Origin: a bacterium
GTDB taxonomy: Bacteria; Hinthialibacterota; Hinthialibacteria; H5-UNCL2
Direction: 5' to 3'
NCBI GenBank assembly: GCA_015075175.1
Contig: JABTUV010000017.1
Location: forward strand, 1 to 64,000
Length of the DNA: 64,000 bases
Shown: in pieces, positions 1-64,000 of the stretch
How positions within the stretch are numbered: position 1 is the first letter of the stretch
How the letters are laid out: every line of letters starts with the position of its first letter
The notes under the pieces: generated by a model
Seen by the model: the letters and a program-made list of their open reading frames with translations, nothing else
Told to the model about the DNA's origin: nothing
Databases searched by the model: none
Translations under genes and position numbers: made by a program

Positions 1-2
1 CG

Positions 3-425
3 CGCGTGCGCGAGGCGATGGGATTGCTGGATGCGGCGGCTGGCGTGCTGCCGATCGTGTGTTCGTGCGGCGTGCGGATCAAGCTTCCGCCGGGACTCGC
101 TGCAACGCAGGTGGTTTGCCCGCGCTGCGGAAAGCTGCATGAGCCGTCACAGGCCGTCGCGGAAGCCGGCGACGAAATGCGCGGCAGCGCAGCGCTTGTC
201 GGCAACGAGTATCGTACGCGTGACAATACATCCGGCGCGCCCGGGACGGCGCGACGCATCGCACGGCCCGCGCAGAACATGGTCTATCGCCGCCGCAGCG
301 GAGGCTGGGAATCGTTCCGCTGCGGATGCGGCCACGCGGTGGAATTGAGTCCGCAATTCTCCGCCCCGCTCGTGCAGTGCAACAAAGGCGGCGGGCGGAT
401 TCGCGTGGAAGAAATGCGCTCCTAG
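3..425 (+). CDS. C-terminal part of a duplicated zinc-ribbon protein (partial)
   Basis: The frame is open to the left edge of the window, so this is probably the end of a longer protein; a GTG at 6 and an ATG at 18 exist but neither has a visible ribosome binding site. Two similar ribbon-like segments are visible: CSCGVRIKLPPG followed by CPRCGK, and CGCGHAVELSPQ followed by CNKGGGRI. In the first both CxC/CxxC knuckles are present. In the second the last knuckle is degenerate (CNKGG instead of CxxCG). Such repeats of a CxCG-x(20)-CxxCG unit occur in many uncharacterised proteins with metal-binding ribbons. The linker between them is rich in Arg and looks disordered. No function can be assigned, and the gene reads toward the 3' end of glnS (convergent). 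Confidence 0.5.
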   Translation, partial: RVREAMGLLDAAAGVLPIVCSCGVRIKLPPGLAATQVVCPRCGKLHEPSQAVAEAGDEMRGSAALVGNEYRTRDNTSGAPGTARRIARPAQNMVYRRRSGGWESFRCGCGHAVELSPQFSAPLVQCNKGGGRIRVEEMRS

Positions 426-452
426 GTCGGATCCTCTACCAGACGTTCCTGC

Positions 453-2150
453 TCACCTCTTTTTCTCCACCTTCGCCCAAGTGTCCTTCAACGACACCGT
501 TCGATTGAAGACCATCGCTCCGGGCTTCGAGTCGGGATCGACGCAGAAGTAGCCCAGGCGCTCGAACTGGAAGCGTTCGCCCGCCTTCGCGCGAGCCAGA
601 CCAGGCTCGACGTACGCCGCAACGACCTCCAGCGAGTTCGCGTTGAGGTTGCTGGTCCAGTCCTCGCCCTCGGGCACGTCGTCGGGGTCGGGCCGGGTGA
701 AGAGATGCTCGTACAAGCGCACTTCGGCGGGGACGGCGTGGCGGGCCGACACCCAGTGGATCGTCCCCTTCACCTTGCGTCCGTCCGGACTGTTCCCGCC
801 GCGGCTGGCCGGATCGTACGTGCAGCGCACCTCCACGACTTCGCCCCCCCCGTCCTTCACCACGTCGGTGCACGTCACGAAGTAGCCGTAGCGCAGTCGC
901 ACCTCGCGGCCGGGCGAGAGCCGGAAATAACCCTTGGGCGGATGCTCGCGGAAATCGTCCCGCTCGATGTAGAGCTCGCGGCTGAAGGGGACCTTGCGCG
1001 TTCCTGCACCCGGATCCTCCGGGTTATTGATGGCGTCCATCTCCTCCACCTGGCTTTCGGGATAATTCTCGACCACCAGTTTGAGCGGGCGCAGAACGGC
1101 CAAGACGCGCGGGGCGCGCCGGTTGAGATCGTCGCGCACGCTGTGCTCCAGCCGCGCCACGTCCACTACCCCGTCGTCCTTGGCCACGCCCAGGCTGTAG
1201 CAGAAGTTGCGGATCGACTCGGGCGTGTAGCCGCGCCGCCGCAGCCCCGACAGCGTGGGCATACGCGGATCGTCCCAGCCCGAAACGTATCCCTCGCGCA
1301 CCAGCTGCAGCAGCCGCCGCTTGCTCATCACGGTATAGGAGAGATTGAGCCGCGCGAACTCGATCTGCCGCGGATGGTAGACGCCCAGCGCGTCCAGGAA
1401 CCAGTCGTAGAGCGGGCGATGGTCCTCGAACTCGAGCGTGCAGATGGAATGCGTGACGCGCTCGATGCTGTCCTCCAGCCCGTGCGCCCAGTCGTACATG
1501 GGGTAAATGCACCAGGCGGCGCCGGTGCGATGGTGCTCGGCGTGCAGGATGCGGTACATGACCGGATCGCGCAGGTTCAGGTTGGGCGAGGCCATGTCGA
1601 TCTTGGCGCGCAGGGTGCGACTGCCGTCGGGGAACTCGCCCGCCTTCATGCGCCGGAACAAATCCAGGTTCTCCTCCACCGAGCGATTGCGATAAGGGCT
1701 TTCCCGGCCCGGCTCGGTCAGGGTGCCGCGCGACAGCCGCACCTCCTCGGAAGACAGGTCGCAGACGTAGGCCTTGCCGGCCCGGATCAACTGCTCCGCG
1801 TAGTCGTACATCTGCTGAAAATAATCCGACGCAAAGTAAAGATGCTCGCCCCAGTCGAAACCCAGCCAGCGCACGTCCTCGATGATGGCGTTGACGTACT
1901 CCTCCTCCTCCTTGGTGGGGTTGGTGTCGTCGAAGCGCAGATGGCAGACACCGCCGAACTGCTCTGCGATGCCGAAGTTGAGGCAGATGGACTTGGCGTG
2001 TCCGATGTGCAGGTAGCCGTTGGGCTCGGGGGGAAAGCGGGTCACGACGCGCCCGCCCCACTTGCCGGTGCGCAGATCGTCCGCGACGATCCTGCGGATG
2101 AAATCCAAGGGCGCAGACGTTGCGCTGGGGTTGCCTTTGTCTTCGTTCAT
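453..2150 (-). CDS. glnS: glutaminyl-tRNA synthetase
   Basis: Cytoplasmic class I synthetase that charges tRNA-Gln directly with glutamine. The start is the ATG at 2150, preceded by an AGGTGG ribosome binding site; in-frame codons further upstream lack one. The 565-residue protein matches the usual length of bacterial GlnRS. The HIGH signature (LHIGHAKS) is at residues 48-51, followed by the LRFDDTNP motif typical of the GlnRS/GluRS branch. The KMSKS-type loop appears as VMSKRRL, and the C-terminal half carries the beta-barrel anticodon-binding domain ([22 protein letters not shown]). Upstream on the same strand is gltX. Having both enzymes means tRNA-Gln need not depend on the Glu-tRNA-Gln amidotransferase route. 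GlnRS in bacteria is usually considered acquired from eukaryotes. Confidence 0.97.
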
Positions 2151-2218
2151 GATAAAAAAACCACCTGTCAGGCGCGCAGTTCCAAGTAAATTAGCACACG
2201 GGACGGGAGGCGGCAATT

Positions 2219-2240
2219 GTAGGGTGCGCATTGCGCACCG
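2219..2240. repeat. short palindrome, GTGCGCA family
   Basis: GTAGGGTGCGCATTGCGCAC forms a hairpin with arms GGTGCGCA/TGCGCACC. The same sequence with minor changes recurs at 10845-10868 (inside a membrane-protein gene) and 58048-58070 (at the start of a glycosyltransferase gene). Here it lies in the glnS-gltX intergenic space. The remaining intergenic sequence at 2151-2401 shows no gene. Confidence 0.7.
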
Positions 2241-2401
2241 ACTGGTTCCGCGAGCGAATCGCATATTGACAACGACGAAGTGGCAGCGCTACACAGGGCG
2301 TGCGAAGGAGAATCGGGCGAAATTCGGCTCCAGGCCGTGTGAGCATCTTGCGAGGCTCCTATATTCGGTATCCTTCGCGACACGTTGGTATCCGAGCCAT
2401 A

Positions 2402-3898
2402 CTACTCGGGCGGTATCATTGCAACGGCGCGGTCCAAGCGCCTGATTGCCTCATCTCTCCCGAGCACTGCCAAGATGCTGTAGATCCCCCAACTGGCACT
2501 GCTGCCAGTCAAGGATACTCTCACCGGCTGAGCGAGCTTCCCCAGCTTCAGCCCATATTCCTTAACGACCTGCTCCACGACCTCTATTAGTTCCGGCTCA
2601 CGCGGCATGGGAGGCAAGCTTGACAAACGATTGCGAAGTGAAACGAGAGCTGCCCGGATCTCCGGGCGGAGATGTTTTCGTGCGGCTTCCTCATCGATCC
2701 TCACTCTCTCGATACTATTCATGGCGAATCCCGCAGTAGCGGCGGACTCGACCATGGTAGAACCGCGCATCGTTGCGTTCGCTACGACGGTAGGCCACCA
2801 GTACGAAGGTATGGTCTGCAAGTACGGAGGGTCCTTGGGCGTGCCCGCCGCCAGAGCATTCCTGATCTCCTCCTGCAGTTTTGCAAGAACCTGTGGGCGT
2901 TTGGCATAAAATTCCTCCGCCTCCGCCGTCGTTGGTTCCTTTTCGGGAACACGCATCCGCTTGTGCTGCTCGTTCACCCACTTGAGTTTCTCCAGGTCCC
3001 ACACCGCCGGCGCCTTGTTGACTTCCGGCAGGTCGAAGTACTCGATCAACTCCTCGACCGTGAATATCTCCTGATCCCCGTGCGCCCAACCGAGCCGCGC
3101 CAGGTAGTTGATCAGCGCCTCGGGCAGAAACCCCTGCTCCCGATAATCGAGTACCGACGTGGCCCCGTGGCGCTTGGAGAGCGGCTTCCGGTCCCGGCCC
3201 AGAATCAACGGCAGGTGGGCGAACTCGGGCGCCGGCCAGCCCAGGGCGCGGTAGATGAGAATCTGCTTGGGCGTATTCGCCAGGTGCCCGTCGCCGCGGA
3301 TGACGTGCGTGACGCCCATGTCGTGGTCGTCCACGACCACGGCGAAATTGTAGGTAGGCACGCCATCGGAACGCACCAGGACGAAATCGTCCAGCTCGCT
3401 CGCCGCCACGCGGTTGTCACCCAGGACGCAATCGGTGAAGGTGACGTCGCCCTGCAAGGGGACGGCCAGACGGACGACGCTGGCACGGTCCGGCGTCGGC
3501 CCGGAACGGTCGCGGCAGCGGCGGTCATAGCGCGCCGTCTCGCCGCGCGCCATCTGCGCCGCGCGCATTGCGTCCAGCTCCTCTCTCGTGCAATAACAGC
3601 GATAGGCGCGCCCGGAAGCGAGCAACTGCTCGGCGATTTCGCCATGCCGGGCCGCGCGCTGCGATTGATAGACCAGGTCCTCGTCCCAGCCGAGTCCCAG
3701 CCAGCGGAAGGCCGCGAGGATGCTCTCCTCGTACTCCTTCGTGCTGCGTTCGACGTCGGTATCCTCGATGCGCAGCAGATACTTCCCCCCGTGATGGCGG
3801 GCGAACAACCAGTTGAAGAGCGCCGTGCGCGCGCCGCCGATGTGTAGATGCCCGGTGGGCGAGGGCGCGAACCGCACGCGAATCCCCGACTCCCTCAT
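2402..3898 (-). CDS. gltX: glutamyl-tRNA synthetase
   Basis: Cytoplasmic class I synthetase that attaches glutamate to tRNA-Glu. The 498-residue protein has the HIGH-type motif (GHLHIGGARTALFNW, residues about 16-30), the RIEDTD segment at 43-48 and the KMSKS-type loop as KPLSKRHG around residue 240. Cysteines in YRCYC and YDRRC occupy the region where many GluRS enzymes bind zinc. The C-terminal anticodon domain ends with the family-typical GLKLGKLAQPVRVSLTG stretch. The start at 3898 directly follows the HIGH-containing N-terminus expected for the family. A sigma-70-like promoter lies upstream at 3928-3955. The 3' third of the gene is visibly less GC-rich than its neighbours, although the protein remains normal. 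Confidence 0.97.
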   Translation of the reverse strand: MRESGIRVRFAPSPTGHLHIGGARTALFNWLFARHHGGKYLLRIEDTDVERSTKEYEESILAAFRWLGLGWDEDLVYQSQRAARHGEIAEQLLASGRAYRCYCTREELDAMRAAQMARGETARYDRRCRDRSGPTPDRASVVRLAVPLQGDVTFTDCVLGDNRVAASELDDFVLVRSDGVPTYNFAVVVDDHDMGVTHVIRGDGHLANTPKQILIYRALGWPAPEFAHLPLILGRDRKPLSKRHGATSVLDYREQGFLPEALINYLARLGWAHGDQEIFTVEELIEYFDLPEVNKAPAVWDLEKLKWVNEQHKRMRVPEKEPTTAEAEEFYAKRPQVLAKLQEEIRNALAAGTPKDPPYLQTIPSYWWPTVVANATMRGSTMVESAATAGFAMNSIERVRIDEEAARKHLRPEIRAALVSLRNRLSSLPPMPREPELIEVVEQVVKEYGLKLGKLAQPVRVSLTGSSASWGIYSILAVLGRDEAIRRLDRAVAMIPPE

Positions 3899-3927
3899 CC
3901 CGGCCCCCTCTTGTCAAGAATCCGCGC

Positions 3928-3955
3928 AGTGTAAACCCGCGAAAATATTTGTCAA
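3928..3955 (-). promoter_or_regulatory. candidate sigma-70 promoter of gltX
   Basis: On the minus strand TTGACA (3955-3950), a 16-nt spacer and TACACT (3933-3928) lie about 30 nt before the gltX start. The -35 box is a perfect consensus match and the -10 matches 4 of 6. It overlaps the -35 box of the divergent dapF promoter. Confidence 0.45.
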
Positions 3956-3976
3956 TGCGGCGATCCCTGCTATCAT
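3949..3976 (+). promoter_or_regulatory. candidate sigma-70 promoter of dapF
   Basis: TTGTCA (3949-3954), a 16-nt spacer and TATCAT (3971-3976), 44 nt before the dapF start. Both boxes match the consensus in 5 of 6 positions. The sequence is an inference from consensus similarity only. Confidence 0.45.
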
Positions 3977-4020
3977 CGCTCCGATTTTTTTCGTTTGGGC
4001 GCGCGCGCCGGGAGAAGAGC

Positions 4021-4854
4021 ATGCGCTTCACCAAGATGCACGGCATCGGCAACGACTACATCTACATCAATTGCCTGGAGGAAGCCGTCGCCGACCCGGG
4101 GGCGCTCTCGGTGCGACTCTCCGACCGCCGCTTCGGCGTGGGCGGCGACGGGATCATTCTCATCTGCCGGTCCAGCGTCGCCGACTTTCGCATGCGCATG
4201 TTCAACGCCGACGGCAGCGAAAGCGAAATGTGCGGCAACGGCATCCGCTGCTTCGCCAAGTATGTCTTCGATAAGGGCCTCACGCGCAAAGAGACGATCA
4301 CGGTGGAGACGGGCGCAGGCGTGAAGACGATTGCGATGGAGGTGGTCGGCGGCAAGGTACGGCGCGCGCGCGTGGACATGGGCGAGCCTATCCTCTCGCC
4401 GGCGCAAATCCCCGTCAACCTGCCGGGCGAAGCCATCGTCAACGCCCCCATCCTGGTCGAAGACCGGCGCTTCTTTTTCACCGCCGTATCGATGGGCAAT
4501 CCACACTGCGTCGTGTTCGTGGACGAGATCGACGACGAGCTGGTACTGGGGTATGGACCCAGGTTCGAGCGGCACGCGCTCTTTCCGGCGCGCGTCAATA
4601 CCGAGTTCGCGCGCGTGATTTCTCCCCGCGAAGTGGAGATGCGGGTGTGGGAACGGGGTTCGGGCGAGACTTGGGCGTGCGGCACGGGCGCTTCGGCGGT
4701 GGGCGTGGCCGGCGTCCTGACCGGCCGGACCGAGCGCAGGATCACCGTGCATCTGCGCGGTGGCGACCTGGAGATCGAGTGGGCGGCGGGCAACCACGTC
4801 TTTATGACCGGCCCGGCGGAGACCGTCTTCGAGGGCACGCTCGACTCGGAGTGA
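4021..4854 (+). CDS. dapF: diaminopimelate epimerase
   Basis: Converts LL- to meso-diaminopimelate, the last epimerisation before lysine and peptidoglycan cross-bridge synthesis; cofactor-independent and cytoplasmic. The ATG at 4021 is preceded by GGGAGAAG and gives the canonical N-terminus MRFTKMHGIGND; upstream in-frame starts would add a non-homologous leader. The two catalytic cysteines are visible: Cys71 in EMCGNGIRC and Cys220 in TWACGTGASA. At 277 residues it has the normal family length. It stands alone, divergent from gltX, and is followed by a palindrome-rich gap before the Gfo/Idh/MocA gene. Confidence 0.97.
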   Translation: MRFTKMHGIGNDYIYINCLEEAVADPGALSVRLSDRRFGVGGDGIILICRSSVADFRMRMFNADGSESEMCGNGIRCFAKYVFDKGLTRKETITVETGAGVKTIAMEVVGGKVRRARVDMGEPILSPAQIPVNLPGEAIVNAPILVEDRRFFFTAVSMGNPHCVVFVDEIDDELVLGYGPRFERHALFPARVNTEFARVISPREVEMRVWERGSGETWACGTGASAVGVAGVLTGRTERRITVHLRGGDLEIEWAAGNHVFMTGPAETVFEGTLDSE

Positions 4855-4869
4855 CCTGCGCGCGTCGTT

Positions 4870-4987
4870 GTTCACCCCTCCCTGGGAGAGGTCCGCTCCC
4901 CTCTCCTCAAGGAGAGGTGTAGTCCCCTCTCCCTCATGGGAGAGGTGTAGTCCCCTCTCCCCTGGGGAGAGGGTTAGGGTGAGGGGG
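4870..4987. repeat. CCCTCTCC...GGAGAGG palindromic repeats
   Basis: Three successive versions of a CCCTCTCCC/GGGAGAGG palindrome fill the gap between dapF and the next gene, the last ending in GGGTTAGGGTGAGGGGGG. Related copies lie at 21583-21616 and 28421-28576, and a damaged one at 6411-6455. Similar repeats are common in intergenic regions of many high-GC bacteria. Hairpin formation could end dapF transcripts, although no T-run follows. Confidence 0.75.
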
Positions 4988-5011
4988 GCGTAGTTGCCCG
5001 GAGGTCGTCCG

Positions 5012-6301
5012 ATGCCACATCACATGAGTCGCCGCCGGTTTCTGGGCGCGTCCGCCGCGCTGGCAGCTCCGCTGTTCGTACCAGCGCGGGCGCTGGGCCG
5101 CAACGGCGCCGTCGCCCCCTCCGCGCGCATCGTGATGGGCGCCATCGGCCTCAACGGCATGGGCACGAGCGACCTGCGCTCCTTTCTCGGCTGCCCCGAG
5201 GCCATGGTGGTCGCCGTGTGCGACGTGGACCGCGCCCATCGCCTGCGCGCCCGCCGCCTCGTCGAGGACTTCTATGGCCGGACCGAGACCTCCGGGGCGT
5301 GGCAGGGCTGCCGGGATTACAACGACTTTCGTGAGGTCGTCGCCCGGACCGACTTGGACGCCGTTCTGATCGCTACCCCCGACCACTGGCACGTGCCCAT
5401 CGCGTTGGCTGCGGTCCAGGCGGGCAAGGACGTTTACTGCGAAAAACCCATCAGCCGCACGGTCCGCGAGGGGCGTATTCTTGCCGATGCAGTCGCCCGC
5501 CACGGACGCATCCTGCAAGTCGGCTCGCAGTTGCGCTCCACCCGCAACGTGCGCCACGCCTGCGAACTCGTGCGCAACGGGCGCATCGGACGGCTCCACG
5601 CCATTCACACCTTTCTCCCTTTCGGGCCAACCAGTCCGTTACGGGCGCCGGAACCTGTACCCGAGGGACTCGACTACGAGATGTGGCTGGGACCCGCCCC
5701 CTGGGCGCCCTATACCACCGACCGCTGCCATTACAGCTTCCGCTGGATCAGCGACTACTCCGGCGGCAACCTGACCGACCTCGGCGCCCACGACAACGAC
5801 ATCGCGCAATGGGGCCACGGCTCCGAGTACTCCGGTCCCATCGAGGTCGAGGGAGAGGGCGAGTTTCCGCCCGACGGCCTCTTCAACACCGCCACGCGCT
5901 TCCAGTTGCGCTATCGCTACGCCGACGGCGTGGAGCTCATCTGCTCGACCGCGCGCGTGCAGGGCGTGCGCTTCCAGGGAAGCGAGGGCTGGGTGTACGT
6001 GCGCAGCGCCATCGACGCCGAACCCAAGTCGCTGCTGACTACGGTCATCGGTCCGGGCGAAGTGCATCTCTATGACAGTCCCCATCATCAGCAGAACTTC
6101 CTGGATTGCGTGAAAAGCCGCCGCCAACCGATTGCGCCGGTGGAAGTGGGTCACCGCTCGATCACCATCTGCCACATCGGCAACATCTGCCTGAAGCTGG
6201 GCCGGAAACTGCGATGGGATCCGGAGCGGGAGGAGTTTCCGGGCGACGACGAAGCCAACCGGCTGCTGGCCGCGCCCATGCGCGCCCCCTGGAACGTATA
6301 G
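5012..6301 (+). CDS. Tat-exported Gfo/Idh/MocA-family oxidoreductase
   Basis: NAD(P)-dependent sugar or inositol-type dehydrogenase; the substrate cannot be read from sequence. The ATG at 5012 has GGAGG at 5000-5004 with 7-nt spacing. The N-terminus carries a twin-arginine signal (SRRRFLGASAALAAPLF), so the folded enzyme is probably exported. The Rossmann domain occupies roughly residues 40-165 and contains the family EKP motif (YCEKPISR). The C-terminal domain has the GGNLTDLGAHDND segment, where the histidine and aspartate are catalytic in relatives. The length of 429 residues is typical. Paralogues of this Tat-Gfo type are abundant in planctomycetes, Verrucomicrobia and several candidate phyla. 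A degraded second copy follows at 6411-7500. Confidence 0.92.
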   Translation: MPHHMSRRRFLGASAALAAPLFVPARALGRNGAVAPSARIVMGAIGLNGMGTSDLRSFLGCPEAMVVAVCDVDRAHRLRARRLVEDFYGRTETSGAWQGCRDYNDFREVVARTDLDAVLIATPDHWHVPIALAAVQAGKDVYCEKPISRTVREGRILADAVARHGRILQVGSQLRSTRNVRHACELVRNGRIGRLHAIHTFLPFGPTSPLRAPEPVPEGLDYEMWLGPAPWAPYTTDRCHYSFRWISDYSGGNLTDLGAHDNDIAQWGHGSEYSGPIEVEGEGEFPPDGLFNTATRFQLRYRYADGVELICSTARVQGVRFQGSEGWVYVRSAIDAEPKSLLTTVIGPGEVHLYDSPHHQQNFLDCVKSRRQPIAPVEVGHRSITICHIGNICLKLGRKLRWDPEREEFPGDDEANRLLAAPMRAPWNV

Positions 6302-6305
6302 CGCC

Positions 6306-6380
6306 GGGACAGTCGCCGCTTTTGCGCGCCGGGGCCGCATGCAATGCGGGCAACTACTTCAAAATCGGCGCCTGTTCTTA
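6306..6380. repeat. 75-bp GGGACAGTCGCC palindromic unit
   Basis: Begins GGGACAGTCGCCGCTTTTGC and ends AAAATCGGCGCCTGTTCTT, so the ends are imperfect inverted repeats. Equivalent units occur at 18661-18740, 21629-21706, 21990-22067 and, inside a gene, 27808-27882. It lies immediately behind the stop codon of the oxidoreductase and is included in the degraded duplication, reappearing in damaged form at about 7451-7499. Confidence 0.75.
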
Positions 6381-6410
6381 AGAATGGGCCTTGGCACAGT
6401 CGCGAGAGAA

Positions 6411-7500
6411 CGTCCCCTCCCCGCGCGAGAGGCAGTCCCTCCCCGGGGAGTATGAGGGGGGAAGTTCCCGGAGGTCAAACCGACGCCAATCGCCGAGTCG
6501 CCGCCGGTTTCGCGTCCGCGCGCGCAGCCTGGGCCGACCAGCGTGGGTCGCACGCGTCCCCTCCGCGCGCACGTGAGCGCCATCCTCACGGCGGGAAGCG
6601 ACCTGCGCCTTTCGGCGCCCGAGGCGGTGGTCGCGGCGATGACGCCCACCGCCGCCGCTGTCGAGACTCTGGCCACCGAACTCCCATGCCGGGATTCAAC
6701 GACTTCGAGGCTCCGATCTGGACGCCGCTGATCGCCCCGACCACCGCACGCCCACCGTGCTGGTCCAGGCGGCAGACGTTTAGCGAAACCACCAGCCGCA
6801 CGGTCCGCAGGGCGTATCTGCCGATGAGTCGCCCGCCACGGACGCATCCGCAAGTTCGCAGTTGCGCTCCCCAATGCGCCACGCCGCGAACTCGAATGGG
6901 CGCATCGAGGCCCCACCACACCTCGGCCAACAGTCCGTTACGGCGCCGGAACCGTACCGAGGGACCGACAGAGGATGTGGCTGGGACCCGCCCCAGCGCC
7001 CTATACCGACGCTGCCAGCCTGGATCAGCTATCACCTGACGACCTCGGCCCAGACAACGAATATCGCGCAATGGCCACGCGAGTACCGTCCCATCGAGGT
7101 CGAGGGAGAGCGAGTCGCCGACGGCCTTCAACACCGCCGCGCCCAGCTGCATCGCTACGCCGACGCGTGGTTTATCTGCTGACCGCGCGCGTAGGGGCGC
7201 GCTTCCAGGGAAGCGAGGCTGGTACGGCGCGCATCGACGCGAACGCTGATAGGTACGTCCGGGCGGGCACTCTGACAGTCCTACAGAGAACTTCCGGATT
7301 GCGGCCGCCGCCAAGATGCGCGGTGGGCGTCGTCGATCACCATCTGCCCACCGCAACATTCCGAGCCAGCCGGAAACGCGATGGATCGAGCGGAGGAGCC
7401 GGCGACGAGAAGCTAACTGCCGTGGCCGCCATGCGCGCCCCGAACGTATAGCGGGTCGCCGCCGGGCCGATGCGCGGCAACTCAAAACGGCGCCGTTCTG
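6411..7500 (+). pseudogene. degraded second copy of the Gfo/Idh/MocA gene
   Basis: From about 6411 the sequence repeats 4929-6380 in order: the CCCTCTCC palindrome, the CCCGGAGGTC ribosome-binding region, the complete oxidoreductase gene and the following 75-bp unit, ending at about 7500. The copy is about 1.1 kb against 1.45 kb for the intact version. Nearly all differences are short deletions, often shrinking homopolymers. For example GTTACGGGCGCCGGAACC corresponds to GTTACGGCGCCGGAACC, and TCTTGCCGATGCAGTC to TCTGCCGATGAGTC. Substitutions are comparatively few. No frame stays open, so no protein is made. It could be a decaying tandem duplicate or uncorrected sequence of the same locus inserted twice during assembly; see findings. 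Confidence 0.85.
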
Positions 7501-7535
7501 GGTGGCCGTGCGGAACGAAAACCAGCCGATAGCCG

Positions 7536-7694
7536 GTACTCCGGCGTATCGAGAGGACGGCCTCGATGCGGCCAGCCCGCCCTCGGAGCGGCCTCGGTTT
7601 TTATCTTCTACGGGTGAGGCGGAACCTCGTGAGGGACTCTTCCTCGCCCACGGTCCGCGCTCGTGTAGGCATTCCCCCTTGTCAAGGAGGGGAG
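7536..7694. repeat. partial composite CTCGAG-family element plus CCCCCTTGTCAAGGAGG palindrome
   Basis: The segment GGCGTATCGAGAGGACGGCC through the TTATCTTCTACGGGTGAGG stretch and CGTGAGGGACT matches 18837-18937 and, inverted, 63050-63145. It ends in a CCCCCTTGTCAAGGAGGGGA palindrome of the family seen at 31745, 44448 and 47417. It lies between the degraded copy and the 3' end of the GspE-like gene and holds no gene. Confidence 0.65.
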
Positions 7695-7698
7695 CCGA

Positions 7699-9498
7699 TC
7701 AGGCTTCGCGGGCGGGGACTTCGTCCAGCATCTCCTCGTTGTCGAAGGTCACGCGCAGCACCTCTTCGACCGTGGTCACGCCCTCCATCACCTTGCGCAG
7801 GCCGGAATCGCGCAGCGTCCTCATGCCGTGCTGACGGGCGAACTCCTTCAGGTCCTGCGCGTTCATGCCCTGGTTGATGCAACGCTTGACGCCGGAAGTG
7901 ATCTCCAGAAGCTCATAGACGGCGACGCGCCCGCGATAGCCGGTGCCGTTGCAGTCGGGGCAACCCTGCGGATTGTAGAACGTGTACGTCCCGTGCGGGG
8001 GAAGTCCCAGCGAAGCCAGCAGCGCGGCGTCCGGACTGTAGGGCTGCCGGCACTTCACGCATACCCGCCGCGTCAAGCGCTGCGCCACCACCAAGTTGAC
8101 GGACGCCGTCACCAGGTAGCCGGGAATCCCCATGTCGGTCAACCGGATGAGCGTACCCGCCGCGTCGTTGGTGTGCAGAGTGGACAATACCAGGTGCCCG
8201 GTGAGGGCCGCCTTGACGGCGATCTCCGCCGTCTCCAGGTCGCGGATTTCTCCGATCATGATCACGTCCGGGTCCTGGCGCAGGATCGAGCGCAGGCCGT
8301 CCGCGAACGACAGGCCGATCTCGGGCCGCGCCTGCACCTGGTTGATTTCGTCCAGCCGGTACTCGACCGGGTCCTCGACGGTGACGATGTTGCGGTCGGG
8401 CGCGGCGATGGTCGCCAGCGCCGAGTAGAGCGTGGTGGTCTTGCCGCTGCCGGTCGGGCCGGTCACGAGGATCATGCCGTAGGGCCGGCGAATACTGCGC
8501 TGGAAGACGTTCAACTCCTCGGGGGAAAACCCCAGCCCCGTCAGGTCCAGGTTGAGGTTGCCGGCATCCAGAATGCGGATGACGATCTTCTCGCCGTTGA
8601 CGGTGGGCAGGGAGGAGACGCGGAAGTCAACGACGCGGCCGCGGTCGCGGATTTTGAAGCGGCCGTCCTGCGGGCGGCGGCGCTCGGAGATGTCCAGCTC
8701 GGACATGATCTTCAGGCGCGAGATGACGGCGTTCTGGAAGCGCTTGGGCGGCGGGGTGACCTCGTGCAGGACCCCGTCGATGCGGAAGCGCACGCGCATG
8801 TCGCGCTCACGCGGCTCGATGTGGATGTCGCTGGCGCGCGAGCGCAGGGCGTGGCTGATGTAGTGGTCCACCAGCTTGATCACGGGCGCCTGGTCGATGT
8901 CCTCGTCCAGCTCCTCGCCCGCATCCTCGGAGTCGGCGACCAGTTGCACGCTGGACTCGTCGGCGGAGGCCAGGATTTCCGCCAGCGCCGCGCCCGCCGC
9001 GTTGTAGGTCACCTCGATGGCCGCCTCGATCTCCTTTCCGCCGCGATGCACGGCTCCATGGAAGCCGGTCTTCAGGCGCAGCGTGTCCAGGAGAAAGGTG
9101 AAGGTGGGATCGGCCAGCGCCACGCGGATACGCCCGTTGCTTCGCCGCAGGGGGAGGATCTTGTAGCTGCGGGCCATGCGTTCGGACACCAACCGCGCCG
9201 TCTCCGGGTCGATCTCCTCCTCGCGCAGGGAAACGAAGGGCAGCCCATTCTGCCGCGCCAGGCTGCGCGCCAGCTCCTCGTCGGTGATCATCCCCCGCTG
9301 CACCAGCTGGCTGCCCAGCGGCTGTCCGCGGTTCTCCCCCATCTCCCGCAGTACCGCTTCCAGCTGCTGCCGGTCGATGAAGCCCTGCTCGATCAACACC
9401 TCGCCCAGGCGCGGGCGTGGACCGCGCCGCACGGCGACCGCCGGACCATTCCCCACTTGCCGCAACTCCTTCTTCTCCACCCCAGCGCTCCCCGACAT
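7699..9498 (-). CDS. GspE/PilB-type secretion or pilus assembly ATPase
   Basis: Hexameric cytoplasmic ATPase that powers type II secretion or type IV pilus extension. The 599-residue protein has an N-terminal MshEN/GspE-N domain (residues about 30-190, LGEVLIEQGFI). Its ATPase core has Walker A GPTGSGKTT at 347-355, the Walker B region DPDVIMIGEIRD at 409-420 and the His-box segment HLVLSTLHTNDA. A tetracysteine zinc site is formed by CVKC (480/483) and CPDC (513/516). GspE and PilB cannot be separated by these motifs. The ATG at 9498 is preferred; a TTG two codons earlier is possible and neither has a strong ribosome binding site. It follows the pyrK-like gene by 33 nt. No other secretion or pilus component lies in the window. 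Confidence 0.93.
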   Translation of the reverse strand: MSGSAGVEKKELRQVGNGPAVAVRRGPRPRLGEVLIEQGFIDRQQLEAVLREMGENRGQPLGSQLVQRGMITDEELARSLARQNGLPFVSLREEEIDPETARLVSERMARSYKILPLRRSNGRIRVALADPTFTFLLDTLRLKTGFHGAVHRGGKEIEAAIEVTYNAAGAALAEILASADESSVQLVADSEDAGEELDEDIDQAPVIKLVDHYISHALRSRASDIHIEPRERDMRVRFRIDGVLHEVTPPPKRFQNAVISRLKIMSELDISERRRPQDGRFKIRDRGRVVDFRVSSLPTVNGEKIVIRILDAGNLNLDLTGLGFSPEELNVFQRSIRRPYGMILVTGPTGSGKTTTLYSALATIAAPDRNIVTVEDPVEYRLDEINQVQARPEIGLSFADGLRSILRQDPDVIMIGEIRDLETAEIAVKAALTGHLVLSTLHTNDAAGTLIRLTDMGIPGYLVTASVNLVVAQRLTRRVCVKCRQPYSPDAALLASLGLPPHGTYTFYNPQGCPDCNGTGYRGRVAVYELLEITSGVKRCINQGMNAQDLKEFARQHGMRTLRDSGLRKVMEGVTTVEEVLRVTFDNEEMLDEVPAREA

Positions 9499-9531
9499 TT
9501 CCAAAAAAGACGAATGGATTCCGGCGAGGGT

Positions 9532-10425
9532 TTACCCGATCTCGTCCCAGGCGACTCGGGCCGCGTCCAGCAGCGGGCCTTCCGTGCAGGTCGTGATGTT
9601 GCGCGCGCTCCCGTCCTCGCCCCGGCCGGGGCAGACGCACGAACGGCAGACTCCCGTCCCACAGGCCATCATCTCCTCCAGCATCACCCGGCACGGGAGA
9701 TGCCGCTGCCACGCAACGAGGGCCGTCGCTTTCATCATGCCCATCGGCCCACAGGCGACCACTTCATCTCGCCCCACGCCGCCGGGAGCCGCTTCCAGCA
9801 GCTTCTCCAGTAATGCGACGCAAGTCCCGACAAACAAGTCCCGTACTAAGTGTACTGCGGAAAGATGAAATTGCATCCCAAGGGCCTTCGCCATGTAATG
9901 AAAGTATCCATCCGAAAAGCTGGGGAAGGCGGGCAGGTCGGAGAGTTGATTGATGCCGTAAACCAAGTGTTTTTCGGTAGCTGCGTCGGCCAGCGACTGC
10001 CCCCAGAAGAGCATGGGGGCGACGCCGTAGCCGCCGCCGACGCACCAGACGCGGTCCGGCGCGGGTTCGGACAGGTCCCGCCCCACGCCCAGCGGTCCCA
10101 GGAAGTCGACCCCATCGCCCTGCTCCAGCGCCGCCAGGGCCTGCGTCCCGGGACCGATGATCTTGAAGTACACCGCCAGGCCGGCGATCCGTTCCGGCGA
10201 CGGGGCAGGGTCGCCGTTGGCGTCTATCCATAAATGGATGGAGAAGGGGCGGCGCAGGAGGTTCTGCTGCGGGGCGCGGCCTTCCGGAGCGCGCAGTTGC
10301 ACGAACTGGCCCGGCACGGCCCGCCGCGCCTCGTCCGGGCACTCCAGATGCAGCTGGCCGAAGCGCCCGTCGGTCTCTTTCCGCCGGACTTTGACGTTCA
10401 ACCGGGGGGCGGGGGTGGGGGGCAA
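9532..10425 (-). CDS. PyrK-like dihydroorotate dehydrogenase electron-transfer subunit
   Basis: Iron-sulfur flavoprotein of the PyrK family, which passes electrons from dihydroorotate dehydrogenase B to NAD. The ferredoxin-reductase fold is shown by the FAD-binding RRPFSIH motif and the nucleotide-binding GGGYGVAPM. The C-terminal [2Fe-2S] site appears as CGTGVCRSC with a later cysteine in TTCTEGP. A TTG at 10425 is chosen because AAGGAG lies 9 nt before it (10440-10435) and no ATG or GTG fits. The gene overlaps the end of the preceding membrane-protein gene by 28 nt. No pyrD lies nearby, so a partner other than dihydroorotate dehydrogenase is possible. The long upstream reading-frame extension is a shadow of the neighbouring gene. 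Confidence 0.82.
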   Translation of the reverse strand: MPPTPAPRLNVKVRRKETDGRFGQLHLECPDEARRAVPGQFVQLRAPEGRAPQQNLLRRPFSIHLWIDANGDPAPSPERIAGLAVYFKIIGPGTQALAALEQGDGVDFLGPLGVGRDLSEPAPDRVWCVGGGYGVAPMLFWGQSLADAATEKHLVYGINQLSDLPAFPSFSDGYFHYMAKALGMQFHLSAVHLVRDLFVGTCVALLEKLLEAAPGGVGRDEVVACGPMGMMKATALVAWQRHLPCRVMLEEMMACGTGVCRSCVCPGRGEDGSARNITTCTEGPLLDAARVAWDEIG

Positions 10426-12164
10426 GGGGATGGTCTCCTTTCCGGGTTTCTCAAGCCTTGGGCCACGGCCAGGCCAAGCCCAAGGGTGAAGAGGAGCGGT
10501 ATGGTCGCCAGCCACTTTAGCCATCCCATCGGAGCGCGCAAGAGCTTGATGAAATAGAGGTCGTAGTCGTAATCCGAAAAAGCGGGACGAACGCCCGGCC
10601 GCCAAGGCCCCAGTTCCGGCGGCGTGGGCCGGCCGTCTTCGCTTTCCAAGAGCAGTCGCGCGTGCAGGATGGGCGTGGCATGTTTGAGGGAAAAGACCGA
10701 GCGGGCGACGAACTCCTGCGCATACTCCGCGCTGCCGCTGCGCCGATACGCCTGCTGGTAGAGTCGCAGATGACTGTCGATCGGCGAAACCAGGATTCCC
10801 AGCGCATTCATTCCCAGCGAGAGCATGGCCAGAAGGCCCAGCATGTAGGGTGCGCACCGCGCACCAACCAACGCTCCCAATGGGAGGGTAAGCAACGGCG
10901 TAATCTGGAAGACATGCCGCGGTCCCCAATCCCAGCCGCCGCCCCAATTGACCCACTTGGCCATGGCGAAGAGATGAAGGAGTATCATCGCGCACAACCC
11001 GAGCGCCAGCCGCCGGTCGCGCCGCCATAGGAGTACCCATCCCCAGGGCGCCAGGATGAGAATGGGCGAGTAAACGAGGAGTGACCGCCCCGGCGACAGC
11101 AGCAACCCGTAGAGGCCGTAGAGAAGCGGCGTGGAGAACTCAAAGCCGCCGTGCTGGCTCTCGTATCCGGTCGACAGAGGTGCGCCGAAGCGCCAATAAT
11201 TGAGCGCGAGCATGGCGCCAATGGCGAGCAGCGGCACGGCCGCGAAGCACGCAAGCTGCGCCAGCGTTGCGCGCATCCTGCGCGGCTGTGCCGCCCTATT
11301 CGTCCCATGGGTCCCATAGGTCCCATTCCCCGCGGCTACCAGCGCGGCGTACACCCCCAACCCCGCTGCCAGAAACACGCTGTCCGACCGACACAGGAGC
11401 ATCCAGCCCACACCCGCGCCGGCGAGGAGAAACTCCCGCAGGCGAGTGCGAGCGGGGCCGCGGTCGGCGCGAACCAGCCGCCACAGCGCCCAGAGCAGCC
11501 CCACGACCACGGTCGGCTCGGAGAAGAAGGTGCGCCCATGCGGCCAGGCGACGGTGCAAAGGCCGTAGAGGAGAGCGACGCCCACGCCCTTGCGCGTCGA
11601 GGCGAAGATTTCTGAAGCCAACAGGCACAAGAGCGTCGCCGCCAGGGCGGTCGTGACGGCGCCCAGGGTCGAAACACGCGCGCGCACGAGCCATGCCGCC
11701 AGGTCCTTCTCGTCGTGATGGTGTTGGAAGAACAGATCGTCGTGGGCGCGGAAGATGTTTCCGTCCCTATCCCGATAGACGCGCGCGACGCGCCCCGAAG
11801 AGAGCACGCAGTGCTGCGGGAAGACGGCGACCAAAGAGGCAGGCGCCCACCGGGCGCCGAAGCGCCCGGCCCACACCCACGGCACGGCCAGAAGCGAGTT
11901 GCCGATGCCGTACTGCGCGTACTGCCGGTCGTCGCGTCCGGCCTGAGTCGAGAAGCCCTCGGCAATGGGCGCAATCGCCAGCCCACGCCCCAAGGCCAGG
12001 CTCTCGGCGGTGCGAAACATGACCTCTTCGTCGGGGGAGAAGAGATGGCCGGCGGTGGTGGTGAGATAAAGGGCGACAAGAAGGAAAAAGAGAAGCGGAG
12101 CGCGCGGCCGGCGCCAGTCGAGTGTGCGGCCTGCCGGGACCGGGATGGAAACCTCGGGCGTCAT
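10398..12164 (-). CDS. multi-spanning membrane protein, PMT/GT39-like
   Basis: A 588-residue protein with about ten hydrophobic segments, a first transmembrane helix at residues 24-42 and an acidic pair just after it (FSPDEE). This is the place where GT39/ArnT-type lipid-linked sugar transferases carry their catalytic acidic residues. Transfer of a sugar from a polyprenyl carrier is therefore likely but the substrate is unknown. The ATG at 12164 has a GGGGA ribosome binding site. Two short repeats lie in frame inside the gene. A GTGCGCA palindrome at 10845-10868 encodes VGARCAPY, and a GGTCCCAT tandem at 11300-11330 encodes a Gly-Thr-rich stretch. First gene of an apparent three-gene operon with the pyrK-like and gspE-like genes. 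Confidence 0.72.
   Translation of the reverse strand: MTPEVSIPVPAGRTLDWRRPRAPLLFFLLVALYLTTTAGHLFSPDEEVMFRTAESLALGRGLAIAPIAEGFSTQAGRDDRQYAQYGIGNSLLAVPWVWAGRFGARWAPASLVAVFPQHCVLSSGRVARVYRDRDGNIFRAHDDLFFQHHHDEKDLAAWLVRARVSTLGAVTTALAATLLCLLASEIFASTRKGVGVALLYGLCTVAWPHGRTFFSEPTVVVGLLWALWRLVRADRGPARTRLREFLLAGAGVGWMLLCRSDSVFLAAGLGVYAALVAAGNGTYGTHGTNRAAQPRRMRATLAQLACFAAVPLLAIGAMLALNYWRFGAPLSTGYESQHGGFEFSTPLLYGLYGLLLSPGRSLLVYSPILILAPWGWVLLWRRDRRLALGLCAMILLHLFAMAKWVNWGGGWDWGPRHVFQITPLLTLPLGALVGARCAPYMLGLLAMLSLGMNALGILVSPIDSHLRLYQQAYRRSGSAEYAQEFVARSVFSLKHATPILHARLLLESEDGRPTPPELGPWRPGVRPAFSDYDYDLYFIKLLRAPMGWLKWLATIPLLFTLGLGLAVAQGLRNPERRPSPCPPPPPPG
10845..10868. repeat. in-frame GTGCGCA palindrome inside a CDS
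   Basis: GTAGGGTGCGCACCGCGCAC is nearly identical to the copies at 2219 and 58048, but here it lies inside the membrane-protein gene and keeps the frame. It encodes the short segment VGARCAPY in a hydrophobic context. Confidence 0.75.
11300..11330. repeat. GTCCCAT tandem repeat inside a CDS
   Basis: Three adjacent versions of a GTCCCATRG unit with internal dyad symmetry. They encode a low-complexity Gly-Thr-Tyr-His stretch at a loop between hydrophobic segments of the membrane protein at 10398-12164. Confidence 0.6.
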
Positions 12165-12184
12165 GATTCCCCGCGCCAGTGGTA

Positions 12185-12345
12185 ACAGGAAAAATGCAGG
12201 CAGTCACCCATTTTTCCTACCCCCGGTCCGTAGCGGCGACGTCTCGTCGCCGGTCGTGTCGGCATCTTGCCGACACAGCCGCCCACCGACGGGGACGGGG
12301 CGTCCCCGAGACCGGCGACAAGATGTCGGCGTTACGGCGCCCATG
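12185..12345. repeat. cluster of intergenic palindromes
   Basis: Contains CGGCGACGTCTCGTCGCCG, TGTCGGCATCTTGCCGACA and the partly inverted GACAAGATGTCGGCG. A related set lies at 51866-51922. It fills most of the divergent gap between the membrane-protein gene and the dockerin-tailed hydrolase; no convincing promoter was identified there. Confidence 0.65.
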
Positions 12346-12411
12346 AGGGTGAACATCGCTCACAGAGATGTTAGCATCGTTCAACGACATCGGACGAAAC
12401 GGCGGTTGCTC

Positions 12412-14550
12412 ATGCCCAGACCCCTCGCCTTCGTTCTCAGCCTCTTCCTGTCGGCGGCCGTCGGCGCCATCACCGACGCCGAAGTCTCCGCGCAACTCGG
12501 CCGCGACATCATCCCCGCCGCCCTGCCCCTGCAGCAACTGCAGGACCATCTCGAACTCTCCGTCGCCGACATCCCGAGCATCGACAACGAGACCGACTGG
12601 CGGAGCTACGCCGATTCCCTGCGCCGGCAGATTCTCGATCTCGTCATCTTTCGCGGCGAAGCGGCGGCCTGGCGAGACGCTCCTACCCGCGTCGAGTGGC
12701 AGGACGTCATCGAAAACCCCGGCCCCGGCTACCGCCTCAGGAAGTTCATTCTGGAAGTCCTGCCCGGCATGTGGGTTCCCGGCATTCTCTACGAGCCCGA
12801 GCCGATTCATTACAACATGGCGCTGGTGCTCAACTTCAACGGACACCACGCCGAAGACCTGGCCAACGCGGACAAGCAACTGCGCTGCATCAACCAGGCC
12901 AAGCGCGGCATGTACGCGCTCTCGGTCGGCTTTCTGGGCATGGGACAAACGCAGACGCCGGGGTTTTCCCACTACCGCATCAACCAGTTGGACCTGTGCG
13001 GGGCCAGCGGAGTCGCGCCGTTCTACCTGGCGATGCTGCGCGCGCTCGAGCTGGGACTCTCCTTGCCCTACGTCGATCCCGAGCGGGTCGCCGTGACGGG
13101 GTTGTCGGGCGGAGGGTGGCAGACCATCCTCTTCAGCCCGCTGGAGACGCGCGTCTCGCTGGCCGACCCGGTCGCCGGTTTCTCCGGCTTTCGTACTCGA
13201 GTGCGACACTTCCAGGACCTGGGCGACTCCGAGCAGGCGCCCGTGGACCTGGGCTGGATCGCCGACTACACGCATCTCTGCGCGCTGATGGCCCCGCGCC
13301 CGCTGCTCCTCACTTACAACCAATACGACGACTGCTGCTTTCAGGCGCCCTATGCCCTGCCCCCGCTGCTCTCCGCCGCGCGCCCCGCCTACGACCTCTT
13401 GGGCGCGCCCGGCGCCCTGCGCTCGTACATCAATTACAGTCCGGGTACGCACAACTACGGCGTGGACAATCGCCAGGCCTTCTATCGGATGCTGGGCGAC
13501 TTCTTCTACCCCGGCGACATCAATTACAGCGCGATCGAAATCCCCTCCGAGTCCGAAGTCAAGAGCAGCGCCGAGCTGCGCGTCACCCTGCCCTCGCCCA
13601 ACCAGGACTTCCATACGCTGGCGCTGGCGCTCGCTCAGAAGCTGCCCAGGAATCCCGCAATACCCGAGGACCCGTTCGCTTTCATCGCGTGGCAGGCGGA
13701 ACGGCGCGCGGTACTCTCCGAGCTCGTGCGCCTGCCGCGCTATGACGCCGTGGCGGAACTGGTGGCCAGCGAGACGGGCGAGGAGCTCTTTTCCACCGCC
13801 TGGAGGCTGGGGATGGGCGGCCGTTGGACCGTGCCGGCGGTCCTCTTGACGCCATTGGCGCCGCAGGGCGCGGCGATTCTGATCAGCGACTCGGGCCGGA
13901 CCTCTCTCACCTCGGCGGCCATGGTCCAATTGATCGTGGAGAAGCGCGCCGTCTTGGCGATGGACCCGATCTTCATCGGCGAGTCGCGGCCGGCCAGCTA
14001 TCCCGACCTGATGGCCATCATGCTGTCGGCGGTAGGGGACCGACCGCTGGGGATTTCCGCCGGGCAGGTGCTGGCGGCGGCGCATTGGCTGCGGGATGAG
14101 CAACGCCTGGGACCGCCCGCCCTCCTGGCCTACGGTTCGCGCAGCTCGCTGGTCGCCCGAGTCGCCGCCGCGCTGGAGCCGGAACTCTTCTCAGCCGTCG
14201 AAGTCCAGAGCGCCCTGCCCAGCCTGCGCCAGGTCATCACCAACAACTGGATCGTCGCCAACGGTCCGGAGTACTTCTGCTTCGGACTCTTGGAGGAGTT
14301 TGACATGCCCCAGTTGGCGGCCCTGGCGGAACCGCCGCCTCCCCTCCCCACGCCCACGCCGACATCCACCCCCGCCGGACCCGGCGACGTACTGGTCGAT
14401 GGCCGCATCGACGGGTTGGACCTCTTCTTGTTCTCATTCTATTGGCAGCAGGACGAAACCGAGTTCTCGCGCCGCGCGGACCTCCTGGACGACGGCCGGA
14501 TCGACGAAAACGACCTCCTGCGACTGATCGAGGCGCTGCAAGGTCCCTGA
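12412..14550 (+). CDS. secreted alpha/beta hydrolase with Pro-rich linker and dockerin-like tail
   Basis: A 712-residue exported protein. Residues 1-19 form a Sec signal peptide (LAFVLSLFLSAAVGA). The central region is an alpha/beta-hydrolase resembling acetyl-xylan-esterase-type enzymes, with the nucleophile elbow GLSGGG (Ser232) and a later acidic/His region. Around residues 644-660 is a Pro/Thr linker (PPPPLPTPTPTST). The last 50 residues have two Asp-rich repeats (VDGRIDGLDL, DDGRIDENDLL) like the calcium-binding duplicated segments of dockerins. Carbohydrate-ester cleavage at a surface complex is plausible, but the substrate is not shown. The ATG at 12412 is chosen as the first codon giving the signal peptide; its ribosome binding site is weak. 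Confidence 0.75.
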   Translation: MPRPLAFVLSLFLSAAVGAITDAEVSAQLGRDIIPAALPLQQLQDHLELSVADIPSIDNETDWRSYADSLRRQILDLVIFRGEAAAWRDAPTRVEWQDVIENPGPGYRLRKFILEVLPGMWVPGILYEPEPIHYNMALVLNFNGHHAEDLANADKQLRCINQAKRGMYALSVGFLGMGQTQTPGFSHYRINQLDLCGASGVAPFYLAMLRALELGLSLPYVDPERVAVTGLSGGGWQTILFSPLETRVSLADPVAGFSGFRTRVRHFQDLGDSEQAPVDLGWIADYTHLCALMAPRPLLLTYNQYDDCCFQAPYALPPLLSAARPAYDLLGAPGALRSYINYSPGTHNYGVDNRQAFYRMLGDFFYPGDINYSAIEIPSESEVKSSAELRVTLPSPNQDFHTLALALAQKLPRNPAIPEDPFAFIAWQAERRAVLSELVRLPRYDAVAELVASETGEELFSTAWRLGMGGRWTVPAVLLTPLAPQGAAILISDSGRTSLTSAAMVQLIVEKRAVLAMDPIFIGESRPASYPDLMAIMLSAVGDRPLGISAGQVLAAAHWLRDEQRLGPPALLAYGSRSSLVARVAAALEPELFSAVEVQSALPSLRQVITNNWIVANGPEYFCFGLLEEFDMPQLAALAEPPPPLPTPTPTSTPAGPGDVLVDGRIDGLDLFLFSFYWQQDETEFSRRADLLDDGRIDENDLLRLIEALQGP

Positions 14551-14610
14551 CGGGTGGCACGGGCATCCCGCCCGTGCATGACGCATGGGCACGATGCCCA
14601 TGCCACGGCG
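14551..14610. repeat. GGGCATCCCGCCC palindrome between convergent genes
   Basis: GGTGGCACGGGCATCCCGCC and the following CATGGGCACGATGCCCATG form two adjacent hairpins. They lie exactly between the ends of the hydrolase (14550) and histidine kinase (14621) genes, where they could terminate both transcripts. Confidence 0.65.
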
Positions 14611-14620
14611 GGACTTGCGT

Positions 14621-16587
14621 TCAGGCGGAGCCGGCGGGTTGGTCCAGCGCCCCCCGCACCATGCGCACCAGCTCGGAAGGTTGGTAGGGTTTGGGGATGA
14701 AGCCCGAAACGCACGGCTGCTGCAACAACTCGTGCGTGGGGTCCAGGCTGTACCCGCTGGAGAGGATGACGCGCACGTCCGGCCGGAACGCCCGCAGCCG
14801 CTCCAGCGTCTCCATACCGGACAGGTTGGGCATGGAGATCGAGGAATGACCAGGTCGATGTCGCGCTCGTGCTGGGCGTAGACCGACAGCGCCTCGCGCC
14901 CGTCGGCGGCCTCCATGACCTTGTAGCCGTGCCGCGACAGGACGGAGCTGCACAGGGCGCGGATGATCTCTTCGTCGTCGACCAGCAGAATGGTCTCAGT
15001 TCCGCGCGAAGGGGCGTCCTCGGCGGGAATAGCGACGTTGCGTGAGCCGGTCGCGGCCGCCGGCAGGTGAACTTTGAACGTGGTTCCGAAGCCCGGTTCG
15101 CTGTAGACGCTGACGCCCCCCTCGTGCTGCTTGACGATGCCGTAGACGGTCGCCAGCCCCAAGCCGGTCCCCTTGCCTTTGTCCTTGGTGGTAAAGAAGG
15201 GATCAAAGACGCGTTTGCGCACCTCCTCGGGCATGCCGATGCCGTTGTCGGAGACGCTGATGCGCACGTAGGGACCGGGGCGCGGCACGCCGGCGGAGCG
15301 GCAGGCGTCCTCGTCCAGGAGCGCGTTTTCCGCCTCCAGCGTGAGGCGCAGGGGAGCGGCGCGCCGACTGCGGGGCATCGCCTCCAAGGCGTCCCGCGCA
15401 TTCACGCACAGATTCAGGAGCACCTGGTGCAGTTGCCCCGCATCGGCCAGGACCGGCCGCAAGTCCGCCGCGCACAGCTCGCTGATCTCGATGCGGCGGT
15501 CGAAGGTGTTGCGGGCGATGCCGGCGACTTCGCGGATGACCTCGTCAACCGCAATCGGTCTCCGGACGGTTTCGCTGTTGCGCGAGAAGGTCAAGAGCTG
15601 CTTGACCAGTTCGGCGGCGCGCAGACTGGCGCGCTCGGCGTCGACCAGGAGCGAGCGCGCCCGCTCCGGCAACGGCGTGTGCAGCGCCAGCGCCAGGCTG
15701 CCCAGAATCGCCGTCAGCACGTTGTTGAAGTCATGCGCCACCCCGCCCGCCAGTTGCCCCAGCGCCTCCATGCGCTGCGCGTGCTGGAGCTGCCGCGCCA
15801 GTCCCTGCTCCTGCGTCACGTCCCGTTGCACCGCCACATATCCCGTCACCGACCCGCTCTCGCGGTCCAGCAGCGAAGAAATGGTCGCCTCCACTTCCAT
15901 GAGGCTGCCGTCCTTGTGCTTGTTGGTGAGGTGTCCGGTCCAGACCTGGCCGCGGCGCAGCGTCTCCCACATCTGCGCGTAGAACTCGGGGGGATGCTGG
16001 CCGCTCTTCAGGATGCGCGGCGTCTGGCCGACCACTTCCTCGCGTCGATAGCCGGTGTTCTTCTCAAAGGCGGGATTGACGTACTCGATGACGCCGTCGC
16101 GATTGGTGATCATAATGGATTCGGCGGCGCATTCGACAGCGGTCGCCAGGCGGAGTTTCTCCGATTCGGCGCGGCGCAGGGCGCCCTGATCGAGGCGGGC
16201 TTCCACGCGGCAGGCCTCCGCGCGCGCCACCGCCAGGCGCAGGAGCGCGCCCGCCAGTCCCGTCTCCGCTTCGTTCAGCGTAAGCACCGCCGCGCCGGTA
16301 GTCCGGCTCCAGCGCGATTTCTCGCGCTCGTCGGCCACGACGACGAGCACGGCGACGCGCTCCGCCAGGCGTGCCAGGCGCTCCCTGTCGGCCGACTCAA
16401 GGGCGCCGCTCGAGCCGTCCACGAGCAGCAGCTGCACTTCCCCTCTTGAAACGCGCGATTCGGCCTCGGTCAGGTCCCCCGCCGTGACCAGCCGCACCCC
16501 CAGCGGCCCGGCCAGCGCCATCGCCGGCGCGTGCAGCAAACCCGCTCGGTCCTCGACCAGCAAGAGACACGGCGAAAGGTCTCGCAT
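14621..16587 (-). CDS. hybrid sensor histidine kinase (PAS-HisKA-HATPase-REC), frameshifted
   Basis: Signal-transducing kinase without transmembrane segments. Order of domains: a degenerate receiver-like region (1-120), a PAS domain (about 150-255, [15 protein letters not shown]), the phospho-acceptor H-box [12 protein letters not shown] (His285), the ATPase N-box NLCVNARDA (Asn396), DNGIGMPEE (448-) and [11 protein letters not shown]. The receiver starts [12 protein letters not shown] (about 532). After ERDIDLV the frame breaks at about 14840-14850. The receiver continues in the next frame ([14 protein letters not shown] ... [12 protein letters not shown]) to a stop at 14621. A one-base deletion there restores a full 655-residue protein. 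The intact remainder suggests a sequencing error or very recent lesion. No cognate regulator is adjacent. Confidence 0.88.
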
Positions 16588-16701
16588 CCCGGTTCGCTCC
16601 TAGCGTGCGGTCCCGCCAGGGCCGCAAGGGCGTTAAAAACGACTAAAACAGCAAAAACGAAAACCGTCCCCGAGGGGTCGCCTCAACGATGCTCACTTTC
16701 C

Positions 16702-16729
16702 ATTTTAACGTAAAATAGCGGTATTTCAA
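16702..16729 (-). promoter_or_regulatory. candidate sigma-70 promoter of the histidine kinase gene
   Basis: On the minus strand TTGAAA (16729-16724), a 16-nt spacer and TAAAAT (16707-16702), each matching 5 of 6 consensus bases, lie about 115 nt before the kinase start in an unusually AT-rich patch. Consensus-based inference only. Confidence 0.45.
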
Positions 16730-16800
16730 GGCATGTGTAATGTAATATTGCGCAGTGAAGCGGACCATCCAATTTTTAAGTAGCCTTGACTCGCGGTTAC

Positions 16801-16930
16801 GGGTGGGACAGTCGCCGATTTTCCGCGCTCGGCCCGCCATTCGCTTGAGCTCCCGCTTATCAGTCGGCACTGGTCCTCGCCTGCCAGCCGCGCATTATCG
16901 CCCCCAGCCCCCCTTGCTAAGGCGGGAGCC
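16801..16930. repeat. partial GGGACAGTCGCC unit and CCCCCTTGCTAAGG palindrome
   Basis: GTGGGACAGTCGCCGATTTT at about 16806 is the left end of the 75-bp repeat family, here truncated. CCCCCTTGCTAAGGCGGGAG at 16910-16928 belongs to the CCCCCTTGTTAAGGGGG family. The 426-nt gap at 16588-17013 otherwise contains the AT-rich promoter region and no gene. Confidence 0.55.
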
Positions 16931-17013
16931 GGCACGACCTGCGGTCGTTGACTTCCCCGACGCCTCATGGCAACAATCAATCGATGAGTCCACTGACCCA
17001 AAGGTGATGTGCC

Positions 17014-18642
17014 ATGCCCCAGAATACTCGATTTCAAGTCCCCCTTCCCGTCAACGAGCCGGTCTACTCGTATGCGCCGGGTTCACCCGAGCGGGCGGAG
17101 CTGACGGCGACGTTGGCGGCATTGTCCGGTGCGCCCATCGACATGCCGATGATCATCGGCGGGCGGGAGGTTCGCACCTCGCGGGTGCTGGAGATACGCT
17201 GCCCGCACCGGCTGTCGCAGATCGTGGGATATTCGTACGCGGCGGACGAGGCCGTTGCTCAAGCGGCGGTCGAGGCGGCGCTTACAGCACGCGCCGAGTG
17301 GGCGGCCGCGGCGTGGGAGGAACGGGCGGCGCTCTTTCTGCGCGCCGCCGACCTGCTTGCGACCAAGTATCGCGCGACCCTCAACGCCGCTACCATGCTG
17401 GGCACGAGCAAGACCTGCCACCAGGCCGAAATCGACGCCGCCTGCGAACTGGCCGACTTCTGGCGCTTCAATCCGTACTACATGGCCGAAATTTACGCCG
17501 ACCAGCCGTATTCCCCGCGCGGCACACTCAACTGGATGGATTACCGTCCGCTGGAGGGCTTTGTCGTGGCAGTGACGCCCTTCAACTTCGTCTCCATCGC
17601 CGGCAACCTTCCCACCGCCCCCGCGCTGATGGGCAATACCGTCGTCTGGAAGCCCGCCCGCCAGGCCGTGCTTTCCGCGCACTTCATCATGCGCATTCTG
17701 ATGGAGGCCGGCCTGCCGCCGGGCGTCATCAATCTGGTCACCGGCGCCGGTGCGGCGGTCGTGCCTCCGCTGGTGCAACATCCGGAGCTGGCGGGCGTCC
17801 ATTTCACCGGCAGTACCGCCGTCTTTGCGGACATGTGGAACCGCATCGGCGGCGCGCTGCTGCAATACCGGACTTTCCCGCGACTGGTGGGCGAAACGGG
17901 AGGCAAGGACTTCGTGGTCGCCCACGTCTCCGCCGACCTGGACGCGCTGGCGACCGCCCTGGTGCGCGGCGCGTTCGAGTACTCGGGTCAGAAGTGCTCC
18001 GCCGCCTCGCGCGCCTACATCCCCGACACCCTCTGGCCCGACCTGGCGGACCGGCTCCTGTCCATGTGCGCGCGCATCAAGATGGGCGACGTGGCCGACT
18101 TCTCCAACTTCATGGGCGCCGTCATTGACGCCGAGGCCTTCGACAAGATCAAGGGCTACATCGATTACGCCCGCGCGACCGCCGGTTTTTCCATCCTGTT
18201 TGGCGGCGGCTGCGACAAACGCGAAGGTTTTTTCATCGAGCCGACGGTAGTCTTGTCGGAGGATCCCCGGTCGAAGCTGATGGTGGAAGAGATCTTCGGG
18301 CCGGTCCTGACGATCTTCGTCTATCCCGAGCGCGAGTACGAGGCGACTTTGCGCTTGTGCGACGAGACCAGCCCCTACGGCTTGACGGGAGCGGTGTTTG
18401 CGCGCGATCGGGCGGCGATCGCGCGCGCCTCCGAGCTCCTGCGCCAGGCGGCGGGCAACTTCTACATCAACGACAAGCCGACCGGCGCGGTCGTGGGGCA
18501 GCAGCCCTTCGGCGGCAGCCGCGCCTCCGGTACCAACGACAAGGCCGGCAGCCGCATCAATCTCCTGCGCTGGACCAGTCCGCGCGCCATCAAGGAGAAC
18601 TTCCTGCCGCCGGCGGACTTCGTGTATCCATACATGGGTTAG
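17014..18642 (+). CDS. L-glutamate gamma-semialdehyde dehydrogenase (1-pyrroline-5-carboxylate dehydrogenase)
   Basis: Oxidises glutamate semialdehyde to glutamate in proline and arginine breakdown, using NAD. The 542-residue protein belongs to the stand-alone P5C dehydrogenase type of the aldehyde dehydrogenase superfamily (RocA/PruA-like). The catalytic cysteine is Cys328 in YSGQKCSAASR, and the general base is Glu294 in LVGETGGKDF. The nucleotide-binding segment includes FTGSTAVF. The NDKPTGAVVGQQPFGG stretch near the C-terminus is characteristic of this subfamily. The ATG at 17014 has AAAGGTGA upstream. No proline dehydrogenase gene is adjacent; it stands alone between two repeat-filled gaps. 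Confidence 0.93.
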   Translation: MPQNTRFQVPLPVNEPVYSYAPGSPERAELTATLAALSGAPIDMPMIIGGREVRTSRVLEIRCPHRLSQIVGYSYAADEAVAQAAVEAALTARAEWAAAAWEERAALFLRAADLLATKYRATLNAATMLGTSKTCHQAEIDAACELADFWRFNPYYMAEIYADQPYSPRGTLNWMDYRPLEGFVVAVTPFNFVSIAGNLPTAPALMGNTVVWKPARQAVLSAHFIMRILMEAGLPPGVINLVTGAGAAVVPPLVQHPELAGVHFTGSTAVFADMWNRIGGALLQYRTFPRLVGETGGKDFVVAHVSADLDALATALVRGAFEYSGQKCSAASRAYIPDTLWPDLADRLLSMCARIKMGDVADFSNFMGAVIDAEAFDKIKGYIDYARATAGFSILFGGGCDKREGFFIEPTVVLSEDPRSKLMVEEIFGPVLTIFVYPEREYEATLRLCDETSPYGLTGAVFARDRAAIARASELLRQAAGNFYINDKPTGAVVGQQPFGGSRASGTNDKAGSRINLLRWTSPRAIKENFLPPADFVYPYMG

Positions 18643-18654
18643 CAGGTTGGGACG

Positions 18655-18945
18655 GCGGAAGGGACAGTCGCCCGTTTCCGGCGGCAACCCGCGTGCAGGA
18701 CGGAAGGCTCCCTTCGGAAACGGGCGCCTGCTCTTAAAAATGGGCCCTGACAGAGTTGCGAAAGAAAGAAAAACCGAGTCCTCGAGTAGCGGCCCGACGA
18801 GCTGTGCCCGTTGATGCCAGATGTCACTTCGGGCCGCGTATCGAGAGGACGGCCCGGACGCGCCCAGTCCGCCGTCGGAGCCGCCTTGGTTTTCATCCTC
18901 TATGGGTGAAGCAGAGCCTTGTGAGGGACTGTCCCTTAAAGGAGG
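18655..18945. repeat. full-length composite palindromic element with GGGACAGTC/GACTGTCCC ends
   Basis: Fills the 308-nt gap between the dehydrogenase and the next gene. It starts GGGACAGTCGCCCG (18661) and ends GGGACTGTCCC (18928), giving inverted terminal sequences. Inside are the 75-bp unit (18661-18740), CCGAGTCCTCGAGTAGCGGC and CCGCGTATCGAGAGGACGGC. Copies in the same or opposite orientation lie at 7536, 21625, 37640, 47195, 54050 and 63046. No protein is encoded. Its right end places a GGAGG just before the next start codon. Confidence 0.75.
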
Positions 18946-18950
18946 AAACG

Positions 18951-20273
18951 ATGTCGCGATCCCTCGCACTTTCGATTCTTTTCGCAGCCCTCGGCCGCGC
19001 GCTGGCGGTCGAGTCGAGTACGCCTGCGTTCCAACCCATACCACCGGCCCGCCTGTGGGAGCGATTTGAAGCCACGGCGCCGCCCTTCACCTACACGGTC
19101 GTCAAGGACGAAGCGATCGCCTCCTCTGAGGACCCGAGCCGGCGGCTGCGGCGCGTCGAACTTTTGTTTTCGACCCAGGAAGTGTTCGGCGAAACCCTCC
19201 GCAGTCGCGCCGAGCTCTTCATCCCCATCGACGACCCCCGCATGACCGATCCCGCGCGCCGCGGCAGAGTCGCCATCGTCGGCGGTTTCGGCGGTCCCTT
19301 CTGGAACAACTTCGTCTATAACTTCGCCCATCCCATCGCCACCCGCACCGGCTATCCGACCATGATCCTGGAGTGTCCCGGCCACACCGACAGTCAGCCC
19401 GACCGTGAGTGGGACATCCGCCCCATGCTGGCGCGCGTCATCGAGACCAACGATCCCTTCGACCACCACTTCTTCCGGCTGGGGATCGTCTTCGTGCGCG
19501 CGATGGAGGTCTGCGCCGCAGTCCTAGAGGTTCCCACCGCTGAGATACGCGCGGTGATCGGCGGGCACAGCAAGCGCGCGACCGCCGCTTACACCGCCGC
19601 GGCCATCCGGCCCGAAAACGTGGCCGGCATCGTGTATATGGGCAACGAAAGCGTCTTCGACCGCCGCATCGGCACGCCGCTGGAGTCCACTTCGCCGTAT
19701 TTCACCCAACGTTTCGTGCGCTGTCCCGTCATCTTTCTGGGGGCAACCAACGAGTCGGGCTACCGGCGCTTCAACATCAACCGGATTCAGTCGCACATGG
19801 ACCCGCCCTGGACCATCGCCATGATCCCCAACTACCGCCACGACACCGACGATGAAAAGCACTTCGTCAACTGGCCGATGTGGGTCTCGCACTGCCTGGA
19901 CGGGCGGCCGGTCACGCGCATCGTATCCGCCACGTACGAAACCCAGGAGCGCGGCACGCGCTTCTACGCGCGGCTGGACACGCCCAATACGGTCGTGATG
20001 GTCAAGTTGTGGACGACCTACAACGACGATCCCCCCTACTGGCGCGACCTCATGTGGTTCCCGGTCCCCATGTTCCCGCGCGAGGACGGATGCTACGAGG
20101 CGTGGTGGAGCGGCAAGCCGCCGGACGCTTGGCTGATCGAGGTCGAGGACGTGGCGAACGGCTTCCGGGGTTATGTTACGACCCTGCCGGTCAACCACAC
20201 CGGGGGGCCGTCGGAGACGCCGCCCGACCGCTACGGCATGCCGCGCCTGTGGGAGCCGCCGCCGGCACGATAG
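18951..20273 (+). CDS. secreted alpha/beta hydrolase, PhoPQ-activated-protein-like (paralogue 1)
   Basis: A 440-residue exported protein with a Sec signal peptide (SLALSILFAALGRALA). The ATG at 18951 follows an excellent GGAGGAAAC. The hydrolase core shows VAIVGGFGGP (oxyanion-loop region) and the nucleophile motif GGHSKRAT (Ser207). The Ser-Lys-Arg signature resembles the PhoPQ-activated pathogenicity-related family. A downstream acidic/His region includes MIPNYRHDTDDE. The true substrate is unknown. The next gene encodes a paralogue sharing GGHSKRA, LGATNE and PDAWxxEVEDV, so the pair arose by tandem duplication. No cysteine lipobox is present. Confidence 0.75.
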   Translation: MSRSLALSILFAALGRALAVESSTPAFQPIPPARLWERFEATAPPFTYTVVKDEAIASSEDPSRRLRRVELLFSTQEVFGETLRSRAELFIPIDDPRMTDPARRGRVAIVGGFGGPFWNNFVYNFAHPIATRTGYPTMILECPGHTDSQPDREWDIRPMLARVIETNDPFDHHFFRLGIVFVRAMEVCAAVLEVPTAEIRAVIGGHSKRATAAYTAAAIRPENVAGIVYMGNESVFDRRIGTPLESTSPYFTQRFVRCPVIFLGATNESGYRRFNINRIQSHMDPPWTIAMIPNYRHDTDDEKHFVNWPMWVSHCLDGRPVTRIVSATYETQERGTRFYARLDTPNTVVMVKLWTTYNDDPPYWRDLMWFPVPMFPREDGCYEAWWSGKPPDAWLIEVEDVANGFRGYVTTLPVNHTGGPSETPPDRYGMPRLWEPPPAR

Positions 20274-20302
20274 AGGGCACGTTTATTTGCGGAGGTGCAA
20301 TC

Positions 20303-21583
20303 GTGCGTCCACAAGTTCTTGCTGCTGCCTTTCTGCTTATGCTTTCGGGCGCTCTCGCCGAGGAGGCGCCGATTCGCCGGATATGGGAGGACTTCCAGTC
20401 CCAGCTGCCGCCGCTCACCCCCAGAATCACGCGCGACGAAGTCGTAACGTCCGACGTGGCTCCACGCGTGCGCCTGCGGCGCGTCCACGTAACCTTTGTG
20501 AGTCAATACGTGGAAAACGGCAGCCCGCTCACGCACCATGCCGTCATTTTCGCGCCGGAAAGGATCGCGCCCGAGAACCGCGGCAAGGTCGTCATCGTGG
20601 GCAGCATCGCGGGGCCGTTCCAGAAATCGTTCGAAATCAACTACGGTCAACCCATGGCCGCGCTGCTGGGCTATCCGACCATGATCCTGCCCAATCCGGG
20701 CGAGACGCCGGACCGGCCCGACCGCGAATGGAGCATCCGCTACCTCTTGGACCTGCCGCGCGAGCAACGCAGGGTGACCGACCATTACTTTTTCCGTCTG
20801 GCCATACCCTACCTCCGCGCCATGGACGTGTTCGCGGACGTGCTCAAGCTGCCTCGCGGGGACATCCGCGCGGTCGTCGGCGGGCACAGCAAGCGCGCGC
20901 CCTCCGCCTACACCGCGGCGGCCATCGATCCCGCGCGCGTGGCCGGCGTGGTCTTCATGGGCATGGAAGGCCGCTGGAGCCGCCCGACCGGCGGCCCTTT
21001 CGACGCCGTTTCGCCGCTGTTCAACTCGCGGTTTGTCAAGTGCCCCACCCTCTATCTGGGCGCGACCAACGAAGACGGTTACACCATGTTCAACGTGACG
21101 CACAACCAGTCGCTCCTGGAACAACCCTGGACCGTCTCCATGGTCCCCAACTATCGCCACGCCGCCGAGTCGCCCCAGCAGTTTCTCATCTGGCGGATGT
21201 GGGCGGCGCACTGTCTGTCGGGACGCCCCGTGGCGCGCGTCTGGGACGCCACCCACGAGGAAACGCCGGAAGGCACGCACTTCCGCGCCCGCATCGTGGA
21301 CCCCAACGTCATCGTGCAGGTACGCGCCTGGTACGCCTACTGCGACGACGTGCCGCTGTGGCGCGACCTCGTCTGGTATCCCGTCCTGATGCATCCCAAA
21401 GAAGGCGACCTGTGGGAAGGCTACGAGCGCGGCAGGACGCCGGACGCCTGGATGGTGGAAGTCGAGGACGTGGGCGGCGGGGTGCACGGCTACGTCACCA
21501 GTTGCCCGCAGAACATCACCGGCAAAGAGGCCCGTGAGCGCACCAGCCGCGGCAGCCGCAGCCGCCACTGGGAGGAGAAGTAG
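20303..21583 (+). CDS. secreted alpha/beta hydrolase, PhoPQ-activated-protein-like (paralogue 2)
   Basis: A 426-residue exported protein, paralogue of the gene 29 nt upstream. The GTG at 20303 is chosen because GGAGGT lies 6 nt before it and it yields a clean Sec signal peptide (VLAAAFLLMLSGALA). Key motifs are VVIVGSIAGPF, GGHSKRAPSAY (Ser196), LYLGATNEDGY and MVPNYRHAAE. Two tryptophan-rich stretches near the C-terminus are shared with the first copy. The conserved active-site serine in both argues that both are enzymes, perhaps with different specificities. It is probably co-transcribed with paralogue 1. Confidence 0.75.
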   Translation: MRPQVLAAAFLLMLSGALAEEAPIRRIWEDFQSQLPPLTPRITRDEVVTSDVAPRVRLRRVHVTFVSQYVENGSPLTHHAVIFAPERIAPENRGKVVIVGSIAGPFQKSFEINYGQPMAALLGYPTMILPNPGETPDRPDREWSIRYLLDLPREQRRVTDHYFFRLAIPYLRAMDVFADVLKLPRGDIRAVVGGHSKRAPSAYTAAAIDPARVAGVVFMGMEGRWSRPTGGPFDAVSPLFNSRFVKCPTLYLGATNEDGYTMFNVTHNQSLLEQPWTVSMVPNYRHAAESPQQFLIWRMWAAHCLSGRPVARVWDATHEETPEGTHFRARIVDPNVIVQVRAWYAYCDDVPLWRDLVWYPVLMHPKEGDLWEGYERGRTPDAWMVEVEDVGGGVHGYVTSCPQNITGKEARERTSRGSRSRHWEEK

Positions 21584-22070
21584 TCCCCTCTCCCTGCGGG
21601 AGAGGGTAAGGGTGAGGGGCGGCGTGGGACAGTCACCCATTTCCGCCGCCGGCCCTCGACAAAACCGACATGCAACTTCGGAAATGGGCGCCTGCTCTCA
21701 AAAATGGGCCTTGGCAGGTTCGCAAGAGAAAGAAAAACCGAGTCCTCGAGTCGCGGCCCGACGAGCCAGGTGCTACGATGCGAGATGTAACTACGGGCCG
21801 CGTATCGAGAGGACGCTTTCGATGCGGCCCGCCTGCCTTCGGAGCGGCCTCCCCGCGTCCAGGCTGTCCTCTCGATGAGAGGCGCGAAGGCACAGCTCGC
21901 ATCTCAAGCGGACTATCCGGCGCGCCGCTACTCGAGGACTCGGTTTTTCTTTCTTTCTTTCTTTCGCGACTCTGGAAGCGTCCATTCTCAAGAGCAGGCG
22001 CCGATTTTGAAGCGCCTGCTCCCACCTGTCGCGGGCTGAGCGCGCAAAATCGGTGACTGTCCCCCGGTCG
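21583..22070. repeat. largest composite palindromic element
   Basis: A CCCTCTCC-family palindrome (21583-21616) is followed by an approximately 440-bp element starting GTGGGACAGTCACCC (21626) and ending GTGACTGTCCCCC (22067). It has two 75-bp units in inverted orientation at the ends (21629-21706 and 21990-22067). In between are CCGAGTCCTCGAGTCGCGGC and its inverse CGCTACTCGAGGACTCGG, enclosing CGTATCGAGAGGACG and CGTCCTCTCGAT-like arms. A CTTT microsatellite (21951-21966) lies on the right arm. The 535-nt gap holds no gene. Confidence 0.75.
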
Positions 22071-22118
22071 GGCCGCGCGGCTTGAAATGCCGGCGCCTCT
22101 CCACTATCGTCCCAGAGC

Positions 22119-24287
22119 ATGAATCCCATCTATCTCAACCTCATGTGGCACCAGCATCAACCCTACTACCGCGAGGGCCGCTCCAATCGCATGATGCTGC
22201 CCTGGGTGCGACTGCACGCGCTCAAGGACTACTACGACATGGCCGCCATCCTGGCCAACTATCCCAGAATCCACCAGACCTTCAACCTCGTGCCCTCCAT
22301 GCTGGACCAGTTGGAGGGCTACGTACGCGGCGAGTACACCGACCGCTACCTGGAACCCAGCCGGAAGCCGGTGTCGGAGTGGTCGGCGGCGGAGAAGCGG
22401 TTCGTGGTCGAGCGGTTCTTCGACGCCTCGCCGCGGATGCTGGAATCGATGCCGCGCTACATGGAGCTGCAACGGATGCGCGGGCCGGGACCGGTCACCG
22501 ACGAAGTGGTGCGCCGCTTCTCGCCCCAGGACCTTTTGGACCTCGTGGTCTGCTTTAACCTGGTCTGGATCGACCCCCTCTGGCGCGAGCGCGACGGAGA
22601 CATCTGCCAGACGCTCTTCCGCATCGGGCGCGAGTTTACGGAGAAGCAGAAGCAGCGGCTGCTTACCCGCCAGCGCGAGATCATGGCCGAGGTGATTCCC
22701 ATTCACAAGCAGCTTCAGGACGCGGGGCAGATCGAAGTGACGTTTTCACCCTACTTCCATCCCATCCTGCCGCTCCTCATCGACAACGAGTGCGCGCGCG
22801 AGGCCATGCCCGAGGCGGAGTTGCCCGAGCCGGTCTTCAGGCATCCCGAGGACGCCGAGGCGCAGATCGCGCTCGGCATGGCGGCCTACCGCCGCTGGTT
22901 CGGACGCGATCCCGCCGGCATGTGGCCTTCGGAAGGCTCCGTCTCCGCCGCCCTCGTCCCCATTCTCTCCAAGCTGGGCGTCGCCTGGATCGCCACCGAC
23001 GAGGAAATCCTCGCCCACAGCCGCAAGAAGCCCCTCACCCGCCACGTGGACGACACCCTGGCCGAGCCGGAAGCGCTCTACCGCCCCTACCGGCTGGCGG
23101 GTGGGAAGAAGCCCGTCTACGCCATCTTCCGCGACCGGCTCCTGTCGGATCACATCGGTTTTCATTACGCCAACATGGACGCCGAGCACGCCGCCCACGA
23201 CTTCATGCACCACCTGGGCAGGATTCACGAACAGTTGGGCGAAAAGAGCGAGAAGTACCTGGTCAGCGTGATCCTGGACGGCGAAAACTGCTGGGAGTGG
23301 TATCCGCGGGACGGGCACGACTTTCTTGCGGCGCTCTACAGCCGTCTGTCCAGCGCGCCGCACGTGCGCTGCGTGACGGTCAGCGAATTCCTGGCGGAGA
23401 ATCCGCCGCAGAAGGAGCTGAAACGACTGTTCGCCGGCTCCTGGATCGACCATAACTTCTACATCTGGATCGGGCATGAACTGGACCGGCGGGCGTGGTC
23501 GCTCTTGTCGCGGGCGCGGGAGGCGCTCGCGGAGGTGGAGAAAAGCGGCGCGCTCCCGCCCGAGCGGCTGGAGGAGGCGCGCTGGGAACTCTACGCCGCC
23601 GAGGGCAGCGACTGGTTCTGGTGGTATGGGGACGACCATACCAGTGAGCACGACGAGCTGTTCGACCGGCTGTTTCGCGGGCACCTGGAGACGTTGTACG
23701 AACTGTTGGGCCTGCCGGCGCCCGAGGAGGTCTTCCAGCCCCTCGGCGTGGCGCCGGAGGGGCGCCTGGCGCGTCCGCCCAAGGGACCCATCTCCCCCAT
23801 CTTGGACGGCCGCGAATCGGATTTGTTTGAATGGGACGGGGCCGGGTATTATGATGTACGGGCTCACTCCGGCGCGATGCATCATGCCTCCGAAATCCTG
23901 CGGAGGATTCACTACGGCGGAGACGAGCGCAACTTCTACCTGCGGCTGGATACGACGAAGCCCCCGGCGGAGTGCCTGGCAGGGGGATGCCGATTTCAGC
24001 TGCGCACCGAGGGGCCGGAGGCGCGCTTTGTCACGACCGAGCCGGCGCGCGGTCCGGGCGCCTCCAGCGTGGTGGCGGCCTCGGACATGAGGGAACTCCT
24101 GTCCGTGTCCGAGGGTTTCGTCGCGGGCGAAATCATCGAGTGGGCGGTTGCCTGGGAAGCACTGGCCGTCCCGCCGGGCGGCAAGCTGGCCTGGTCCCTG
24201 GCGCTCTTGGAACGCGACGCCCCCGTCGGCGTCTATCCCGCCGCGGGCGCTTTGGAGGTTACCCGTCCGTCCGCGGAAAGCGAGTAG
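22119..24287 (+). CDS. glycoside hydrolase family 57 protein (alpha-amylase/glucanotransferase type)
   Basis: A 722-residue cytoplasmic enzyme acting on alpha-glucans. GH57 hallmarks are the N-terminal MWHQHQPYYREG (His11, His13), the nucleophile region GMWPSEGSVS (Glu272) and the acid/base segment ILDGENCWEWY (Asp387). A C-terminal beta-rich region (from about residue 555) may bind glucan. The family includes amylases, 4-alpha-glucanotransferases and branching enzymes, which cannot be distinguished here. It is followed after 6 nt by glgC, which supports a role in glycogen storage or turnover. No signal peptide is visible. The ATG at 22119 gives the canonical N-terminus although its ribosome binding site is weak. 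Confidence 0.9.
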   Translation: MNPIYLNLMWHQHQPYYREGRSNRMMLPWVRLHALKDYYDMAAILANYPRIHQTFNLVPSMLDQLEGYVRGEYTDRYLEPSRKPVSEWSAAEKRFVVERFFDASPRMLESMPRYMELQRMRGPGPVTDEVVRRFSPQDLLDLVVCFNLVWIDPLWRERDGDICQTLFRIGREFTEKQKQRLLTRQREIMAEVIPIHKQLQDAGQIEVTFSPYFHPILPLLIDNECAREAMPEAELPEPVFRHPEDAEAQIALGMAAYRRWFGRDPAGMWPSEGSVSAALVPILSKLGVAWIATDEEILAHSRKKPLTRHVDDTLAEPEALYRPYRLAGGKKPVYAIFRDRLLSDHIGFHYANMDAEHAAHDFMHHLGRIHEQLGEKSEKYLVSVILDGENCWEWYPRDGHDFLAALYSRLSSAPHVRCVTVSEFLAENPPQKELKRLFAGSWIDHNFYIWIGHELDRRAWSLLSRAREALAEVEKSGALPPERLEEARWELYAAEGSDWFWWYGDDHTSEHDELFDRLFRGHLETLYELLGLPAPEEVFQPLGVAPEGRLARPPKGPISPILDGRESDLFEWDGAGYYDVRAHSGAMHHASEILRRIHYGGDERNFYLRLDTTKPPAECLAGGCRFQLRTEGPEARFVTTEPARGPGASSVVAASDMRELLSVSEGFVAGEIIEWAVAWEALAVPPGGKLAWSLALLERDAPVGVYPAAGALEVTRPSAESE

Positions 24288-24293
24288 TCTGTC

Positions 24294-25553
24294 ATGTCGG
24301 TTTTGTCGGAAGATCGGCGTCCCTATCCCATGAACCATATCCTCGCCATGGTTCTGGCGGGGGGCAGGGGCACGCGCCTGGGTCCGCTCACCCAGGACCG
24401 CGCCAAGCCCGCCGTGCCCTTCGGCGGCGAGTTCCGCATCATCGACTTCGTCATCAACAACCTGATCAATTCCGGCATCTTCAAGATCAAGGTTCTCACC
24501 CAGTTCAAGGCCGACTCGCTCATCTGTCATCTGCACGACGCCTGGAACCTGTCGCGCATGTTGGGCCATTACGTCGATTGCGTGCCCGCCCAGATGCGCA
24601 CCGGCCAGACCTGGTTCACGGGTACCGCCGACGCCGTCTACCAGAACATCTATCACATCGAGCGCGAGAAGCCGCCGCTGGTCGCCGTCTTCGGCGGCGA
24701 CCACGTCTACAAGATGGACGTCAAGCAGGTAGTGGACTTCCACTTCGCGCGCAACGCCGAGGTGACGGTGTGCGCCATCCCGCGCCCCATTTACGAGGCC
24801 GGCCAGTTCGGCATCCTGGAGGTGGACGGCGAGGACCGCGTCGTGGGCTTCGAGGAAAAACCGGCCCAACCCAAACCCATGCCGGACCATCCCGACCAGG
24901 TGTACGTGTCGATGGGGAATTATCTCTTCGAGACGGAGGTGCTGCTGGAGGTGCTGAAGGAGGACGCGCTGGACCGCGGCAGCAGCCATGACTTCGGCAA
25001 GGACATCCTGCCGAAGTTGATCCGGTCGCGGCGGGTGTATGCCTACGACTTCAACCGCAACGTGGTTCCCGGCATGACCCCGCGCGAGCGCGGCTACTGG
25101 CGCGACGTTGGCACGGTGGACTGTTACATGGAAGCCAACATGGACTTGCGCAGCGTGGACCCCGTGTTCAATCTCTACAACCGGCAGTGGCCGATGCGCA
25201 CCGCCGCCAAGTCGCGCCCGCCGGCCAAGTTCGTCTTCGCCCAGGAGGCGGGACGCCGCGGCGTCGCCCTGGACAGCCTGGTTTCCGGCGGCGTCATCAT
25301 CTCCGGCAGCCTGGTGCAAAACTGCATCATCTGTCCGGACGTTTTCATCCACTCCTACTCGAAGATTTACGACTCCATTATCATGCACGGCGTGGACATC
25401 GGGCGGGGCTGCAATATCCGGCGGGCGATCATCGACAAGGGCGTCCACGTCCCGCCGGGCACGACCATCGGCTTCGACGCCGCGGCGGACAAGGAGCGCT
25501 TCTTCGTCTCCCCTTCGGGGGTGGTGGTCATCGGAAAAGACTACGCGTGGTAG
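24294..25553 (+). CDS. glgC: glucose-1-phosphate adenylyltransferase
   Basis: Makes ADP-glucose from glucose-1-phosphate and ATP, the committed step of bacterial glycogen synthesis. The 419-residue protein has the pyrophosphorylase signature [32 protein letters not shown], the GTADAVYQN substrate loop and [10 protein letters not shown]. It ends in a left-handed beta-helix rich in I/V/L repeats ([20 protein letters not shown]). Start at ATG 24294, 6 nt after the GH57 stop; an alternative ATG at 24330 would remove 12 residues. The pair GH57-glgC forms a short operon for alpha-glucan metabolism. Confidence 0.96.
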
Positions 25554-25582
25554 TCGGGTTGAACGCCTTCCTCCCCACGAAA

Positions 25583-25603
25583 ACGATTACGACGCGTAAT
25601 CGT
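25583..25603. terminator. hairpin between convergent genes
   Basis: ACGATTACG-ACG-CGTAATCGT is a perfect 9-bp stem with a 3-nt loop, located 30 nt after glgC and overlapping the last codons and stop of the convergent ligase-like gene. No T-run follows, so termination is an inference. It is also part of a CGTAATCG hexamer-type repeat. Confidence 0.4.
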
Positions 25604-26792
25604 AATCGCACGATGAGCGGGAGCCCAGGGCCAGCAGCGCAAACAGCGCCAGGGGAAGATTGCCGGCCGTCAGCATCACATCGAAGCATCCGTGGACGAG
25701 AAACGCCAGGACGCCCGCGCAGAGAAAGACCCGCGGGTCGTCGCGCGCGGGCCGGAGGTGACGCAACCAACCTCCTATCATGCGGAGAAACGCGAAGAGT
25801 CCCGCCGCCCCGAAGGCCAGCAGCAGGTGCATGTAGAGATTGTGGGCGTGCGTGTAGCGCTCCGCCAGCATGGGATGGGAGAAGCCCACGCGTGTGCCGG
25901 CTAACTCGTGGCCGAAGGCATCGCCCCATCCCTGCCCGAACACCAGCCGCTCGGGATGGGCGGCGAGCATCTCGACGCTTCCCTTCCACAGGTTGACGCG
26001 CGACAGCGGCAGCGGATCCCGCAGTTCGGCGCGGATTTCGCCGAAGCGCACAGCCAGCGTCGTGTGAAACGCCGCCAGCAGTCCCGCCATGACGAAAAGC
26101 GCGGCCAGCGCGACCCGCCGCACGGCTCCCCGCCCGGCCCATCCCATAAACACAATTTCCGCGACCGCTCCCACCATCGCCGCGCGCGAGTAGGTGCGAA
26201 AGAGGAGATAAAGCGAGACCAGCGCCAGCGCGTAAAGACCGTAACGCGGCCATCGCTTGACGTGCCTGGACAGGTAAAGCAGTACGGGCAGCGCCAAGAG
26301 CAAATAGCCGGCGAGAAGATTGAAATGACCGAAGGTCCCGCGAATGCGCTCGACTTCGCCCCCGAGGTCCTGCCGCAATGCGACCGCGCAGAGATAAAGA
26401 TGGCCAAGAAGAAACGCGCCCCACAGAACCTCCACCTGCCGCCGTCCCACCCGCAGATTACTGAGATAAAGGTAAAACCCGAACGCAAACAGCAGATACA
26501 ACCAGGTCTTCAGCGCACTGTAGGGAAACGTCGAACCGACGGAAGAGACCAATGCGAGGGCGAGAAACATGCCGCCGGAGAAGCTCAGCGGCGCTTGGAC
26601 GGGGACGCGGCCGCTCCGCAGCCACGCCGCTGCCCAACCCGACAGGAGCAGGTAGGGGATGCTCTTGACGGCGTGGCCGCCGAAGGAGCCGACCGGCAGC
26701 TCAATCCGTCCCGCGCCCAGGGTAAAGAGCACGAGCGCCAAGAGCGCCAGCGCGACCGCCTCCAACGCGCGCGCGAGTGCCTGTCGGTTCAT
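25587..26792 (-). CDS. O-antigen ligase/polymerase-like membrane protein (Wzy_C)
   Basis: A 401-residue protein with about ten to twelve hydrophobic helices. The long loop contains LFRTYSRAAMVGAV, typical of the Wzy_C/WaaL family, followed by the region SRVNLWKGSVEMLAAHP and the HAHNLYMHLL motif with conserved histidines. Such proteins ligate or polymerise lipid-linked O-antigen or related glycans on the periplasmic face. The ATG at 26792 overlaps the stop of the upstream gene (ATGA), so translation is coupled to the propeller-bearing membrane protein. The C-terminal residues CDYDYAS come from a hexamer repeat. A second ligase-like gene lies at 30347. Confidence 0.82.
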   Translation of the reverse strand: MNRQALARALEAVALALLALVLFTLGAGRIELPVGSFGGHAVKSIPYLLLSGWAAAWLRSGRVPVQAPLSFSGGMFLALALVSSVGSTFPYSALKTWLYLLFAFGFYLYLSNLRVGRRQVEVLWGAFLLGHLYLCAVALRQDLGGEVERIRGTFGHFNLLAGYLLLALPVLLYLSRHVKRWPRYGLYALALVSLYLLFRTYSRAAMVGAVAEIVFMGWAGRGAVRRVALAALFVMAGLLAAFHTTLAVRFGEIRAELRDPLPLSRVNLWKGSVEMLAAHPERLVFGQGWGDAFGHELAGTRVGFSHPMLAERYTHAHNLYMHLLLAFGAAGLFAFLRMIGGWLRHLRPARDDPRVFLCAGVLAFLVHGCFDVMLTAGNLPLALFALLALGSRSSCDYDYAS

Positions 26793-28354
26793 GGGGCGGG
26801 CTCCGGGTTTGGGTGCTTGAGATACCGCGACAGATCAAACGAAAAAACCTCTCCGTATCCGTTGAGGATCAGGACGCGCATGATTTCCGGTATCACAACG
26901 AAGTCCACGCAATCGCCGCGCCGCACGCGCACGGAGAGATCGCCGTAAGCGATGGGAAAATTAGGGTCAGCGCCTATTTTTTCAGGCGAAACCGTCGACA
27001 GGCGTGAGTTTCTACTGAAAAGACAGGCGCTGACCCCAATTTTCCCCACGCCGTGCAGGCCGCCCCAGGCGTCCAGCCAGACCAGATCGTCCTCCCAGGC
27101 GCGCAAGGCGACCGCGTCGTCGTCGGGTGCTGGAAATGCGTGGCGCTGGAAGCGCAGCGTCCTCTCCGCGTGGGGCGAGGCGTGGAGAACGCCGTGCCGG
27201 TCCAATACCACGAACGTCACGGCGGGCGGGTCGGATCCCTCGACCAAGCCGCGCGCCTGGTCGTCGAAGGGAAAGAGCGGCGGCGCCACTTGGGTGAAGG
27301 TCGTCCCCGCATCGATGCGGTACACGGCGCCGCCCCCTGACAAGACATACGGTTGCGGATGACCGTGTGAATCAAACGACAGGTCGACGGCGCGGCCCAG
27401 TCCGTACTTGACTTCGCCGGTGCAAGCGTAGGGGGAAGCCGCGCCGAAGTAGCGCATCTCGCCGCGCGCAAAGAGGCAGAGGAAGCCCGCGCCGTCGGGC
27501 GTCGCGCGCACGCGGCAGGCGGGCCCCAGCGCGCCCGAAAAGACGTGCAACCGCCGTCCGCTCCCGTTGATGAGCAGGAGTTCGCCGTGCTCGCGCAGGA
27601 CCGCCAACTCGTCGCGCGCCCGACTGTAGTCGAGGCTCACGGCGCGGTTCTCAGGACGGATTTTCAAGTCTTCGCCCAGGAGCGCGAACTGCGCCAGCAC
27701 GTGGTGCTTCAACAGGTCGTCCGCCAGGCAGGCTTCACGCAACACGTCGGCCCCGGCGTCGCGCAGCGGCGAGAGGCGTTGCGCAGCCTCCATCCAGGGA
27801 AGGGACAGGCGCCCATCTTGAAGCAAGAGCTCGGACCCGTCGCGGGCCGGGCGCGCAAAATCGGCGACTGTCCCCAGGGGGCGCGTGGGATGCCGCAATT
27901 GCACGCGCGCCAGAAGGTCGCCCTGGCCTGCCGCATAGTAGAAAGCTAGGGCCGAGATCGACTGCGCCGCCACAGCAAGAAGGATGACGCCGGACAAAGC
28001 CCATCGCGGCAACGCCACGACCGGCCCGCGACAAGACATGAACGCAAGAAGAAAAACGGCCGTCTGGACCGTCCCAACCAGCGGCGCGGAGTGGGAAACG
28101 TATTGAACCACGAGTTCGCCCGCCGCCCAGGCCGCCCCGCACGAGAGCAGGACGCGCGTCCATGCGCCCTTTAGAATACTTAAGGGTGGCACCCGGAGTG
28201 TGAGGAGGAAGAGGGCCAGCGTGCCGGCGACGGCGGCCTGCCGAAAGCTGCCGAGGGCCATGATATAGAGCAACAGCAGCCACGCGGACGCCACTGGATG
28301 CGGCCCGCCTCGCAAGCGGGGGAAAAGACGCTTGCGATCTTCATTCACGTTCAT
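26789..28354 (-). CDS. membrane protein with C-terminal propeller-like domain, carrying two in-frame repeat insertions
   Basis: A 521-residue protein. Residues 20-150 contain about five hydrophobic helices, and residues 200-520 form a soluble region of recurring short motifs (VLDRHGVLHA, WLDAWGGLHG, ILNGYGEVFSF) like blades of a beta-propeller. The C-terminal half resembles that of the protein at 40584-42930. Two palindromic repeats from different families sit in frame. 27808-27882 encodes a segment beginning VADFARPARDGSELL; 26953-27047 encodes one beginning KIGVSACLFSRNSRL. The ATG at 28354 is preferred over an upstream TTG. Translationally coupled to the ligase-like gene, it may help assemble a surface polysaccharide, but no function is established. 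Confidence 0.65.
   Translation of the reverse strand: MNVNEDRKRLFPRLRGGPHPVASAWLLLLYIMALGSFRQAAVAGTLALFLLTLRVPPLSILKGAWTRVLLSCGAAWAAGELVVQYVSHSAPLVGTVQTAVFLLAFMSCRGPVVALPRWALSGVILLAVAAQSISALAFYYAAGQGDLLARVQLRHPTRPLGTVADFARPARDGSELLLQDGRLSLPWMEAAQRLSPLRDAGADVLREACLADDLLKHHVLAQFALLGEDLKIRPENRAVSLDYSRARDELAVLREHGELLLINGSGRRLHVFSGALGPACRVRATPDGAGFLCLFARGEMRYFGAASPYACTGEVKYGLGRAVDLSFDSHGHPQPYVLSGGGAVYRIDAGTTFTQVAPPLFPFDDQARGLVEGSDPPAVTFVVLDRHGVLHASPHAERTLRFQRHAFPAPDDDAVALRAWEDDLVWLDAWGGLHGVGKIGVSACLFSRNSRLSTVSPEKIGADPNFPIAYGDLSVRVRRGDCVDFVVIPEIMRVLILNGYGEVFSFDLSRYLKHPNPEPAP
26953..27047. repeat. in-frame AAAATTGGGGTCAGCGCC palindromic repeat
   Basis: GAAAATTAGGGTCAGCGCC on the left and GGCGCTGACCCCAATTTTC on the right form long inverted ends around a 50-bp centre. 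The unit lies inside the CDS at 26789-28354 and does not interrupt it. Related sequences in other genomes often accompany REP-associated Y1 transposases (established for that class in general; no transposase is present here). Confidence 0.75.
27808..27882. repeat. in-frame 75-bp GGGACAG...CTGTCCC repeat inside a CDS
   Basis: The unit begins GGGACAGGCGCCCATCTTGA and ends AATCGGCGACTGTCCCC. It is the same family as 6306-6380 and 21990-22067, which are intergenic. Here it lies inside the gene at 26789-28354 and is read through in frame. Confidence 0.8.
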
Positions 28355-28420
28355 GCCCCGCAACCATGCCTGCGCATTTGTCCCTCATTCAAGCTGCCAT
28401 CGGCGCCTTCCCCCTCACCC

Positions 28421-28576
28421 GGCGCTCCGCGCCGACCTCTCCCCGAGGGAGAGGTGGAGAATGCGCTCCGCGCCGACCTCTCCCCGAGGGAGAGGTGGAG
28501 AATGCGCTCCGCGCCGACTTCTCCCTTAAGAGAGGTTGGATCCCCTCTCCCTCGGGGAGAGGGTTAGGGTGAGGGG
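28421..28576. repeat. 41-nt tandem repeat ending in CCCTCTCC palindrome
   Basis: Unit GCGCTCCGCGCCGACCTCTC... of 41 nt occurs at 28422-28462 and 28463-28503, with a third divergent copy from 28504. The array ends in CCCTCTCCCTCGGGGAGAGG and GGGTTAGGGTGAGGGGG. Intergenic, between divergent genes. Confidence 0.8.
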
Positions 28577-28629
28577 GCGTGGCGAAGACCGCCCTACCCC
28601 CGCCTGCCGCGGTATGCTAAAACCAGCCC

Positions 28630-30276
28630 ATGCAGCGACGTCTTGCGCCCCTTCCCACGTTGCTCGTGCTCCTTTCCACCCTGGCGTATTACGCCTTCGT
28701 GGTCCATAACCTGTCGCTGGCTTACCTGGATTTCGGCGACGGCAACTATCTCTACATCAGCGCGCGCATGGCGGACGGCGCGGCCCTCTACTCGGAGATC
28801 CTCTCGCCCCAGCCGCCCTTGCATCTGTGGGCGGGAGCAGGCATTTTCAAGCTGACTTCCGCGCCGCTGCCGGGGCTTTGGATCGCGCGCTTCTATACCG
28901 CCACGCTGCACGTGCTCACGGCGGCCCTCGTCCTCTGCTGTTCGCTGTCGCTTTTCGGACGGCCGCGGGAAGCCGCCCTCGCCTATGCGCTGGCCTTGTT
29001 TCTGCCCATCGGCTTCTGGTGGACGCTGGGCTTCCAATCGGAGGCGACCGCGCTGCCGCTCCTGCTTCTGGCCTTCTACGGGCAACTGCGCGGCGGGCGC
29101 GGCTGGATGGCGGCCGGCGGCCTGGCCGCCGCCGGCGCGCTCCTCACCAACATGACGTGCCTGCCCTACGTGATCCTGCACAGCCTATCAGCCGCCAGCC
29201 TGCGCCGCAAGCACGCCCCCGCCTTCTTCCTGCCGCTTGTGGGCGTTTACGGAGGCGTGGCGGCGATCCTGCAATGGACCACCGGCGGCGCCTTCTTTAC
29301 CAACATCTGGAGGAACCAGGTCGGCAGCTTTCCTCCCAACCTGTGGGATTACGGCCCCGCCAAGCTGTTGGGCAACGGCATGGTCATCGTCGACCTGGAG
29401 GGCGCCTGGATTCTCCTGGCGCTGGGTGGGATGCTGGCGGCGACGCGCCTCTCCGTCGATCCAGACACGCCGCTCCTCGCCCAGCAGCCGGGTTTGCGGC
29501 GCTACGTGCTCTGGGTCGGCGTTTTGCATCTGGGCAGCATTCTCTTCATGCTCAAGGGCGGCACGGCCAATTATATCTTCATGATCGCCGAACCCATGGT
29601 CGCGCTGTTCGCGGCGCGCGCCGTCGGCCTCCTGGCCGGCGTCTGGAGGCGCACCATTCGCGACCTCCATCCGGCGGCCCTGGCGGCGCGCGCGCTCCTG
29701 GCCTTGACGCTGGCCTGCCTGCTCGTGGTTCCCACGTTTCGCCTGCACGCCGCCGTTTGGATGACGAATTGGAGGACGCCGCCCGCCTCGCAGACGCTCT
29801 CCGCGCTGTCCCGAATGGACCCCACCAACAGCCCCGAGCGCGAGGTGCGACGCGCGCTGGCGCTGGTCGAGAGCCACGCCCGCCCGGGCGATTTGATCCT
29901 GGCGCCGCCTTGGTACGCCTTCGCCTCCCGCACCCGACTGCCGGGGGACAACTGCGAGACCTATCTCATCGGCATCCGCTACGCCAACCTGCGCGCCGCG
30001 CTGGCTCAGAGTGGCGAGACGCTGTCCGCCGCCGTAACCCGTCTCGGCCCCGCCGCCTCCAGCTACGCCCGCGACGCGGTCCAACAGCTTGCGCCCGTGG
30101 TCGAGGCGTTGAACTCGCGCCAGGTCAAAGTCGTCTTCTGGCAGGTCGACCGCGGCCATCCCTTCTACGCCATTCCGGAACTGCGGCAGGCGCTGGAGGA
30201 GAATTATCAGCGCGTCCCCAACTTTGAACTCCAGAACGCCAACGAGCGGCTGGTCGCCTACCTGCCGCGTGACTGA
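28630..30276 (+). CDS. multi-spanning membrane protein, PMT/GT39-like
   Basis: A 548-residue protein with about ten hydrophobic helices in residues 1-385 and a soluble C-terminal portion. The first external loop contains LDFGDGNYLYISARMADG, an acidic stretch in the position where GT39-type lipid-linked glycosyltransferases have catalytic Asp/Glu. Later motifs are FWWTLGFQSEATALP and PGDLILAPPW. The role is probably glycan transfer at the periplasmic face, with substrate unknown. It begins the plus-strand polysaccharide run that continues with the O-antigen-ligase-like gene. No ribosome binding site is obvious before ATG 28630. Confidence 0.7.
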   Translation: MQRRLAPLPTLLVLLSTLAYYAFVVHNLSLAYLDFGDGNYLYISARMADGAALYSEILSPQPPLHLWAGAGIFKLTSAPLPGLWIARFYTATLHVLTAALVLCCSLSLFGRPREAALAYALALFLPIGFWWTLGFQSEATALPLLLLAFYGQLRGGRGWMAAGGLAAAGALLTNMTCLPYVILHSLSAASLRRKHAPAFFLPLVGVYGGVAAILQWTTGGAFFTNIWRNQVGSFPPNLWDYGPAKLLGNGMVIVDLEGAWILLALGGMLAATRLSVDPDTPLLAQQPGLRRYVLWVGVLHLGSILFMLKGGTANYIFMIAEPMVALFAARAVGLLAGVWRRTIRDLHPAALAARALLALTLACLLVVPTFRLHAAVWMTNWRTPPASQTLSALSRMDPTNSPEREVRRALALVESHARPGDLILAPPWYAFASRTRLPGDNCETYLIGIRYANLRAALAQSGETLSAAVTRLGPAASSYARDAVQQLAPVVEALNSRQVKVVFWQVDRGHPFYAIPELRQALEENYQRVPNFELQNANERLVAYLPRD

Positions 30277-30346
30277 ACGCGCCGAGAGACGCGCCCACGC
30301 AAGGCGGCGTTGACAGTCGCCGACCCCCTGATAGACTTGCGCGTCG

Positions 30347-31778
30347 ATGAATGCGCCCAACCGTTGTTCCTCTTCCGTCCACGAGCGCGCGGCGCCCCTG
30401 TCGGCCTCGCCCGCGTGGGTGTGGCTGCTCCTGGGCCTCTGCACGGCAGCGGGGGCCGTGCTGCCCTTTTTCTCACCTCCCATCGCGCTGGGGTTGGTGA
30501 TTCTCCTCGCCAGCGCCGTCGTCGCTTGTACGGCGCCTTCGCCCTTACGTCCTCCTCCTCGCCGGCCTGGCCTTCTCCGTTGAGATAAGAAACATCACCG
30601 GCGGCGGCCTGGGAGTCGTCCTGCCCACCGAGCCCCTGATCCCGCTGCTCTCCGGTCTGGCGTTGCTGATCCTCATTCTGCGGCGTAGCGTCGCCCTGCC
30701 GCGCACCCCCCTCTCCCTGGCCATCGGTTGCTACGTCCTGGCGATACTGGCGACCCTGCCCGACGCCGCCCATCCCCTGGTCTCGATCAAGGGCGTCGCC
30801 CGCGACCTGCTCTACATCCTGGCCGGCTACAACCTGTGCGTCTTTTTCATCACGACGCGGCGCAGGCTGCACGTTCTCCTGCTCGTCGTCCTGGCCGCGC
30901 ACGCGGTCCTGGCGGTTTACGGCCTCGCCACGCAACTGGCGGGCGAGGTGCGCATCTACGGCGAAGTCGCCGAGCCGTTTTTCGAGAACCACTGCATTTA
31001 CGCCGCGTTCATCGCGCTGTCGATGTCCGTGGTCCTCTCGTATCTGTTCGAGACGCGCACGCGCGGGCGGCTGCTCCTGTCCGGCGTGCTGGCGTTGTGG
31101 AGCGTGGCGGTCGCCCTCACTTTCGTGCGTGGCGCCTGGATTTCCCTCTGCGCCGTGGTCGTCTTCTATCTCTGGATGTACCGGCGGCAATTGTCGCCGC
31201 GCATGTTGTTCGTGTTGGTCGTCGCGGGAGCGGTCGTGGCCCTGGTCGCGGGAGGCTTGCAGCTCAAGTACCTCTTCGAGGAACGGCTGGCGCACGCGCT
31301 GGACACCGGCTACGTCACCAACCGCGACCGGCTGGACCGCTGGGGCGCGGCCGCAAGCATGTTTCTCGCCCATCCCCTCAACGGCGTCGGCTGGGCCGCC
31401 TATGCCGACGAGTATTTCCGCTACATCTACTTCCTGGACGCTTATTCGACCGACATCCGCATGGGCGCGCACAATCTCTACCTGGAGATCGCCGCGGAGA
31501 GCGGCATCATCGGCCTCGCCGCCTTCGCCGCGCTCATCGCCGTGTTCTACGGGCGCATGACGCGGCTGGCGCGGCGCCTGCCGCGCGGCGGCCCGCGCTG
31601 CCTGGCCATCGGTCTTGGCGGCGCCATGCTGAGCTACCTGGTCCATGCCTTTGTCAACAATCTCGGACCCAGCGACAAGATCGGTGTCAGCTTCTGGTTG
31701 CTTTTTGGGTTGCTGGCGGTAGTCGAGCGGCTCGCGGAGGAATCCCCCCCGGCCCCCCTTGTTAAGGGGGGAGTGTGA
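30347..31778 (+). CDS. O-antigen ligase/polymerase-like membrane protein, frameshifted
   Basis: The N-terminal frame starts at ATG 30347 with hydrophobic helices. After ILLASAVVA (about 30521-30527) it runs off into a stop at 30583, while the following helices continue in the neighbouring frame (RPYVLLLAGLAFSVEI ...) without interruption to the stop at 31776-31778. Together they give about 477 residues. The Wzy_C-type motif ALTFVRGAWISL and the histidine-containing GAHNLYLEIAAESG loop are intact. A one-base insertion or two-base deletion would explain the break. The last residues (PPAPLVKGGV) are encoded by a CCCCCTTGTTAAGGGGG repeat, whose right half also provides the ribosome binding site for the next gene. 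Confidence 0.8.
31745..31773. repeat. CCCCCTTGTTAAGGGGGG palindrome forming gene end and next ribosome binding site
   Basis: CCCCTTGTTAAGGGGGGAG lies at the 3' end of the ligase-like gene, codes for its last residues, and places AAGGGGGGAG 4 nt before the ATG of the following glycosyltransferase. Copies: 16901, 44448 (in a CDS), 47417, 53986, and a variant at 7675. Confidence 0.85.
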
Positions 31779-32974
31779 TGCGCGCGCTGGTGATCGACAA
31801 GACGGCGGTCCTGTCCGCCAACCATGAGCGCTTCGCCGCGCTGGCCGCCCAGCCTGGCGTGGAGCTGACGGTCCTGTCGCCCCGCGTCTGGATCGAACAC
31901 GGTCGCAGCATCGCCGCGGAAGTGACGGACGCGCCCAACTATCGCATTGTCCTCGGCCGCACGCTGGGACACGGGCGCTACGCGCGCGGTTGCTACCTGA
32001 CCGGACTCGGACGCGCCCTGCGCCTGGCCCGACCGGAGATCGTGCAACTGCTGGAGGAGCCTTACTCGTTCTTCGCCGCGCAGACGCTGCGCCAGTGCCG
32101 GCTGTGGGCGCCGCGCGCGAAAGTCCTCTTTTACACCTGGGAGAACATCTACCGCCCGTTCAAGTATCCGGCGCGCGTTTCGTGGCTGTACGCGCGCATC
32201 GACCGGCGCATGTACCGGCGCGCGGCGGGCGCCGTCTGCGCGACGGCGCAGGCGGAGCGCGTGCTGCGCCTGAAGGGATTCTCCGCTCCCACGGCCGTCA
32301 TCCCCTACGGCGTGCCGCAGGCGTTTTTCGACGCCGGGCAGGATGCGCCCCGCCCGCTGAACGGCGGCTCCTTCACCGTCGGCTACCTGGGCCGCTATCT
32401 GGCCATGAAAGGCGTCGAGGACCTCCTCTCAGCCTGCTCCGGCCTGCCCGAGGCGCGGCTCGAACTCTTTGGCGCCGGCGAAGACGAGACCATGCTCAAG
32501 AGCAAAGCGAGCCAACTCGGCCTCGGCGAGCGCGCCCGCTTCCATCCCCCCGCGCCGCCTGAGGACGTACCGGCCGTCCTCCGACGACTGGACGCCTTGG
32601 TTCTGCCTTCCCGCACCACCCACAACTGGAGCGAGCAACTGGGGCGCGTGCTCATCGAGGCCATGGCGGCGGGCGTGCCCGTGATCGCCGCCGACAGCGG
32701 CGCCATCCCGGAAGTGCTGGACGACGCGGGCCTACTCTATCCCGAGGGACAGGCGCAGCAACTGCGCGCGCGGCTGGCGCTCATCCAACGCGACGAGCCG
32801 GCCCGGCGCCATCTCGTCGAATTGGGCCGGCGGCGCGCGGCGGCGCGCTTCACCTGGCCCCGCTTCGCCGCCGACCTCTCCGCCTTCTGGCGCGACCTCC
32901 TCTCCGGCCGCGCGGCCGCGCCCGACCTCTCCGGGCATCGGACGCGCGCCCGCGGCCAGGCGGCCGACGCATGA
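31778..32974 (+). CDS. GT4-family glycosyltransferase
   Basis: Cytoplasmic retaining glycosyltransferase of GT-B fold, 398 residues. The C-terminal nucleotide-sugar domain shows VGYLGRYLAMKGVEDLL, ELFGAGEDE and the EX7E-type acidic motif in the segment IEAMAAGVPVIAADSGAIPE. The ATG at 31778 overlaps the stop of the preceding gene (TGATG). Its own stop overlaps the next start (ATGA), so it is part of a tightly coupled cluster. Donor and acceptor sugars are unknown; the neighbourhood indicates assembly of a surface polysaccharide repeat unit. Confidence 0.9.
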   Translation: MRALVIDKTAVLSANHERFAALAAQPGVELTVLSPRVWIEHGRSIAAEVTDAPNYRIVLGRTLGHGRYARGCYLTGLGRALRLARPEIVQLLEEPYSFFAAQTLRQCRLWAPRAKVLFYTWENIYRPFKYPARVSWLYARIDRRMYRRAAGAVCATAQAERVLRLKGFSAPTAVIPYGVPQAFFDAGQDAPRPLNGGSFTVGYLGRYLAMKGVEDLLSACSGLPEARLELFGAGEDETMLKSKASQLGLGERARFHPPAPPEDVPAVLRRLDALVLPSRTTHNWSEQLGRVLIEAMAAGVPVIAADSGAIPEVLDDAGLLYPEGQAQQLRARLALIQRDEPARRHLVELGRRRAAARFTWPRFAADLSAFWRDLLSGRAAAPDLSGHRTRARGQAADA

Positions 32975-34419
32975 GCCGCCCCCTGGACTCCCGCATCGTG
33001 CGCAACGCGGCCCTCATGTCCGCCGCCAACCTGCTCTGCAAGGCCATGCAACTGGCCTTCTTCATCGTCCTCATCAAATATCTGCCCTCCGACGTCTTCG
33101 GCGCCTTCAACACCTTCGGCGAGGCCGCCCTCATCATGGTCGTCGTCGCCGACATGGGCATCGACAACCTTCTGGTGCGCGAGGTCGCCCGGCGACGGCG
33201 CGATCCCTGGCCGTTGGTCAACAACCTCTTCGGCCTGCGACTCTCGCTGATCGCCGCCGGCGCTCTGGTGCTGGCGGGACTGCTCGCACTGATTCGCCCC
33301 GAGGGACAGAATCTGTATATCGGCCTGGCGGTCCTCTATGGCGTCCTCGTCTCGCTGCTGGCCTACGTGCGCGGGATTCTGCGCGCCTACGAGGCGATGG
33401 GGCGCGAGGCCATCCTGAACCTCGTCGACAAGGCGACGCACGCCACCCTGGGCGTGATCTTCGCCCTCTCCGGCCAAGGCGTCGCAGCCCTCCTCCTGGC
33501 CATGTGCATCGGCAGCACGCTGGCGCTCATTCTAGGCGGCGCCTGGGCGGTTTCGCTCTGCCGCACCTGTCTTTTGCCCCGCGCCCGCGACTGGAAGAGG
33601 CTGCTTCACGTCGTCTGGCCCTTCGCCCTCGTGGCCATGACCGTCGTGCTCCTGCACCGCCAGGATACCGTCATGATCTCCGCGCTTCGCGGCGACGCCG
33701 AGGCCGGACGCTACAACTACGGCTATCGCCTCCTGGAGGGTCTCTTTCTCGTTCCGCAGATTCTCTCGCTGGCCTGCTATCCGGCGTTCTCCCGCATGTA
33801 CCAGGAGGGCGTGGACCTGCGCGCGCGGCTCTTTCCCTTTCTCTCCATGCTGTGGACGCTGGCCGCGCCCATCGTGGTGGGCGGCGTGCTGCTGGCGCCC
33901 GGCATCCTGCGCCTCCTGGACGCGCAGGGCGCCGACAACGTCCTCCGCATCCTGCTCTTTTCCTATCCCTTCATCTGCGGCAACTTCATGGTGGGCACGG
34001 TCCTCGCCTCGGTGAACCTTCAGCACAGGAACAGCGCCGCCAGTGTGTCGGCGTTCCTGGCCAATACCGCGTTGAACCTGGCCCTCATCCCGCGTTACGG
34101 CGCGGAAGGCGCGGCCGTGGCGACCGTCGCCAGCCAGGCGCTCTATCTGGCGCTCATGCTCTACGTGTGCCGGGCGTGGTTCGCGGGTTGGTCGGCCGAC
34201 CTTGCCAGGTACGCAAAGTCGCTGGCCGTCGCGCTGGCGATGGGCGCGGTCGTACTCCTCACAGATCGGGCCGGCGTTCATACCTTGCTGTCGATTGCCG
34301 CCGGCGCGGGCAGCTACGGCCTCTTCGCGTGGTTGTCGGGTGTGGTTCGCGGACCGCAGCTGGTCTCCCTCTGGCAGCAGTTTCGCGGCGGCGCGCCGCT
34401 GCTGGAGGCGGACGAATGA
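32971..34419 (+). CDS. polysaccharide flippase (Wzx/MATE-like)
   Basis: Integral membrane transporter that moves lipid-linked oligosaccharide across the inner membrane. The 482-residue protein has about 12-14 hydrophobic helices. It begins with the family-typical NAALMSAANLLCKAMQLAFF and GAFNTFGEAAL segments, followed by ADMGIDNLLVREVARR. A long intracellular loop near YNYGYRLLEGLFLVPQ is also typical of RfbX/Wzx proteins. It is coupled by 4-nt overlaps on both sides to glycosyltransferase genes, supporting a Wzx/Wzy-type pathway with the ligase-like genes nearby. Confidence 0.9.
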   Translation: MSRPLDSRIVRNAALMSAANLLCKAMQLAFFIVLIKYLPSDVFGAFNTFGEAALIMVVVADMGIDNLLVREVARRRRDPWPLVNNLFGLRLSLIAAGALVLAGLLALIRPEGQNLYIGLAVLYGVLVSLLAYVRGILRAYEAMGREAILNLVDKATHATLGVIFALSGQGVAALLLAMCIGSTLALILGGAWAVSLCRTCLLPRARDWKRLLHVVWPFALVAMTVVLLHRQDTVMISALRGDAEAGRYNYGYRLLEGLFLVPQILSLACYPAFSRMYQEGVDLRARLFPFLSMLWTLAAPIVVGGVLLAPGILRLLDAQGADNVLRILLFSYPFICGNFMVGTVLASVNLQHRNSAASVSAFLANTALNLALIPRYGAEGAAVATVASQALYLALMLYVCRAWFAGWSADLARYAKSLAVALAMGAVVLLTDRAGVHTLLSIAAGAGSYGLFAWLSGVVRGPQLVSLWQQFRGGAPLLEADE

Positions 34420-35549
34420 GAGTCGCCGTGGACGCCCGCGCGCTCGCCGGCCCCAGAAGCGGGCTTTTCGTCTATACCGAGAGCATCCTCGCCGCCATGC
34501 AAAAGGCCGCGCCCGAGACCGAGTGGACGCTCTACTCGCACCGGCCCGTCCACGCCCCGGAGCTTTCGGGCGAAAGAGTCGTGCTGCGCTTTCCGGACAG
34601 CACGCTCCTGCGTCCCTCGTGGCTGCGCGCACGGCTCGTGCCGGCGTTGCGGCGGCGGCGACCCGACGTCTGGTTTTCGCCCCTCTCCGCCGCGCTCGCT
34701 GCCCGCGACTGCCCCTCCGTGGCGGTCGTGCACGACCTGGCCATGCTGCGCTTTCCCAAGATCATGCCCGCGCATTATCGCTGGAGCTGGACGCGCACGC
34801 TGGCGGCGGCCACGACCCGCGCCTCCCGCCTCATCGCCGTCTCGCAGTCCACGCGCCGCGACCTGGTCCAACTGCTGGGCGTTGACGACCGCCGCATCCG
34901 TGTGATTTACGAGGCCGCGGACGAGTGCTTCTTTCAACCGATGGCGCAAACGACCGTGGCGGAAACCCTCCAGGCGCTCTGCCGGCGTGAAGGCGCGGAG
35001 CTGTCCCCCGGCTACCTGCTCTATCCCGCGACCCTCGAGCCGCGCAAGAATCACCTTACGTTGCTTCGGGCGTACGTTGAACTCTGCATGGAGAAGAAGG
35101 CGCGACGGCCGCTCGTCCTCGTGGGCGGCAAGGGTTGGGGGGACAAGCGGAAGGTGCTTTCCATTTTGCGCGAGCCGCCGGATGGACCCGGGCTGCATTG
35201 GATTACCGGCGCGGACCGTGAAGAGCTGCGGGCTTTGTACGCGGGCGCGCGCATGATGGTGTTTCCGTCGCGCTACGAGGGCTTCGGGCTGCCCGTGGTC
35301 GAGGCCATGGCCGCGGGAGTACCCGTAGTCGCCTCCAACGTTTCCAGTCTGCCCGAAGTGCTGGGGGACGCGGGCCTCTTGCTGCCCGCCGACGACGTGA
35401 ATGCCTGGAAAACAGCCGTGCGCGACCTGCCCGACGACGACGCGCGCCTGGCGGCCATGCGGGAGGCGGGCCTGGCCCGCGCGCGCAACTTCAGCTGGGA
35501 CAAGGCCGCCGAGGCCACCCTCTCCCTCCTCCGCGAGGCCGCCCGGTGA
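34416..35549 (+). CDS. GT4-family glycosyltransferase
   Basis: A 377-residue GT-B glycosyltransferase. MRVAVDARALAGPRSG at the N-terminus is characteristic of mannosyltransferase-like GT4 enzymes. It is followed by VVHDLAMLRFP and the C-terminal YPATLEPRKNHLTLLRAY, GGKGWG and the PSRYEGFGLPVVEAMAAGVP acidic motif. The start overlaps the flippase stop (ATGA) and the end overlaps the GTG of the next gene. Large overlapping frames extending upstream are shadows of the flippase gene. Confidence 0.92.
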   Translation: MRVAVDARALAGPRSGLFVYTESILAAMQKAAPETEWTLYSHRPVHAPELSGERVVLRFPDSTLLRPSWLRARLVPALRRRRPDVWFSPLSAALAARDCPSVAVVHDLAMLRFPKIMPAHYRWSWTRTLAAATTRASRLIAVSQSTRRDLVQLLGVDDRRIRVIYEAADECFFQPMAQTTVAETLQALCRREGAELSPGYLLYPATLEPRKNHLTLLRAYVELCMEKKARRPLVLVGGKGWGDKRKVLSILREPPDGPGLHWITGADREELRALYAGARMMVFPSRYEGFGLPVVEAMAAGVPVVASNVSSLPEVLGDAGLLLPADDVNAWKTAVRDLPDDDARLAAMREAGLARARNFSWDKAAEATLSLLREAAR

Positions 35550-36819
35550 GAATCCTCTATCTCTTCCCCCAGTTTCCCTGGCCTCCCGACAGCGGCGGCA
35601 AGATCGTCACCTACCACATGCTGAGGCACATGGCGAAAAATCATCAGATCACGCTTTGGACCTTCGCCCAGGACCGACGCGACTATCAGAACCTCTCACA
35701 CTTGAAGTCTTACTGCGACAGGATCGAGCTCTTCCCCGCGCGGCGGCGCCTGCAGCCGGTCGCGCTCGTGCGCGCGCTATTCGGCAAGCTGCCCTACAAG
35801 GCGCTGCGCTGGCACGACCGCGGCGTGGCCGCCCGCCTGCGCGAACTCTTGGCGCGCGAGCACTATGACATCATCCATGCGCAGAATCTCACCACGGCGC
35901 AGTATCTCACCGGACGCGAGAGCGGCGCGACCCTCTACTACAAAGAGAATCTGGAGGCGTTGATCCTGTCGCGCTACGCCGAGGTCGTGCGCCTGGCCCC
36001 GCTCAGATGGCTGCTCCGACGCGAGGCGGCCAAGACGCTGCGCCTGGAACTGCATCTGCGGCTCTGCGACCAATTGGTCGTCATCTCCGACGCGGACGGC
36101 GCCCGGCTGTGCGAAATGGACCCAGCCTCTCGCCCGCGCACGTCCCCGCGGGCGTGGACGTCGAGTACTTTCAACCGGAGTACAAACTTCAGTTTGCTTC
36201 GCGGCAGGCTGAAGCCAGTACTCCGCAACCGGGCGAGGGGGAGCCTGAGCCGGCGACCGTTCTGTTCACCGGCAGCCTCTATTACTATCCCAACCAGGAC
36301 GCGATCCTCTTTTTCATGCAGTCCATCTGGCCGAAACTGCGCGAGGCGATGCCGGACGCGCGCTTCATCATCGCGGGCCAGAAGCCCAGCCGCATGATCC
36401 GCGCGCTCGCGGAGCAGCCGGGCGTCGAGGTCCACGCCGACGTGCCCGACATGCGGCCCCTCTTCGCCCGCGCGACCCTATACGCCGTGCCCCTGCGCGT
36501 TGGTGGAGGCATGAGACTGAAGATTCTGGAGGCGATGGCGATGGGCAAGGCCGTCGTCTCGACGACCCTCGGCGCGGAAGGACTGGAGTACACTCCGGGC
36601 CGGCAGCTCCTGCCCGCGGATGACGCGGAGATTTTCGCCGCGCAGGTCGTCCGGCTGTGCCGGAACGCCGAAGCGAGACAGAGCCTGGAACGCGAGGCGC
36701 GCGACTGGGTCGTGCGCCATTATACCTGGGACGCGGTGATGGGGCGGCTGGAGAAGGTGTACCAGGACATGGAATACAACGCGCACTTCCTGCGCAAGAC
36801 CAGCGCGCGCGTGCGATGA
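35546..36819 (+). CDS. GT4-family glycosyltransferase, frameshifted, with in-frame repeat
   Basis: Starts at GTG 35546 (overlapping the previous stop) with RILYLFPQFPWPPDSGG. The N-terminal acceptor domain reads to LCEMDP at about 36120. There the frame changes and the protein continues as SLSPAHVPAGVDVEYF and the donor domain (LFTGSLYYYPNQDAI, IIAGQKPS, AVPLRVGGGMRLKILEAMA). One missing base in a C-run explains it, giving about 425 residues. Soon after the shift a TTCAGTTTG-family palindrome (36175-36225) is read in frame as PEYKLQFASRQAEASTP. The stop overlaps the next gene (ATGA). Family and fold are clear; the substrate is not. Confidence 0.87.
36175..36225. repeat. in-frame TTCAGTTTG/CAGGCTGAAG palindrome inside a CDS
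   Basis: CCGGAGTACAAACTTCAG through GGCAGGCTGAAGCCAGTACT is an inverted copy of the intergenic repeats at 56978-57069 and 40358-40397. It is 51 nt here, exactly 17 codons, between the two domains of a GT4 enzyme. Confidence 0.85.
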
Positions 36820-37685
36820 AGCCGGATGCGCGCGCGGCGCTGCGCCGCTTCTACCAGGAGAACGCCGCCTACTGCGAGGACCTTCTCGCCCACGACGCGG
36901 CCTACCATCGCGGCTTTCTGGCGTTCGTGGCGCGCTGGCTCGACGCGCGCCGGTTCCCGCGCCTCCTGGACCTGGGTTGCGGAACGGCCGCCTCCACCGC
37001 ATGTCTCTCCGAGCTCGGCTTCCGGGTCGTCGGCTCGGACCTTTCGCCGCTCTTTCTCAGCGAGGGCCGGCGGCGCTGCGGCGCCGAATCGCTGGTCTGC
37101 GGCGACGCCTTCGCGCTGCCTTTCGGCGACGGCGCCTTCGACGCGGTCGTCAGCTACGAGTTCATCGAGCACGTGCCCGACGTGCCCCGCGTTTTGGCCG
37201 AGATGGCGCGCCTCACGCGGCCCGGCGGACGCATCCTCATCTCCAGCCCCAATCTCTGCTCACCCTTCTTCGCCCTGGCCGACGTGGTCAATCTCCTCTG
37301 CGGGAGAGGCGGCCGGCCCGTGTTTGCGCCGACTCTGCCGCGCGCGCTCGCCTGGATGCTTCACAACACCCGCCTCTGCCTCTCCAAGCTCTTCTCCCCA
37401 GAGCCGACGTTCCTGTATCGAGAGCCTGACCTGTCCGGCAAGGTGGTCGGCGGCGACGCGGACAGCGCGTATCTGGCGCATCCCTACGACCTGGCGCGCG
37501 AGCTGTCGCGGTTGGGCTGCCGGGTATTGTCGCGGGCCTCCGGCGCGCGCCTTCACACACGCGCGGTCGCGGCCCTCTTGCCGGCCTTTGCGCCCTTCAT
37601 CGGAATCGTGGCGGAGAAAAAGCGGACAGACGATTGCCCGAGGAATCAAGCCGTGTCCTCGAGTTGCAGTGCGCGAAAAAGGTAA
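36816..37685 (+). CDS. class I SAM-dependent methyltransferase
   Basis: A 289-residue methyltransferase. Motif I is LLDLGCGTAASTACL (residues about 50-64), followed by VVGSDLSPLFL (motif II), FGDGAFDAVVSYEFIEHV and the post-motif LTRPGGRILISSPN. The ATG at 36816 overlaps the stop of the preceding glycosyltransferase. It probably methylates a sugar or lipid-linked glycan intermediate. The last 20 or so residues (from KKRTDDCPRNQ) run into a CTCGAG-type repeat that supplies the stop codon, so the natural C-terminus may once have been shorter. Confidence 0.87.
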   Translation: MKPDARAALRRFYQENAAYCEDLLAHDAAYHRGFLAFVARWLDARRFPRLLDLGCGTAASTACLSELGFRVVGSDLSPLFLSEGRRRCGAESLVCGDAFALPFGDGAFDAVVSYEFIEHVPDVPRVLAEMARLTRPGGRILISSPNLCSPFFALADVVNLLCGRGGRPVFAPTLPRALAWMLHNTRLCLSKLFSPEPTFLYREPDLSGKVVGGDADSAYLAHPYDLARELSRLGCRVLSRASGARLHTRAVAALLPAFAPFIGIVAEKKRTDDCPRNQAVSSSCSARKR

Positions 37686-37878
37686 ACCGTGTCCTCGAGT
37701 GGACCGTCTGCGGCCGTATCGAGAGGCACGGCGGCGGCAGCGCGACAAGCCCCGCTCCCGTGCCGCTCTCTCGATACGCGCCTTCGGCGCTACTCGAGAA
37801 CTCGGGTTTTTCTATTTGCGCTACTCGAGAACTCGGGTCCTTCTATCTGTGCTACTCGAGAACTCGGCCTGTCTCTTC
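37640..37878. repeat. composite CTCGAG element with tandem arms
   Basis: Left: two AAGCCGTGTCCTCGAGT-like units (37650 and 37683). Centre: GGCCGTATCGAGAGGCACGG with its inverse CCGCTCTCTCGATACGCG. Right: three GCTACTCGAGAACTCGG units spaced about 30 nt (37788-37875). The left units overlap the end of the methyltransferase gene. Same family as 18655, 21626, 47195, 63046. The gap at 37686-37900 encodes nothing else. Confidence 0.8.
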
Positions 37879-37900
37879 CTCGGATCCTTCCCTCTCCCAG

Positions 37901-39049
37901 TCAATTGTCCCCATTCAGCAGCCAGGCGCGGTTGAAGCGCGCCAGCGTGATCTTCTCATAGGGATGCTCGACGCCGTTCTCGTACATGCAGGCCACGTCG
38001 CCCTCCGGTAGGAGGGCCAGGTCGGAATACGCCGCCGGCCCCTCGTGGAGGAGGCGCAACACCGGCCACGTCGCCCCGCCATCATAGCTCAACCGCAGCG
38101 TGAGCCGCTCGCGCCTCTCACTGGCCGGGTTGCAGAACAACAGCCCGAATTCACCCTTTCCCAGCGGCCATCCCAGGACGCTGGCCTGACACACCGGCTC
38201 GACGAGGACCGGATCGTGCTTGAGGGCGCCGAAGCTCTCGCCCCCATCGTGACTATAGGCCACGGCGCGGCGATTCATGCCGCGATAGCTGCGCATGTTC
38301 AGATACACCCTCCCGTCGGGCAGTTCCGCCGCCATGCACTCGTTGACTCCGTCGCCCAGGATGCCGCCGATGCGCCAGTGGTCGCCGCCATCATCGCTGA
38401 GAATCACATGCGAGCGGCCCGCCTGGCCGGTAGCGAGCGGCACGGAATGGTCGCAGGGGACCAGCAGCCGCCCGGACGAAAGTTGGATGGCATGGCCGGG
38501 TCCGGTCGCGTACCAGCGCCAGTCGGGAGACTTGACCCGGCGGGTGATCTCGCGCGGGGCCGACCAGGTCGCGCCGTCGTCGTCGGAATGCGAGAGCCAG
38601 ACGCTGCGCTCGGCCCGGCGCGCGCGCACGTCGCGCTCGGTCCGGTCGCCCGGATTGCGGGTCGTCAGGAGCAGGATGCGTCCCGTGCGGGCGTCCACCA
38701 CGGGCGCGGGATTGCCCCACGTGTCCGGTCCGGCGTCAAAAAGCAGCCGCGTCGGTTCCCAGCTCGCCCCACCGTCCCGGCTGCGGCGCATGACCACATC
38801 GATGTCCCCGCTGTCGGAGCGCGAACGCTTCCTTCCCTCGCAAAACGCCAGCAGGCTCCCGCGCCGCGTGACCGCAAGCGCCGGAATGCGATACGTGTGG
38901 TAGCCGCCCTCGCCCGAAACGAAGAGATGCGTGCGCACCAGTCGCGGCTCCTCGTCCCGCGGCGATCCGGTCGTGTGCCGGGAGACGCCGCATCCCAGCA
39001 CTCCCAGCCAGGCGCACGCGAGGATGAGAACCATCCGTGGGATGCTCAT
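37901..39049 (-). CDS. sialidase-like (GH33/BNR) lipoprotein
   Basis: A 382-residue six-bladed propeller enzyme predicted to release sialic or related terminal sugars. Residues 1-20 form a lipoprotein signal (ILACAWLGVLGC). The YRIP motif (TYRIPALAV) with its catalytic Arg is near residue 54. Asp-boxes are SRDGGASW, SDDDGATW, SDDGGDHW, SHDGGESF and SYDGGATW. The expected catalytic acidic residues appear in RSDSGDIDV and NECMAAELPDG, with a Tyr in AAYSDLALL. A GGAGG precedes ATG 39049 by 6 nt, and the start overlaps the stop of the SGNH-like gene. Location in a glycan-synthesis region suggests trimming of the cell's own polymer or scavenging. Confidence 0.88.
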   Translation of the reverse strand: MSIPRMVLILACAWLGVLGCGVSRHTTGSPRDEEPRLVRTHLFVSGEGGYHTYRIPALAVTRRGSLLAFCEGRKRSRSDSGDIDVVMRRSRDGGASWEPTRLLFDAGPDTWGNPAPVVDARTGRILLLTTRNPGDRTERDVRARRAERSVWLSHSDDDGATWSAPREITRRVKSPDWRWYATGPGHAIQLSSGRLLVPCDHSVPLATGQAGRSHVILSDDGGDHWRIGGILGDGVNECMAAELPDGRVYLNMRSYRGMNRRAVAYSHDGGESFGALKHDPVLVEPVCQASVLGWPLGKGEFGLLFCNPASERRERLTLRLSYDGGATWPVLRLLHEGPAAYSDLALLPEGDVACMYENGVEHPYEKITLARFNRAWLLNGDN

Positions 39050-40350
39050 GGCGAACCTCCGGTCGAAGCGGAGAGCGACGGGCGCAGATAATCCACGACC
39101 GCCCCCGCGGCGATCTCGTGGCCGACCGCGTTCCAGTGGGAATCAAATGCGAAATAGGACTGGGGACGGCCCTCGTGGAGCGCGCGGCGGAAGGCGGGCA
39201 AAAGGTCCAGGCAGGGGATGCCCTCCGCCTCGGCCCACTCGCGCACGGCGGCCGCGAAGCCGTTCTGATGGCGCAGGGCCTCGGGGACGAACAGCATGGG
39301 GTCCGCGTCCGCGGGCAGGCCGGCCGCCGCCCCCGCCTCGTGCGCCATGACCTTGTTGAGAACCTCCGGCGCGTAGACCGTCTCCTTGCTCGGCGCCAGC
39401 ACCAGCCGATAGTCGATGCCGCGCCGCCGGCAGAGCTCCCGCGAGGCCCGGATGGCCTCCAGCATGGGCGGCCAGCCCGGCTCCGCCCGCACCGCCTCGG
39501 GCGACCACGCCAACTCCCGCAGATACGGCGGCGAAAACGCCAGTACCACGGTTCGCCCGTGCATGGCGCCGCGAAACGGCTGCAGCGGATTGATCTCCGG
39601 CTCTTTCAGCGCGTCCAGCATCCAGGCGAGCAAGGCGCGCACCGGCGAAGTCTCCCAAGGACTCTTATCCCGCACCTGCCAGCGCCAGAAGGGCAGCCCG
39701 CTGGCCTTCCATTCCACCCAGCGTTGCGCGTCGGCCAGGTCGTTGCCGTCAAAAAGCACGTGCAGCACGAGATCGGGGGCGTACTCGGTCGCCGAACGCG
39801 CCAACGCCGCGTACTCGTGCGGCGGGCCGTAGGCGTAGAGGCCGACGTTGATGGTCTCGACCTGCAGTTGGTCGGCGACCCGGCCGGTCCAGGCTTCGTT
39901 GAGCGGGAAGTTCTTGGAGAGGACGAAGGAGTCGCCGAGAAAGAGGATGCGGGGGCGTCCCTCTCCGTAGCGGCCGCGAAAGCCCAGCCCGTCGGCGGTG
40001 AAGGTCGCGTCGGGCACGCGGTCCAAGTGCAAGAGCTCTTCTGCGGTCGGTGTGCATTGGCCGAGGGCATAGAGGTCGCCGTGGCGCGCTCCGCCGGGGA
40101 CGGTGAGTGTGGCGCCGGGAACGAAGCGAAACTCGGCTTCGTCGTCCGGCTCGGTGCACCACGCGCGCCCCTGGTAGAGATACATGCCGAGGCCCGGCAA
40201 CCGCACGAACGCCTGCCGCGGCAGGACCTGCGGAACCAGGCGCAGGAAGACTTCCAGCAGCGCCCAGGCGACCAAGAGGTAGAGGACGCCCAACGCCGTC
40301 CAGCGCGCCAGGCGGCGGGGCAGGTTGCGAGGCGTGGTCAGGTTCGTCAT
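39046..40350 (-). CDS. membrane-anchored SGNH/AlgX-like hydrolase or acetyltransferase
   Basis: A 434-residue protein with an N-terminal transmembrane anchor (ALGVLYLLVAWALLEVFL) and a large extracytoplasmic domain. SGNH-type motifs are visible: ILFLGDSFVLS (nucleophile Ser region), FDGND and the catalytic FDSHWNAVGHE near the C-terminus, as in AlgX/AlgJ-type polysaccharide acetylation proteins. The ATG at 40350 has GAAGGCGAG upstream; the longer open frame continues into repeats and is rejected. Coupled to the sialidase gene by an ATGA overlap. A role in acetylation or deacetylation of a surface glycan is inferred. Confidence 0.78.
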   Translation of the reverse strand: MTNLTTPRNLPRRLARWTALGVLYLLVAWALLEVFLRLVPQVLPRQAFVRLPGLGMYLYQGRAWCTEPDDEAEFRFVPGATLTVPGGARHGDLYALGQCTPTAEELLHLDRVPDATFTADGLGFRGRYGEGRPRILFLGDSFVLSKNFPLNEAWTGRVADQLQVETINVGLYAYGPPHEYAALARSATEYAPDLVLHVLFDGNDLADAQRWVEWKASGLPFWRWQVRDKSPWETSPVRALLAWMLDALKEPEINPLQPFRGAMHGRTVVLAFSPPYLRELAWSPEAVRAEPGWPPMLEAIRASRELCRRRGIDYRLVLAPSKETVYAPEVLNKVMAHEAGAAAGLPADADPMLFVPEALRHQNGFAAAVREWAEAEGIPCLDLLPAFRRALHEGRPQSYFAFDSHWNAVGHEIAAGAVVDYLRPSLSASTGGSP

Positions 40351-40357
40351 GCTCGCC

Positions 40358-40540
40358 TTCAGGTTACGTGGGCAGACAAGCTGAAGCTTGTACTCCGAAA
40401 TATGGGCCATCTTAACCGGCGGGTTTTCGGCTTGGGAAGCGAAACCGCCCTGAGGTGGACTGCGGCTGCGTGCTGCCGCGGTCCCGGTTTGGCGCGCGGG
40501 GGGATAAGGCGTGACATGCGGCAGCAAGCAGCCGCACTCC
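40358..40540. repeat. TTCAGG/GCTTGTACTCC repeat and two GCGGCAGCAAGCAGCCGC repeats
   Basis: 40358-40397 is a version of the TTCAGGCTTCAGCCTG family. 40461-40480 and 40517-40540 are GCGGCWGCRWGCWGCCGC palindromes facing each other. They occupy the divergent gap 40351-40583, which holds no gene. Confidence 0.75.
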
Positions 40541-40583
40541 ACACCGGGATGGCGGTTGCAGCGAGCCCGCGAAGGATGATACC

Positions 40584-42930
40584 GTGCCGATCATGCGCCC
40601 CGCTCGACTCGCCCTGGACGGTCTCCTTCTGCTCGTGTCGCTGCTCCTGGCGGCCACGGTGGGACAGGGTTGGCCAAGCCCCGACGCCGTGGGATTGCCG
40701 CTGACCTGGAAGGTCCACTTTCTGGCCATCGTCGCCCTACTGGCCGTGTTGACGTTTTGGACGGCGATTGCGGCAGCAAGCAGCCGCATTCCAGACGGGA
40801 TTGCGGAGAGTACGCCGGCGGCGTGGACCGTGCTGGCGCTCTTTATTCTCATCGCCAAGGCGCCCTATACGCAACTCCCTTATTTCTGGGACGCCATGGG
40901 CTACGTCGCTTCCGGCGCCTGGGAAACCTACAACGACGACTTCCCGCTGATCCTTTCGCCGCTCTTCGACTCGGGCCATCCGCCGCTCTTCTACCTGCTT
41001 CTGGCGCTGGTCTGGAAGGTCTTTGCGCCCACGCCGGCGGTCTCGCATCTTTTCAACTTGGGTTGGGGCATCCTGGCCGCGTGGGGAACCTACACGCTGG
41101 GCCGCCGCCTCTACGGACCCCTCGCCGGCTTCTGGGCGGCCCTGCTCCTCACGCTCTCGCCGCTTTTCTACACGCAGATCGGCACGCTGCATTTCGAACC
41201 GTCGCTGGCCGCCCTGACCGTATGGGCGGTCTATTTCGCGCTGGCCGGCAGGGTGATCCCCTACCTCTTTTGCGCCACGGCCATGGTTTTGATTAAAGAG
41301 CCTAGCGTCGTGCTCGTGCCGGCCGTGGTCGTGGCGGTGTGGTGGCGGGAGCGGCAAAAAGCGACCCCACTCCACTCACGGCGGCAAGCAGCCGCACTCC
41401 CCGTGTTATATGCCCTGCCGCTGGTCCCCCTCGCCGTCTGGCTCATCTACCATCGCGTCGAGACGGGATGGTTTCTCACACCGCCGGGAGTCCCCAAAGA
41501 GGCGCGGCTGTTTCTCCCGCAGGTATATGGGCCGCTGCTCTGCGTCTTCAAGGAGCAGTTTCGCTGGCTGCCGAGCCTGGCGTGCGGCGTCTTCATCGCG
41601 TCGTGGCTCCGGCGACGGCCCACGCCCCTGGGGGAGTGGCTGCGCTCGGACGCGGTGGGACTGCCGCTGATCTTTCTCATCGCCCTGGCCGGCTACTGGC
41701 TGCCCACGGCGACGGTCTTTCTCGCCGCGGTATCTGCTGCCCATACTTCCACTCTACTTCATCCTGGCGGCGGCGGGGATGTGCGCGGCGCTGGGAGCGC
41801 GGACCACGCTTTTCGCGGCCATTGCGGCCATGCTCTTCATCGGCGCCTGGCAGAACCCGCCCGAGCGCGGCTACGACCTGGGCGGCTACCTGCGCTATAC
41901 CAGCTACCTGCGAACCCATCGCGCGGCGGCGCGCTACCTGGAGCACCACGCGCCCGACGCCCGCATTCTCGCCAACTATCCCTTCAGCCGTGAACTCTCC
42001 TGGCCGGTCTATGGATTTGTGAGTCGCCCCCTGCAAGTCGTGGCGCCGGCACGGCTCGCCGAGGCCACGGCTTGGGACTACTGGGTCTTCAGCGAGGAGT
42101 CGGAGTTCAACGCCATCGACTTCCCCGGTTATCGCCAGATTCAGGAGCGCTACCGGCTGGTGGCGCGCTTTGTGGACCAGGCGACGATTCCACGGGGATT
42201 CGAGCCGGAGGTGCGCATCTACCAGTCGCCGGCGATCGCGGAGCGGGCCTTCGTGGATTTGGAGGTGCTGTCGGACGGGACCCTGGTCAAATTGAGTGAG
42301 AGCGGACTGGTCCTGCGTGGAAATCTGCGGCTGGCGGGCGTGCCCCTTTTGAGCGCGACCGCGGCGCGCATCAAGTTCAACGCCGAGGGGACCGGCGCCT
42401 GGCTCCTGTCGCGGAACGGCCAGGTGCAAACCTGGGGGGATGCGACTCACTTCGGCGACCTGTCCAGCGCGGCGGATATCGACGCCCGCGACCTGGAGCC
42501 GTGGCCGGGCGGGCGGGGCTATGCGCTCCTACTCAGCGACGGGCGCGTCTTCGGCTTCGGCGACGCCCGCCTGCCGGCCATCCTGCCCGCGACGGGAGAG
42601 GGTCCGGCGCGCGATCTCGCCGTTACCCCGGCCGGCGGGCTTTACGTTCTATATGGGTCGGGCAAAATCGACGCCTACGGCGCCGCAGAGCCGGTAGGTC
42701 CCCGCTGGGACTTCGACGCCGCGCGGGCATTTGCGCCTTCCCCAACGGGAAGCGGCTGGTATATCCTGGACCTCTACGGCGGCGTCCATACGACCGAGGA
42801 CGTTCCCCGGAACTCGGTACGGCGTCCCGAGCACTTCTGGAGCCCGGATGGCTTGGCCGTGGACCTGGTGTTCGGAAGGGATGGACGGGGTTACGTGATG
42901 GATCGGAAGGGAGAGGTTACGCAATTCTGA
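40584..42930 (+). CDS. PMT/GT39-like membrane protein with propeller-like C-terminal domain, frameshifted
   Basis: Starts at GTG 40584 (GAAGGA 8 nt upstream; an ATG follows at 40593). The N-terminal half has about ten helices and GT39-type features: YFWDAMGYVASGAW (acidic loop after helix 2), LFDSGHPPLFYLLLAL and HFEPSLAAL. At about 41724-41730 the frame shifts and continues as YLLPILPLYFILAAAG. The remaining protein runs to 42930, giving about 782 residues. From about 42250 it forms a soluble region with repeating VFGFGD, KIDAYGAAEP and ILDLYGGVH units, like a propeller. GCGGCAGC palindromes at 40769-40792 and 41380-41400 lie in frame. Glycosyl transfer is inferred. Confidence 0.72.
40769..40792. 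repeat. in-frame GCGGCAGCAAGCAGCCGC palindrome inside a CDS
   Basis: TGCGGCAGCAAGCAGCCGCA is identical in its core to the intergenic copy at 40517-40540 and is translated as AAASSRI within a loop of the PMT-like protein. Confidence 0.85.
41380..41400. repeat. second in-frame GCGGCAAGCAGCCGC palindrome inside the same CDS
   Basis: GGCGGCAAGCAGCCGCACTC, a shorter version of the same family, is translated as RRQAAALP after the WWRERQKATPLHS segment of the PMT-like protein. Confidence 0.8.
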
Positions 42931-42939
42931 TGTCTGATA

Positions 42940-43010
42940 GTCTTAATCTTAATCTTAATCTTAATCCTAATCTTGCTCTTGCTCTTAATCTTAATCTTGC
43001 TCTTCTCTCC
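42940..43010. repeat. CTTAAT/CTTGCT hexamer tract
   Basis: About ten consecutive hexamers of type CTTAAT with CTTGCT and CCTAAT variants in the gap before the PBP1A gene. A related tract of the opposite orientation (GAGTAA, GATTAA) lies behind that gene at 45913-45960. Confidence 0.85.
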
Positions 43011-43066
43011 CATGCTCCAACAGCCAAGCATGCCAATCCCATCCGGAGAAGCGAGGCTGCGGCGGG

Positions 43067-45822
43067 ATGCTGAGGAAGCGGAGCCAGCGCCAGAAAGCGC
43101 GCGCGGCCACGCAGGTTGCCGCGCCCGAGTCGCCCCCGCCGGCAGCGCGCCCGCCGCGCGGCCGGCGCCGCTGGCTGCGCTTGGCCATGGCCGCCCTTTT
43201 GGCCTACATGGTCGTCTTCTCCGTCCTCCTGGGTCTCGGACTGGCCTACGTCATGGACATCCTGGAGAGCTTGGATCCCGAGCTGGCGCGCATGGAGACC
43301 TATCGTCCCAAGCAGGTCACGCGCGTCCTGGACCGGGACGGCGCCCTGGTCGGCGAAATCTTCGAGGAAAAGCGCGAACTCGTCCCCTTCTCCGACATGT
43401 GCCAGTACGAAGCCGGCCAGCCGCGCTGGTATCTCATCCAGGCGCTGGTCGCGACCGAGGACAAGAATTACTTCCGGCATTACGGCGTCGATCCCGAGGG
43501 CATCCTGCGCGCGGCGTGGGTGAACCTGAAGGCGGGTTCCATCCGCGAGGGCGGCAGTACCCTCACCCAGCAACTGGCCAAGGACATGATCCTCACCGCG
43601 ACGCGCACTTGGGAGCGCAAAATCCGCGAGGCGTTCCTGGCGCTGCGCATCACCCAACGCTACACCAAGGAAGAGACGCTGGAGATTTACCTCAACCAGG
43701 TCGAGTTCGGCCACGACATCCACGGCATCGGCGCGGCGGCGCAGTTCTACTTCAACAAGCACGTCTCCGAGTTGTCGCTGGAGGAGTGCGCGACGCTGGT
43801 GGGCCTCTTGAAGGCGCCGACGCGCTACTCGCCCATCATCAACCCCAAGCGCAGCGCCGAGCGGATGCGGGTGGTGCTGGCGCGGATGCGGGAGGAGGGG
43901 TATCTGTCGGAGCGCGAGCTGGCGCGCGCCCGCGACCGCACGCTGCGCTTGGCGGGCCGCCGCGGTTCGGTGCGACGCATCGTGAAGATGCCCTATTTCT
44001 TGGACTACGTCAGCCGCGACCTGGCCGGCTCGGGCATGTTCGGCACGCGCAAGTCTCCCGGCGCCCTCTCCGAGCAGTACAAGTTGACTTACGACGACAT
44101 CCGCGAACAGGGATTCGTGGTGCGCACCACGCTGGACCCGAACCTGCAGGAGATCAGCGAAAACGCGCTGCGCGCGGGCGTGCGCGCCATCGAGCAGGAA
44201 CGGCGCCGCCATTCCTGGTACTGGGGCGACTCCGAACCGCCGCCCTGGCCCACCCGCCTCTCCGACGGCGCCGTCCTGGACGCCGTGATCGAGGCCTCCT
44301 CGGAGGACACGCTCACCGTCAGGCTCTCACTGGACGGCTCGCGCGTGGTCGTCGCCGCTTCGCCCGAGCATCCCGCGCGCCGCTGGATGACCGAGTACGG
44401 GGTGCTGGACAAGGGTTTCCACGTGCGCGTCATCGCGCACGCCTCCATCCCCCCCTTAACAAGGGAGGTTAGGGGGGACAAAGCCTACACCTTCACCCTC
44501 ATGGACGAGCCGCACGTGCAGGGCGCGGTGGTGCTCCTGGAGTGGCCACGGGCCGGATTGCGGCGCTGGTCGGCGGAACCAACTACGCCGAAAGCAACTT
44601 CATCCGCGCCGCGCAGGCCAAGCGCCAGCCGGGCTCGGCCTTCAAGCCCATCGAGTACACCGCGGCCCTGGAGGAGCGGGAAAAGTGGCTGACCGCCGCC
44701 TTGGCGGCCCTCTCGCAGGACCTGCCCCCGCCCCCCGTCGCGGGCTTCACCCCCATGTCCCGGCTTTACGACAAGTATCTCGAATTCCGCGTGGGCAACA
44801 AGAAATGGGTCCCCCGCAACTACCACAATGAGTACTGGGGACCGGTGACGGTGCGATTCGCGCTGGAGAAGTCGCTCAACGTGGCCAGCATCGATCTCGT
44901 GATGCGCTTTGCGGGCACCTGGCCGGAGGGCATCCGCCGTACGCAGGACGTGGCGCGCCGCCTGGGCATCGAAAGCCCCATCGGCGACGATCTCTCCGTC
45001 ACTTTGGGCACCTCGGAGGTGACGCCGCTCGAGCTGGCCGCCGCCTACGCCACCCTGGCCAACGGCGGCGTTTTCAACCGTCCCTGGTGTGTCGAGCGCA
45101 TCACCCGCTTGGACGGCCTGCAAGTCTACGAGCACACGCCCAGCCCCAGCCTGGCGGTCTCTCCTCAGGTCGCCTTTCTCATGACGCGGCTCTTGCAAAA
45201 CGTGGTCGCCAAGGGTACGGCGGTGCGCGCCGGGCGGGAACTGGGGCACAACTTCGCCGGCAAGACGGGCACGACCAACGAGTATACCGACGCCTGGTTT
45301 GCGGGCTACGGGCGCGGACTGTGCTGCGTGGTGTACGTGGGCTTTGACGAGCGCAAGTCGCTGGGAGCGCGCATGGAGGGCGCCCACGCCGCCCTGCCCA
45401 TCTGGATCGATGTGATGCGCCGCGCCCGCGAACTCTATCCCGCCCAGTTCCGCGAGTTCGATCCGCCTGAGAAGGTCACCGCCCTGACGGTGTGCGAGAA
45501 ATCCGGCCTCCTGCCGGTCTCGGAGTGTTACGAGAACAAGTCGGTCGTCGAAGAATACTTTCTGTCCGGGACGACGCCCTACGAGTATTGCGATCTGCAC
45601 GCGCGTTTTCCGATGGAGCCGGCCGAGCCGCCGTCGCTGGCGGCGTTGTTGCGCGAGGATCGCGCGCGCGAGGCCGCCGAGCGCCCCGCGGGGCGCATTC
45701 GCCGGCCCCACCGCGTCCCCCAGAGCGCCCCCCGCCTCGACCCCAGGCGCCTGGACTGGTGGGACGCTCCGCTGCTCCGCTTCCCCCACGGAAGTGAACT
45801 CTGGGACGACCAGGCCGACTGA
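43067..45822 (+). CDS. penicillin-binding protein 1A (bifunctional transglycosylase/transpeptidase), frameshifted
   Basis: Periplasmic peptidoglycan synthase anchored by one N-terminal helix (LAMAALLAYMVVFSVLLG). The GT51 domain shows ATEDKNYFRHYGVDPEG (catalytic Glu), GGSTLTQQLAKDM, RKIREAFLALR and EIYLNQVEFGHDIHGIG. At about 44540 the frame breaks after GAVVLLE and resumes as TGRIAALVGGTNYAES. A missing A restores the usual D/E-x-x-TGRI junction. The transpeptidase domain has SAFK (in QPGSAFKP), SLN and KTGTTNEYTDAWF. Total about 918 residues. A CCCCCTTAACAAGG repeat at 44448-44478 lies in frame as IPPLTREVRGD just before the break. Start ATG 43067; weak GGCGGG upstream. Confidence 0.92.
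44448..44478. repeat. in-frame CCCCCTTAACAAGGGAGG palindrome inside PBP1A
   Basis: TCCCCCCTTAACAAGGGAGG followed by TTAGGGGGGA belongs to the same family as the intergenic copies at 31745 and 47417. It encodes IPPLTREVRG between the two catalytic domains. Confidence 0.85.
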
Positions 45823-45912
45823 GAGGCCTTCATCTTTCAAGCAGTGGGCCGGGCATTCCCGCCCGAAATAGGGAGCGAGAGGTTCTCGGCATCACACTTG
45901 CGAGAGGACTTC

Positions 45913-45960
45913 GTTTGAGTAAGAGTAAGAGCAAGATTAAGATTATGAGTAAGCTTAAGA
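45913..45960. repeat. GAGTAA/GATTAA hexamer tract
   Basis: GAGTAAGAGTAAGAGCAAGA and following ATTAAGATTATGAGTAAGC are the reverse-complement type of the tract at 42940-43010, so hexamer tracts flank the PBP1A gene in inverted orientation. The tract abuts the bshA start. Confidence 0.8.
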
Positions 45961-45961
45961 T

Positions 45962-47176
45962 ATGAGAAAGCACGATTCCAATTCCCAGCCGTTGCGAATC
46001 GGCATGGTCTGTTATCCCTCCATCGGCGGCAGCGGCATCGTGGCGACCGAGCTGGGAAAGCAACTCGTCTGCCGCGGCCACGACGTGCACTTCTTCTCTT
46101 ATGACGTGCCCTATCGTCTCACGGACAAGGACGGCGAGGACCTGTCGGTCCCGTGTTCCGAGGGCAAGCGCGGGCGGCTGCTCTTCCACCACATCGACAT
46201 TCCCGACTTTCCGCTGCTGCGTTTCCCCCCTTACACCATCGCGCTGGCCAGCGAGCTGTGCGCGCTCGCCGCCGCCGAGCGGCTGGACCTTGTGCACGTG
46301 CACTACGCCATTCCCCACAGCCTTTCGGCGGTACTGGCCAAGCTGATGCTGCGCGAGGCGGGCCGCTCGAATCTGCCCGTCATTACCACCCTGCACGGAA
46401 CCGACACGGCTCTGATCGGGTTGGACCGGCGCTTCAAGCCCACGGTCGAGTTCTCGCTCAACGCTTGCGATGCCGTGACGGCGGTGTCGCACGCCCTGCG
46501 GCAGCAGACGCTGCGCGACTTCTCCCTCCGCCTGCCCATCGAGGTGATCTACAACTTCGTGGACCCGGAGCAGTTCATGCCCGCCGACCAACCGTCCGCC
46601 CCGCCTTACGTGATCGTGCATGTTTCCAACTTCCGCGAGATCAAGCGCGCCGACGAGGCGGTGCTGATTTTCTCGTACATGAAAAAGATGCTGGATTGCC
46701 GGCTGGTGTTCGTGGGGTCGGGACCGACCGAGGCGCTGGCGCGCGAGCAGGCGGAGCGGCTCGGCGTGGCCGCCCGGGTCGAGTTCGTGGGGCGCGTGTT
46801 GGACGTGGGCAAGGTGTTGGCGGGCAGCCACCTCCTCCTGTCGACTTCCGAGATGGAGAGTTTCGGCATGTCCATCGCCGAGGCGATGGCCTGCGGCGTG
46901 CCGGTAGTCGCCTACCGGGTGGGCGGGATTCCCGAAGTGGTGGGCGACTGCCCGGCCGTGGAACTGGTGGAACTGGGCGACACTTGCGGCATGGCGGCGG
47001 CGGCCGGCCGGCTCTTGGAGCGATCCCGCCAGGAACCCGAACTGGGCCTGGCGGCGCGCCGCCGCATTCTCGACCACTTCACCCCCGAGCACATCGTCCC
47101 CCACTACGAGGCGCTCTACCGCCGATTGCTCTCCACAAGCGAACGCGAACCGGTCGCCCGGGACCGTCGCTCATGA
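45962..47176 (+). CDS. bshA: BshA-type glycosyltransferase (N-acetyl-alpha-D-glucosaminyl L-malate synthase)
   Basis: GT4 enzyme for the first step of bacillithiol synthesis, joining UDP-GlcNAc and L-malate. The 404-residue protein has the diagnostic N-terminus RIGMVCYPSIGGSGIVATELG, then HVHYAIPHSLSAVLAKLML, TTLHGTDTALIGLD, EVIYNFVDPEQF, VIVHVSNFREIKR and ESFGMSIAEAMACGVP. These match the BshA subfamily along its full length rather than general GT4 enzymes. ATG 45962 directly follows a hexamer tract and lacks a clear ribosome binding site. bshB and bshC are not in the window. A role in low-molecular-weight thiol synthesis is inferred from family assignment. Confidence 0.88.
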   Translation: MRKHDSNSQPLRIGMVCYPSIGGSGIVATELGKQLVCRGHDVHFFSYDVPYRLTDKDGEDLSVPCSEGKRGRLLFHHIDIPDFPLLRFPPYTIALASELCALAAAERLDLVHVHYAIPHSLSAVLAKLMLREAGRSNLPVITTLHGTDTALIGLDRRFKPTVEFSLNACDAVTAVSHALRQQTLRDFSLRLPIEVIYNFVDPEQFMPADQPSAPPYVIVHVSNFREIKRADEAVLIFSYMKKMLDCRLVFVGSGPTEALAREQAERLGVAARVEFVGRVLDVGKVLAGSHLLLSTSEMESFGMSIAEAMACGVPVVAYRVGGIPEVVGDCPAVELVELGDTCGMAAAAGRLLERSRQEPELGLAARRRILDHFTPEHIVPHYEALYRRLLSTSEREPVARDRRS

Positions 47177-47194
47177 GGCTGCTCTTTCAACAAT

Positions 47195-47447
47195 GGAACG
47201 CGAAAACCCGAGCCGTGTCGTCCAGTAGGCCCCGGTCACGCATGAACCCGAGCCGTGTCCTCCAGTAGGCGCCCGTCATACATGAACCCGAGCCGTGTCC
47301 TCCGGTAGGCCCCGGTCACGCATGAACCCGAGCCGTGTCCTCGAGTAGGCCCGGAGTCTGCGGAGGGCCGTATCGAGAGGCACGGCGGCGTAACGCCGGC
47401 CAGCCCTCGCGCACTATCCCCCCCGCCCCCCTTGTTAAGGGGGGAGT
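47195..47447. repeat. 40-nt tandem array plus composite-element centre and CCCCCTTGTTAAGG palindrome
   Basis: Four 40-nt units (47201-47240, 47241-47280, 47281-47320, 47321-47360) share AACCCGAGCCGTGTCCTC. They are followed by GGCCGTATCGAGAGGCACGG and a CCCCCTTGTTAAGGGGGGAG palindrome (47417-47447). The array has no spacers that differ from each other as in CRISPR. It lies in the gap between convergent bshA and the STAS gene. Confidence 0.85.
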
Positions 47448-47451
47448 CATG

Positions 47452-47799
47452 TCAGCTGGGAGTCTCAAAGCCCGCCAGGGCGGCGGCTTCACTGTCGGCG
47501 ATGTCGAAGAAATGCACCAGGTCGGTATTGGAGAGTACGCGCCGCACCTCGGGACAGACGCCGAAGAGCTTCATCCTGCCCCCCGCGGCGGCGAAAGCGT
47601 GCTGCATCTCGATCAGGAGGCCCAGGCCGCTGCTGTCCACGTAGGGAACGGCGGCCAGATCGACCAGGAGGAGCACGTCGCCCTCCTCGCGATAGCGACG
47701 CAGTCCCCGCCGCAACTCGTCGGCGGAAAAGAAGTCCAGCTCGCCGGACAACCGCACGATTCGCACCCGTCCGGCCTTTTCGGTTGAAACCTGCACCAT
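47452..47799 (-). CDS. STAS-domain protein (anti-sigma factor antagonist-like)
   Basis: A 115-residue single-domain protein of the SpoIIAA/RsbV type, which in relatives binds an anti-sigma factor and is controlled by serine phosphorylation. Visible features are VRIVRLSGELDFFSADELRRG, the phosphorylatable serine region VPYVDSSGLGLLIEM and the terminal helix. The ATG at 47799 is listed. A GTG at 47796 is better spaced from GAGGA (47806-47802), and a GTG at 47808 overlaps the preceding stop (GTGA), so the exact start is uncertain by a few residues. It is the last gene of the four-gene minus-strand operon. No anti-sigma kinase is adjacent. Confidence 0.85.
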   Translation of the reverse strand: MVQVSTEKAGRVRIVRLSGELDFFSADELRRGLRRYREEGDVLLLVDLAAVPYVDSSGLGLLIEMQHAFAAAGGRMKLFGVCPEVRRVLSNTDLVHFFDIADSEAAALAGFETPS

Positions 47800-47804
47800 C
47801 TTCC

Positions 47805-49508
47805 TCACGATTGCGGCGGGATGACGGCCTCGGACTCCCCGCTCCAGGCGGCCCGGGGCGCCCGCAACACGGCCACCACCGCCTCCACGATCATCCAGAG
47901 CGAGAAGACTAACAAAAGCAGGCCGATGATTCCAAGCAATTTCTGGGCCTCGCCCGGCCCGAACCAGAACTCCTTCAACTTCAGGACCAGCGCGTACTCC
48001 GTCACGCCGAACACGAACAGCATGGGCGGAAGCGTGTAGCGCACCGGCAGGCGGCGCGAGACGAGATAGGTGGTGGTGACGAGCAGCGCGAGGGCCGCCA
48101 GCAGTTGATTGGTGGCGCCGAACAGCGGCCAGAGTTCCACGCCGCCGCCGGAGAATCCATAACACAGTCCCATCGCGGTCGCAATCGCCAGTCCGCCGGC
48201 GGCGTAGCGGTTGCGCAGGCCCGAGCAACCGGGCAGGCCCGAGAAGAGCTCGGCGACAACGTAGCGCTGCAGCCTCATGCACGAGTCGATCGTGGTCAAC
48301 GCAAACCCGATGATAACGACCGCAATGATGGTCCTCGCCAGTTCCACGCCGATCCCCAGCCGCTCGATCAGGAACGCCGATCCGTTGATGAAAGGCTCCA
48401 GCATGGCGCCCAGCGTGCCGTCTCCGCCCCAGGCGCCGTAGTGCGAGAACCAGTAGCCTGAGTCCACCGCCGAGCAGCACACCACGATGGCCAGCACCGA
48501 CAGGGCGCCCTCGGTCAGCATGGCGCCGTAGGCTACCGGCCGGGCGTCGCTCTCACGCCGCAATTGTCGCACCGAGGTCCCCGACGACACCAGGCAGTGA
48601 AAACCCGAGATGGCCCCGCAGGCGATGGTGATGAAGAGAATCGGGAAGAGCGGCGGCGCGCCCGGCGAACCAAAGGCTTCATAGTGAATCGCCGGCGCCA
48701 CCACCGTCGGATGCGCCAGCACAAGCCCGGCGATGATCAGCCCCATGCCGGCGAAGAGCGCCCAGGCGTTGATGTGGTCGCGCGGCTGCAGGAGCAGCCA
48801 CACGGGCAGAACCGCCGCGAAGTACGAGTAGGCCAGGATGATGCCGATTAGAATCTTGACCGCGTGCGGCGAGGGGAGGCTGATGGGAAAGCGCACGCCC
48901 AGCACGACCAAGACGTAAGCGATGACCACGGCCAGGATCGTGAACATCCACAGGCCCGACTCGCGGCGCCGGAAGAACACGCCCGCGACCATGGCCATGG
49001 CCGTCACTCCCAGCACCGGCACGACCGTCTGCGGATAGGTATGGATTAGGCGCGCGATGATCAGCGCGAACACGGCCAGGACCAGAAGCAGCAGGCAGAA
49101 GATGATCCAGAGAAACAAGAAGCGGCTGCGCGGCCCGACGACCGCGCCGGTCAGGTCGCCGATGGAGCGCCCGCGATGTCGCAGCGAGACGTACATGGCG
49201 CCCAGGTCGTGCACGGCCCCCAAGAGTACGCTGCCCAGTACCACCCAGAGGAAGGCGGGCAGCCAGCCCCAGAACACGGCGATGGCCGGCCCCACGATGG
49301 GCGAAACGCCGGCGATGGTGGCAAAGTGGTGCCCGAAGAGAATCGCCGGCCGGGTGGGAACGTAGTCCACCCCGTCCATCTGTTCGTGGGCCGGCGTCGG
49401 CCGGCTGTCGTCGAAGCGAAACACGCGCCGCACGATATGGCGCGAGTAGAAGCGATAGCCCCAGACGAAGAGCACGGCCGCCGCGGCCAACAAGACCAGC
49501 GAGTTCAT
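47805..49508 (-). CDS. CstA-family carbon starvation/peptide transporter
   Basis: Inner-membrane transporter of 567 residues with about 16 hydrophobic helices. CstA relatives import pyruvate or peptides. Family landmarks are FGHHFATIAGVSPIVGPAIA near residue 57, LGAVHDLGAMYVSLRHRG, GFHCLVSSGTSVRQL and LWPLFGATNQLLAALALL. The ATG at 49508 has AAGGGGAG upstream and overlaps the stop of the WYL regulator (ATGA). The tight coupling suggests that the WYL protein controls it or responds to the same signal. The STAS gene follows with overlapping or nearly overlapping codons. Confidence 0.93.
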   Translation of the reverse strand: MNSLVLLAAAAVLFVWGYRFYSRHIVRRVFRFDDSRPTPAHEQMDGVDYVPTRPAILFGHHFATIAGVSPIVGPAIAVFWGWLPAFLWVVLGSVLLGAVHDLGAMYVSLRHRGRSIGDLTGAVVGPRSRFLFLWIIFCLLLLVLAVFALIIARLIHTYPQTVVPVLGVTAMAMVAGVFFRRRESGLWMFTILAVVIAYVLVVLGVRFPISLPSPHAVKILIGIILAYSYFAAVLPVWLLLQPRDHINAWALFAGMGLIIAGLVLAHPTVVAPAIHYEAFGSPGAPPLFPILFITIACGAISGFHCLVSSGTSVRQLRRESDARPVAYGAMLTEGALSVLAIVVCCSAVDSGYWFSHYGAWGGDGTLGAMLEPFINGSAFLIERLGIGVELARTIIAVVIIGFALTTIDSCMRLQRYVVAELFSGLPGCSGLRNRYAAGGLAIATAMGLCYGFSGGGVELWPLFGATNQLLAALALLVTTTYLVSRRLPVRYTLPPMLFVFGVTEYALVLKLKEFWFGPGEAQKLLGIIGLLLLVFSLWMIVEAVVAVLRAPRAAWSGESEAVIPPQS

Positions 49509-50479
49509 GACGATTTTCTCCCCTTGGACGGAGCGGCGTAGAGGTCCGTCATTTCGCGCGCGTAGCGGGCCATCTTGTCGCGCAGGCGCTGCGGTTTCTC
49601 CACCCGCGCGTGCGGCCCGTATTGCAGGAGCCACCAGCTGAACTCGTCCAGTCCGCGGGTCGAAAGCGACAGGGTGAGGCCGCCGTCGCGATGGTTCGTC
49701 AGCGTGGCGCGGGGGATGTGCTTCTCGCGGATGTAGGCGGCCACGGTGGGGTCAAACCGCACCACGATGTTCTCCAGCCGTCCGCCCATGATGCCCCAGC
49801 GTTCATCCAGATCGCGCACGTAGTCCTCCAGCGGGGGCGGCGAAAAGGTGCGCGAGAGGGGTTCGACGCTGCGGAAGCGGCCGGCCTTGAAGGTGCGCAC
49901 CTCGCCGCGCTCGCAGCAGTAGGCCACCAGGTACCAGGCGTTTTTCTTATGGACCAGAAAGTACGGATGCAATTCCCGATCGTTTTCCTGGCCGCGGGCG
50001 ACGGAGAGATAGGTAACCGAGACGGCGCGATTGGCGGAGATGGCGGCGCACAGCGCCTCCAGGACGCCGGGCGCGACTCGATTCTCCGGGCACGGCCCGG
50101 CCAAGGTGCGCGCGGACAACTGCGACAGGTCCCCCGCCGTGCCGTTCGCGACCGTCCCGAACAGCTTGTCCAAGAGCCGCCGCCGCGTCGCCTCGTCCAG
50201 GACGTTCTGTTGCACCAGGAGGTTGAGGCCCAGCGTGATGCGGAACGCCTCCTCGGGCGAGAACAGCGCGCCCGCCTGAAAGTACGAGGGCAGAATCTTA
50301 TAGCCGCCCTGATGGAACACAATCGGCACGCCCGCCATGTTCAGATCGCCGATGTCGTCGTAAATGCGCTTTTCGGAGATGCCGAACATGCCCGCCAGAT
50401 CGCGGGGACGCAGATGCGAGTTGCTCTTGACCACGTCCACGATCTCCAGGAGGCGGGCGAGACGATGGTACTTGGGCAT
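49505..50479 (-). CDS. WYL-domain transcriptional regulator
   Basis: A 324-residue DNA-binding protein: N-terminal winged helix-turn-helix (LARLLEIVDVVKSN ... LAGMFGISEKRIYDDI), then a WYL ligand-sensing domain (residues about 140-215, with AVSVTYLS and NAWYLVAYC), then the WCX C-terminal extension (NIVVRFDPTVAAYI). WYL proteins often respond to nucleotides or nucleic-acid ligands. The ATG follows the stop of the LarE-RNase H gene without any gap (TAAATG). Being encoded between a LarE/RNase H fusion and a transporter, it probably regulates its own operon. No operator was identified. Confidence 0.9.
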   Translation of the reverse strand: MPKYHRLARLLEIVDVVKSNSHLRPRDLAGMFGISEKRIYDDIGDLNMAGVPIVFHQGGYKILPSYFQAGALFSPEEAFRITLGLNLLVQQNVLDEATRRRLLDKLFGTVANGTAGDLSQLSARTLAGPCPENRVAPGVLEALCAAISANRAVSVTYLSVARGQENDRELHPYFLVHKKNAWYLVAYCCERGEVRTFKAGRFRSVEPLSRTFSPPPLEDYVRDLDERWGIMGGRLENIVVRFDPTVAAYIREKHIPRATLTNHRDGGLTLSLSTRGLDEFSWWLLQYGPHARVEKPQRLRDKMARYAREMTDLYAAPSKGRKSS

Positions 50480-51787
50480 TTACTTGCCCTTCAGCGCTGC
50501 CGCGGCCAGCCGGTCGGCCAACCCGTTGAGATGCCGGGGAACGTAGCTGATGGCGAAGTGGGCGAAGCGCTTGCGCAGGGGTTCGACGGCGGCGTAGAGC
50601 TTCTTCAGGTTGGGATGCTTGACGCGATACTGGCCGCTCATCTGGCGGACCACCAGTTCGCTGTCCATGAGCACGTGGATGCGGCGCACGCCGCGCGCCA
50701 GCGCGCACTCCAGGCCGCGCTGCAGCGCCACGTACTCGGCGATGTTGTTGGTCGCCTTGCCGATGGGTCCGGAGGCTCGCTCCACCTCCCTGCCGCCGTC
50801 GTCAAAGAGCACGGCGGCGAAGCTGGCGGGGCCGGGGTTGCCGTCGCAGGCCCCGTCGGCGTAGAGCACGTGGATGCCCGGACCGAATGTCTTCGGTCGG
50901 AAGGCCGGCTCGGCCGGGCGCTCCTGCTCCAGCGCACCCGCCGGCAGTGCCGCGTTCAGGCTGCCGCTGCGATAGCCCTCCAGGTCCAGGCTCACCGTCA
51001 GGTAGCCCTGCGCCTTGAACCCGGCTACCACCTCTTCCCGATGTTCCAAAACGCGCGGCAGGTCGGCGGCGGGAACCTCGATGCGCGCGTGATGCTCGCC
51101 CGTGTGGCGCACGCGGAACTGCCGCAGTCCCAGTCGTCGCAAGATGTCTTCCGCCGAGGCGACCATGGCCAGTTTCTCCCTCGTGATCATTTCACCATAC
51201 GGAATGCGCGAGGACAGGCAGGCGAAGCTGGGTTTGTCCCACAGCGGCAGATGGTACACCTCGCGCGCCACGGTGCGAATATCCTCCTTGGTCATGCGGG
51301 CGTCCAAGAGGGGACTCTGCACGCGATGTTCGCGGGCCGCCCGCCGCCCCGGACGATGGTCGCCGGTGTCGTCCCAATTGCTGCCGTCCAGGATGTAGGG
51401 GTATCCCTCGTCCTCCGCCAGGCGTTCCAGTTGCTTGAACAACTCGTCCTTGCAGAAATAGCAGCGGTTGGTGGGATTCTGGGCGTAGCCGGGAATGGCC
51501 AGTTCGGAGTAGTGGATGATGCGATGGTTCCAGCCGCGATCTCGCGCCAGGCCGAGCGCGTCCCGGCCCTCGGCGGCGGAAAGCGTTTCCGAGTCCGCCG
51601 TCACCGAGAGGCAGTTATCGCCCAGGACCTCGTGTCCGACCGCGGACAGGAGGGCGCTGTCCACCCCGCCCGAGTAGGCCACGATCACGCGTCCCAGCTG
51701 CCGCAACCGCCGGCGCAGGAAGTCCAGCTTCTCCGCCGGGGCCGCGGTCGCTTGCGGTACGGCCAGCTCCTCGATCCCAACCGCCAT
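50480..51787 (-). CDS. LarE-like PP-loop sulfur transferase fused to an RNase HI domain
   Basis: A 435-residue fusion. Residues 1-275 are an ATP-pyrophosphatase of the LarE family: SGGVDS at 39-44, NPTNRCYFCKDELF (Cys109, Cys112) and PSFACLSSRIPYG (Cys190, the position of the sulfur-donor cysteine in LarE). LarE makes the nickel-pincer cofactor of lactate racemase by sacrificing cysteine sulfur. Residues 300-435 are an RNase HI fold with the acidic quartet Asp311 (YADGACDGNPG), Glu351, Asp375 (LMDSELVV) and Asp425 (LNGLADRLA). GAGGAGG precedes ATG 51787. No larB, larC or larA lies in the window. The two activities have no obvious shared pathway. Confidence 0.88.
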   Translation of the reverse strand: MAVGIEELAVPQATAAPAEKLDFLRRRLRQLGRVIVAYSGGVDSALLSAVGHEVLGDNCLSVTADSETLSAAEGRDALGLARDRGWNHRIIHYSELAIPGYAQNPTNRCYFCKDELFKQLERLAEDEGYPYILDGSNWDDTGDHRPGRRAAREHRVQSPLLDARMTKEDIRTVAREVYHLPLWDKPSFACLSSRIPYGEMITREKLAMVASAEDILRRLGLRQFRVRHTGEHHARIEVPAADLPRVLEHREEVVAGFKAQGYLTVSLDLEGYRSGSLNAALPAGALEQERPAEPAFRPKTFGPGIHVLYADGACDGNPGPASFAAVLFDDGGREVERASGPIGKATNNIAEYVALQRGLECALARGVRRIHVLMDSELVVRQMSGQYRVKHPNLKKLYAAVEPLRKRFAHFAISYVPRHLNGLADRLAAAALKGK

Positions 51788-51865
51788 GTCGCCTCCTCTC
51801 CCAGTCCGGCTGATGCCTGAGTCTAAACCATCCCAGCGGGGCCTGCAAGGTTCACGTAGCCGCCC

Positions 51866-51922
51866 TGCTCGCACGGGCGACAAGATGTCGCCCGGACCGG
51901 CGACTACAAGTCGCCGCTACGC
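51866..51922. repeat. GGGCGACAAGATGTCGCCC palindromes
   Basis: GGGCGACAAGATGTCGCCC and CGGCGACTACAAGTCGCCGC are adjacent hairpins of the same type as the cluster at 12232-12340. The rest of the 313-nt divergent gap (51788-52100) is comparatively AT-rich and contains the palindromes AGTCGATCGACT (51979-51990) and CGGACCCGCGGGTCCG (52063-52078). Confidence 0.65.
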
Positions 51923-52062
51923 GCATCGGTTGAGACTCAGTCCAAAAAAAATGCTCGTTCCAACAAATAAATGCTGACAGTCGATCGACTCAACGATATT
52001 CTGAGTGCATTGCCCTTTGCCGTGTACTTTTCCAACCTCGAAAACATAAACGGGAGCTCTTT

Positions 52063-52078
52063 CGGACCCGCGGGTCCG
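52063..52078. promoter_or_regulatory. perfect 16-bp palindrome upstream of the sugar dehydrogenase gene
   Basis: CGGACCCGCGGGTCCG lies 22 nt before the ATG at 52101, just ahead of AAAGGAAAGG. It could be a repressor operator or an RNA hairpin near the ribosome binding site. It does not belong to the dispersed repeat families seen in the window. Confidence 0.3.
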
Positions 52079-52100
52079 GGAAAGGAAAGGTGCATCAGCC

Positions 52101-53918
52101 ATGAACAGGCGCGAGACAGGTTTTTTTGCGACGCAGCTTGGCAGTGCGAGGACGGCGCGGCTGGCCGTTCTCATCCTTGTGGCGGCGGCCCCAGCGGGCC
52201 TGTACGCCCAGCCGGATTACACCTGGACCTTCGTGGACGACGGCGGCTCCAGCTACATCCTGACGGCCGTCTCCTCCAGCAAGCTCTACGCCGGCAGCTT
52301 GCCCGCCGAGGATCCCACGCTCAACCTCATCCAGGGCAGGCGCTATCGGGCGATCATCCAGGATCCGGGAACGCACCCCTTCGACATCGTGGCGCTGGGG
52401 TCCAATTCGGGCGAGGACACGGTGCTCTTGGCGCAAGGCGCCGGTACGGGGACTATGGAAGGCGACGGCACGGTCGCCTGGGTGGACGTGGGCGACGGCA
52501 CGGTCGAGTTCACCCTCTCGCCCAGCCTGGTCGCCGCCTTCACCGCCGGCGGCAAAACTCCCGGCTATCGCTGCAACGCGCATCCCGACTCGATGCGCGG
52601 CCAGTTCGCGCTCTACGGAACCGGCACGTTCATCACCAACCCCATCGCGGCGACGATCCCTACCGGCACGCGCGCGGTCGAGCTGGAACTAGTGATGTCG
52701 GGGCTGGTCTCGCCGGTGGGCCTGGCCGATCCCAACGACGGCTCGGGCCGGCTCTTCATCTGCGACCAGGCGGGGTTCATTCGCGTGCATCCCGCCGGCA
52801 CGGTCGCCCTGGACGTGCGCAGCCGCATGGTCACACTGTCCGCCGGCTACGACGAGCGCGGACTGTTGGGCGTGGCGCTGCATCCCAACTTCGCCGCCAA
52901 CCGCAAACTCTACACTTACACCTCCGAGCCGCGCGTCCCCGGCGCAGAGGATTTCACCGTCCCCATGACCGGCAATCCCAACCATCAGGCGGTCGTGGCC
53001 GAGTGGGTCGTGTCCGCGACCGATCCCAACACCATCGATTCGAGCAGCCGGCGTGAACTCCTGCGCATCGATGAGCCGCAGGGCAACCACAACGGCGGCC
53101 AGTTGCGCTTCGGACCGGACGGAAAACTCTACATCTCGCTGGGCGACGGCGGCAGCAGCGACGACATGGCCGACGGCCACAGCGCCGACGGCAACGCCCA
53201 GGACCTTACCAACGTACTCGGCACGCTGCTGCGCATCGACGTGGACGGCAATAACTCCGCCAACGGCCGCTACGGCGTTCCCGCCGACAATCCCTTCGTG
53301 GGCGTGGCGGGCGTGGATGAAATCTGGGCCTACGGCTTCCGCAACCCCTACCGCTTCAGCTTCGACAGGTTGACCGGCGACCTTTACGTGGGCGACGTGG
53401 GCCAGAACAAGATCGAGGAGGTGGACCGGGTCGAGAAGGGCAAGAACTACGGCTGGCGCTGGAAGGAGGGAAGTTTCTACTTCGATCCCAACGGCGCCTC
53501 GGCAGGCCAGGTGACGACCGTGCCGGTCGCGCCCCTGCCCCCGGACCTGGTGGACCCGATCGCCGAATACGACCACGACGACGGCATCTCGGTCATCGGG
53601 GGGCACGTGTATCGCGGCGCGGCCATCACCCAGCTGTCGGGAGTATACCTCTTCGGGGATTTCGCGCGCACCACGAGCACACCCTCGGGACGGGTCTTTT
53701 ACCTGGACGCAGCCAACGACGTGTTCGAACTTCAGATCGGCAGTCCCACGCGTCCCTTGGGGCTTTTCCTGAAAGGCATGGACGAGGACGCGGCCGGTGA
53801 GGTGTATCTCTGCACCTCCTCCGTCCTGGGGCCAAGCGGCACGGGGGGAGCGGTTTATAAACTGATTCCGCTGCCTACCACCGAGGTTCCGCGCGCCCAG
53901 TGGGCCGGCTATCGGTAG
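52101..53918 (+). CDS. secreted sugar dehydrogenase-like propeller with N-terminal cupredoxin domain
   Basis: A 605-residue exported protein. After a signal peptide (ARLAVLILVAAAPAGLYA) comes a cupredoxin domain (residues 38-175) with copper ligands His92 (THPFDIV), Cys158, His161 and Met165 (YRCNAHPDSM). Residues 195-590 form a glucose/sorbosone dehydrogenase-type six-bladed propeller with GLLGVALHPNFA, GNHNGGQLRFGPDG, ISLGDGG, EIWAYGFRNPYRFSF and LYVGDVGQNKIEEV. A PQQ-type quinone cofactor is expected for the family, and the copper domain could pass electrons onward. The C-terminus PRAQWAGYR resembles that of the protein at 58652-60985. The AAAGGTG upstream supports ATG 52101. Confidence 0.87.
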   Translation: MNRRETGFFATQLGSARTARLAVLILVAAAPAGLYAQPDYTWTFVDDGGSSYILTAVSSSKLYAGSLPAEDPTLNLIQGRRYRAIIQDPGTHPFDIVALGSNSGEDTVLLAQGAGTGTMEGDGTVAWVDVGDGTVEFTLSPSLVAAFTAGGKTPGYRCNAHPDSMRGQFALYGTGTFITNPIAATIPTGTRAVELELVMSGLVSPVGLADPNDGSGRLFICDQAGFIRVHPAGTVALDVRSRMVTLSAGYDERGLLGVALHPNFAANRKLYTYTSEPRVPGAEDFTVPMTGNPNHQAVVAEWVVSATDPNTIDSSSRRELLRIDEPQGNHNGGQLRFGPDGKLYISLGDGGSSDDMADGHSADGNAQDLTNVLGTLLRIDVDGNNSANGRYGVPADNPFVGVAGVDEIWAYGFRNPYRFSFDRLTGDLYVGDVGQNKIEEVDRVEKGKNYGWRWKEGSFYFDPNGASAGQVTTVPVAPLPPDLVDPIAEYDHDDGISVIGGHVYRGAAITQLSGVYLFGDFARTTSTPSGRVFYLDAANDVFELQIGSPTRPLGLFLKGMDEDAAGEVYLCTSSVLGPSGTGGAVYKLIPLPTTEVPRAQWAGYR

Positions 53919-53919
53919 T

Positions 53920-54150
53920 TCCGCGGCCTGCTGCGCCGCGTGCGTAGTTGCGCCGCGTGCTGCGACGCACCGACGGGCGCTATCCCCCGCAACACACCTT
54001 GTAAAGGGGAAGCCAAGGCAGCGTCAGGTGGGGCGGAAGCATCCAAGGCCGGCCTTCGACACGCGGCCCGAAGTGGGACTTTCGCCTTGAACAAGGCATC
54101 CCGCCGGGCCGCTGCTCAGGCCTGTCGGTTCTGGATATTGTCGCGGCGCC
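53920..54150. repeat. degenerate composite element and CCCCC-CTTGTAAAGGGG palindrome
   Basis: 53986-54012 is a version of the CCCCCTTGTTAAGGGGG palindrome. 54056-54140 matches the right half of the CTCGAG-family element (compare CGACACGCGGCCCGAAGTGG with 63138). The 276-nt gap between convergent genes has no gene of its own. Confidence 0.55.
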
Positions 54151-54194
54151 CACCGAGCGATTTCGAGTGATGCGGACCTCAAGTTCGCCGAAGC

Positions 54195-54921
54195 TTATTT
54201 TGGCGCGAATATCCGTCGTACTGCGGCCAGGTCCTCAGGCGTGTCCACGCCGCGATGGGCGCGCTCGGTCGTGATCACGCGAATGCGCACGCCGTGCGCC
54301 AGCGCGCGAACTGCTCCAGTTGCTCCGCCCTCCAGCGGATGCACCGGCCACTCTACCAGCTGCAGCAGCAGCTCGCGCCGATAGGCGTAAAGCCCCAGAT
54401 GCAGGCGGTACGGCACGACATCGGGCCGGTCGCGATGGTAGGGAATCCGGCTGCGGGAGAAATAGAGCGCGTCGCCCGCTTCATCGACGACCACCTTCAC
54501 GCGATTAGGATTGTCGGGCGACTCATCGCCAGGAAAGGGCGCGGCGACGGTCGCCATGCCGAGGGAGGGATCGTCGACCAGGAGCGTCGCCAGGCGCGCA
54601 AGCAGCTTGGGATCGACCAGCGGTTCGTCGCCCTGCACGTTGACGATCACGTCGTTGTCCAGTTTGCGCGCCACTTCGGCGATGCGATCGGTTCCTGAAG
54701 GACAGTCGGGCGAAGTCAACTCGGCGCGGGCGCCGTCGGCGCGCACGACTTCGGCGATGCGCGGATCGTCCGTCGCCACGAGGACTGGATCGAAGCACCC
54801 GGCCGCGCGCGCGCGGTCCACGACGCGCAGAATGAGCGGACGGCCGGCGATGTCAGGGCGGCTTGCCGGGCAGTCGGCGGGAAGCGTAGCGGGCCGGAAT
54901 GACGGCGGCCGGCGCTTTCAT
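54195..54921 (-). CDS. kdsB: 3-deoxy-manno-octulosonate cytidylyltransferase (CMP-KDO synthetase), frameshifted
   Basis: Activates KDO with CTP for lipid A core synthesis. The ATG at 54921 overlaps the stop of the kinase gene (ATGA) and gives the canonical AVIPARYASRRLPGKP. At about 54858 the frame breaks; the next frame continues as DIAGRPLILRVVDRA, then LVATDDPRIAEVV, NVQGDEPLVDP, YFSRSRIPY and HLGLYAYRRELL. One extra base or two missing bases explain the break. About 242 residues, close to the usual 250. With the heptokinase gene it shows that the organism makes a KDO/heptose-type LPS core. Confidence 0.9.
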
Positions 54922-55943
54922 TGCGGCAGACGCGCGGCGGCCTCGCGCAACAGCTCCTCGCGTCCCACCGGCGCCAGCCCCATCTTGCCCGCCTTCACGC
55001 CCCCCGCGAGATTGGCCAACGCCATCGCCTCCGTCGCAGTCGCACCGGCCGCGACCGAGAGGGGCGAGCGTGGCGACGACCGTGTCGCCGCAGCCGGTCA
55101 CGTCGAACACCTCGCGCGGATGCGCAGCCACGTCGACGCGCGGCGCGTCCCGACAAACAGGCTCATGCCCTCCCACCGCGCGTCACGAGCAGATGCCCCG
55201 CCTCGGTCCGCTCCAGGTACTTGCGCCCCGCCGCCTCCAACCGTCGGGCTGTCCGTCTCGACCCCGGTCGCCACGGCCACCTCGTAATGGTTGGGCGTCA
55301 ACCAGTCCACGCCGCGGTCCATCTCGATGGCGGGACTCTTGGGATCCACCAGGATGGGAAACCAACCCGAGACGTCGGCGAAGGCGCCGCGCAGCTCCAC
55401 CAGCTCGGCGACCAGCGCGGACGTGACGATGCCCTTGCCGTAATCGTCGATCACCAGCACGGAGAGGCGCGGGAAGATGTCGCGCAGGGCGTCCAGGAGT
55501 TGCCGGCGGAGGCCGGGCGAGATGGGCTGCCGGCTCTCGCGGTCGATGCGTACGAGGTGCTGCGCCTGGCCGTGATAGGCGGCCACGATCCGCGTCTTGG
55601 TCGTGGTAGTCCGCTCGGGATCGACCACGAGCAGCGGATCAGCGGCGTAAAAGTGCGACAGGAGGGCGCGCATTTCCTCGCCGTGGGCGTCCTCGCCCAC
55701 GAGGCCCAAGAGCGACACGCCGGCGCCCAGCGTGAGAACATTGTGAGCCACGTTGCCGGCGCAACCCAGCATCATGCGGTCGGTGGGGTTTTCCACCACG
55801 GGCACGGGGGCCTCGGGCGACAGCCGCCGCACGCGCCCGCTGATTTCGATGTCCAGCGAAACGTCGCCCACCACCCCGACGCGCGCGTCGGAAAACGACT
55901 CGATCAGCTCCTCGGCCCGCCGCGCCGACAAGAGAGCGCTCAA
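54918..55943 (-). CDS. D-glycero-beta-D-manno-heptose-7-phosphate kinase (RfaE domain I), multiply frameshifted
   Basis: PfkB-fold kinase for ADP-heptose synthesis. The first 230 residues are intact in one frame: VVGDVSLDIEISGRVRRLSPE, GCAGNVAHNVLTLGAGVSLLG, DYGKGIVT and WLTPNHYEVAVATG. Beyond about 55251 the conserved sequence jumps frames at least four times within 200 nt: LEAAGRKYLERTEAGHLL, GMSLFV, the catalytic REVFDVTGCGDTVVATL, and ALANLAGGVKAGKMG. It ends at TGA 54918. The TTG at 55943 is the start (AGGAG 9 nt upstream, overlapping the accA stop as TTGA). No adenylyltransferase domain is fused, so this is an RfaE1-type protein. The clustered indels suggest poor sequence quality. Confidence 0.85.
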
Positions 55944-56896
55944 CGGCCCGTCTCCTGAAACACCCCCATGCGGCGGAAGCGGCGATGCCGGTCCTCGCGC
56001 AACTCCTCGGGCGAGAGCGCCAAAAGCTCCCGCAGATGCCGCAGCACGGCCTCCTTCAGCGTGGCCGCGGCGGCGTCGGGATCGCGATGCGCGCCGCCCA
56101 GAGGCTCGGGCATCACTTCGTCCACCAGCCCCATTTCCAGCAGGTCGCGGGCCAGGATGCGCATGTTATCCACCATCTCGGGCGCCTTGCTGCCGTCTTT
56201 AAGAATGATGCTGGCGCAGGCCTCGGGGGTGCAGACGGCGTAGTAGGCGTTCTCGAAAATCAAAACGCGGTTGGCGACGCCGATGGCCAAAGCCCCGCCG
56301 CTGCCGCCTTCCCCGGTCACGCACGCGATGATGGGAACCTTCATGGCCGCCATGGCCTGCAGGTTCTCCGCGATCACCAGCGCCTGGCCGCGCTCCTCCG
56401 CCTGGTCGCCCGGATAAGCGCCCGCCGCGTCGATGAAGGTGATGATGGGCAGCCCGAAGCGGTCCGCCAGCTCCATCACCCGCCGCGCCTTCCGGAATCC
56501 CTCCGGATGCGCCATGCCGAAATTGCACTCGAGGTTCTCTTTCGTGTCGTGGCCCTTCTGGTGTCCCAGGAGAGCCACGGGCAGGCCGTCGATCTTGCCC
56601 AGTCCCGCCGTGATGGCGTGATCGTCCCGAAAGGCGCGATCGCCGTGGAGCTCGACGAAGTCCTCGGCGATGCGCTCCAGATAGTCCATCATGTTGGGCC
56701 GGTCCAGATGCCGGGCCAGCTGGATGCGCTGGTAACTCGTCAGCCCGGCGCAGATTTCCCGCAGCCGGTCCGCCAACTTCTCGCGCAGCGAGGCGATCTC
56801 CGCCTCCATGTTGATGTCGTTGTTCCTGGCGTAGAGCGTGATCCGCTCCAGCTGGTCCTCCAGCTCCTTGAGGGGCCGTTCAAAGTCGTATCGCAT
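55940..56896 (-). CDS. accA: acetyl-CoA carboxylase carboxyltransferase subunit alpha
   Basis: Subunit of the carboxyltransferase that makes malonyl-CoA for fatty acid synthesis, acting with AccD. The 318 residues match the usual length of about 319. Landmarks are LEDQLERITLYARNNDINMEAEI at the N-terminus (only partly quoted motif: LEDQLERI), the crotonase-fold segments FVELHGDRAFRDDHAI, GHQKGHDTKEN and RRVMELADRFGLPIITFIDA, and GEGGSGGALAIGVANRVL. ATG 56896 has GAAGGCGGA upstream. It is followed, with overlapping codons, by the heptokinase and kdsB genes, linking membrane lipid and LPS-core synthesis in one operon. Confidence 0.96.
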   Translation of the reverse strand: MRYDFERPLKELEDQLERITLYARNNDINMEAEIASLREKLADRLREICAGLTSYQRIQLARHLDRPNMMDYLERIAEDFVELHGDRAFRDDHAITAGLGKIDGLPVALLGHQKGHDTKENLECNFGMAHPEGFRKARRVMELADRFGLPIITFIDAAGAYPGDQAEERGQALVIAENLQAMAAMKVPIIACVTGEGGSGGALAIGVANRVLIFENAYYAVCTPEACASIILKDGSKAPEMVDNMRILARDLLEMGLVDEVMPEPLGGAHRDPDAAAATLKEAVLRHLRELLALSPEELREDRHRRFRRMGVFQETGR

Positions 56897-56977
56897 GGTC
56901 CGCCTTCGTTATCTTGGTTGAAGGACATTCTAGGCCTAAGGAAAACACCCGGTCAACGGCGGATTGGCGCCGCCCCC

Positions 56978-57069
56978 CGGAGTTCAGGCTTCAGCCTGCC
57001 GACAAACTGAAGTTTGTACTCCGGGAGTTCAGGCTTCAGCCTGCCGACAAACTGAAGTTTGTACTCCGG
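56978..57069. repeat. two tandem TTCAGGCTTCAGCCTG...CTGAAGTTTG repeats
   Basis: GGAGTTCAGGCTTCAGCCTG followed by CCGACAAACTGAAGTTTGTA and CTCCGG occurs twice back to back (56978-57023, 57024-57069) with no mismatch seen. Each unit contains inner palindromes (GGCTTCAGCC, CAAACTGAAGTTTG) and outer GGAGT/ACTCC ends. Related: 40358 and 36175 (within a CDS). Confidence 0.9.
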
Positions 57070-57082
57070 TTCTTACTTCGGC

Positions 57083-58060
57083 TTACGGACCATCCCTCAA
57101 TTGATAGATGGGCCGGCCCTGGCTCTCATGGTAAGTCCGCACCAGCATCTCCGCCAGTAGCCCAAGCAGAATGAATTGGACGCCGATCATCCCCGCCGCC
57201 ACGCACAAGAGCGGCAGCGGCGTGCGGTTGAAGTTGGTCGAAGGCTCGGCGCCGTACTTCAGATAGACCGCGTACAGACCGGACAGGAGGCTCACCCCGA
57301 AGCACGCCAGTCCCGCCAGCCCGAACACGTAGATGGGCTTGTTGCTGTAAAGCGTCAGGAACTTGAAGGTCAGCAGGTCCAGGAGGACCTTGAACGTGCG
57401 GCCGAGGCCGTACTTGCTCCTGCCGGCGCGGCGCGGCGCATGGGAGACGACGCACTCGCCCACGCACCCGCCCTGCGCCGCCACGTAAGCCGGAAGAAAG
57501 CGGTGCATTTCGCCGTACAAGCGCACACCGGACAGCACGCGCTTCTTGTAGAGCTTCAGCGTGCAGCCGTAGTCGTGCAGGCGCAGGCCCGTCGCCAGTC
57601 CGATCAGGCGGTTGGCCAGCATCGAGGGCAGTCGCCGCGTCAGGAAGGGGTCGGCGCGCGGCCGCCGCCAGCCGCTGACCACGTCCAGACCTTCCCTTTC
57701 CAGCTGCTCGACCAGTTGGGGGATGTCCTCGGGCGCGTTCTGCCCGTCGGCGTCCAGCGTGGCGACCAGTTCGCCCTGGGCGTGGTCGAAGCCGGCCATC
57801 AGCGCGGCGGTCTGGCCGAAGTTGCGACAGAGCGAGACGACGCGCACGCGCCGGTCGCCTTTCGCGGTCTCCGCCAGCCACTCCCCGCTGCCGTCGCCGC
57901 TGCCGTCGTCCACGTAAATCACTTCCCAGGCGCGCCCCAGCTTCTCCATCGCCGACGCCAGCCGCGGATGCAGCGCCGGCAGGCTCGCCCGCTCGTTGTA
58001 AACGGGTATCACCACGGAGATGTCGATGGTCTCCTCCCCATCGGTCAGTAGGGTGCGCAC
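57083..58060 (-). CDS. GT2-family polyprenyl-phosphate glycosyltransferase
   Basis: A 325-residue membrane-bound enzyme. The N-terminal GT-A domain has DISVVIPVYNERASLPAL, IYVDDGSGDGSG and the metal-binding TLDADGQNAPEDIPQL. The C-terminal part has two transmembrane hairpins (YVFGLAGLACFGVSLL and GMIGVQFILLGLLAEML). This architecture is that of DPM1/ArnC-type enzymes that load a sugar onto undecaprenyl phosphate for PMT/GT39-type transferases, several of which lie in this window. The start is listed as GTG 58060, which lies within a GTGCGCA palindrome. A GGGGAGGAG follows it in frame, so a later non-ATG start cannot be excluded. Confidence 0.87.
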   Translation of the reverse strand: MRTLLTDGEETIDISVVIPVYNERASLPALHPRLASAMEKLGRAWEVIYVDDGSGDGSGEWLAETAKGDRRVRVVSLCRNFGQTAALMAGFDHAQGELVATLDADGQNAPEDIPQLVEQLEREGLDVVSGWRRPRADPFLTRRLPSMLANRLIGLATGLRLHDYGCTLKLYKKRVLSGVRLYGEMHRFLPAYVAAQGGCVGECVVSHAPRRAGRSKYGLGRTFKVLLDLLTFKFLTLYSNKPIYVFGLAGLACFGVSLLSGLYAVYLKYGAEPSTNFNRTPLPLLCVAAGMIGVQFILLGLLAEMLVRTYHESQGRPIYQLRDGP

Positions 58061-58070
58061 CGCGCACCGC
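58048..58070. repeat. GTGCGCA palindrome containing the GT2 start codon
   Basis: GTAGGGTGCGCACCGCGCAC is the same repeat as at 10845 and 2219. On the minus strand the GTG proposed as start of the glycosyltransferase lies within it. Confidence 0.7.
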
Positions 58071-58094
58071 CGCCCCACCGATTCCCCACTCCCG

Positions 58095-58469
58095 TCAGCG
58101 CCTCCCGCCCCCACCGCTCCAGTACTCCCGCTCGGTATGCACCACGATGCGGTAAATCTGATCCCAGCGCGAAAAGGCCTCACCCGTCTTCTCGTCCTTC
58201 AGGTTGCTCAAAAGAAACGAGGCCGTCTGCCCCGGCCCCAACGTCTTGTCCGGGGGAAAGCGAAAAATATACGTGTGGTGGTCGTGCGTATAGATATAAA
58301 CATCCAGATGGTCGAGCGTGAGCGCCCCCAGGTTCTTGATGCTCATGCTCTGATGGTCGTCGGAGATGGACACGTCCAGCCGCAGCGTGCGGGTGCGCTC
58401 GGGAGGGATCACGTTGCATCCGGAGAGAACGACGGCGATCAGGCACGCAGCCAGCCAGGCGCTTTTCAT
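58095..58469 (-). CDS. small lipoprotein of unknown function
   Basis: A 124-residue protein with a lipoprotein signal peptide (LAACLIAVVLSGC, lipobox LSGC) and a compact beta-rich domain. It includes SMSIKNLGALTLDHLDVYIY and GQTASFLLSNLKDE, resembling a small immunoglobulin-like fold. The ATG at 58469 overlaps the stop of the 55-residue Cys-rich gene upstream (ATGA). The glycosyltransferase gene begins 34 nt downstream, so it may act in the same envelope process. No recognised family; placement in the periplasm or inner face of the outer membrane is inferred from the lipobox. Confidence 0.75.
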   Translation of the reverse strand: MKSAWLAACLIAVVLSGCNVIPPERTRTLRLDVSISDDHQSMSIKNLGALTLDHLDVYIYTHDHHTYIFRFPPDKTLGPGQTASFLLSNLKDEKTGEAFSRWDQIYRIVVHTEREYWSGGGGRR

Positions 58470-58633
58470 TTGGCGATGAAATCCTCGCACGAGACCGCGT
58501 TGGGACGCTCGGGGCGCGCACAGGCGTTGCCGTAGTTGAGGCGGCAGTGGTCGCACAGGATCACGTCGCCCTTGGCCAGGCCGAATAGACGACTCCACAG
58601 CCGCCTCAGGGTTCGCCGCCAACCGCCCCTCAT
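58466..58633 (-). CDS. 55-residue Cys-rich small protein
   Basis: Short gene read from ATG 58633 to TGA 58466; its stop overlaps the start of the lipoprotein gene (ATGA), which supports translation. The N-terminal third is strongly basic (seven Arg/Lys in the first 20 residues). The C-terminal part contains four cysteines in CDHCRLNYGNACARPERPN and SCEDFIAK, arranged C-x2-C-x7-C-x(10)-C, a pattern suited to binding a zinc ion or iron-sulfur cluster. The ribosome binding site is weak. No function can be given. Confidence 0.62.
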   Translation of the reverse strand: MRGGWRRTLRRLWSRLFGLAKGDVILCDHCRLNYGNACARPERPNAVSCEDFIAK

Positions 58634-58651
58634 GCGGGCAAGTCTAACACG

Positions 58652-60985
58652 TCAGCGATAAAGGCTCCAGTGGAGTTCACGCACGGCGGAGGGCAGCCCG
58701 CCCGGCGGCGGAGTGTCCGTGATGGGAAGCGGAATCTCCGGCTGCTCGACCAGGAGCTGGCCGAAATCCACCTCGGAGAAGGAGGGATTGTCCACATAGT
58801 GGAAAATCCGCGCCTCGATCTCCGCCGGATCGGTCGTACCCCAGTAATTGTTCTGCGCGTACTGGCGCAAGATGGCGGTGCGCGAGGTGTTGCAGAAAAC
58901 GGCGTTGAATCCGTTGTCGCGGATATTGTTCCTGCCCACGTTGGTCTGGCCGGTGTTGCGGAAGGTGAAAGATTCGGCGGGGCGGCCCAGGCGCGGACGC
59001 GCGCTGTTAAGCATGGCCACCCCGTTGAAGTCGTTGCGGATGATATAGTTGAGCGCGATCAGCGGAATCGCGCCGTTGGTCGCGTAGATGCCCGTGCCGC
59101 TCTCCGGAGCCGCCGTATTGCCGCCGCCCGGACTTTGCACTACCAGGATGCGGTTGCGCTGGATCACGCAGCGCCGGATCATCGGATCCGTATTGTTGAG
59201 ATACACTCCCGTGTGGTTGGAGTCGATCAGCCCGTCCTCCAGCACCAGGTTGTCGTCGGCGATGGCCGGATTGACGACCAGTTCCTGGTAGGTGATGGCG
59301 CGGTTGGCGTAGCGCACGGAAAAGCGCGCCAGCTCCGACATCTGATTGTGCTGGTTAAAGAGGATGCCGTCCCAGCCGCCGGCCAGGTCGGCGCTGGAGA
59401 GGGCGGCGTAGCCGAAGGTGACGCCCAGATGGCTGCCGCCGGTTTCCAGCGCGGCCAGGGCGTGCCCCGTCGTGTAGGAGGCGTCCCCGTCGCCCAGTTG
59501 CGCCAGCCAGCCGGGCTTGCCGAAACTCACCCCCATCCGCCCCGTCTCCTGTTGAAAGCCCGCCAGCGAGATGAAGGCCGCATCGCGCCCGTGGCTGTTA
59601 AACTCGCCCGACGCCAAGTCGAATCCGTTCAGATTCGTTCCTTCCGCGTGCAGGCCGCCGCGAATCTCCAACCGCCGCCCGCCCGGAAACACCATGCGTT
59701 GGCCCGACATCACGATCAGCCGGTCGTTCTGCGAAACGATCACGCTCACGCCGAAGACGAAATCGGTATACGTGCCCGAGTAAATCTGCGCGATACCGGG
59801 CAAAAGCGAGTTGGCGTAGCTGGCCAGTTGCGGCAGGGTGTAAACCAGGCCGATGCCCGGCGTGGTAATCACGTTCACCGTCTGGGTTCCCGCCTGGGAG
59901 ATGCGAAACAGGTTGCCGGTCTGGCGCTCGACCACGAAGAGGTCGCCGCGCCGCCCCGCCGCCAGCGCGACCGGCCCCGAGAATCCGCCGGCGATGTCGG
60001 TGAAGGTGTCGATGGTGCCGTTGGAGCGAAACGTCAGGCGCGAGATCACATTGGAGCCGGTTCCCGCCAGCGCGCGCGTCACGTACAGATCAGTGCCGCC
60101 CCCGCCCGTCGCGGTGGTCTGATACGCCAGCGAACCCTTGAAGCTGCTGGACAACTGCAGGATGCCGTCGGTCTGCCCGTTGCGGTCCACGTCGCGCAGG
60201 ACGCGATAGAGTCCCACTGTTTCGTGGGCCACGAAGAGATCGCCGGTCGACGGGCCGCTGCCGTCCAGCTTGAACGCCATGCCCAGCGGCACGGAAGGCT
60301 GCGGCAGATTCACGTTGAAAGTCGCGAATCGGCCCCAACCCTCGGCATATCCGTCGTTGTTGGCGTCCGGGGTCACGGTATAGATCACGCGCGCACCGGT
60401 CAGCAGCGTATCGCTGACGTAGAGATCGCCGGTCAGCCCGTTGGTCATGGCGAAGGCCACGTTGCCCGGCGAACTGAGCACGGAAAACTCGGCGAAGACG
60501 CGGATGCGGTTGGAGAAGCCGTCGCCGTCGGTGTCCGGCTCGGCCGCCATAATGCGGCGGCCCACCTTGTCGGCGAAGTACGCCGTCCCGCCCGAATCCA
60601 CCGCGATGCCCTGCACGTCCACGGTGGTCTGGCCGGTGGCCGCGCCGATCATGATGTTGCTGACCAGGCGCTCGACGGCAAGCGCCACCACGTTCTGCAC
60701 CCCGCCGGCGCCCGCCACGTATGCGATGGGAACCCGATAGACGCGCGTAATCTCGCCCACGTTGGCGGTCTTGCAGGCGAAGATGTCCCCCGCCGGCGAA
60801 ATCGTGAATCCCGTAATGGTGTCCCCGCTGGACTGCGTGATGGGCGTGGCGGTCGCGCCGGTAATCAGGTTGGCCACGAACTCCGAGCGCAAGCCGCTGG
60901 CTACGGAGATATTGCTCTGCGCAAGGGCCGGACCCGCCAGACTTGCGGCCAGCCCCAACAGCAGGAATAACTTAAGTCTTTTCAA
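58652..60985 (-). CDS. large secreted protein: NHL-like propeller followed by right-handed beta-helix
   Basis: A 777-residue exported protein with a Sec signal peptide (LFLLLGLAASLAGPALA). Residues 25-420 contain recurring blades (GDIFACKTANVG, GTAYFADKVGRRI, GDLYVSDTL, GDLFVVERQTGNLFRIS) with Asp-rich DTDGDGFSN and DRNGQTDG calcium-type loops. Residues 430-735 have beta-helix turns rich in N/G/I (TGVYLNNTDPMIRRC, IYATNGAIPLIALNYII, NVGRNNIRDNGFNAV). The start is TTG 60985, 6 nt after AGGAG. The C-terminus VRELHWSLYR resembles that of the sugar dehydrogenase at 52101. A carbohydrate- or surface-binding role is possible but unproven. Confidence 0.78.
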   Translation of the reverse strand: MKRLKLFLLLGLAASLAGPALAQSNISVASGLRSEFVANLITGATATPITQSSGDTITGFTISPAGDIFACKTANVGEITRVYRVPIAYVAGAGGVQNVVALAVERLVSNIMIGAATGQTTVDVQGIAVDSGGTAYFADKVGRRIMAAEPDTDGDGFSNRIRVFAEFSVLSSPGNVAFAMTNGLTGDLYVSDTLLTGARVIYTVTPDANNDGYAEGWGRFATFNVNLPQPSVPLGMAFKLDGSGPSTGDLFVAHETVGLYRVLRDVDRNGQTDGILQLSSSFKGSLAYQTTATGGGGTDLYVTRALAGTGSNVISRLTFRSNGTIDTFTDIAGGFSGPVALAAGRRGDLFVVERQTGNLFRISQAGTQTVNVITTPGIGLVYTLPQLASYANSLLPGIAQIYSGTYTDFVFGVSVIVSQNDRLIVMSGQRMVFPGGRRLEIRGGLHAEGTNLNGFDLASGEFNSHGRDAAFISLAGFQQETGRMGVSFGKPGWLAQLGDGDASYTTGHALAALETGGSHLGVTFGYAALSSADLAGGWDGILFNQHNQMSELARFSVRYANRAITYQELVVNPAIADDNLVLEDGLIDSNHTGVYLNNTDPMIRRCVIQRNRILVVQSPGGGNTAAPESGTGIYATNGAIPLIALNYIIRNDFNGVAMLNSARPRLGRPAESFTFRNTGQTNVGRNNIRDNGFNAVFCNTSRTAILRQYAQNNYWGTTDPAEIEARIFHYVDNPSFSEVDFGQLLVEQPEIPLPITDTPPPGGLPSAVRELHWSLYR

Positions 60986-61036
60986 GGGGTTCTCCTATTC
61001 TTTAGGAACACGCCATCCACAATCCTGTGCACGATG

Positions 61037-61066
61037 AGCCTATCACTCGTGGTTCGTAAGTGTCAA
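61037..61066 (-). promoter_or_regulatory. candidate sigma-70 promoter of the secreted propeller/beta-helix gene
   Basis: TTGACA (61066-61061), an 18-nt spacer and TAGGCT (61042-61037), about 50 nt before the TTG start at 60985. The -35 box is perfect, the -10 is weak. Confidence 0.4.
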
Positions 61067-61189
61067 CTTTTTCTTGGCCGGAAAGGGGCGTCCCAAAAGC
61101 CCGCATCGCCCACGTTAACTGCTTAAATGTGAGATGATTACAGCGGACTCGGCGAGCCTGTCGGGCGTGCTCGGGGTGGTCTGTCGCCG

Positions 61190-61400
61190 AGCTGTCATTT
61201 CGACCGTGTGCTGTCGTGTGCTGTCGTGTGCTGTCGTGTGCCAGTGTGCGGTCTGTCGCCGCGCGGTCGCCAAGCTGTCATTTCGACCGCAGGGAGAAAT
61301 CTCCCCCACTTGCTTCCTGCCGTCCCGCGCCCATCGCCAGTTTTCTCCCTGCGGTCGAAATGACAGCTGAGTCGAAATGACAGCTGAGTCGAAATGACCG
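61190..61400. repeat. GTCATTTCGACCG palindromic repeats and a TGTGCTGTCG tandem
   Basis: Three or more TGTGCTGTCG units lie at about 61206-61240. They are followed by TGTCATTTCGACCGCAGGGA at about 61275 and its inverse TCCCTGCGGTCGAAATGACA at about 61348, then two further GTCGAAATGACAGCTGA copies. This GTCATTTCGACC type is widespread in many bacterial phyla. With the GCGGCAGCTTGCTGCCGC palindrome at 61482-61500 it fills the 538-nt gap 60986-61523, where no gene is seen. Confidence 0.8.
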
Positions 61401-61481
61401 CTGGGGGGATGCGCCTCCTCCTCAGCCGCCTTCCCCTCGCCGCGCATTTCGACTATCCTGGCCTGTAAACGGCATCCGGAC

Positions 61482-61500
61482 TGCGGCAGCTTGCTGCCGC
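61482..61500. repeat. GCGGCAGCTTGCTGCCGC palindrome
   Basis: TGCGGCAGCTTGCTGCCGCA is a perfect palindrome of the family found at 40517 and, in frame, at 40769 and 41380. Located 24 nt before the ABC ATPase start. Confidence 0.85.
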
Positions 61501-61523
61501 ATGACCGGCGGAGGCGATGCCCC

Positions 61524-63017
61524 TTGCTTCTGGAAATGAAACGCATCACCAAGCAGTTTCCCGGCGTCTTGGCGCTGGACGGCGTGGACTTCTCCATCGA
61601 CGCCGGCGAAGTGGTTGCGCTGGTGGGCGAGAACGGCGCCGGCAAAAGCACCCTGATGAACATCCTGGCGGGAGTCTTTCCCGCCACGGCGGGCGAGATC
61701 ATCTGGGACGGCCGGCCCGTGCGTATTGATTCGCCCCTGTCCGCGCGGCGACTCGGCATCGCCATCATTCATCAGGAGCTGCAACTCTGCGAGAACCTGG
61801 ACGTCGCGGCCAACCTGTTTCTGGGGCGTGAACCTCGCTTGGGCGGACCGCTGGGAGTCCTGCGCCGAGGCCGGCAGTACGCCGACGCGCGGCAATGGTT
61901 GGATCGCGTCGGGCTGCCGCTGCCCGCCGACACGCCCCTTTCCCGCCTCACCGTGGCCCAGAAGCAACTGGTCGAGATCGCGCGCGCCCTTTCGGTTTCC
62001 GCCCGGCTGGTCGTCATGGACGAACCCACCTCCGCCCTGACGGAAACAGAGGCGCGCCGGCTGTTTGAACTGATCGCGCAACTGCGCGCCCACGGCATCG
62101 CCGTCATCTACATTTCGCATCGCCTTGAGGAAGTGCTGACGCACACCGACCGCGTGGTCTGCCTGCGCGACGGACGCCGCGTCGGGGCGGGTCGCACCGC
62201 GGACCTGTCGCGCGACGACATCATCAAGATGATGGTGGGACGCGAGGTCGGTCAACTCTTTCCCAAGCGGCCCGTGCCGGTGCGCGAGGTGGTACTGGAC
62301 GTGCGGCATCTCTTCGCGCCCGGCGTTTCCGACGTGTCGTTCGTGCTGCGCCGCGGGGAGATCGTGGGCTTTGCGGGCCTGGTCGGGGCGGGCCGCAGCG
62401 AGGTGGTGAACGCGCTCTTCGGCGCGGTTCCAAAAACCGCCGGAGAGGTGTACGTGCGCGGCCGCCTGGCCGACATCCGGCATCCCGGCGACGCGGTGCG
62501 CACCGGACTGGCCTATGTCACCGAGGATCGCAAACTCCTGGGGTTGGTACTCACGCAAAGCGTGCGCGACAACACCACCCTGGCCTTCCTCCGCGACATC
62601 TGCGGCGGCATCCTGCTCGCGCGCGGCCGGGAAACCCGCGTCACCAAGCAGGCCATCGAGCGGCTTCGCATCAAAGTCGCCGACATGCACACGCCCGCGC
62701 TCCATCTCTCCGGCGGCAACCAGCAGAAGGTCGTGCTGGCCAAGTGGTTGGCGGGCACGCCTACGGTCGTGATTCTGGACGAGCCTACCCGCGGCATCGA
62801 CGTGGCCAGCAAGGCGGAAATCCACTCCCTCATCTGCGACCTGGCGGAGGAAGGCGCCGGTGTCATCCTCATCTCCTCCGAGATGGAGGAAGTCCTCGCC
62901 ATGAGCGACCGGATTCTGGTCATGGCGGAGGGGCGCATCACCGGCGAACTCTTGCGGCGCGAGGCGACCCAGGAACGTGTGATGGAACTGGCCTCCCCCC
63001 GCACGGCAAGGAACTGA
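61524..63017 (+). CDS. sugar-type ABC transporter ATP-binding protein (RbsA/MglA family)
   Basis: A 497-residue duplicated ATPase that energises monosaccharide or nucleoside uptake. The first half has Walker A GENGAGKST, signature LTVAQKQLVEIA and Walker B LVVMDEPTSAL. The second half has the typical degenerate Walker A GLVGAGRSE, signature LSGGNQQKVVLA and VVILDEPTRGID. The TTG at 61524 is chosen because GGAGG (61510-61514) lies 9 nt before it; the ATG at 61536 has no ribosome binding site. The usual permease and substrate-binding genes are not adjacent: the next gene is hisG on the other strand. Partners must lie elsewhere. Confidence 0.93.
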   Translation: MLLEMKRITKQFPGVLALDGVDFSIDAGEVVALVGENGAGKSTLMNILAGVFPATAGEIIWDGRPVRIDSPLSARRLGIAIIHQELQLCENLDVAANLFLGREPRLGGPLGVLRRGRQYADARQWLDRVGLPLPADTPLSRLTVAQKQLVEIARALSVSARLVVMDEPTSALTETEARRLFELIAQLRAHGIAVIYISHRLEEVLTHTDRVVCLRDGRRVGAGRTADLSRDDIIKMMVGREVGQLFPKRPVPVREVVLDVRHLFAPGVSDVSFVLRRGEIVGFAGLVGAGRSEVVNALFGAVPKTAGEVYVRGRLADIRHPGDAVRTGLAYVTEDRKLLGLVLTQSVRDNTTLAFLRDICGGILLARGRETRVTKQAIERLRIKVADMHTPALHLSGGNQQKVVLAKWLAGTPTVVILDEPTRGIDVASKAEIHSLICDLAEEGAGVILISSEMEEVLAMSDRILVMAEGRITGELLRREATQERVMELASPRTARN

Positions 63018-63045
63018 GAACGGCGCGAGGCAGAGAGGGGACCAG

Positions 63046-63445
63046 TCGTGGGACAGTCGCTCACGGCGCTTCGTCTCGCCTATGGAAGATGAAAACCCAG
63101 GCGGCTCCCAAGGCGGCCTCGGCGAATCGAAGCCGTCCTCTCGATACGCGGCCCGAAGTCGCATTTCACCTCGATGCGGGCCATCCGTCGGGCCGCTACT
63201 CGAGGACTCGGTTTCTCTTTCTTTCGGAACCCCTGCCAAGTAGCTTCTTCCAGAGCAAGATGCAGAAATGTAAGCCGCGTCCTCGAGCAGGCCCCGTGAT
63301 GCAGAAAGTGTAAGCCGCGTCCTCGAGTAGGCCCCGTGATGCAGAAAGTGTAAGCCGCGTCCTCGAGTAGGCCGTCTGCGGCCGTATCGAGAGGCACGGC
63401 GGCGTGTAGGCGTCAAGGCCGCGTCCATGCCGTCCTCTCGATACC
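63046..63445. repeat. composite palindromic element with 40-nt tandem array
   Basis: Starts GTGGGACAGTCGCTCACG (63047) and continues as an inverted copy of 18837-18937. It then shows CCGTCCTCTCGATACGCGGC and GGGCCGCTACTCGAGGACTC, followed by three 40-nt units (63262-63300, 63301-63340, 63341-63380) sharing TGTAAGCCGCGTCCTCGAG. It ends with GGCCGTATCGAGAGGCACGG and CCGTCCTCTCGATAC. It fills the 430-nt gap between convergent genes; nothing else is seen there. Confidence 0.85.
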
Positions 63446-63447
63446 CG

Positions 63448-64000
63448 CTAGTAGATCACCTTGTTGAGCGGATACTCGATGATGCCCGTCGCGCCGGCGC
63501 GCTTGAGTTCGGGCAGCAGTTCCTTCACCTTGCGCTCATCGATGACCACCTCCAGGGCCATCTCGTCGGGCATCGGCAGCTCGCCGCTGTAATCGAGCAG
63601 CACCTTGCTGCCGTAGAGCGGCGAAACCGTGGGGCTGGAGAGAGCGGGCAGGAGCCTGACCACGTCGGGGACGTGCTCGCGTTTGACGTTCATCTTCAGT
63701 CCCACCTTCTCGTGCGCCTCCAGCGCGGCGGAGAGAAGCATGGCCAGGTTCTCCAGCTTGCGCCGCCTCTCTTCGTCCTTCCAGGCATCATGATTGGCGA
63801 TGAGAACGGTATAGGACTCCAGAATGGTCTCGACGATGCGCAGGTTGTTGGCACGCAGGGAAGAGCCGGTCTCGGTCACATCCACGATGGCGTCCACCAG
63901 GTTGGGGACTTTCACTTCCGTCGCGCCCCAGGAGAACTCGACGTCGACGGGCACGCCCAGTTTCTTGAAATAACGTCGGGTGAAGTTGACCAGCTCAGTG
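63448..64000 (-). CDS. hisG: ATP phosphoribosyltransferase, long form (C-terminal part)
   Basis: First enzyme of histidine biosynthesis, joining ATP and PRPP. Only the C-terminal part is in the window; the frame stays open to the right edge, beginning [17 protein letters not shown]. The catalytic domain end is seen in [20 protein letters not shown] and [17 protein letters not shown]. The roughly 75-residue ACT-like regulatory domain ([48 protein letters not shown]) marks it as the histidine-inhibited long form that does not need HisZ. Its 3' end abuts a repeat array. Confidence 0.95.

Follow-up and report, generated by a model that had tools for sequence, protein, structure and literature searches.

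Two palindromic repeats, probably of mobile origin, read in frame within one gene of an uncultured Hinthialibacterota bacterium

Introduction

A gene on the minus strand of contig JABTUV010000017.1, within the 64,000-nucleotide stretch analysed here (the window), carries two inverted repeats, elements A and B. Judged by sequence, both segments are very probably inserted mobile repeats that are translated within the protein. Palindromes inside coding genes have already been published, as Rickettsia palindromic elements (RPEs) and as REP dimers; the present case is a well-supported new example, of the GGGGWSAS class. With it, both an uncultured, G+C-rich lineage with a 5-Mb genome and the GGGGWSAS elements join the known cases of in-frame "coding palindromes"; a transposase gene accompanies the elements, and the core enzyme GltB provides a clean instance. 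The genes concerned form a natural experiment on the acceptance of 24–31-residue inserts by proteins, and they indicate that "extragenic" repeats are not strictly extragenic.

The Host Gene and Its Two Elements

The host gene extends from its ATG at 28354 to its TGA at 26791–26789 (26789–28354, minus strand) and encodes 521 aa. The protein has a hydrophobic N-terminal third followed by about six propeller-like repeats. The hydrophobic third makes a membrane protein plausible, and the spacing of the repeats, 41–46 residues, makes a propeller plausible. To that extent the label "membrane-propeller gene" used in the original prediction is plausible; a Pfam search of the 521-aa protein gave no match, and a single-sequence AlphaFold2 model was unusable (pLDDT 36.6).

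The reading frame is open through both elements, with high hexamer coding scores in one common frame on each flank of A and of B. Both palindromes are thus in frame in one gene, as had been predicted. The score of the ORF as a whole is 232; the longest plus-strand ORFs opposite reach 30 and 61. The host stop overlaps the start of the downstream gene by 4 bp, in an ATGA at 26792–26789; that gene (25587–26792, minus strand) is O-antigen-ligase-like (Pfam Wzy_C).

Element A is a 93-bp inverted repeat of the REPIN/TIR type (GGGGTCAG), in frame at 26954–27046. Its 22-nt arms are GGGAAAATTAGGGTCAGCGCCT (arm 1, 26954–26975, plus strand) and the inverted copy AGGCGCTGACCCCAATTTTCCC (arm 2, 27025–27046, minus strand). 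In the host gene the element encodes GKIGVSACLFSRNSRLSTVSPEKIGADPNFP, residues 437–467. When single-stranded, its DNA forms one long hairpin of −34 kcal/mol, with z = −10.6 relative to shuffles. Element B, an in-frame inverted repeat of the GGGGACAG type at 27802–27875, runs from GGGACAG (27802) to CTGTCCC (27874) plus one further C, making 74 bp. The prediction had given it about the right length but had placed it, at 27808–27882, about 6 bp off. It encodes about GTVADFARPARDGSELLLQDGRLSL, residues 161–185, which follow the membrane part and precede the repeats; its fold has z = −2.7. The motif GGGACAGNCNCC occurs 8 times in the window, where 0.31 would be expected.

Dispersed Families in the Genome

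Copies were sought in the draft genome of this one species (4.98 Mb, 49 contigs, 84% complete). Element A has 78 significant matches, many of which are the two strands of one palindrome. Its half-sites, with up to 3 mismatches, number 153 (none for the reversed control), and its exact full palindromes number 58 (control 0), most measuring 70–74 bp core to core. B-type palindromes number 45 (control 1), one of the 45 being a tRNA gene. Thus the genome-wide search that the prediction had proposed found both repeats dispersed, A with 58 exact full copies and B with about 45. Looser patterns allowing 1–2 mismatches returned mostly chance matches and were set aside.

The sister copy nearest to the B of the host gene, 83% identical, is at 21995–22064, between an ORF ending at 21583 and one opening at 22086. 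It belongs to an intergenic stretch of ~440 bp (21626–22064) with B-type half-sites at both ends and TACTCGAGGACTCGG and CTCTCGATGAG repeats between them. This stretch looks nested or composite, and similar pieces are found near 18661–18935 and 6306–6410. Two other kinds of repeat were seen in the window: intergenic repeats of the CTCTCCCTCGGGGAGAGGGTTAGGGTGAGGG type at 28422–28577 and 4902–4987, and a further family of tandem 40-bp repeats (AACCCGAGCCGTGTCCTCCAGTAGGC...) at 47205–47350 and 63267–63372, 16 kb apart.

Spacers of A mostly differ from copy to copy, except within some groups, for instance one on contig 34. Of the 172 A half-sites read, about three quarters have GGAAAATTR outside the core. 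Flanking sequences on the outer side of the core match those on the inner side at 6.06 of 9 positions, compared with 5.01 in shuffled flanks (largest shuffle, 5.38), as if each arm might itself be a small hairpin. The arms of A (GGGGTCAGCGCCTAATTTTCC) and of B (GGGGACAGTCGCCGATTTTCC) align with a score reached by none of 5000 shuffles. The two repeats had been described as unrelated; by their arms, families A and B are related.

When the copies of A on the same strand as an upstream ORF are considered, the TAG in GGAAAATTAG stops that ORF in 14 of 23 cases. Frames through A are seldom free of stops (72 of 408), whereas those through B often are (139 of the 204 tested). Given its few stop-free frames, the intragenic copies of A that are observed are what selection has left over.

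The figure for B, a G+C content of 66% that makes long open frames common, and the lack of any known close orthologue are what one would cite for a different origin, as follows: that the two segments are ancestral protein merely resembling the repeats, or that the ORF is open by chance. Yet dozens of copies elsewhere match both segments, and the genome-wide copies largely refute this view. The coding score of the ORF, which is low inside A, the ATGA overlap with the next gene and the homologue described below, which lacks the A segment, also speak against it. We regard it as extremely improbable and retain insertion of both repeats as the preferred reading.

An Empty Site in a Distant Homologue

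No orthologue of the host gene was found at the usual cut-off, 84,980 genomes included. A distant homologue was recovered only after both inserts had been removed and the cut-off made lax, and was then checked by shuffles. It is a 521-codon ORF present in two genomes of the same class (G008 and G012), with a similar build, that is, a hydrophobic N-terminal part and LDRFGGxH-like repeats. Its alignment with the host protein scores 91, against 40 ± 5.6 for shuffles, and hhalign gives a probability of 72% with E = 3.5e-5.

Successive repeats of the host protein are spaced by 41, 44, 46 and 43 residues and then by 70, the last interval being the one that holds element A. In the homologue the spacings are 39–49, and the last repeat measures 46 rather than 70. 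Subtracting the 31 residues of element A from the last host spacing leaves 39. Hence the alignment called for in the original prediction has, for A, yielded a relative without the A segment in the last repeat. A search for relatives carrying the peptide without the repeat at the DNA level, the result named there as counter-evidence, found none. At the site of B the homologue gives no alignment, so that the case for B as an insertion in this gene rests on its DNA family.

Other Genes Carrying the Elements

Of the 68 full copies of element A that were examined, four continue the reading frame of the gene in which they lie and one disrupts its gene. The arms of A are stop-free in one frame, which encodes GKLGSAPNFP ... 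KLGADPNFP, and three of the four intragenic copies use that same frame. By one fixed boundary rule the four in-frame copies measure 91, 91, 91 and 93 bp; therefore, the copies do not all add, net, one and the same multiple of three. A stronger proposal, that element A has been selected for tolerance in proteins and that a transposase-driven repeat serves as a recurrent source of linkers in this lineage, seems to us very doubtful.

The clean case is gltB (contig 49), where element A is in frame as LL-TGKLGSAPNFAASPSQTGNPSAKLGADPNFA-LRC. The linker has 31 residues here and mostly 8–10 in 13 aligned orthologues; that of Bacillus GltB (7mfm) is approximately as short. Compared with relatives, the protein has gained about 21 residues net rather than 30, which implies that the old linker was partly lost or the site otherwise changed. 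A faint likeness of the gltB spacer to the relatives' linker had raised the idea that the spacer is the old linker, caught between two separately inserted arms. The idea was dropped on account of the permease copy described next, whose spacer matches those of intergenic copies.

That copy lies in frame in a metal ABC-3 permease (L083, about 4600–6000, contig 34) fused to a C-terminal Fe_dep_repr_C domain (DtxR-like, iron-dependent-repressor-type), element A separating permease and domain. In 10 relatives, whose loop varies, the element peptide is missing. A 1093-codon ORF that has no Pfam match likewise reads through element A in frame. Element B is in frame in a PMT-like membrane-protein gene, the homologues of which are without that segment, and probably also in a 260-codon ORF. 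The prediction that the spread of repeats adds protein sequence in this genome is thus upheld, both by the homologue of the host gene and by the relatives of other element-bearing genes that do without the element's segment.

Some candidates were left uncounted. Many copies that appeared in frame by flank scores proved to be two separate neighbour genes with the element between them. The ORFs over element A in L059, L076 and L089 look like shadow frames of opposite-strand genes.

It might be argued that the inserts inactivate the host protein and that the gene is a pseudogene in which decay has not yet begun to show. The host gene is poorly conserved, and the gene-breaking copy of A puts a flavin amine-oxidase-like gene (L097) out of frame. 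We consider this unlikely, as 521 codons run without a stop or frameshift, two insertions are tolerated, the overlap with the next gene is kept and a core enzyme gene, gltB, has the same element in frame.

Conversely, the inserts might have been co-opted, for example as a regulatory mRNA hairpin acting on the downstream ligase gene or as a useful linker peptide. The very stable A hairpin lies about 160 nt before the downstream gene, and many element copies lie at gene ends, both of which are in keeping with such a role. On the other hand, the inserts occur in unrelated proteins and at unrelated sites. Since none of the 192 other genomes searched contains the exact A palindrome, conservation of the insert across species cannot be shown. 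Co-option therefore strikes us as decidedly unlikely, and we favor inserts that are tolerated rather than useful.

A Candidate Transposase

There are two Y1 transposase genes in the genome. One of them, encoding 221 aa (C46:237765–238430; L095 3766–4431, contig 46), has a complete copy of element A on each side, with arms of 26–27 nt that are 96–100% complementary, and its TAG stop lies inside a flanking element A. It is a PF01797 gene with an NHVHF motif. The best and only NCBIfam match of the protein is NF047646 (REP-associated tyrosine transposase), at 70.1 bits for a cut-off of 80. Pfam gives only Y1_Tnp and no C-terminal HTH; for that reason subclass 2.1 is not claimed for it. The nearest transposase elsewhere, the one relative found in 84,980 genomes, is 59% identical and belongs to Candidatus Desantisbacteria. 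Just upstream of it is GGGGGAAAACCGGGGACAGCGCCCGTTTTTC, the same layout with somewhat different letters.

We infer from this arrangement that A is mobilized by the 221-aa enzyme. No transposase adjoining any copy of element B was found in the genome, and B may be moved by the same enzyme as A. The second gene, for a REP-type Y1 transposase of 219 aa (L102 2616–3275, contig 5), has neither A nor B beside it; the strand opposite bears ORFs in which tandem units encode SSNFSLGRRKL-like repeats.

Proposed Origin of the Inserts

The explanation that we favor is as follows. A and B would be related families of short hairpins, each a REPIN-like doublet built from a terminal inverted repeat of the GGGGWSAS type. 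A transposase of RAYT/TIRYT type, an IS200-like enzyme acting on single strands, would copy them now or have done so in the past. Most copies would land between genes or at gene ends, where A may often give the preceding gene its stop codon. A minority would have landed inside genes. The intragenic copies of A that survive would be those with one of the few stop-free frames, a compatible length and a site in a loop or linker, and the DNA of such survivors would now be translated as an insert of 24–31 residues. In the host gene, A would thus occupy a loop of the last propeller-like repeat, and B the segment joining the membrane part to the repeats.

Comparison with Known Systems

One close parallel is with the TIRs and their transposases (TIRYTs). 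In the relevant sections of Di Nocera et al. 2013 (PMC3733652), TIRYTs are transposases flanked by inverted repeats with the GGGGWSAS motif; they correspond to subclass 2.1 in PMC6006769, to which a C-terminal HTH belongs, a domain that most TIRYTs have. The window copies of A (GGGGTCAG) and B (GGGGACAG) both contain the GGGGWSAS motif, which is present in the TIRs of many TIRYTs. As in that system, a Y1 HUH transposase is flanked by GGGGWSAS repeats that are also dispersed as inverted doublets. The systems differ in that the 221-aa transposase lacks a Pfam C-terminal HTH and falls short of the NCBIfam cut-off (70 vs 80). They also differ in that the intragenic copies given in those sections of PMC3733652 are of GTAG and CGTC repeats, with none of TIRs.

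Element A likewise resembles the REPINs and RAYTs of Bertels and Rainey 2011 (PMC3116915): a pair of short repeats in inverted orientation with a variable spacer, which forms a hairpin and is dispersed, with one linked transposase gene. In P. fluorescens, however, only 14 of 1067 REP 16-mers overlap genes and REPINs are nearly all extragenic (PMC3116915), whereas here about 7 full elements are in frame inside ORFs. The GTAG tag of REPs is absent from the element consensus.

In Opitutus terrae, Thauera and Xanthomonas, REP dimers within genes, as treated in the corresponding part of PMC3733652, contribute 20–30 residues to conserved genes, and the ends of GTAG repeats often supply the TAG stop of neighbour genes. 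The present elements are like these dimers in being palindromes that code inside conserved genes and in ending neighbour genes with an element TAG. The dimers, in contrast, are GTAG-type repeats, in uvrA, recB, dnaE2 and so on.

Finally, RPEs (Ogata 2000, 2002, via PMC10969869 and PMC3733652) are in-frame palindromes in unrelated genes, where they encode extra residues. The passages on RPEs in these two sources describe them only from Rickettsia and kin, the first families being about 150 bp long. The elements described here also lie in frame in unrelated coding genes, and so this side of the parallel drawn in the original prediction holds. Unlike an RPE, A is of another sequence class, is linked to a transposase of the RAYT/TIRYT kind and has that transposase gene between two of its copies. 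We suggest the likeness as an analogy, not as membership.
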